Assembly: GCA_963575645.1 (NCBI GenBank)
Contig: OY754468.1
Span: 26,312,465-26,376,464, forward strand
Length of the DNA: 64,000 nucleotides
Reading direction: 5' to 3'
From: Xanthostigma xanthostigma
Lineage: Eukaryota; Arthropoda; Insecta; Raphidioptera; Raphidiidae
Shown piece by piece: positions 1 through 64,000 of this stretch. The position numbers were made by a program, and so were the translations under genes. The notes under the pieces were generated by a model. It worked only from the letters and a program-made list of their open reading frames with translations, searched no databases and was not told the DNA's origin. Each line of letters starts with the position of its first letter. The first letter of the stretch is position 1.

Positions 1-56
1 TTTCAACACTTCATCACCTGTCAATACAAGTTTTTTAAGTTTATTTTTTTTTTCAG

Positions 57-1769
57 ATTGAAGAATGTCTAGTGTGCTCAGACAAAAAAGCATCGATGCT
101 ATTTAAGCCTTGCGGTCACATGGTAGCTTGCGATAGCTGCTCTCAGATCATGAAGAAATGTGTCCAGTGTCGGGTGCAAATAGATTTGATGGTCCCATTA
201 ACTGTGTGTAGCGGGGGGACAGGAACTGTATCCGAAGTCACAGCTGATATTCCTGCTGAAGAAGAACAGGCAGCGGCGGTGGCTTCGACATCAAATCTTG
301 AACCGCAGCACGTCGCTTCTGGAATAACCGTTAGTAATGCAATGCTGCAACCGCAAGGGCCTGTTATGAATAACGGAAGCCGTGATACCAACACTGACAT
401 TCAGAAATTACAGCAGCAATTACAAGATATTAAAGAACAGGTAAATTTCATTTTTAAGAGTACAGTTACAAAAAAATTTACAATTAAATTCATATGCTTC
501 ATGACTGGTTTTATAATTTAATACTAAATACTACTTATAGTTAGAATGACGGTGACAGAAATGGTCCAGGAGCACTTGGTGGCAAAAACGCTCTCTTTCG
601 TGTAGTCTGAGTCCCCCTCTACAAATCCGCTTAGTGGAGTAGAGGTCTAGCGCGTTGCGATATGACGCTGGGGAACTTTAAAAAAAACGGCAAAATTAAA
701 ATTTCCTCTACTAAATGGCAGAAAATGACTGAAAGGCATCTGGGGGAACCTCTTATTGCAGAAAAAATATTTTCTGTCGATTTACCCCCTGCAGAGACTG
801 TCAGTATAATAAATTTTGAAGAATCGTCGAAAGGGAGTGAGGTCACTTAGAGCCACGAAAACTTTTTCTCGTATTCCGGGCCACCCAATCAACCATTCCG
901 TCAAGTTTCAACTTCAAATTCAATTTTTTTTTTGACGTTTTTTTTTCGATTTTTTTAAAGGATTTTAAAAGTCTCTGCAGGGAGTAAATTGGCAGAAAAT
1001 ATTTTTTCTACAATCAGAAGGTCCCCCCAGATGCCTTTCAGTCATTTTCTGCCATTTAGTAGAGGAATTTTGAATTTTGCTCTTTTTTTTAAGTGCCCCA
1101 GCGTTGTATCGCAACGCGTTAGACCCTTACTCCACTAAGCGGATTTGTAGAGTGGGACTCAGACTGTACGAAAGAGAGCGTTTCTGCCATCAAGTGCTCC
1201 TTGACCATTTCTGTCACCATCTCGCTAATTAATATAACAATGTAGCGTTTTTAAACTTGGTGACTATACAAAAATATGAGTAAATAGAAGTAAAAAACGA
1301 ATTAATATTATTTTTTTAATGAATGGCTTTATTTTCTTTAAACACGATAAAGTTTATCGTCATCAACTAAAAGGTGCATTGGCCTTTAGCAGCAGGTGCT
1401 GAAGATGTTCTATAAGCAAGTATCAAAGCGCTGTATTACTGCGCCAAGAAATCATATGAAGAACGTTGCATTTACGACTTTTGGAACCGTTAAATTTTAA
1501 TTTTTTTTCTGTAGCTATATTCAGAATCTAAATTAGCAACTTGATTTAAGTTTTTTATAGAGAATTAAAATTTTAATTGATGTGTATTGACATGTTTAAA
1601 TTAACTAGCAAACATTTTTTTTTCGCAGACGATGTGCCCTGTTTGCCTTGATCGCCTTAAAAACATGATATTCCTGTGCGGTCATGGAACGTGCCAAATG
1701 TGTAGCGATCGAATGACTGAATGTCCTATATGCCGGAAAGCGGTCGAGAAGAGAATTCTGCTCTACTAG
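57..1769 (+). CDS. mib1: Mind bomb E3 ubiquitin ligase, last two coding exons (partial)
   Basis: Joined exons 57-440 and 1629-1769 encode the C-terminal 174 residues. Mind bomb is a RING E3 ligase that ubiquitinates Delta/Serrate-type ligands in signal-sending cells so that they are endocytosed and can activate Notch. The first exon follows a polypyrimidine tract ending TTTCAG. It carries a RING-like Cys/His set (ECLVCSDKK, then [10 protein letters not shown], then CVQC), a low-complexity linker and a coiled-coil-like stretch ([14 protein letters not shown]). It ends phase 0 before GTAAAT. The last exon begins [15 protein letters not shown], holds CGHGTCQMC and CPICRK, and ends in RRILLY-type residues (KRILLY) then TAG, the exact C-terminus expected for MIB1. 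The N-terminal MIB/HERC2, ZZ and ankyrin parts lie outside the window. The intron carries a large foldback element. Confidence 0.96.
541..1233. repeat. Foldback (inverted-repeat) element in the mib1 intron
   Basis: Two long inverted arms, about 541-800 and 968-1233, flank a ~165 bp AT-rich spacer. Recognisable paired segments include TGACAGAAATGGTCC against GACCATTTCTGTCA and AATCCGCTTAGTGGAGTA against its complement near 1125-1147. Arms differ by scattered substitutions and small indels, so it is not a recent perfect duplication. There is no coding capacity. It lies wholly inside the 441-1628 intron and would form a long hairpin in the pre-mRNA. Confidence 0.85.
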
Positions 1770-2055
1770 ATAACGACAGCGTTTTTAAAAAAATTAATAC
1801 TGCTTTTGCCTACATTTAATATTATAGATTAATAATAAGCACAATATGTTATAATGTATTATCCATAGCTTCATTAGAATTTAATACATTTGCAAATGTC
1901 ATAAATTATATATTTATATCGTTGCATATTATAACCTAGCAGCTGCGCGTCTTCTTAAAACAAAAATAGTAATTAAAATAGCCTAGAATATTTAGAGAAA
2001 TAGGAATAAGTTTGTTTGACTGATTTAGCAAACTCCGGTTTTTATCAGCATAAGT

Positions 2056-2061
2056 AATAAA
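2056..2061 (+). terminator. Candidate poly(A) signal of mib1
   Basis: AATAAA lies about 290 bases after the mib1 stop codon. It is the first canonical hexamer I noticed on this strand downstream of the gene. Other copies occur further on, so the true 3' end is uncertain. Confidence 0.35.
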
Positions 2062-5000
2062 ATCTAAATTTGACAGTCAGCAAATGTAGAGCTATGTTGC
2101 TTATTGTTTATATGTAATAGTTGTTTCCCATAAGAAGTTAAAGATCAATAGTTAATACCCAGTTTATTTTTATCCAACGTCAGCAAGAGCACTCACATAT
2201 CTCGACTTGAGTCTTCTTTTGAATTTGATGGAATGAAGTGCTGAAAAAAGCTGGTGTGACTCCGTAGACTCCAAGCTGTACTGTTTGTCTTGCTTATCGT
2301 TGTGAAAAAGTATGACGAACCTGGATTAATCATGAGTGGATTGAGCAAATATAGCGTACGTTTAATAATGATTAAGATACGGATTTGTGGCACTGCTTCT
2401 TTCCGTAACATAATTTGGGAAAAATCGGAAATGGTTTGGATTAAGGTACAGGATCGACAGTTCAACCTATTTTACCAGACGCAAATCTGCTGCATTGTAC
2501 TGATCAAAAAGAATTGTTCGCCTAAATTTCCTTAATGAATTTTGTGCTATAGTGTAAACTGTGAACCAAAATCAAGTTTACCATACTTTTTTACTAAGAT
2601 TGAGGCAAGAAACTGCATTCCTCCCCACTCAAAACTCTTGCACTATTAAGTGATGTAGTTACTCTCTGAAAACCAATGACCGTTGGTAACTGATTTGAAT
2701 TGATTATTATTTATAATAATTTAGTGAGATTATTTAATAACTGAGAATAACGAGTTTTAGAAAATTAATAATAGAGCGGGCGCGGAGATCATGATCCCTC
2801 TCAGAACCAAATCTACTTCACGTTTATTTGAAAACATGTATAACCTTTTCTATATCAGCTGGTTAGCCTCCGGAACAACGCAATCCCCCGGAAATATGAG
2901 TTCTGGATCTGAGTCTGCAAAGGAATATATTAGCCCAGTTAGCACTATGGATCATTTACCACCAATAAATTGTTCGAAAATCGAGAGAAAGTGAGGTAGA
3001 TAAATCTAGGTATTTTAACCCATCTAAAAGGAACGTCAGAGTCAGTTCAAAATTACTCCCGAACTGCTAACGAGAAAACAGCTGTCGTAGTAAACGCATT
3101 AAAATATTAACATCTACAGGTTTTCACTGAAAGTAATATTAAGAAGACTGAATAAAAAACTTATAATTGCCAACTTGATATATCATTCATCCTTAATGAG
3201 TTCTTTTATTAATACGTACAGGTGTATAGAAATAACACCGAAAATTTTGTGGGCATATTCTTTGTGAAATTATAGAGTTTCTACCGTTTTTTTTTTTTTG
3301 TCGAAGTAATATATCCACAGTAAAAATTAAAAACGTCTTGTGCAAATATCTTCGTTTTTATAAAATTGTACAGCATAGGTACATTTATTACAAATATCTT
3401 CTTGTTTAAAATATCAAAAATCTCTCATTTAAGCTTTAATCGGGCTCGGTCATTTGAGCTGTATCTATGTAGGGCGTAGGCGGAGTATATACTTACAACG
3501 CGTCTTTATTGAAACGACAGTTTACGCCCGGCGGCAGCGTAAATTAAGGATGAAGGCGAAGTTAATTCACTTATTTATTTCATGTTCATCTTTTAGAGAA
3601 AACTGAGTTATAATAATACCTACACAGACCACATTAACAATGACTGAGTTGTATGGTATTCAGACAAAATTGTCTGAAAATTGTCTCGTCTTTCAATTCT
3701 GAATTTCACAAGGAATGACATTACTTCTGAAACACTCTGTATAAATTATGATACTATTTTACGTATAAAACGGCCTTTAATAATTACTGATAAATTTAAT
3801 TTTCACTCGTCTTTCATTGACAAATGAGAATCAGCCAAAACTAAACATTAAGCAAGATCGGTAAAATACTCAGAAGATGATGGCAATTTTGAAAACATGG
3901 CAATTATATTCTCGATAATATGTTCATTATTTCTGTGGAACCTTGTATTTTAACTTTTTTTTCTTTTCGATAGCGAATAATTAGATAAATATATGATATA
4001 TTAGAATACAATTTAATAATAGAATGCTTGAAACGGCTATCTTAGAATAATTACTTAAGTTTATGATGCACAACTTTGTAGCGTGCCTTGTTTTCAAGTA
4101 CCTACCCTATTTTTGAAAAAAAAATCTCGCGTATAAACCCTGCACAATCATTACACTGAGATCCGATAATTTTAGAACCGTCTTACCCCATTTTTTTATT
4201 GCATTATTCCTTAAATTTAATTATTTATCGCTAAAAATTGAATCATAAGATGTATATTTGGAAATATTTAATATTAACTAACCCTGTCAATAAAAAGTTG
4301 TGTATCAATGATAAATTAATTATAATAGTTAATCAATTATTATGAGATTTGCCAAAAAAACATGTCAAAATTGAAAATAAAACGGAATATTATGTAATAT
4401 TTTCAATGTTTCGTTTCACATTGTTGAATAAATATTTACAGTGTTTTTTTCAGTATTGATTTATCTATTTTTAATCATTAATTGATCGTAAAAATTAAGA
4501 GATTTTTGTTAACTTATTTATTATAAAGTTGAAACTCAAAAAATGTTCTTACTTAAACATAATAATTAGATTAATTAGTTAATAATACTTAGGTATTACT
4601 ATATATTGTTGTAAGTCTTTGATATGAATATTAATGTTTTGTTGAAATGTGAAAATTATCTTTTTTTTTTGTTTTATCGCTTAGTAATGTCAGTAAAATG
4701 AAATTGTACGTGTTTATTATAAGTGCGACTAAGTTAAAAATTACTTTTATATTACTGTAAGATGATTATGATAATAATACCATACTGCTGTATCATCGAT
4801 CTTCCAATATGGTGTAATTCATATTCTTCTAGATTAGTTATAAATTATTAGGTAGTATTATATAAATTTAATATACTAACAGTAACTCCAGTTCTCGAAT
4901 AAGGAGCAGGTATAATCAGCGTTGTCAGATAAGTATTTTACCAAATGAGGAAATTTACCATATAAAAAAAATCAAGATTTCGACACAAAGGCAGACAAAT

Positions 5001-5374
5001 CCCAAAGAAAATACTTCAAAATTATCGTTTCTAATAATAATAATTTATCAAACAAGTAGGTCTTTATTTTTAGAAGAATTAGTCTACATTTTTATCTTAG
5101 CTGATTCTTTTTTATCATTCATGTGTTGAAAAATGTTTTTAAGAAGTCGTGAACATTCAATTTTAGCTAAAAAGTCTAAATGTCTGACAAGGCTGAGTAT
5201 AATACATTTAGTTAAAAGTTCCTCGAACTGAACACCGATCGCCATTGATTAGAAATACGGAAATAGAATGTTGCGCTTTTTTTAAATGCTTTAGTTTAAT
5301 AGCTATTAATGCACTTCGTCTATACAAAGTAATTTATTTACTAAATTGGTGTATTCATTGGGCTCTTTGTTTGA

Positions 5375-5469
5375 ATTATTTCCGTTAAAATGACGGAAGC
5401 GCATGCGCAGTCAATTTTCTGTCGCAAAATAAGCTATGCGCGCGCTCCCGTCATTTCGATGGAAATAAT
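5375..5469. repeat. Short hairpin element, ~36 bp arms
   Basis: The arm starting ATTATTTCCGTTAAAATGAC pairs with the arm ending GTCATTTCGATGGAAATAAT. The inner part of both arms is rich in GCGC (GCGCATGCGCAG against GCTATGCGCGCGC), unlike the AT-rich surroundings. It resembles a very small MITE or a single structured site. Confidence 0.6.
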
Positions 5470-6846
5470 CAAAAAGAATAGATCAACTAAAACACCCACT
5501 ATTCATAAATTTTCAAAATTTTAAAATTTTCAAGTCAATTATATTATTTTACATAAAACGAAATTACCTAATTGAATTTTTCTCTCGTTTCTTTATCGCT
5601 AAGGGGAACCTGTTCAACAATAAAAGGCGTCGTGTAATATCCCAACGCTTGTTTGAGGAGCCCTAATACGTATTTTCGCCGTTAATTACATCATCAAACA
5701 ATTAAAATTGTGAAAAAGGTGTAATAAAGATATCTTTAAATTAAAACTAAATCCTGAATCAAACGAACAGATCATTCAAGTGACAATTATTCTAAGTTTC
5801 ATTCTTTATCTATCGTTAAAGTCTTCAAAATTTAACATTTAATTAATACAAGAAACTTAATGATAATAGCATGTTTCATAATAAAGCTGAGTTTTTATCA
5901 ATTGTCGATTTAAAAGAAAAAATCCGTTAGGAACGTTATTTACGGTTACTGCGAGTTTGATGCAGGTTTTAGTTTTTTACACCTTTAATGGTTTTTTTTT
6001 TCCAAATTACGATGCTTGTGTAAAAAAATGTAAGTAGAAGTCGGTAGCTAAATGTTTTTAAATAAACAATTTCACTTTGTTGAAATCTCCTTTAAATTTT
6101 CATAGATAATTTATAATTCTTTACAGTTTTAAAGAATACAATTATCATATTGTTTCAGACAAGAATCTCATTAGAAAACTTTACATGCGAAAAGTACCTA
6201 CCATAAAAGTGGGAACATTTTAAACATGATTTGCTATGATTTTTGTAATTACGATGTGAATAAATACACTAAAAAGTATTTATTTTAGTTATATCAAACT
6301 ATGTACTTCGAAATTATTACAAAAATATAGAAACTTTTTTATTAGAATCTTTATCAAAATGCACACCAGATTACATAAGCTACCCTGATACTGAAGTGGC
6401 GAAACGTAATATGACGTCTCATTGCAACTTTGGGAAGGCATACTTAAAATTTTAGCTGCTTTAGATTATTATAACTATTATATTAGTGTGTAATGATAAA
6501 AATCATTTTCAATAAAGATTTCATAATGATTGTGTCTTGTTTCTGAAAGTAAATATTACCTCCCTATTTGAACCCAGCTGAAACAGTCATAAAGCGTCTC
6601 ACTGTTCTGTGGTTGGCGGTAAAGTTTTTAAAGTTTTAGTTAGCGGTACCTTTTTGTCGAACGGCATAACTTCACCGTGCTTCTAGCCGATGTCGCCACT
6701 ATATTCTTTTATATGTAGCATCAAATTGTCAGTAGGTTGCCTGGATTTCCAAATAGCTGTCAAAAAATTCTTGTAGACGTGCGTAATGAAGGGTTGAATT
6801 ATCCTTTTTTTTTCTTTTTCATTAGATTTATGTAAACTATTTCATC

Positions 6847-9800
6847 ATGTATACGGTATGTAAATTGATTTTTTGATATTTTCTGAAATCTTTGACACTA
6901 GAGTCATTTTACGTTAACCAGATAACCTATTAGTATAGATAAAATTTCTATTATTTTTGTTTTGTTTTACAGGTATACAGAATATGTTTTTTTATATTAT
7001 TTGTGTGCATTGATATATCTTTACAATTTTACGTACCTGGCGTTGCACCTGTTGAATTTAAAAAAGGACAACACATAGAGGTAAAGGCGGTCAAAATGAC
7101 AAGCACACACACCCAATTACCTTACGAATATTATTCACTACCATTTTGTGTCCCGAGAAACGGCACGTTCATATTCAAAAGTGAGAATTTGGGGGAAGTT
7201 TTGCGCGGTGATAGAATCGTCAATACACCTTATGAAGTAAGAATGGCTGAAAATGTCAAATGCAAATTGTTATGCCACAAAGTTGACAGTCCTATAAATT
7301 GGAACGGTGAAGAGTCTCAGAAAGTCATGAACAGAATTCAGCATGAATATTTTGTACATTTGCTGATCGACAATTTACCAGCAGCTACTAAAGTTGTAAA
7401 TACAGAGACGCAAGAAATACAATACGAACACGGTTACCGATTGGGAACAGTGATCGGTGGAAAAAGTTATATAAATAACCATTTGAAATTAATATTACAT
7501 TACCATATGCACGAAATGTATGTATTGAGATTCTAATCTCACCAATGAAGAGTCGCTTGTAATAATTCTTTAAAAAAATTTTAGTGATACATATCGAGTT
7601 GTAAGATTTGAAGTAGAAGCACAATCGATAGACTTGAATGAATACACTTTTAAAGGCGATACTTGTAGCTTCTTTGACGATGCTAAAAGACAAGAAGTGA
7701 ATGGCCAAGTCGGTACCAAACTGTATTTTACATACTCTGTGGAATGGCATAAATCAGACGTTAGTTGGGCGTCACGCTGGGACATTTATTTAGGAATGAG
7801 TGATGTGCAAATTCATTGGTTTTCAATTGTCAACTCGTTGGTTGTCGTGTTTTTCTTGTCAGGTATTTAAATAATTAATTATAGCTACATACTACTAATT
7901 AATAATCTAATGGGCAACAATATCAAAGGTAAAAAATGTATGTAAGTCAGCTAGCCTTGTCGAATTTTATGTAAATGTGGAGTTAAAGATCTCCGAATAT
8001 TCCTTACCGTCGTTTTGCAGTGAGAACTCATAAAATAGTATTATGTGTACTGTTGGATTTTTAAAAGAAGACCGGTCTATGGAATGTAGTCCTATGACCT
8101 TATTGCAGAAGAGCGCACATGTATTTTATATTAGTAAAAGGTAATGATCCTGGAACAGCTTCTATGCAAACCAAACGTATCACAATTGTGGTATCGCGAT
8201 AATTGTACTATTGCCATAGCCGTACGACTATACAGCGACACTTGCTAACAGTACAAAAAAATCATACACCAGACAGTACATAGGCGTGCGTCCACGGACT
8301 AAGTTGAGGGGTGTTGTCTGAATATCATCAAAATGGAAAGTAAAAAGGGAAAAACAGTTAGAAGTGGCGCTAGGGAGATCATAGCGAATGTAATTAAAAT
8401 GTGCGAGTTAGAGGCTCAAAATAATGCCGTAAAATTTAAAGCTATACATTGTTTGCATGCCTTGCTATGCGCCGCCTATGAATTCCGATAATTTGGGAAC
8501 ACATCAGCGACTTCTTGCCCTTTCCCCACCGGTCTTCTTTCGCCGATCGCACAGTACAAAAGCTTCAATTTAATATTGAAATTACCTTTTGAAAATAATT
8601 GCCGATAATTCATATACTTATACTTAGCAATATTAATATAGGCAGCAGTTTTATGCATGGGACGGGTATGTATAACGTCGTTTTATTGCTTTGCCGCTCT
8701 ATTAAGTCTGTTAATAACTATGTATAACTCATTTCACAATTATTTTTATACTTTACATCGATTTGGCTCACAGAATACGTTTTTGTTTTTCTCTTTACTA
8801 GGAATATTAACGATGATTATGGTAAGAACTTTAAGAAGGGACATCGCCCGATATAATGCTGACGAAGGAATGGATGAGGCAATCGAAGAGACTGGTTGGA
8901 AACTTGTCCATGGAGACGTATTCAGACCACCAAAACATACAAGATTTTTTGCCGCTGTTATTGGAAGTGGCATCCAGATATTTTTTATGGCTCTTATAAC
9001 CATCTGTAAGTGTTGTTGGAGAATCATTAATTTTTTTTTGGAAAATATTTTATGATGATTTGTGTCATGCTAATACCGAGAATGCTTTAGGCATTCGCTG
9101 AGTTAAACATATTCTCAAACTATCTGAAAATTACCAAAAAAATAGTCCAGTTTTAGATTCTGATGTAAAAATTTTTATTTATACGTATGATTTGTTTTTT
9201 GTTTCAGTCTTCGCCATGCTCGGCATGTTGTCGCCAGCATCTCGCGGAGCACTAATGACCGTTGCAATATTTTTGTATGTTTTCATGGGTTTGATCGCCG
9301 GTTACTTCTCCGCGCGCCTTTATAAAACAATGAAAGGCCGTCAGTGGAAACGGGCTGCATTTCTAACGGCATTTTTATATCCAGCAATTGTTTTTGGAAC
9401 TTGTTTTGTATTAAACTTTTTTATTTGGGGAAAACATTCTAGTGGCGCGGTACCGTTCTCAACAATGATGGCGTTATTATTGATGTGGTTTTTTATTTCT
9501 CTACCACTCGTATATTTAGGTTACTATTTCGGATATAGAAAACAGCCTTACCAACATCCAGTGAGAACAAACCAAATTCCTCGACAAGTTCCAGATCAAT
9601 TGTGGTATATGAATCCCGTTTTATGGTAAGTTGACAGTTTTTTATGTTTGTATAAAACGAATGAATTTTTAAACTGAATGAAGTTTTAACTGTATGTATT
9701 TTTAATTATTTTTTCAGCACATTAATGGCAGGGATTTTACCATTCGGGGCTGTTTTTATCGAACTCTTTTTCATTTTCACAGCGATATGGGAAAATCAAT

Positions 9801-11578
9801 TTTATTATCTATTTGGTTTCCTATTTCTCGTTTTCTGTATTCTTGTGATATCGTGTTCTCAAATATCAATTGTTATGGTGTATTTTCAACTATGTGGAGA
9901 GGTAAAGTTGTTTATTCTACTGGATGCAACAAAGATGAACTAACATGTTACTCAGACTATTCTATAAATGTAAATTAGTTCATCTTTGTAACTTCCTGAA
10001 AATATATTTCTTATCCCTTTGCAACGAATTCTATATGGGCGTGACTATTGGCAATTTTTTTAACTTCCCGCTTTAAAAAAAAAAAAAAAATTTTTTTTTT
10101 CAAAAATCGGGAAGTTATTGGTTTCACCCCGATTTTCGAAAATCGAGTTTTCGCCAGATCTCGACGTTTTGAGGTCCTAGGAAGCTATTGAAACTATTTT
10201 GGCGATGATGTCCGTAGGGCTGTATGTATGTATGTGTGTGTGTATGTATGTATGTAAACCTTTTATATCTTTTGAACGGAGTGTCCGACTGAAACGCGGT
10301 TTGCGGCATCTGACGTGATCTTGGTGAACTTAGACTTCCTGAAAATTTGAAACGATTCGGCCCAAAAAATTTTGAGAAATCTTAAAAAAACAAGTTTCAA
10401 AAATTTTTAAAAATTTGTTTTTGTAAAAAATTTTCTAAACTACTAAACCGATTAATTCCAAAAACTAATCAGCTCTTCTCCTTAACAAACTGCGTCGATT
10501 TCCGCAAACCGCATCAAAATCGGTTCATTTGTTCACGAGAAACCGTGAACGAAAAAATCGTAAAAAAATGTTTTTTTAAAATGACTCTTAAAATTGTTAT
10601 CAGATTAATTTTTTTGTAATAAATTACTTTCTTAAGCTAAAAAAACTGTGTCGATCGCCGCAAACCATATCAAAATTGGTTCATTTGTTCATGAGATAAC
10701 GTGAACGAAAAATTAGAAAAAAAGTAATTTTTTAAAATTACTCGTAAAATTCTTATCAAATCGACTTTTAGGTTAAAGAAACTGCGTCGATTGCAGCAAA
10801 CCGCATCAAAATCGGCTCATTTGTTAAGAGATATCGTGAACGAAAAATGTTTAAAAAGTGTTTTTTTTTTTAAATTGCTCGTAAAATTCCTATGAGATCG
10901 ATTTTTCTGTATTAAATTACTTTTTAAGGTTAAAAAATTGCGTCGACTGCCGCAAATCGCATCAAAATCGGTTCATTTGTTCATGAGATATCGTGAACGA
11001 AAATTTCGTAACAGTGTTTTTTTTTTGAGCTAGAAGAGTTAAAAAATACACTTCTTGCGATATTTGATATATTTTTGAGCGTTTTGAACTCGAAAATAGC
11101 GGGAAGTTACAGGGATGGCTTGCAGGGTCAAACTACTTTTCAAATTTTTTTTGCTGCAAAACAGATTAATTTTTGTGCACGAAACCGGTTTCGCAGTTAT
11201 TTCATGCAGGTTATAATTTTTCTAATTTCTTTGGTCCCTAATAATTAATTAAAACAAAAATAGTTTCTCTGGTTGTAAAGGGTTATGCATAAAAAGAAAA
11301 CATTGATTTTGATTTGTTTTTTTTTTTAAATTTTTAAGGATTATCATTGGTGGTGGCGGAGTTTCATTGTGTCCGGCGGTTCGGCTGTCTACGTTTTGGC
11401 GTACTCAGTTTTCTATTTCATGACAAAGTTAGAAATAACCGAATTCATTCCAACGCTCCTGTATTTTTCGTACACCGGACTTATGGTTTTAACATTCTGG
11501 CTGTTAACAGGAACGATTGGATTCTTCGCAGCGTACGCATTTATTCGAAAAATATATGGTGCCGTGAAAATAGACTAA
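6847..11578 (+). CDS. TM9SF4: Transmembrane 9 superfamily member 4 (nonaspanin), complete
   Basis: Seven coding exons: 6847-6855, 6973-7517, 7585-7862, 8802-9005, 9208-9625, 9718-9901 and 11339-11578. All have GT-AG borders and matching phases, and together give 625 residues (human TM9SF4 is about 640). The three-codon first exon MYT joins [12 protein letters not shown] to form a signal peptide before FYVPGVAP, the usual mature N-terminus. The lumenal domain keeps [21 protein letters not shown] and FEHGYRLG-like (YEHGYRLG). The nine-helix C-terminal half keeps [49 protein letters not shown] and DYHWWWRSF. It ends IYGAVKID, matching the KxD-type COPI/Golgi retention signal of nonaspanins. The family works in Golgi/endosomal sorting of membrane proteins; in Drosophila it supports phagocytosis and adhesion. 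The ATG choice rests on the signal peptide it completes. Confidence 0.95.
8333..8491 (+). pseudogene. Possible transposase N-terminus remnant in TM9SF4 intron 3
   Basis: A 52-codon open frame begins [17 protein letters not shown] and ends with TAA. The S-x-A-R-E-I-I-x-N-V pattern resembles the N-terminal segment found before the helix-turn-helix of some insect DDE transposases. No catalytic part follows. I treat it as a decayed transposon fragment; chance similarity is possible. Confidence 0.35.
10061..11109. mobile_element. ~1.05 kb non-autonomous element with internal repeats, TM9SF4 intron 6
   Basis: The ends are inverted: TAACTTCCCGCT at the left and AGCGGGAAGTTA at the right. Inside, a block of the form GCGTCGAnTnCCGCAAACCGC / ATCAAAATCGGTTCATTTGT / GTGAACGAAAAA recurs four times, near 10490, 10648, 10782 and 10938, in degenerate copies. 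A (GTAT)n run lies near 10222-10256. There is no long open frame. It fills most of the last intron (9902-11338). Confidence 0.75.
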
Positions 11579-12041
11579 AAGTAAGTGAAATTAAGTAGAA
11601 CATTTTAATTTGAATGCGAGCGGTTGTACCGTGTGAATGACCGAAGTATTCTGTATTGTTTATATTCTTATGCGGCTTATATTTTGGCAGTTTTCATTTT
11701 GTAAAGTTGAGACTTAAAATTTTAGTCATTCCTGATTAGAGATCCCGATTTTACACGTGTACATGAAACTCTAATACTTCTTTTTTTACAGTTCGCATTT
11801 TAAAATATAATTCATATACTCGAGCTGTAATCTAGTTTGCTGCTTCATATGCATTAAAAAATTTGCTGTTCTTTTACTGCAGTTTATTTGCTAACCACCC
11901 ATAATTATTTGTGATCTCAACATTACAGAAACAGTCCTTCCGTGTGAAAAAATACACTTTTTGTGTGCGTTCAATCAGATAGTGCCAATAATTAATTAAT
12001 CCAGCAAATTTTTTAAGGCTTTTTTATTAGTTTCATAGCCG

Positions 12042-12638
12042 CTATTGGGATTTGACATATGGACGAGTTTAAGTCAAGTGTAATGTCGAATCCGCCATTT
12101 TATACTAGGTCTATTCCAAGCTGTCTGAGAACGGTACCAGAACCGTCACAGTCTTGCTACTGCACAAGACTGTCTTGTGCAGTACATAGTTCAAAAATAG
12201 ACAGTTTCTTTTTAGCTACTGCGCAAGACAGTGCCTGTTTTGTTACCGTTCTCTGACTGCTTCGAACAAACCTAGTAATACTATTCGCAATTAAACACAA
12301 AGTAGACTACATCTGGTGTTCGAATAAGAAACCATCCTATAATGAAAGAATAAAATGGTTGCTCTTGCAGTTCCATCAAAAAATTTATTTGTAAGTGCTG
12401 AAGAGGCTTTAATATTGCACTTTCAGAAAAAAATTATTTGTTGCAGTCACTTAAAAGGTGACATTTTTGACAAACAAATTTAATCTCTTTGTGATACGAC
12501 TGATTAAACCCCACATAGCGTTCCAAGTGCTGACATCTACATTCGCTTATAATTGTGAATTAACATGTAGAATGTAATGTGCTTATGGTTTAAATTTGTG
12601 TCACCAGATGTCATATCGTTTTATGTCAAATCCCAATA
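12042..12638. mobile_element. MITE with 15 bp TIRs and TA target site
   Basis: TTGGGATTTGACATA at the left is mirrored by TATGTCAAATCCCAA at the right, each flanked by TA. This is the signature of a Tc1/mariner-type MITE. There is no coding capacity. A second, smaller inverted-repeat element (12103-12277) sits inside it. Confidence 0.75.
12103..12277. mobile_element. Small MITE nested in the 12042-12638 element
   Basis: Inverted ends TACTAGGT and ACCTAGTA are followed by further paired sequence (GAGAACGGTACC against GTTACCGTTCTC). A perfect 12 bp hairpin, TACTGCACAAGA/TCTTGTGCAGTA, is at 12158-12184. A 65-codon frame running through it is a by-product of the inverted structure. Confidence 0.65.
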
Positions 12639-15184
12639 CATTTTTGTAATGCTGAATATTGTGTGTATATTTAGAGATAGTGTTTTGCGTTAACAAAGAA
12701 AAAAATGAGCGCTAATATGTACCAAGCTGTTTTGTATTTCGACAAACTTTGTTCTTTTTGTGTTCGTAAAATACATAATATTTATCTAATTTATTAAAGC
12801 ACCAACTTTTCAAAACATGGGTCCATGATGCATAATATAATAGTGTACACGTGTAATCGGTGAAATCTGTTCGTAATCTCGATTTTGTGTTAATTGTTGA
12901 TTTAAACTACGATGTGCTTTTGTCACTATTGTGTATTGGGTAATACTTGACTATGAAGTGATAATAGGATTCATCTCGTTGAAATTGTATGATATTCAGT
13001 AATGCCGTGTGTGCACAGAAGAGATTTTTTGTGGATTTAATCTCAAATAAGAACATTAATATCTGATACGAACTTCTTGTACAGGACTAAAAATGTGCTA
13101 CGAACTAAAATGGAATGTGTAGACCAATGTTGCCACTTGCCAGTAATTCAAAGAAGTTTGCAAATAAATCTCCTGTTCTTTTTGATCGATAATTATCAAA
13201 AATAATGAAAAACTAATTTAAGTTTAGCAATGAGATGGACGACACCGTGGGTCCTGTATGGGTTCAAGTGCAGCATTTACTAAACATTTTTGATACAGTA
13301 GAATTCCGATAAGTTAGTTTAAGGGAAACGTCAAAAACTGAGCTAGAGTCTATAACGGGATATATATGCCTACATTTTTTTTTAATTAGTAATGTTTCAT
13401 TTATGTGCTAATTATTGTTCGTGTAATTTCCAAAGTGAGCTAGTTTTTAAAGTGCGAAGTTTATTTGTGTGATTAAGTGTGAAAAATGTCACTATAAGTA
13501 CAATAAACTTTTCGAGGCCTATCGAAAATGTTTTTTTTTTTTTTTAAATATCGAAAAAAACTACGTAGTACTTCGGGAAGGGATGGGGGTGTCTAAACAA
13601 AAGCCACAAGGGAAGGCTGATCAAAAAGTAGACTAAATAGAGTCATTTGACTTATAGAAGGCCTCCCAGAAGCAAATTCAGTTAAGATGAATTACCAATG
13701 GATACTAATTATGGAGGTCGCTAAGACACAATTTTAAGTTGGTGAGTGCCAAATGCTCAATTTTTCATTCAACTTAGATTCCGTGTTTTAAGTAATGGAA
13801 GTTTCAGCGCCCGAAGGCATGAAAACATAACTTTTTGAACTTACAGAAGTTGTTAGGATATCAAGGTTCTGCTGTACCTGTATTCAAGATGTTATATTTA
13901 AATTTTTTGTAACACAAATTCTAAAACGAATTTGTTTTTATAGTAAAATTAAAAGGTCTGTTAAAATATTTACTTTTGATAATTATCGACATGCTGCATT
14001 AAAGAAAGATTTCAATTTTTTGCATTAAAATATTAAATATGCCAAATAAATAATTCACAATGATTGTGGCAATTCTGTTATTACTTGCATGCTTTGAAGA
14101 ACACAGTAATTTACTTTCACACAATGAAACAAAAAAGTATCAATGACAATGGAAACATTTTTTTTTTCTAATGGGGGTATTTGCGTGGATTTTTTTGTGT
14201 GATATTAAGAGCAGTAAATTCTGAACCACAGGACACCTAAATCACTTCATTCTGATTTCAAATAAGTTAAAAAATTATTTTCAAATATTTATATAAGATG
14301 ACGTCATAATTTTATAAACGTCCGTTTATATTATCTACTAATCGAAAACCAAAGCAAACTATTAACATTGATTAAAATACCTTACTCAATGCTATTCACG
14401 AATTACACTGTTTTGTACCTATGTAAACTTAGTAAGCAACATAACTATGGAAACGCATTCAATACAAGATTGACGTCACAATGTTTTTGATCATATAATT
14501 TCTTTAGAAATGTACTCTTATTTTAATAAGTTATTGAACTTCAACGAACAATTCAATGTTTTTTCAGATTGAAGAGTTGTGTTCAACTTGAGGTATATTT
14601 TCGTGCTATGTAATAAAATAGTAAAAAAAATCATGCGACCAACCTATCATAAGTATATTTAAAATCAGTTGATATTTCACGAATCAGCACATTTTTCATT
14701 TCATTAAATTCAGTTCAGCATTTTGCGAGTAAAAGTTCGTACAAATATTTATTGTGAAATTAAAATTGTACTAAATAGTTAAATGGTATGGGTTGAAAGA
14801 TCTAGCTCTTGGAAAAAAAAATATTGGCTCAATTTTTGTTTAATTCATAGAAGCCAGTTTTTCACCTCAAAAATAAACCTCGTCTGATTAGTCCCCATTT
14901 TTTGTAACTTATTGTCTGTGCGATTGAAGTAAAATCTTAGAATACACGATAATTTATTGTGAGGTGGAAAAAATTGGCTGTTTAGAAGGTTGAATGTGAA
15001 CGTATTCTTACAGGTTTTGCTACCAGTAAAAGATTTGTAATTGACTGCATTTAAGTACATTAAATATAATTAGTAGTTTTCTTAATAATATTTGTTTTTG
15101 TTTTGTTTTTAACTGAAGTGGAGAATAAAAAAAACAAAAAAATGAGTGAAATAATGAACAATTAATTTAAATGTAGCTAAACAA

Positions 15185-15190
15185 TTTATT
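15185..15190 (-). terminator. Candidate poly(A) signal of JMJD7
   Basis: TTTATT on the plus strand reads AATAAA on the minus strand, about 110 bases downstream of the JMJD7 stop codon. Its position is typical for a short 3' UTR. Confidence 0.45.
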
Positions 15191-15297
15191 ATTTTATTTA
15201 CTTATTAAATAGTTGAATAAATGTGTTAAAATTTTAAAAGTATGTACATATGTACAATTAATATAAATAAAAAAGAAAAAAAATATATAAACCAGCA

Positions 15298-18638
<3,341 letters not shown>

Positions 18639-18699
18639 TTTTTTAATTTTTCATACAAATTAAAATGAACTTTAAAGCTTGAGGTTAGAGTAGCTTTTG

Positions 18700-18960
18700 A
18701 GAAATTTAAAGGCTATTTTTTCAAATAATTATTTACTAATTTTGGTGACATCAGTACAAGCATTGGCTAACGTATTATAAAGACTATTAACCAGGTAACG
18801 ACAAATTTTATATAGTAAACCTCTTACGTTTCATCCCCCTGGCCCACAAACTGAATGTTGTTTTGTGCTTCCACCTACATTATGGTTAAACTAAAAGTTC
18901 AGATATTCTTAAAGCTACCTCTATACTGATCCTAATTACTCGCTCAATGGTTTATAAATT
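18700..18960. other. JMJD7 upstream region
   Basis: The 60 bases before the JMJD7 start codon are AT-rich without an obvious TATA box at the usual place. The transcription start is not visible. The next 300 bases hold nothing I can name. Confidence 0.3.
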
Positions 18961-20029
18961 GTTAAAAGCCATCAATTTGTGTTTTTTTTTTGACGGATGT
19001 GATAATTTACAGTTTTCCGTGACGACAGTTCCCAGTTTGTTTCAAACCATAGAAACGCCACGTAAACAACGGCACTTAAATTTCTAAATAAATGTAAAAA
19101 ACCAAATATACCTAATTCAAAATTTTTGAATTTTCAAATTTGATTTTGAATAGTCGTGGTAACGTTTTTTTGGTCTGTTTCACAGTTTAATCAAAATCAT
19201 GGATACGAATTCATTTTAATAATTTAAGACAATTCATTATTCGTCAAAGATCTTTTCAACTTTAAGAATACTGACATATTAAAGGTAATCTGTAAAAACT
19301 TAACCCCTTTGAATTTCGTCTACAATTTTTACAGTTAACGTAACTGCACGAATTACTAACACAAGCCATTATTGAAAAATTCTCGGAAATAAGAAATAAT
19401 TTTTTGACACAATTTATAAACGTACCGACAGAATTTTTTCAAATCATACATAAGGCTGTTTATATTTTGAAACCATGAATACGAATTTAAAAAAAAATAG
19501 TCGAACATTCTCTTTATTATATTTCTTGACTGTAGATACCAAAAAAAAATATCATCTCTGAAAAATCTTTAAAAAAAAATTCAACTGTCAGGCCGTTAAA
19601 TAATTAATCATATATTTTTTCACCTACGGATTTTAACAAATTTATAACGTAATACAGGGTGCATTTTTCGTCCACTTTGGTTATGTATTCTACTCTACAA
19701 TAATTTGTGAATGACATATTATTTTGTAGCATCGAAGATCATGTCAATTATTTTATTATGGGAGAAGTACAGTGTCGGTATAAGCATCTAATTAATTAAG
19801 ATAATAAAAATAATTTAAAATGAAATACATAATCTTATTTCTTGAATTTATATTTTTGTTCGGATTTTTTTGACTCAACATCAGAACTTTGTTTAAAAAT
19901 AAAATTTTAATTAAAGTTATTCATTTACTTATGTCAAAAGAAAAATATTTAAAAGCCCAATAATAATGTCACCGCGGGATATTGTACAATACAGTCGAAT
20001 GACGTAAGAGGATCTTTGAAGAACAAATG

Positions 20030-20237
20030 TAATTATGATGCTTGTCACTAGAGGACCAAATTGCCTGCACAATTCACTACGGAAAACATATGTAGTTATG
20101 ATGCTAGTCACCAGACGGCCGAACCATTATCAGCACAATTCAGTACGGAAACTCTACATATTCTACACTCGCAGATTAAAAAAATTTAGCTTATGATGCT
20201 CGTCAATAGGTGGCCACCTAGCGGCGAGCATCATAAG
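20030..20237. repeat. Three degenerate repeats ending in a hairpin
   Basis: TATGATGCT-n-GTCA followed by AG-n-n-GGCC occurs at about 20034, 20098 and 20193. The last copy forms a hairpin with its mirror, CTTATGATGCTCGTC against GGCGAGCATCATAAG (20190-20237). Confidence 0.6.
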
Positions 20238-20717
20238 TGGTCTTATTTTGGTTAACTAGGATATTTATCTTCCTATAATACGTTTATCTATGGTACAAGG
20301 CTTTAAGTTTGGTATGAAATATAACAAGATAATTTACTGCAATTAATGTCATTTTTCGTCAAAAAAAATCTGTGGCTAGCGGATTTAAGGAAAAGTCATG
20401 GATTCAAACCTGACACTTTAAAGTGAAATTGGGAAATAGAATGATGTAAATTTAAAAGCTTTATTTTTTCTATTTAAAATTTTTTTAAATATAAAACTAA
20501 AAGATAATAAACGATTCTCAAACACAGAGTATTAAGAATAAAAGAAAATATAAAATATATGAAAATCTAAAGAACATGATTTTTTTCTTTATATCTATGG
20601 ATTATACTATGGATAGAAAGAAAGTGAGTGATAGTGCTGCCAACGTGAAGCTACTGACAGTCAGTAATCTAACCTAAAATCGTATTGTTTGAAGTAACAA
20701 TTTTAACAAACGGAGCA

Positions 20718-20723
20718 CACGTG
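20718..20723. promoter_or_regulatory. CACGTG E-box in the HEATR1 5' region
   Basis: This perfect palindromic E-box lies in the HEATR1 first exon or core promoter, with a second copy at 20950-20955 in the first intron. CACGTG is the Myc/Max site enriched at ribosome-biogenesis genes in animals, which fits the HEATR1 role. Binding is inferred. Confidence 0.4.
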
Positions 20724-20736
20724 CGTGGTGTTTATT

Positions 20737-20787
20737 ATGTCTGATTTATCTAGTGAAAATGTAATAGATCCTTCATTTGTGTGTTAA
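20737..20787 (+). promoter_or_regulatory. Upstream ORF in the HEATR1 leader
   Basis: An ATG opens 16 codons (MSDLSSENVIDPSFVC) and closes with TAA, 23 bases before the probable donor (GCG/GTGAGT at 20810/20811). If the first exon spans this point, ribosomes meet this frame before the HEATR1 start. Leader transcription start is not mapped. Confidence 0.45.
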
Positions 20788-20987
20788 TAAATCGTTATCT
20801 CAATAAAGCGGTGAGTACTTTACATTATGGACATATATAAATCTTATAACATAAACATGAGACATTTTGTAACTATTAAAATACTTATTTAGAGACAACG
20901 ATGATACAAAAAAAAGAAATGGTTATGATTTTAAATTTGACATTCAGTTCACGTGTGTAATAAATCTTGTTTTATTTTTTAGAGAAG

Positions 20988-23900
20988 ATGAGTACTTCAC
21001 TTTTAGAACAACTTAAGGAGCTTCGAGTGCCACAAACTTTACAACTCTCGTTGGATAAAAAGCGGCCATCGTTACTTTTTGATCCCAAAGAAGCTGCAAA
21101 TTTAAACCGAAGAACTGTCTATGAAATTGGAAGAAGCGGTTTTGATGAACTTTTGAAAGTAAACGACAGATTCCAAGAATTTAATTCGACACTGTTTCAT
21201 TCTTCTTCGATCAATGTCGAACGTTCAATGCTATCATCCGCAGAAAATGATGAACTTAATAAAACTATTAATAAATTTCTGCTAACACTTTCGCCATATT
21301 TTATGTTGAAATCGTCACACAAAGCTCTGGAATGGCTAATACATAGATTTCATATAAACGAATATAATCGAGATGACATTCTTATGTTAATTCTTCCCTA
21401 CCATGAAACGAACATATTTGCACGTTTTCTGCAAATAGTACGCGTTAAAGGTTCAACAAATAAATGGAGATGGTTATATCGCCTTCAAAAGCCTGGAATC
21501 GTTTTGGCTAAATCAATTCTAATTAATCACTGCGCTAGCGATGTATCATTTCTACAGTTTGTCTGTAAGATGACGCTTGCAATAACCCAGCTATATGAGG
21601 ATGAAGCTAAACTGTTGAAAGTGTTATATGCATTTTATTGTATGACAGTTTTGGGAGCACTAAACATATCCAAAACGGTTACCGAACAACAAGTAAACCA
21701 ATTGTTACCTTCTGTATTGAAAGGCCTTTCGTCAGAATGCGAAGACTTTAAAGCTAGTGCATGTATGATTACAGCACAAATGATCGTTAAAACAAAATTA
21801 TCGATTAAAGTCCTTGAAAAACTCATCCACAAAATTGTATCGAATAGCGAAGTGTTGAATACCGAAGGAATTATGTTATTAGTTCTTATATACCAGAGTC
21901 ATTTACCAGATTTCAATACCGTTCCATCGAAAACTTTAAACAAAATAATTCAAATGGATGATTTTCCAGTTATGCTTGTTAGAGTTGCAATGACAAAAAC
22001 AAGGATTGCACCTTTCCTTCTGACGCTATTTTCTGAATTATTAAATATGATTCAAACTTGTGAAGAAATAGAGAGTGCAAAGAAATTCGTTGAAAATTTG
22101 TTGACTGAAATTCAACTCGATAAACGTACAGCATGCTTGTTAATTCGGTGAGTAAAGTTTTTTGTTTGTTAATAATTTAAGAACTATTTTTTGACGTGAT
22201 AACGTCTTATAAATTGATGAAACACCGGCTGCATGCACGAAAAAGTGTAACGTTCTGAAAAAGTGTCCGTTCCGCCTGAGCGTGCAAGCGAGAGCGCGAT
22301 ATAAGCGATAGAGGCACGATCTGCCCAAGTTTGACAGCTACTAAAATTTATTTATTAAAGATCACAAGACACAAACTTCCAATAGACTGCCACAGTTCGC
22401 TCGTATATATACTTACAGGGAGTGAAAAATCCACACCACCCTACCGTCCATTTATTAAAACTGCGTGTATTTTGAAAACGGTTCATTATATTTAAAAACC
22501 GTTTATACAGTTGGTTAGAACTCTAATTTTACTATTTAAATATGTAAAAATAAATGTTTGGAAACGTATACGTATAATGTGAAAAATAAAAAAAGTTATT
22601 TTCCAACACTTTACGAGTATGGTGTGTATAGAAATACCTATAATAACTGTAATTGATTTCCTTAATAATTTTTAATGTTTCTTTATGACGTTATCACGTA
22701 AAACTATCGTCCGTAAACCGACTTTACAGACAACCAATTTTTTTTATATTATTACAGTATTCTATTGTTAAGTCAATACTTCCAACCCTTCTCTTCGATA
22801 ATTTGATGTTTTCAACATACTCGATAAGTCCCTGCTCCTGCACAGCGTTCCTTCTTGCTATATATAACTTGTGACTGTCGGTTAGTATTCAATGCATCTC
22901 TGATTATCATTATATTGCTGTTTTAGGTTATCAATTGAAAACTACAAAATTGGTATTGAAAACAACCAGCCTGACGATTCTACTGAAATTGTGCAGATCT
23001 GCTTGGACGATGAAGACATTCGCATATGGTACTCCAGTTTCATGAAACGTCTTGAAACAAAATATCCTGAAGCGTTCGATGAGGTTATTTCGCAAGTAAT
23101 GAAGTCTGATGATTTTAATAATCCCCAAAAGGCAGCTATACGTGTACTCCTTAATTTTGTTCCATCTATGATTTATAAAATAGGTGGTACGGATTTGTTT
23201 CAAAAACTTAATCACCCAAATGATCATATCAGAGCTGAAGCAGTTAAGTTTATTATTGAGAATCCAAATTCTTTAAAGGGTAAAAATTTTGAATACCTTA
23301 AAGAATCATTGTTAGACAGATTAAACGATGACAGTCCCATTGTGGTAGAACAATTTTTTCAACGAGATGTTGATATCTTTGATCTGTTTGATCAAAACGT
23401 ATTAGTACACACTTTGACTAATTTACTTAAAAAATGTTTCAAAAAGAAATCAGAATGGGGAGGTTTAATGGGCAAACTTATATTATTGTTTACTAATAGA
23501 GCTCCTTTTGATGTTAAAAACTTATCTATAATTTTCCCTTTTATAATATCAGGAGATGCTAATATCGTTTCAGGAATTGTAAAGAGTAAATTTGGTAACA
23601 GCTCATTAATTTTTAGAAACCTAAGAAAAATTTCAAACGACTTAAGTCTTAATAGAAAAAATGAACGTATCGGCGCTGCTTTTTGTGAAAGTATGTTTAG
23701 CAAAGATTGCTTAAGCGAAGTAAATAACCTTGTTGATTCGCTCGATAGTATTCCGGATACTGATAAAGATACGTTATATAAGTATTTTGGTATTGTTCTA
23801 TCAATAGCTTCGTTATCGGCGAAGAATTCCCCAGAAAGAAATTTAATTATTTTCAATCGGGTTGTGCGTTACATTGAAACATCGTGTGTGTATTTAGTTG

Positions 23901-26900
23901 AAAGCGTACAATCAACGAATGTAAATCAGTGCATGGATCTCATCAGGGCATGCGTTCCGTCTGTATTTGAAGATAAAATTCCATTGCAAATATTTTTATA
24001 TTTTATTAGTTCTTTAATCGAGCGCACTCACATTGAAAATCGCGATACACAGTGGTTAGATTTAGTTAACCCAAATCCATCAACTAAATTTTTAGTTCGC
24101 GTTTATGAAATTTTATTATTTGGTTGTTGTTTAGATGATGGCAAAATGAAAAGTTTATACAGTCATAGATTGAATTTATTTTTAACGAGATTTTTTCCAA
24201 CGTTTCGGCTACGTATTGAATTTTTAAGTAACTTAATCACTTTTTCCAATTTGGAAAACAGTTCCGATAATGAACAGCGTTTTACTTTAAATCCAGAGCT
24301 GTTGTTATGTACTATTCGTATAATAAATTCTTTACTAAATCAGTCAAATGAACCTTGGAGTTGGCTTCTCGACTTTGAGCCAAACTGCTGCGTACCGATT
24401 TTACTTATATCGTTGACAAATCCACTGGCGGCCATACGCAGGGCTGCGATGTCGACTATTGAAACGGTCGTCGGATCAATTACATCCAGATGGAAATCAG
24501 ATTCATATTTTCATTTGTTGGACGCTGTCGCAAAAAGAAAACATGAAATACTACTTGACAGTGAGCAATTACCTTTAATATTATACTTATTGACATTGAA
24601 AAAGACAGTTCAGAGAGCTAAGCTAAAAGCAAATCTCTTGATAAATTCTTTGAATAACATGATTGATTTAGTTTGCGATAATTCAGTTCCATTACATATT
24701 AAGGCGGGGCTCCTAAACTTATTAGCTCAAATCAATTCGCCAGTAATATTAACAAAAATGTCTTCAATCGCTTTGGGATTACTCGAAAAATCATCGCAAA
24801 TGACAGCCAACAGTTGTATGACATTATACGAATCAAAAATATTATGTAACATTTTTAATCGTATAAATATATCGACATTACATAAAATCAATGGCACGTC
24901 AATGATATGGAAAATGATAAAATCGGGATGTAAACAACATCGTGTTTTTATTTTATCTGAAAATTTTGTATATGTTTGCCCAGCCGTTATTTTATTCAAT
25001 ACAATTGATAAACAGATATTTGAGATGTTTCCTGATGATCTCCAAACGGAATTTATTGAAATTTTAATTGAAATAAGTACAGATTCAGAGAATTCGGACA
25101 TTACGAGCTCAGCTTTCAAATTTATTAAGCGGATCGAATTAAATTGTAAATCGCTATTGGATGTTTTGGATAAAATGGCTAAAGTTAGAGATTTATCTGA
25201 AGAAGTGTCTGGAACGAAACGCAGATCACGTCGTATATTAGCGCCTTCGTTAAAAACGATTGACACGCCCGAATGGAAATGTGGTATCACAGCGTTGGAA
25301 TTCATTCAGAATAAAAAGAAGTTGAGAAATATTAATGCAATCTTACCGGTTCTTTTTAGTATACTGAAAAAATGTTTAGAATTTGAGGAACAAGGAGTGC
25401 TGGAGTATGCAAAACAGTTGGTACTATCTTGTATTTTGAATTGTTGTGAGAAGTTATCACTTACTGGCGATAAATGGGAAGATGCCGATAAGATATCTCA
25501 TGCTTTTAACATAGAGTTAGTTGTACAGTGCATACAAATGACCCATAACCCCCAGACGCATCATCACGCTCTCTTAGTTTTGGCGCAGACAGCTAGTATG
25601 ATACCCGATCAAGTGTTGCATCACATAATGGCGATATTTACGTTCATGGGTTCGTCGGTACTGAGACACGATGACGCGTACAGTTTCCAAATTATCAGTA
25701 GAATTATAGACACGATCGTACCGGTTTTGTTAGATGTAAATAAAGACGACGATCAAGACGAAGAAGAAAACATAGATGGAGTTACGCCCATTCTAAGAGT
25801 TTTTGTCGATGTATTGTTGCACGTACCTGTTCACAGAAGATTGCCTCTGTTTAAGAAACTTCTTGAAAAACTGGACGCGCGTAATTATCTATGGGTGTTT
25901 TTGGCGCTGGTGTTTGAATCGCACGTTGTTCACGGCAATGAAAAACAACCTACCGATAATGAATTACCAGCCCGTCTCGAAGTTGCCAAAAATTTATGTT
26001 GCCTCTTTAGTCCTTCGATAATACTTCATAGTTGCGTAAAATTAGTACATTATCTCAGGGAACTACCGGCTGAGAAAAAAGAACAAGACGTTTCGATGGA
26101 AGTCGACGGTGCAAAAAAATCACCGCTTTTCGATATTCAACAACATACTCACAAACAGTTCAAACACTACAAATATACGATGGTAACATTTTTGTCAAAA
26201 CTTTTGTCTAATCCTCAGTTTGTACGTTTTGTTGCGCTTCTTAACGATGAAGAAACAGTGCAAATGGAACCGTTGTATAAATCGATGATCATCAATACTT
26301 TATCATACATTCAATCGGTATCGAAATGTGCTGACCAATATTCTGATAAACCACAAGGAAAATACTGGAAAGTGATGTTGCATCACGTTTACGATCTTTT
26401 GGATAGTGTTAACATGTTATTGTCGAACGAAATGTTTCTCTTGGTAATTCGGGGATTGATGAAGAATAATACCCCATCGGTGCGGCGAAAAGCGATGGAA
26501 TTATTAAACACGCGGCTGCAGAGGCACGACGACTTCTTCAAAGAGATGAATATGGAAAATTTTGATGAACTGATTCAACTTTTGCTCGGTGTCATAGAAA
26601 CGATAAAAGACGATAATGATTCAATTGAAGTAGAAAATGAATTAAATCAACAAACTGCTTTGATATCGATCAAACTATTAGCTAAGCTTCTAGCGCCCGA
26701 TAATCCTGATAAATTCAAACCTATACTAGAAACCGTGACAAGCGTATTGAAATTAAAGAAAAAAACTGACGGAAATGTGCTCGCTTCGCTAATGCTGTGC
26801 CTAGCGGAATTGTGCAGTAGTTTGAAGGTTCATTCGTTGTATTATTATGGTGGTTTTATGCCTGTGCTACTAAAAATACTGACTACTCAGAGAAACAAAC

Positions 26901-28093
26901 TAACGCCCGATGTTACTGTTCTGAGCGCTGTCACGACCGTTTTGAAAATTGTGGAAACATTGCCGCATTTTCTCAAGCAATATTTAGAAAAATTGCTGTA
27001 TGAAACTTCTTTAATGTGCGAGAAATGGGAACACGATGCAGAAAATCAAAAAGTCGCGCCCGTTATGCAGAAACTCAAATATATAAGGCAAAAAATTGCT
27101 TTATTAGTTCCACTGAGAGTTTTAATTTCCTCAGTTGGTCAGTGCTATAGAAAACTATTGTCTGAAGAGAAGTACGAGGCTGTTGGTAGTTTGATGAATT
27201 TATTAGCCGAAAGTATAAAAAATTTGCAAAACGCGGACTTGACATCTACTTTGCCCGATTTAACTGATTTCTTTTTGATGGCATTACAGTTTAGAGCCGA
27301 TTATTCAGACAAAAATGTTTCACAGCAACAAATAGCTATCGTTGAAGAACATATTGTAGCTGCTTTTATAGCACTTGTGTTAAAATTGTCAGAATCATTG
27401 TTTAGACCAATTTATTATAAAATTTTCGATTGGGCTGCTAGAAATGTAACACAAAAAGACAGGGCTATTACTTTCTATAAGGTGTCGAGTGGTATAGCGG
27501 ATGCTTTAAAAGGGTTATTTGTTCTTTTCGCTGCACATTTCATAAACCATTCAGCAAACTTGTTAGATTCATGTAATAAAATCAAAAGTGAAACGTTGTA
27601 TTTCGAAAGTGAGGAAAAGTGCATTTATTTAGTTGAATATATCATGCAAACTTTGAATTCGGTATTTTTATATGAAACCAGAAATTTCATTAATAGGGAA
27701 CGATTCAATACTCTATTTATGCCTATTGTCGACCAATTAGAAAACACTTTGGGCGGAATATCGATGCTCAAAGAAAGAGCCGAGAATTTAATAATACCCT
27801 GCATAACACATTTTGCGGTAGCCACGGCAGACGACGCGTTGTGGAAACAATTAAACTATCAGATATTGCTTAAAACGAGACACAGTGAACCTGAAATTAG
27901 GTTGTTGAGTTTGAAGTGTTTGTGCGAAGTCGCCAAAAAGCTGGGCGAAGACTTTTTACCACTTTTACCTGAAGTCATACCATTCCTTGCTGAATTGCTA
28001 GAGGACGATGCTGACGTTATTTCAAAATATTGCCAAAAAGTCGTACAGGAACTTGAGAAAGTTCTTGGTGAACCTCTGCAAAAATATTTTTAG
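20988..28093 (+). CDS. HEATR1: HEAT repeat-containing protein 1 / UTP10, complete
   Basis: Two coding exons, 20988-22147 and 22927-28093, join in phase to 2108 residues (human HEATR1 is about 2144). A non-coding first exon ends at 20810 and the acceptor is at 20982. HEATR1/UTP10 is a HEAT-repeat scaffold of the t-UTP (UtpA) part of the small-subunit processome in the nucleolus, needed for rDNA transcription and early 18S processing; the Drosophila counterpart is l(2)k09022. The N-terminus keeps MSTSLLEQLKEL, LLFDPKEAA, ALEWLIHRFHINEYN and ILPYHET. The body is alpha-helical repeat sequence with an acidic patch (DDDQDEEEN). The C-terminal BP28CT-like end keeps LLKTRHSEPEIRLLSLKCL, LPEVIPFLAELLEDDAD and VLGEPLQKYF. 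The second exon is 5.2 kb uninterrupted. The single coding intron holds a repeat element. Confidence 0.97.
22189..22746 (+). mobile_element. GTGATAACGT-ended element, copy A (HEATR1 intron)
   Basis: It begins TTTGACGTGATAACGTC and ends with ACGTTATCACGTAAAAC followed by CGACTTTACAGACAACC. Related copies lie at 50272-50950, 52422-52618 and 52771-53370. There is no open frame of note. Ends share the inverted core ACGTGATAACGT, so this is a MITE family; this copy is diverged from the others in the middle. Confidence 0.8.
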
Positions 28094-28113
28094 GTTAAAC
28101 AAACAAAAAAAAA

Positions 28114-28163
28114 AAAAAAAAAAACGCTAATAATACAATAGTATTATTAGCGTTTTTTTTTTG
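28114..28163. other. Perfect 23 bp hairpin after the HEATR1 stop
   Basis: A run of A, then CGCTAATAATAC, pairs perfectly with GTATTATTAGCG and a run of T; the loop is AATA. It starts 20 bases after the stop codon, in the 3' UTR. It could be a tiny palindromic insertion or a structured 3' UTR element. Confidence 0.7.
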
Positions 28164-28220
28164 GCTTAAAATATGAAATTTTGATTTGATAGGAACACTG
28201 AAAAATATTGATGAACGAGA

Positions 28221-28226
28221 AATAAA
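28221..28226 (+). terminator. Candidate poly(A) signal of HEATR1
   Basis: AATAAA is 128 bases after the stop codon and just beyond the 3' UTR hairpin. It is the first canonical hexamer after the gene. Confidence 0.5.
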
Positions 28227-28619
28227 ATATTTTAAATATTGACTATTTATAATGTACATTAAATAATATGTTAATTGTAAAATAAAAATTTATATTGTCT
28301 ACTTAAATATTGTAAGTAACTACCTAATTAAATTAAAAAAAGATAAAGTACAGCAGAGCTCCGATTATTTGACATATTGCTTGTTCGTCTCTGCGTTCGC
28401 AATATTATTCAATTGTAAGCCATGTGTGTAATTTATTAATCTCAGCTTTGTTAGATGATCGGAACCTTACTGTCGAACGCATTTAGATATACTTATTTTT
28501 TTTTTCAGAAAATGTTAAATTTTGATTTCGTTGTACAACACTTTGTTAAAATAAATATGAATCATAATAAGTATTGAGAGTAAAATAAATATTATACTAC
28601 CTCTCAAAGCAATCTTTCT

Positions 28620-31600
28620 GTCCACATACCGAATTTGAAACGTATCCGATACATATTCCAGACTTTCCAAAGAAGCGCTTCAATAATCTCATTTTTCGTC
28701 GATTTTCGACATTTTCATAAAAAAACTCACTTTTAGTGTCCAGACGGCTTATAATTAACATGAAATGACACTCCAAATCAAAAAACAAGCCCAACTTTTG
28801 GTTCTGTGGGCATTTCAAGTGTGTTTAAATACCAAAGCAACATTTGAACGTCCTCTATCTCTAAGCTAGGTCCGCTGTCGTCTTCAATCAGTACACCGAA
28901 TTTGAAATGTATCCGATGCGTAATCCAGACTTTCCAGAAAACCACTTCGAACGGGTCTATCTTCGAAACGGTAAGTGATACGAAGCAACCGAGGGGCTCG
29001 GTGACTTCAGCGTGTCATTTTACATAAACCTACCGAATTTGAATCGGATCGGAGACATTGTCCAAAATCGTCTTAAAAAAATCACAAAATAACTATACTA
29101 TGGGAAAAATCGCGTTTTTAGTCGATTTTCAACTTTTTCTAATAACTCACTTTTCTAGTCCACACGACTTATACTAACAGGAAATGACACTCCAAATCAA
29201 AATGTGAGCCCAGATTTAGGTCCTATGGGCATTTGTAATGAATTTTAATGTAGAAGAAACATGTAAGTGCCTATATCTCCGAAACGGTTAAAGATACAGA
29301 CCTCCGGGTGCGCTCATTGAATTCAGCGTGTCGTTTTCTATCAGTACACCGAATTTGAAATGTATCCGATGCGTATTCCAGACTTTCCAGAAAACCACTT
29401 CGAACGGGTCTATCTTCGAAACGGTAAGTGATACGAAGCAACCGAGGGGCTTGGTGACTTCAGCGTGTCATTTTACATAAACCTACCGAATTTGAATCGG
29501 ATAGGAGACATTGTCCAAAATCGTCTTAAAAAAATCACAAAATAACTAAGGCTTACTATGGGAAAAATCGCGATTTTAGTCGATTTTCGACTTTTTCTAA
29601 TGACTCACTTTTCGAGTCCACACGACTTATACTAACAGGAAATGACACTCCCAATCAAAATGTAAGCTCAGCTTTAGGTCCTATGGGCATTTGTAATGAA
29701 TTTTAATGTAGAAGAAACATTTAAGTGCCTATATCTCCGAAACGGTTAAAGATACAGACCTCCGGGTGCACTCATTGAATTCAGCGTGTCGTTTTCTATC
29801 AGTATACCGAATTTTAAAAGTATCCGATGCGTATTCCAGACTTTCCAGAAAACCACTTCGAACGGGTCTATCTTCGAAACGGTAAGTGATACGAAGCAAC
29901 GGAGGGGCTCTGTGACTTCAGCGTGTCATTTTACATAAGCCTACCAAATTTGAATCGGATCGAAAACATTGTCCAAAATTGTCTTAAAAAAATCACAAAA
30001 AACTAAGGCTATAACTATGGGAAAAATTGCGTTTTTAGTCGATTTTCAAGATTTTCCAATAACTCGCTTTTCAGCTCCAGACGGCTTATACTAACACTGA
30101 ATGACACTTCGAATCAAAAAATAAGCTCAACTTTAGGTCCTGTGGGCTTTTATAGTGAATTTCAATGTAGAAGAAACATTTAAACGTCAATATCTCCGAA
30201 ACGGTAATAGATACAGACCTCCGGGTGCGCTCATTGAATTCAGCGTGTCGTTTTCTATCAGTACACCGAATTTTAAATGCATCCGATGCGTATTCCTGAG
30301 TTTCCAGAAAACAACTTCGAACGGGTTTATCTTCGAAACGGTAAGTGATACGAAGCAACGGAGGGGCTTACTGACTTCAGCGTGTCTTTTTACATAAGCC
30401 TACCGAATATGAATCGGATCGGAGACATTGTCCAAAATCGTCTTAAAAAAATCACAAAAAAACTAAGGCTATACTATGGGAAAAATCGCGTTTTTAGTCG
30501 ATTTTCAAGATTTTCCAATAACTCGCTTTTCATGTCCAGACGGCTTATAATAACACTGAATGACACTCCGAATCAAAAAATAAGATCAACTTTAGGTCCT
30601 GTGGGCTTTTATAGTGAATTTCAATGTAGAAGAAACATTTAAACGTCAGTATCTCCGAAACGGTAATAGATACAGACCTCCGGGTGCGCTCATTGAATTC
30701 AGCGTGTCGTTTTCTATCAGTACACCGAATTTTAAATGCATCCGATGCGTATTCCTGAGTTTCCAGAAAACAACTTCGAACGGGTTTATCTTCGAAACGG
30801 TAAGTGATACGAAGCAACGGAGGGGCTTACTGACTTCAGCGTGTCTTTTTACATAAGCCTACTGAATATGAATCGGATCGGAGACATTGTCCAAAATCGT
30901 CTTAAAAAAATCACAAAAAAACTAAGGCTATACTATGGGAAAAATCGCGTTTTTAGTCGATTTTCAAGATTTTCCAATAACTCGCTTTTCATGTCCAGAC
31001 GGCTTATAATAACACTGAATGACACTCCGAATCAAAAAATAAGATCAACTTTAGGTCCTGTGGGCTTTTATAGTGAATTTCAATGTAGAAGAAACATTTA
31101 AACGTCAGTATCTCCGAAACGGTAATAGATACAGACCTCCGGGTGCGCTCATTGAATTCAGCGTGTCGTTTTCTATCAGTACACCGAATTTTAAATGCAT
31201 CCGATGCGTATTCCAGAATTTCCAGAAAACAACTTCGAACGGGGTCTATCTTCGAAACGGTAAGTGATACGAAGCAACGGAGGGGCTTACTGACTTCAGC
31301 GTATCATTTTACATAAGCCTACCGAATTTGAATCGGATCGGAGACATTGTCCAAAATCGTCTTAAAAAAATCACAAAAAAACTAAGGCTATACTATGGGA
31401 AAAATCGCGTTTTTAGTCGATTTTCAAGATTTTCCAATAACTCGCTTTTCATGTCCAGACGGCTTATAATAACACTGAATGACACTCCGAATCAAAAAAT
31501 AAGATCAACTTTAGGTCCTGTGGGCTTTTATAGTGAATTTCAATGTAGAAGAAACATTTAAACGTCAGTATCTCCGAAACGGTAATAGATACAGACCTCC

Positions 31601-33120
31601 GGGTGCGCTCATTGAAATCAGCGTGTCGTTTTCTATCAGTACACCGAATTTTAAATGCATCCGATGCGTATTCCTGAGTTTCCAGAAAACAACTTCGAAC
31701 GGGTTTATCTTCGAAACGGTAAGTGATACGAAGCAACGGAGGGGCTTACTGACTTCAGCGTGTCTTTTTACATAAGCCTACCGAATATGAATCGGATCGG
31801 AGACATTGTCCAAAATTGTCTTAAAAAAATCACAAAAAAACTAAGGCTATCTATGGGAAAAATCGCGTTTTTAGTCGATTTTCAAGATTTTCCAATAACT
31901 CGCTTTTCATGTCCAGACGGCTTATAATAACACTGAATGACACTCCGAATCAAAAAATAAGATCAACTTTAGGTCCTGTGGGCTTTTATAGTGAATTTCA
32001 ATGTAGAAGAAACATTTAAACGTCAGTATCTCCGAAACGGTAATAGATACAGACCTCCGGGTGCGCTCATTGAGTTCAGCGTGTTGTTTTCTATCAGTAC
32101 ACCGAATTTTAAATGCATCCGATGCGTATTCCAGAGTTTCCAGAAAAGAACTTCGAACGGGTCTATTTCGAAACGGTAAGTGATACGAAGCAACGGAGGG
32201 GCTCTGTGACTTCAGCGTGTCATTTTACATAAGCCTACCAAATTTGAATCGGATCGAAGACATTGTCCAAAATTGTCTTAAAAAAATCACAAAAAAACTA
32301 AGGCTGTATATATGGGAAAAATCGCGATTTTAGTCGATTTTCGACTTTTTCTAATGACTCACTTTTCAAATCCACACGACTTATACTAACAGGAAATGAC
32401 ACTCCAAATCAAAATGTAAGCTCAGCTTTAGGACCTATGGGCATTTGTAATGAATTTTAATGAAGAAGAAACATTTAAGTGCCTATATCTCCGAAACGGT
32501 TAAAGATACAGACCTCCGGGTGCGCTCATTGAATTTAGAAGGTCGTTTTCTATAAGTAACCCGAATTTTAAATGTATCCGATGCGTATTCTATACTTTCC
32601 AGAAAACCACTTTGAACGAATCTATCTTCGAAACGGTAAGTGATACGAAGCACCAGAGGGGCTCGGTGACTTCAGCGTGTCATTTTACATAAACCTACCG
32701 AATTTTAATCGGATCGGAGACATTTTCCAAAATCGTCTTAAAAAAATCACAAAATAACTAAGGCTATATGACTATTGGAAAAATCGCGTTTTTAGTCGAT
32801 TTTCGACATTTCCCAATAATTCTCTTTTCTGGTCTTGACGGCTTATACTAACACGAAAAGACACTCCGAATCTAAAAATTCAGCTCAACTTTTGATTCGG
32901 TGAGCATTTGAAGTGTTTTTAAACACCGAAGCAACGTTCGAACGCCTCTATCTCCGAAACGGTTAAAGATACAGGCCTCTGGGTACGCTCATTGAATTCA
33001 GCGTCAGTTTTCTATCTGTACACCGAATTTAAAATGTATCCGATGCGTATTCCAGACTTTCCAGAAAACCACTTCTAACGGGTCTACCTTCGAAACGGAT
33101 GGGCTCAGTGACTACGGCGT
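28620..33120. repeat. Satellite array, ~459 bp unit, about ten copies
   Basis: The marker CGAAACGGTAAGTGATACGA recurs at about 28964, 29417, 29875, 30334, 30793, 31253, 31712, 32169 and 32629. A broken copy is at 33091. This gives steps of about 453-462 bases. Copies between about 30100 and 32160 are nearly identical; outer copies carry many substitutions. Each unit also holds two related halves, both containing CGAAACGGTaA-n-GATAC followed by TTCAGCGTGTC. Repeated 60-90 codon frames on both strands recur only because the DNA repeats; I see no protein family in them. It starts about 400 bases past the HEATR1 poly(A) signal. Confidence 0.93.
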
Positions 33121-33461
33121 TGGCAATAGCAGTGAGCTAATCGAATTGGAAGTTATACATCCATAACCCACTTTCTTAAAATGGATCCAGATTCCGCCTA
33201 TATATTATATAAGAGAAAATGCTCCAAATTCCTTAAATAGCTTATGTACCAAGCGGAAGAAGGATGGGACGATATGGTTTTTTTGTGCGTCAGCTCCTTA
33301 ACTATTAGGAAAGTTTCTGTATGAGGTTCGTAATCGTAAAACAACTTGTATACTGACGTAAATAAAATGTTTTTTTTTTTAATTTAGATTTAGGTAGGTA
33401 CTGTATGAATAATTTAAATATACGTGCATTTAAAATAAAATTATATATACAAAAATTTATT

Positions 33462-54678
<21,217 letters not shown>

Positions 54679-54882
54679 CTGTAATCAAACGAACAATAAC
54701 CCTGTGAGAAATTGGTCTGGAGATACTTTTTGATAACGACTCAAGTTTCCAGAGTTCTCGTCTATTTTTTAATATAAAACGAAGCACCGGCTGCTGATAT
54801 TTTTGTTTTATTTTCCTTATTTTTGAAGTTCGTTTCCATAAGAAAAGCAAAGTGGAAACGACTGTAATAAATTCACATAAGG

Positions 54883-55202
54883 TATAATACGCGCCACGGA
54901 TCTAAAAGGTTCGGAAGTTAGTCACAAAGTTAGTCGCAAAGGCACATTTTAGAGCCGTTGATACTCCCACCATCTACCTGCACAGAACGTGCGCTCGTCG
55001 GTGATTGGCCATGATCGCTCGTTGCTTTTGTCACTTGTCGCTTCCCTGCTTTAAAGTACAGTCGAGTACGCTATTGTCAAGTTGTTATTGCTATTTTAGT
55101 TTTGTTGAGTTGCGAGTTTGTAGTTTTTCAACAGCCTGTACAAGCGCAAGTCCGTATTCGCATCTAACTTCCGAGCATTTTAGATTCGTGGCGCGTACTA
55201 TA
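54883..55202. mobile_element. MITE with ~40 bp TIRs
   Basis: TATAATACGCGCCACGGATC at the left mirrors GATTCGTGGCGCGTACTATA at the right, followed inward by CGGAAGTTAG/CTAACTTCCG. A 103-codon frame across it is not a credible gene. Confidence 0.8.
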
Positions 55203-55428
55203 CGTTTTCATGTGACAATAAAAGTCATGACTTTTACTGCCATGACACTGACATATTTTTGTGAACGTTTTCACGTAATTATAGAATTTCTTGACAATAA
55301 ACACGGCGTCATGTGAAGTAATATTTGTAGCTCTCTGCATTGTTAGCGGAATTATAAAATTTGAAAGCAAATAAATAGTAAGAAACAGAAGAAAAAAGTT
55401 TGGGCACGGAAATGGATTTAATATAATA

Positions 55429-56444
55429 TAGTCCAAGAGACGGCTGCAGAAAATGTGTCGTCGTAAGGTGGACGAACGAAAAAATTAGAGATGATAGTTA
55501 AGACCATAATTAAGAAAGATCGCTAAGGTTGCCTGCGAAAATCCTGCCGAAACAATGTTTTTTTAATTTGTTTATCAGTTAATAGACCAGTGAAGTTAGC
55601 TTTTGACAAGGACAAAATTAATAACAGAAAACGAATGATGAGGAAGGAAAGAAACTGCCGTCAGAAATACAAAAACCAAAAATTCAAATGCGTAAAAGGC
55701 CGGAGGGTTGTGGGGGGCGCGTTTTAGGGGTCAAACGTGGTTTTTTGTTATTTCCGGCAAAAGTTGAGCTCCAATCGAAAAATGTTGTATGGCAATGTTG
55801 CAGGTATTAAAAGGATTTACAACTTTTATGAATATAACTTTTTCATATAACCTTAAGATTCAAAGAAATATTGAAAAAACCGTGTTTTTCGTTTTTAAAT
55901 AAAAAATTACAGCTTATTTAGGACATAGAAATGTAAGTCTCCTGAAAATTTCATGAAAAAAAAATCGTTTTTGCAGGAGAAAAAAATTAAAAACGAAAAA
56001 CACGGTTTCTTCAATATTTCTTTGAATCTTTAAGGTTATATTCACAAAAGTTGTAGATCCTTTTAATACCTACAACATTTCTATACAACATTTTTCGATT
56101 GGAGGTCAACTTTCGCCGGAAATAACGAAAAACCGTGTTTGACCCCTAAAACGCGCCCCCCACAGCCCTCCGGCCTTTTACGCATTTGAATTTTTGGGTT
56201 TTGTATTTCTGACGGCAGTTTCTTCCCTTCCTCATCATTCGTTTACTGTTATTAATTTTGTCCTTGTCAAAAGCTAACTTCATTGGTCTATTAACTGATA
56301 AACAAATTAAAAAAACATTGTTTCGGCAGGATTTTCGCAGGCAACCTTAGCGATCTTTCTTAATTATAGTCTTAACTATCATCTGTAATTTTTTCGTTCG
56401 TCCACCTTATGACGACACATTTTCTGCAGCCGTCTCTTGAACTA
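55429..56444. repeat. Very large palindrome, ~1 kb
   Basis: Arms at about 55429-55908 and 55978-56444 match almost throughout, from TCCAAGAGACGGCTGCAG and its mirror CTGCAGCCGTCTCTTGAACT to CCGTGTTTTTCGTTTTTAA and its mirror. The spacer is about 70 bp. No protein family is recognised. Confidence 0.92.
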
Positions 56445-57478
56445 ATACAGGAACACTCAGACTAGAATATAACATGTATCAAAATTGTCATGACACTATG
56501 ATTATGTATTTTTCACCATGCATGGTGCGTGACATAGCACTACAAATGCCACGAAAAATTAAAATATTTTGATAATGCGGTATTAAAGTCCTAGGCATTG
56601 CTTTAAAAATTTGATATATGATCATAATGTTAGGTCAATGTCAAATCAGTTTTTCTGACAAGGCGTTCTGCAACCCGGCATCGTACTGTTACGCATTGTT
56701 ATCCCGTAATTCTACGCCTATGGAATTTCTAGAAAACTGTTTATTAAACAGTTAATATTTTAAATAAATACTTTTCGCCACAGACTATATAGCAGTTTTG
56801 TTACAGTACTATTAACTATGCCCGGCATAATTTTGAATTATTTTCATAAATAGTTGCTGCCTTCACTTACAATATTTTCAAATGAAATATTAAAATATGG
56901 TTCCTTGGACTTTTATGGGCGCTGTTTGTACGATAAACGAAACGTGACTAAGATCTCAAGCAAAAAACGTTATAAAATCTTAATTTCACGTTTCTTTTTC
57001 GTCCGTGTTTCATGTCGTCACGCGTGATCTGTACTATATGTTCCGTGACTCATGGGCGTGTCTTCGAAGTTTTTCTTCAGAGGAAAATAAACTTTCTTAA
57101 GACGATTTTCCATTCACTAGACTTCGCGTTCAACAAGTCACAATACATAGTAAATCAAACATAAATACGCATATATTTTAACAAATAAGTGTTTCATTGA
57201 AATAATTATTATAATTGTCATTTATTGAAGGAACCATGACGTCCGAAGCTGGAATTTTTTTATATTTTCGTTGTTCAAAAAATATGAGTTCCTATACCGG
57301 CGGTAGAGCCGCTAAAACTAAAAAATCCTAAATAAGGTGAGTATATACTCGCGCAATTTAAATGTCGCTTTTTTTAAATAAAGGTGTTTCAATAAAAGTA
57401 CAAGATTTTAATTGCACGATGATGACAAATTGATTATGATATGACAGATCAATAGGTGACAGGTGGGAGTTAGTAAAA

Positions 57479-58110
57479 ATGGAGCATTACACGTCCTGAT
57501 TGTTAAACATTATTATCAAAATGGTGAAAGTTTGATTGTCATGATTCGAAAATGTGTTCAATTTTCGATCGAGACAATGTTTCTAATTCATCTAATGTGA
57601 AAAGAATAATCGAAAAATTCGAAAGAACTGATTTAGTTAGTGATGTGAAATACACGACACGGGCCCGTAGAGGTCGTTCTGACCAATATATCACGGCAGT
57701 TGGAGAAAGTGTGGTCGAGAATCCAGGGAAGTCGATTCGTCATCGTACACAAGAATTGGACATTACAACAGTCACTCTTCAGCGTATTCTCACTAAAAAA
57801 ATGCATCTCAATGCCTACAAAGTCCAATTGACTCAACAACTTCTGCCAACAGACCATATACACAGCGAAGAGAGTTCACCAATTGGATCCTTGAACAGCA
57901 AGAAGTGCATGAAAATTTTGTGCCCAAACTCATTCTCAGTGCGATTTGATACCTTTAGACTTTTGGCTATGGGGTTATTTGAAGTCACAGGTTTTGCCAA
58001 CAATCCTGCGACCACCGAAGCATTGAAGGCCAAAATTAGACGCTCTATCGAAATATCGCCACATGTATGCAATAAAGGTCCATTCTAAATATAAAAAAAA
58101 ATTGAAATCG
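57479..58110 (+). pseudogene. Mariner/Tc1-superfamily transposase, internally deleted and frameshifted
   Basis: Fragments in order: MEHYT, then VLIVKHYYQNGESL in a shifted frame, then NSSNVKRIIEKFERTDLVSD, RARRGRSDQYITAVGESV, NPGKSIRHRTQEL, TTVTLQRILTKKMHLNAYK, EFTNWILEQQEVHENF, and after a large deletion the DDE-domain tail CDLIPLDFWLWGYLKS and FANNPATTEALKAKIRRSIE. This is the order of a mariner-type transposase. The region carrying the first two catalytic aspartates is deleted, so it is dead. Confidence 0.88.
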
Positions 58111-58622
58111 AATGAGTAGTTTCGAAGATTACCTCCTACATCCAAACTTTGCCTCTTTATATAATATTAATATATAGATTTGTGCTAATTCCCAAAAACA
58201 CGAGACCACCTTCTAAGTCAGTAAACTTCCGCGTCTTCTCAGTTTTGAATTTGTAATACCAGGTAACCAGACATTGATCATTATTATATAATTTTGAATG
58301 TTTGAGAATATAAATTTTACCGACTCATCCCCCCGCATTCAGACGCCCGTGATCTAAAGCGACGTCTGGACGTCGCCACATTTCTATCAATTCTTCTTTC
58401 ACCCTATACACGACGTTAGAAAGTTTGTGAGCCTTTTATTTGTAAACAAAGTTAATCGCGCGGTTTTTTTCTGAGTTTTCCTATAAATTCTTCAATTGTA
58501 CATGTATTTCGTAGAAAATTGACTTTTCAGATAAACGTATCTATGCTGTGTCAACAAAAATTACACAATATCTAATGGATCTAAAATTAAAAATTAGTTC
58601 TACAGTATATTCTCATATTTTT

Positions 58623-59374
58623 CTAGCGGCCCGGTCTGGCTTCGCTCAAATTTGTAGGTTGCCACCGTTTTTTCGTCGACCTACGTTGCAAAATTTATAT
58701 CCACAAAAAGCGCTTAACATCGCGGACTTTTCTGTAGACCTATAAAAGAGGAACCATTTCACCATACATTGTTTTGTTGCATCTCAAAGGGATTAGGCAG
58801 CGTTTTCGATGAAAGCTCCCAGTCGCTTGACTTTTACCGACATCTTCAACAATTATCGTCATATTTCAACCAAATAACACAAAACATTAATGAATTATAC
58901 ACATAAACCTTTCTCGTGAATCACTCCGTCCCTTGGTGGAAACCGTATGAAAATCCAATCGGTAGTTTTTGAGTTTATCGTGTTCAAACCATAGAGATAT
59001 TATACTAGAGTACGCGAGTAAGCCATGAAAGTGTCTGCTATTCAGAGAGAGAAAAGTTCCTTACTTCCATGGTAACTAATGATACAAAGCAATGCTGATT
59101 TGAGTAAACATATATAATGATACGGAACGTTTGCAGCGTTCTCTCTCTGAACAGCAGACACTTTCACTTATGGCAACCATACTCGCTAGCGTACTCTAGT
59201 TACTTATATCTCTATGGTAAACATATATAATGATACGGAACGTTTGCAGCGTTCTCTCTCTGAACGGCAGACACTTTCACTTAAGGCAAGCATACCCGCT
59301 AGCGTACTCTAGTTACTTATATCTCTATGGTTCAAACAAACAGACAGACAGACGCGGTTGTACTTTATGATAGT
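58623..59374 (-). mobile_element. Helitron-like element interrupted by a hAT-like MITE
   Basis: CTAGCGGCCCGGTCTGGCTT at 58623 is, on the minus strand, a Helitron 3' end with terminal CTAG. The other end near 59374 (GACAGACGCGG... ACTTTATGATAGTCA) is a degenerate match to the usual 5' end. The right border is approximate. Confidence 0.6.
58990..59329. mobile_element. hAT-like MITE with 8 bp duplication and internal tandem copy
   Basis: CATAGAGATAT and ATATCTCTATG are the inverted ends. GTTCAAAC flanks both sides (58982-58989 and 59330-59337). The right-hand 113 bp (59104-59216) is repeated directly as 59217-59329 with few changes, so the element has two right ends. Confidence 0.9.
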
Positions 59375-60153
59375 CACAAAGTATACATTCAGATGAAAAC
59401 AAATTAACAGTAAGTATCTATCTCTCTCATTTTGTGAATAATAGAGTTTTTGAACACTACGTATAATGCATAGCGATGCGAGCCTGTTATTTTATGCATG
59501 AAATTGAAACTACCTCTGATAATATCAGAATACTGAACAAGAAGTCTATCGAAGAATACTACAGTGGAATGACGATTATGATTCTTTTCGCATTTTTATC
59601 GATAGGTACAAAATGTTATACGCATTGGTCGTTTTATGTGATAAAAACAATATATACGAGCTTCGGACACATTATCCCTTGAGGGTTGAAGGTCGTTTTA
59701 TTCAACAGGACCGTATTGGAACCCGTTTTTATATAGAAGTGACCATTAAATGTCATCTGACATCAACAATTTTTTGATTACAGATTTTTTTAAAATCTTT
59801 ATATATGCGTTACTTTCACTAGTATAATTAATTTTTATATTTTTACAAGTCGATTAAAAATTGAATACAAAATAAAGAATTAGAAAATTCGCGTCAAAAA
59901 CATAATTTAAAATCGGTAAAAAAACAATAGTAGTATACACGCAATGCTGTACTCTGAATCTATGAAAATATAATTAAAATAATCGAATTAACTTACCTGA
60001 TAAATTATATTACTTGTTTGTTTATCGGTTTACAAGGAACTTGCTATAGAACAGACAGTGAATTTTACTTGAATTCATTATTCCGGAAGTGAATCAGAAG
60101 TCACTATTTGAAATGGTGACATTTTTACGATTTCAGTTTTAGAGACTAAATTT

Positions 60154-60173
60154 ATTAGTGAAAATTCACTAAT
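60154..60173. repeat. Perfect 20 bp palindrome amid related short motifs
   Basis: ATTAGTGAAAATTCACTAAT is perfectly symmetrical. AGTGAA/TTCACT motifs recur at about 60085-60240 in both orientations. No known site is matched. Confidence 0.5.
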
Positions 60174-61221
60174 TTGTTGTGAAAATCACTGATTATCAAG
60201 TGAATGCAGCTTCAGGTACGCAATTAGTAAAACTTTCACTAATTCATGCTTAGAGAGTAAAAAATTATTCATAGTTTACGTTCATACAGTGTAAAAAATT
60301 AGCGGAGTGAATTTACGGACGATTTTCGACCACAAGGCGATCACTAGTATGTCATTGTTTGGCATTTGCACTAACATTTCATTCATTTGGTTTGTTTCTT
60401 CGTTTAATATTAAACATGCATTCGTAAAATACCTATAGCCGACTTAGTCCGAAACTTTACGATCAGGGTGTGGTTATTACTTTGTAATAGGCTTTTAGTT
60501 TCTGCGATCGCTGTGACTTCACCCGCATGACCCACAAACAAAACCTTGCAAACGATTACTATATCTACTAAATAGTGATTAAATTGAATTGTTTGTTATT
60601 AAATCTTATTAGTTATTTTGATAAAATTGAGCCTTCTCAAAGAACAGGTTTCTATCCTTGAAATACATTTAATAAAATATATATTTAGGGTTTAATTTGA
60701 AGAGAAACGCATTAATGGCATTAACATTGTCATGAAATAAATTAATATCGCCAGTTTGCATGTTGAATGTGTGTTCAAAAAAACTACTACTATACATCGA
60801 GCGAAATCATATTATTATAATAATTTGAACTAAATATGTTACATGGCCTATTTGCCTGAAGCACTTCGTATATCAGGAAAGAGACAAAATAGAATATAAG
60901 AAAATAAAATGAAACAAATATAATATACATATCTATAATATGATATCAAAAACTTATATTGAGTTATCGATTCTTTACTAAAAAGATGTTGAAGTATTCT
61001 TACGTATGGAAATTGTTAGTAAATAAGTTTACATGTATTTCATAAACTTTACCTGATGCTATGCTGTTGCAGCACATCTGGAAATTCTGACCGGTGAAAA
61101 GTTAATTTAAAATACTTCCTGGAGTTCTAACGAGCAAAAAGGTGATAATATTTATATATATATTAGCAGTCTTTTGTTTGGTTGTATAATACATTGTCAG
61201 AAAATCTGGTTCACAATGATA

Positions 61222-61475
61222 CTAAGGCCGGTTGTACACGAACAGCTTCAAGATGTCGAATCAGATCGCTTCACGCATCGACTACATATCGAACTCCAAA
61301 TCCCGTTAGTAAACTTTCCAACTGATACACGCACGACCGCCCAAGCGGTCACAATCAGACCGAGCTGTCAGCATCACGGCGAAAATGTAGTCAAGTCGCT
61401 GACAACGCCTACTCAAGCGGTAGACAGGGATCGCTCGACCGGTTAACGGTGATATGTTATTCAACGACTAAGCGC
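61222..61475. mobile_element. CTTCAAG-type PIF-like MITE part, left of a retrotransposon
   Basis: TAAGGCCGGTTGTACACGAA resembles the start of the element at 16229, and internal CTCAAGCGGTAGACAGGGAT blocks recur at 62300-62360. It is probably one side of an element split by the non-LTR insertion. Confidence 0.55.
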
Positions 61476-61499
61476 TCAAGTTGTCTAGTCAGTTCTAGC

Positions 61500-62147
61500 A
61501 GCAACGAGAGAAAGAACAGATCCACACGAGGCTATGGAAAAATTGTAAAGAAGATGGAATGCAACCACCAAAGGAAGATGGGCCGACCGATCCAGGAGTT
61601 GCATGGCTGAATAAATAGAGAATCGCGGGGAGATCAACTATCACATGACTCATAGACTGTCTGGACATGGGGGGGTTCAGTCAGTATCTGTATAGATTTG
61701 GACTGGAGGAGGGTGCAAAATGCTCAGTATGTGCTTAGAAGAAGAGGAAACTGCGGATAATAGAGTGCATCCGTTTCAAGGCGCAACGCGAAGCATGGGG
61801 ACATCACTGTCTGCAGGCAACTTTGTCCCAATCATGTTACGATCCCAGGAAGACTGGAATGCCGGAAATGACTATGCTGTAGGGACTATGGAAGATCTGA
61901 AGGAAGAGTAAACAAGAAGAAGATGAAGAAGATGCTAACAGCGCAACACATAGAGCGTGGCAACATGCTGTGAAGATAAAACGTTATTAAGCTGGAACTT
62001 CCCCTCCCGTGAAGGAATGACTGGACGTCAGTGCCGCGGGGGATACAAGGAGCATGAAGTGGGTATGAGGCTTCGGTCTGAGTCACACTCTACCCAGGGC
62101 CTTACCTGGGTGTCCGTAAGTGAATTTCCCCCTCCGTCAAAAAAAAA
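61500..62147 (+). pseudogene. Non-LTR retrotransposon 3' end (RT polyprotein C-terminus, 3' UTR and poly(A))
   Basis: Shifted-frame fragments WNATTKGRWADRS, YHMTHRLSGHG, GFSQYLYRFGLEEGAKCSVC, LEEEETADNRVHPFQG and FVPIMLRSQEDWNAGNDYAV follow the C-terminal CCHC-type region of R1/jockey-like ORF2 proteins. A ~220 base 3' UTR ends in a short A run at about 62139-62147. The 5' part is missing (5' truncation is usual) and the frame is broken at a G run. Confidence 0.82.
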
Positions 62148-62375
62148 GCTTCAAGCTGTCGAATCTGATTGCTTCAAGCCTCGATTGCATAACGAACTAC
62201 AATTAATCTCCACTGGCATACACACATCCACACCGAGCAGTCATGTGGTCGAGCACAGAACAATTTTACTGTTCTGTGTGGTCGAGGTTGATAACGCCTT
62301 CTCGAGCGGTTGACAGGGACTGCTCGAGCGGTTGACAGGGACTGCTCGAGCGGTTAACAGTGATATTTTATTATT
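62148..62375. repeat. CTTCAAG-family sequence with a 23 bp tandem repeat
   Basis: It resumes directly after the poly(A) with GCTTCAAGCTGTCGAATCTG, the family interior. Three tandem copies of CTCGAGCGGTTGACAGGGACTG-like units lie at about 62301-62360. Confidence 0.6.
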
Positions 62376-64000
62376 GTCGGTGTTTGGCAGGTCTAAGCTG
62401 TAATTTCCGATTTTATAGATGTTCAAACAATCTTAGGTCATTGTCAAATCGATTTAAATTGTACCTATACTGAAGGAATATATTTGGTTACATCTCGGAG
62501 GCAGATTATAGACGAATGACAACTTAGTTCATTAGCCTAGGTCACATCTAAGATTATTTCCAATCCAGATAATTCATAAATTAAAACACAATAAATATAA
62601 AAAATATATCATAATGAAAAAGCCAGATCATAATGAAATTTGAATATTAAATTAAAAATCTACATCCATATCGTGGTTCTAGATATAAAAATAAAATACT
62701 GTGACAACAATAAACAATATTTATGATAGAAAATAAAATTACAACCGTATGCAGTCGTGATCGATTCTTACAGTTGTCAGTGTCTTCAATAAGCTTCGCG
62801 GTTATGTAATCAAAATTGAAAATTAATTCATTGATGTCAGATTTTTAACATAACAACTAAATCTTTATTTTATGACGTATGAATGAGCATTTATTTTTAA
62901 TTTCGGACGAGCAAAGCAGGGACAAAAACTTTACAATGAGCAAAAAAACAATTATTTTAGAATAATAATAATGGTTTTTACATGTCGAAAAATCGACGTT
63001 TAGCTGACACAATTGTCTCCGAATCTAAACAAAAATTGAGGTCATTTTTAAGCGTTTTTTTTTTTATTTTCTGCCTACTCGTTCAAATAAAGGTCGTTTA
63101 TTGGTGATCTAAAATCAGTGGGCTATGCAGTTGATCAAAAAAGGCTGGGCTGTACAGCCTGTACCATTTATCTGTTAAATAATGTTTAATATTTTACTGA
63201 AATAAAGTGATGAATCAGAAGACTTTGCACAAATCATTATTTATTATAGTAGAGTTATTGACACCTAGTTAAAAACGTGACAAAAACATTTGCGCTTTAA
63301 TGAAATAATAGCAAGACTCGATTAAATATTAGTTAATAATCCCTTAAATTACTGGTACCGTACCGTAAACAGTCAATATGACGTAAATAAACGTATTTTG
63401 TGGCGACGAACGGGTATTTACGGTGGAAGAACGGATCTATATGGTGGGTGGACGGGTTTAGTACGGTGGGAGAAAAGGGCTCGTGATCGAGGACGGAGAC
63501 GCGGGCGGCGCCTGCTGTATCATTATTTCTACCGTAGTGTTTTCATCGGGTGTGAAACAACGCGTCTGGCATGCCGGATGCTGTAATTAGCGTAATTTAA
63601 TTAATGTATTGTCTCTGTCCCGAACGCGGTATTCTATTGAGCTTTGCAGGAATTAGTTACAAATCTCAAATCGCTGTCAACCGGTCTGAAAGTGAGACGT
63701 GTCACACAATAAATTAATACAGATACAATCGATTACGCTACTAGAATATTATACAATATACGTTGTGTTCTAGAACTACTGTATTTATAAAATAAAATGC
63801 ATCGGACAGGTAGAGTAGTCGAAAGAGAAGATCAAAAGCTACTCAAAGGATCCCGCACAAATCTTATGGGATTTGGTTCTCGGTTAAATTTATCGAAAAT
63901 GATTTTATTTTATAGTTAAAAGGCCTCTAAGAAAAAGTGTCCATTGACGCATAGCCTAAAAACCAATAGATTTTTAGCTGCAGATACGTTTAGCGAGGTT
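62376..64000. other. Right edge, no gene recognised
   Basis: AT-rich sequence with one GC-richer patch at about 63400-63560 that contains no recognisable protein. I see no exon of the sushi receptor here. Confidence 0.5.

Follow-up and report, generated by a model that had tools for sequence, protein, structure and literature searches.

Immediately 3' of the ribosome-biogenesis gene HEATR1 lies a well-resolved satellite-like tandem array of about 4.5 kb, consisting of nine or so copies of a 459-bp unit, and its layered, partly symmetrical history is legible. The array is an ordinary kind of repeat; what is unusual is how readily its history can be read. We think it quite probable that it is a short non-coding satellite-like array shaped by neutral local turnover, as its copies underwent unequal exchange and/or gene conversion with one another. 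Small enough that every copy can be read and ordered, it offers a compact example of how tandem arrays may grow from their interior, with old variants pushed towards the edges, as has been described for centromeres. By itself the array is a single locus, and probably one without function.

Extent and surroundings of the array

Within the window (the whole 64,000-nucleotide stretch of DNA analysed), TRF describes a tandem array at 28876-33098 with a period of 459, 9.2 copies, 92% matches and a score of 6612. The marker CGAAACGGTAAGTGATACGA has nine exact matches, all on the plus strand, whereas 100 shuffles, searched with up to three mismatches allowed, gave 0.01 matches on average. An array with a unit of about 459 bp at this place had been proposed from the sequence, and its presence is confirmed, with two corrections: the original prediction counted ten markers spaced 453-462 bases apart, but only nine are exact, the tenth position (33091) retaining only CGAAACGG, and the measured spacings run from 453 to 460 (in order 453, 458, 459, 459, 460, 459, 457, 460). 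TRF and the nine same-strand markers both place the copies head to tail. With a model of the M1 and M2 modules described below, nhmmer sets the left limit of array homology at 28615 (E 6.8e-11), while on the right homology fades past 33098, with a sub-threshold match (E 0.03) reaching 33151. The G+C content is 38% in four 1-kb windows inside the array, as compared with 31% in the two windows that hold its ends. When the array was compared with the window by blastn (E up to 1e-3), none of the 171 matches fell in the other 59 kb. Past the array edges, four flank comparisons gave a single weak signal, in the left flank read forward (5 of 200 mononucleotide shuffles); this alignment is gapped and A/T-rich and was set aside.

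Each full unit is laid out as M1 (about 145 bp; 139-148), X (177-178 bp) and M2 (about 137 bp; 136-138). The units are called u0 to u9 from left to right, and the parts of the array and its neighbour are as follows:

28615..28683, plus strand: partial M2-type module at the left edge (u0); nhmmer with the M1/M2 model, E 6.8e-11
28685..28861, plus strand: X of u0, edge type E, without a preceding M1; alignment with the nine other X modules
28876..28962, plus strand: M2 closing u0, shortened at its 5' end; nhmmer E 9.3e-21 and alignment gaps
28964..29874, plus strand: u1 and u2, left type I layer; markers at 28964 and 29417, X modules 94.9% alike
29875..30333, plus strand: u3, with type III M1 and type II X and M2; module identities
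30334..32168, plus strand: u4-u7, homogenised type II core; four identical X modules, whole units 97.2-99.1%
32169..32628, plus strand: u8, with type III M1, X of the right type I layer and a diverged M2; module identities, M2 clustering alone
32629..33098, plus strand: u9, right edge, type E X, followed by 8 bases from the start of a further M1 that breaks off; X identities
33095..33151, plus strand: possible decayed array tail; nhmmer E 0.03, under the inclusion threshold
22904..28093, plus strand: large 3' open frame of HEATR1, neighbour outside the array; PDB 7mq8_LM, PF23243, PF08146

The frame at 22904-28093 (1729 aa) is identified as HEATR1 by a match to PDB 7mq8_LM, human HEATR1, with E 5.4e-236 that reaches the last residue of the chain, and by its HEATR1 HEAT and BP28CT domains (PF23243, PF08146); a further frame upstream (20964-22151) carries a U3snoRNP10 domain. 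HEATR1 is thus the neighbour, as had been predicted, its frame ending at 28093 and its stop lying 522 bases before the array. The essential nature of this gene, to which the earlier proposal had also pointed, plays no part that can be shown, the array lying after the stop codon. On the far side, a reading by eye suggests a short last exon on the minus strand at about 33462-33534, behind a poly-T/CAG acceptor, in which case the array would sit between two converging genes. Directly after the HEATR1 stop there is a palindrome at 28115-28162, with perfect 22-nt arms that are partly A/T runs, which may represent a very small foldback or else a 3'-end hairpin.

The array is non-coding by two measures: no stop-to-stop frame of at least 110 aa lies within it, and its unit lengths (453-460) advance in steps other than three, so that no frame is held. 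As an RNA element it was rejected, since Rfam returned nothing for the array at the gathering score or at E up to 5, and u5, the one unit that was folded, is no more stable than its shuffles (z-scores of 0.45 and 0.04 for the two strands, where 65 and 45 of 100 shuffles did as well or better); no tRNA was found within the window. The CENP-B box motif is TTCGNNNNANNCGGG. With up to one mismatch it occurs seven times in the window, where 6.0 are expected, and not at all in the array. The observed/expected ratio of CpG is 1.48 in the array and 1.22 in the remainder, and CpG being undepleted, long germline methylation would seem to have left no sign.

Exact-pattern scans of viral contigs gave 0, 1, 0, 0 and 0 loci, and one such scan of prokaryote genome contigs gave eight; among the best 30 matches, the unit aligns with these nine loci over 16-60 bases at E 0.01 or worse, and they were rejected as relatives, the alignments being at chance level. 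For an animal repeat only chance matches are expected in such collections, and they carry no information on the abundance of the array.

Unit anatomy and layering of the copies

The anatomy of the unit is established from its modules. In u4, M1 and M2 are identical at 64 of 90 positions in a gap-free alignment, and for u1, u4 and u9, the units tested, not one of 1000 dinucleotide shuffles attained the M1/M2 score; judged by this resemblance, the two are diverged versions of a single module. An internal two-part ancestry had been proposed for each unit, and to that extent it stands, with the addition of a third module, X, that is not recognisably related. A relationship of X to M was considered and rejected, the low shuffle counts being inconsistent between units: among eight comparisons a single one, that of X with inverted M1, lay above all 300 mononucleotide shuffles, and with dinucleotide shuffles three of 12 comparisons in three units gave low counts, each time a different one (per 1000: 3 for inverted M1 in u4, 17 for direct M1 in u9 and 26 for inverted M2 in u1). 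An HMM of M run against nine X modules found no matches. The left edge has its own order, M2-X-M2, with M1 missing. When treated as a 459-base unit, u0 is shortened and aligns at only 52-56%, and it aligns well module by module; its first module (28615..28683) is 73-82% identical to M2 copies as against 61% for the pair of M1 copies in family D6. This copy may preserve an older M-X arrangement or may have lost M1 by later deletion.

The gradient of identity along the array is established at the level of whole units: u4-u7 are 97.2-99.1% identical to each other, whereas u9 is 81.2-84.7% identical to u1-u8. A near-identical centre with diverged flanks, as originally predicted, is accordingly borne out.

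Among the modules, X holds the clearest history. The four X modules of u4-u7 are 100% identical to each other, and that of u3 is 96% identical to them; those of u1, u2 and u8 share 93.8-97.2% among themselves as against 81.9-83.1% with u3-u7, and the X of u8 in particular is 97.2% identical to that of u2 and 82% to those of u4-u7. The nearest-neighbour distance between X modules is 0.010 in the centre versus 0.110 at the edges. Average linkage at four clusters separates u0; u1, u2 and u8; u3-u7; and u9, an order that is nested along the DNA. In the X tree, ultrafast bootstrap support is 98 for u0 and u9 against the rest, 100 for u1, u2 and u8, and 96 for u3-u7, and these groups have 11, 14 and 8 exclusive states, respectively. 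The pairing of the two edges is weak by identity, the X of u0 being nearly as close to u4-u7 (80.2%; 76.2-80.2% to the other modules) as to u9 (82.0%), and that of u9 standing at 75.1-78.5% to the others; u0 and u9 may therefore represent two separate old lineages.

The M1 modules are layered as well, their three average-linkage clusters (u1, u2 and u9; u3 and u8; u4-u7) again being nested along the DNA. The M1 of u3 is 96.6% identical to that of u8 and 89.0-91.7% to the rest, even though the X modules of u3 and u8 belong to different layers; read from these module identities, u3 and u8 are hybrid units that mark points of exchange between M1 and X. The M2 modules fall into four clusters (u1 and u2; u3-u7; u8; u9), with the M2 of u3 identical to that of u4. 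In this clustering the right-hand type I flank is absent, u8 lying apart from u1 and u2 (90% identity to these, 84-86% to u3-u7) and u8 and u9 each standing single. Outside X the core units are variable, with identities of 96.5-99.3% in M1 and 92.8-99.3% in M2. The homogenised core and the hybrid units are the marks of concerted evolution in a satellite-like array.

Proposed history and alternative origins

We propose that M was duplicated and had diverged before the present M-X-M copies spread. Growth and turnover would then have proceeded by unequal exchange and/or gene conversion among the array's own copies, and successive amplifications in the interior would have left old variants at both edges, younger ones inside them and a near-uniform core. 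Since type I X and type III M1 now flank the core on both sides, at least one exchange would have moved two or more units together. We infer that unequal exchange was the mechanism, and likewise the sequence of these events and a lack of function; the array is most likely neutral.

When unequal exchange was simulated, 61.5-82.6% of runs ended with a centre younger than the edges, which makes a homogenised centre the ordinary result; the earlier proposal of a centre homogenised in the manner of unequal exchange is supported. The nested order was scored as the first and last unit each standing alone at four clusters with one inner cluster flanking the other, a definition that the real X modules satisfy and that was set post hoc, with the data already seen. 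It arose in none of 1675 single-unit runs, and in 0-1.3% of runs per setting when blocks of several units could be exchanged (5929 runs in total: 1949, 2046 and 1934 with maximum block sizes of 2, 4 and 6). In that model, then, a variant that flanks a different core on both sides requires exchange of blocks larger than one unit. The exact nested order is uncommon even with multi-unit exchange (at most 1.3%), which counts against our preferred explanation, as do the departure of M2 from the pattern of X and M1, the weak pairing of the two edges and the missing M1 of the left unit. The simulation is a crude one, starting from four founders of equal divergence, with 4-14 units, gene conversion left aside and only ten-unit endings counted; its figures indicate which kind of exchange can yield the order, rather than how surprising that order is.

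Human centromeres, as described in passages of PMC9549924, have symmetrical alpha-satellite layers whose age increases outwards, and the array shares with them its near-symmetrical layers, homogeneous core and outwardly increasing divergence. In contrast to alpha-satellite, it spans about 4.5 kb rather than megabases, adjoins a gene and has no CENP-B box at up to one mismatch, and a centromere role is unsupported. We suggest tentatively, and with little confidence, that this ten-unit array beside a gene shows near-symmetrical layering like that of primate centromeres and that, should such layering recur in small arrays, repeated block-wise amplification of the interior would suffice to produce it and a kinetochore would be unneeded.

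Local turnover is compatible with another origin, one that we hold possible while not favouring it: as the earlier proposal had it, the array might be a euchromatic seed or relic, the outpost of a satellite that is abundant across the genome, and might have reached this place through transposition, exchange or the insertion of a circle. Short TCAST1 and TCAST2 arrays or single repeats occur near genes in Tribolium castaneum, according to parts of PMC5844308 and PMC3411249, and the non-coding unit and head-to-tail order are in keeping with such an origin. Against it, the other 59 kb of the window hold no second copy, and the internal layers imply a local history rather than the recent arrival of a uniform piece. 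The likeness to TCAST lies in satellite repeats near genes; however, TCAST in euchromatin consists preferentially of single repeats, as opposed to the one ten-unit array here, and TCAST1 makes up 35% of the T. castaneum genome (passages of PMC5844308), whereas the present array is known from one locus. Tribolium is also the precedent for the proposal, very improbable in our view, that the array is transcribed and would affect its neighbours through small RNAs or local heterochromatin: at euchromatic copies of TCAST1 its siRNAs influence histone marks, and they suppress nearby genes for a time (work cited in an excerpt of PMC5844308). That effect depends on interplay with a matching heterochromatic satellite (same excerpt), and the array has no RNA family and, in the one unit folded (u5), no folding signal.

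Another possibility, which we regard as unlikely, is that the array forms the repeat-bearing middle of a mobile element, for instance a non-autonomous Helentron (HINE). In oyster HINEs, two flanking modules enclose short satellite-like arrays (PMC7492417, in part), the present array is likewise a short satellite-like array outside heterochromatic blocks, and the perfect 22-nt-arm palindrome at 28115-28162 lies nearby. Yet the flanking modules with subterminal inverted repeats and a 3' palindrome that mark a HINE were recognised neither near the edges nor among the longest 25 of 74 inverted pairs. A comparison of 28561-28640 with 33081-33200 gave direct matches of at most 6 bases and no inverted ones of 6 or more, and in the longest 25 pairs those joining the left and right flanks have their right arm at 33369 or later, some 220-700 bases beyond the array; several of these are A/T runs, and some coincide with the splice acceptor presumed for the gene that follows. 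Nor do we give much weight to the idea that the near-identical core is in part an assembly artefact, whether by false duplication or by collapse of true copies; this is quite doubtful. The four identical 177-bp X modules of u4-u7 would be difficult for short reads, but these units can be told apart because their M1 and M2 modules differ, and the outer layers resolve well.

Other repeats and features of the window

A second short tandem array lies at 10462-11061, its copies being spaced at 156, 136 and 156 bases. It has no recognisable relation to the 459-bp array, 261 and 291 of 300 shuffles reaching the score on the two strands. It contains CATCAAAATCGG(T/C)TCATTTGTT...GAGATA, which presumably resembles a phrase of many insect repeats.

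Several features of the window resemble mobile elements. The segment at 50270-53371 (about 3.1 kb) has near-perfect long inverted arms of 170, 108, 212 and 97 nt at 98-100% and, as far as its arms indicate, resembles a transposable element of recent origin with long terminal inverted repeats; from its left end 63 nt recur at 52424-52486, and a 92% copy of a right-end piece lies at 22688-22753, between both HEATR1 frames. Direct copies at 34069-35198 and 43441-45268 (about 1.1 and 1.8 kb), piecewise 78-96% alike and with an (AT)n run in each, are probably a repeated mobile element. Foldbacks are found at 55429-56444 (413-nt arms, 95% complementary, with a 190-nt loop), 41591-42332 (242-nt arms, 94%) and 538-1231 (166-nt arms, 86%). 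Finally, Rfam matches snoU6-53 at 9047-9132 with 36.6 bits, barely above the cut-off of 36; an EMP70-bearing frame (8642-9055) ends within the match and the following one (9102-9629) begins there, so that it would lie in the presumed intron separating the two.
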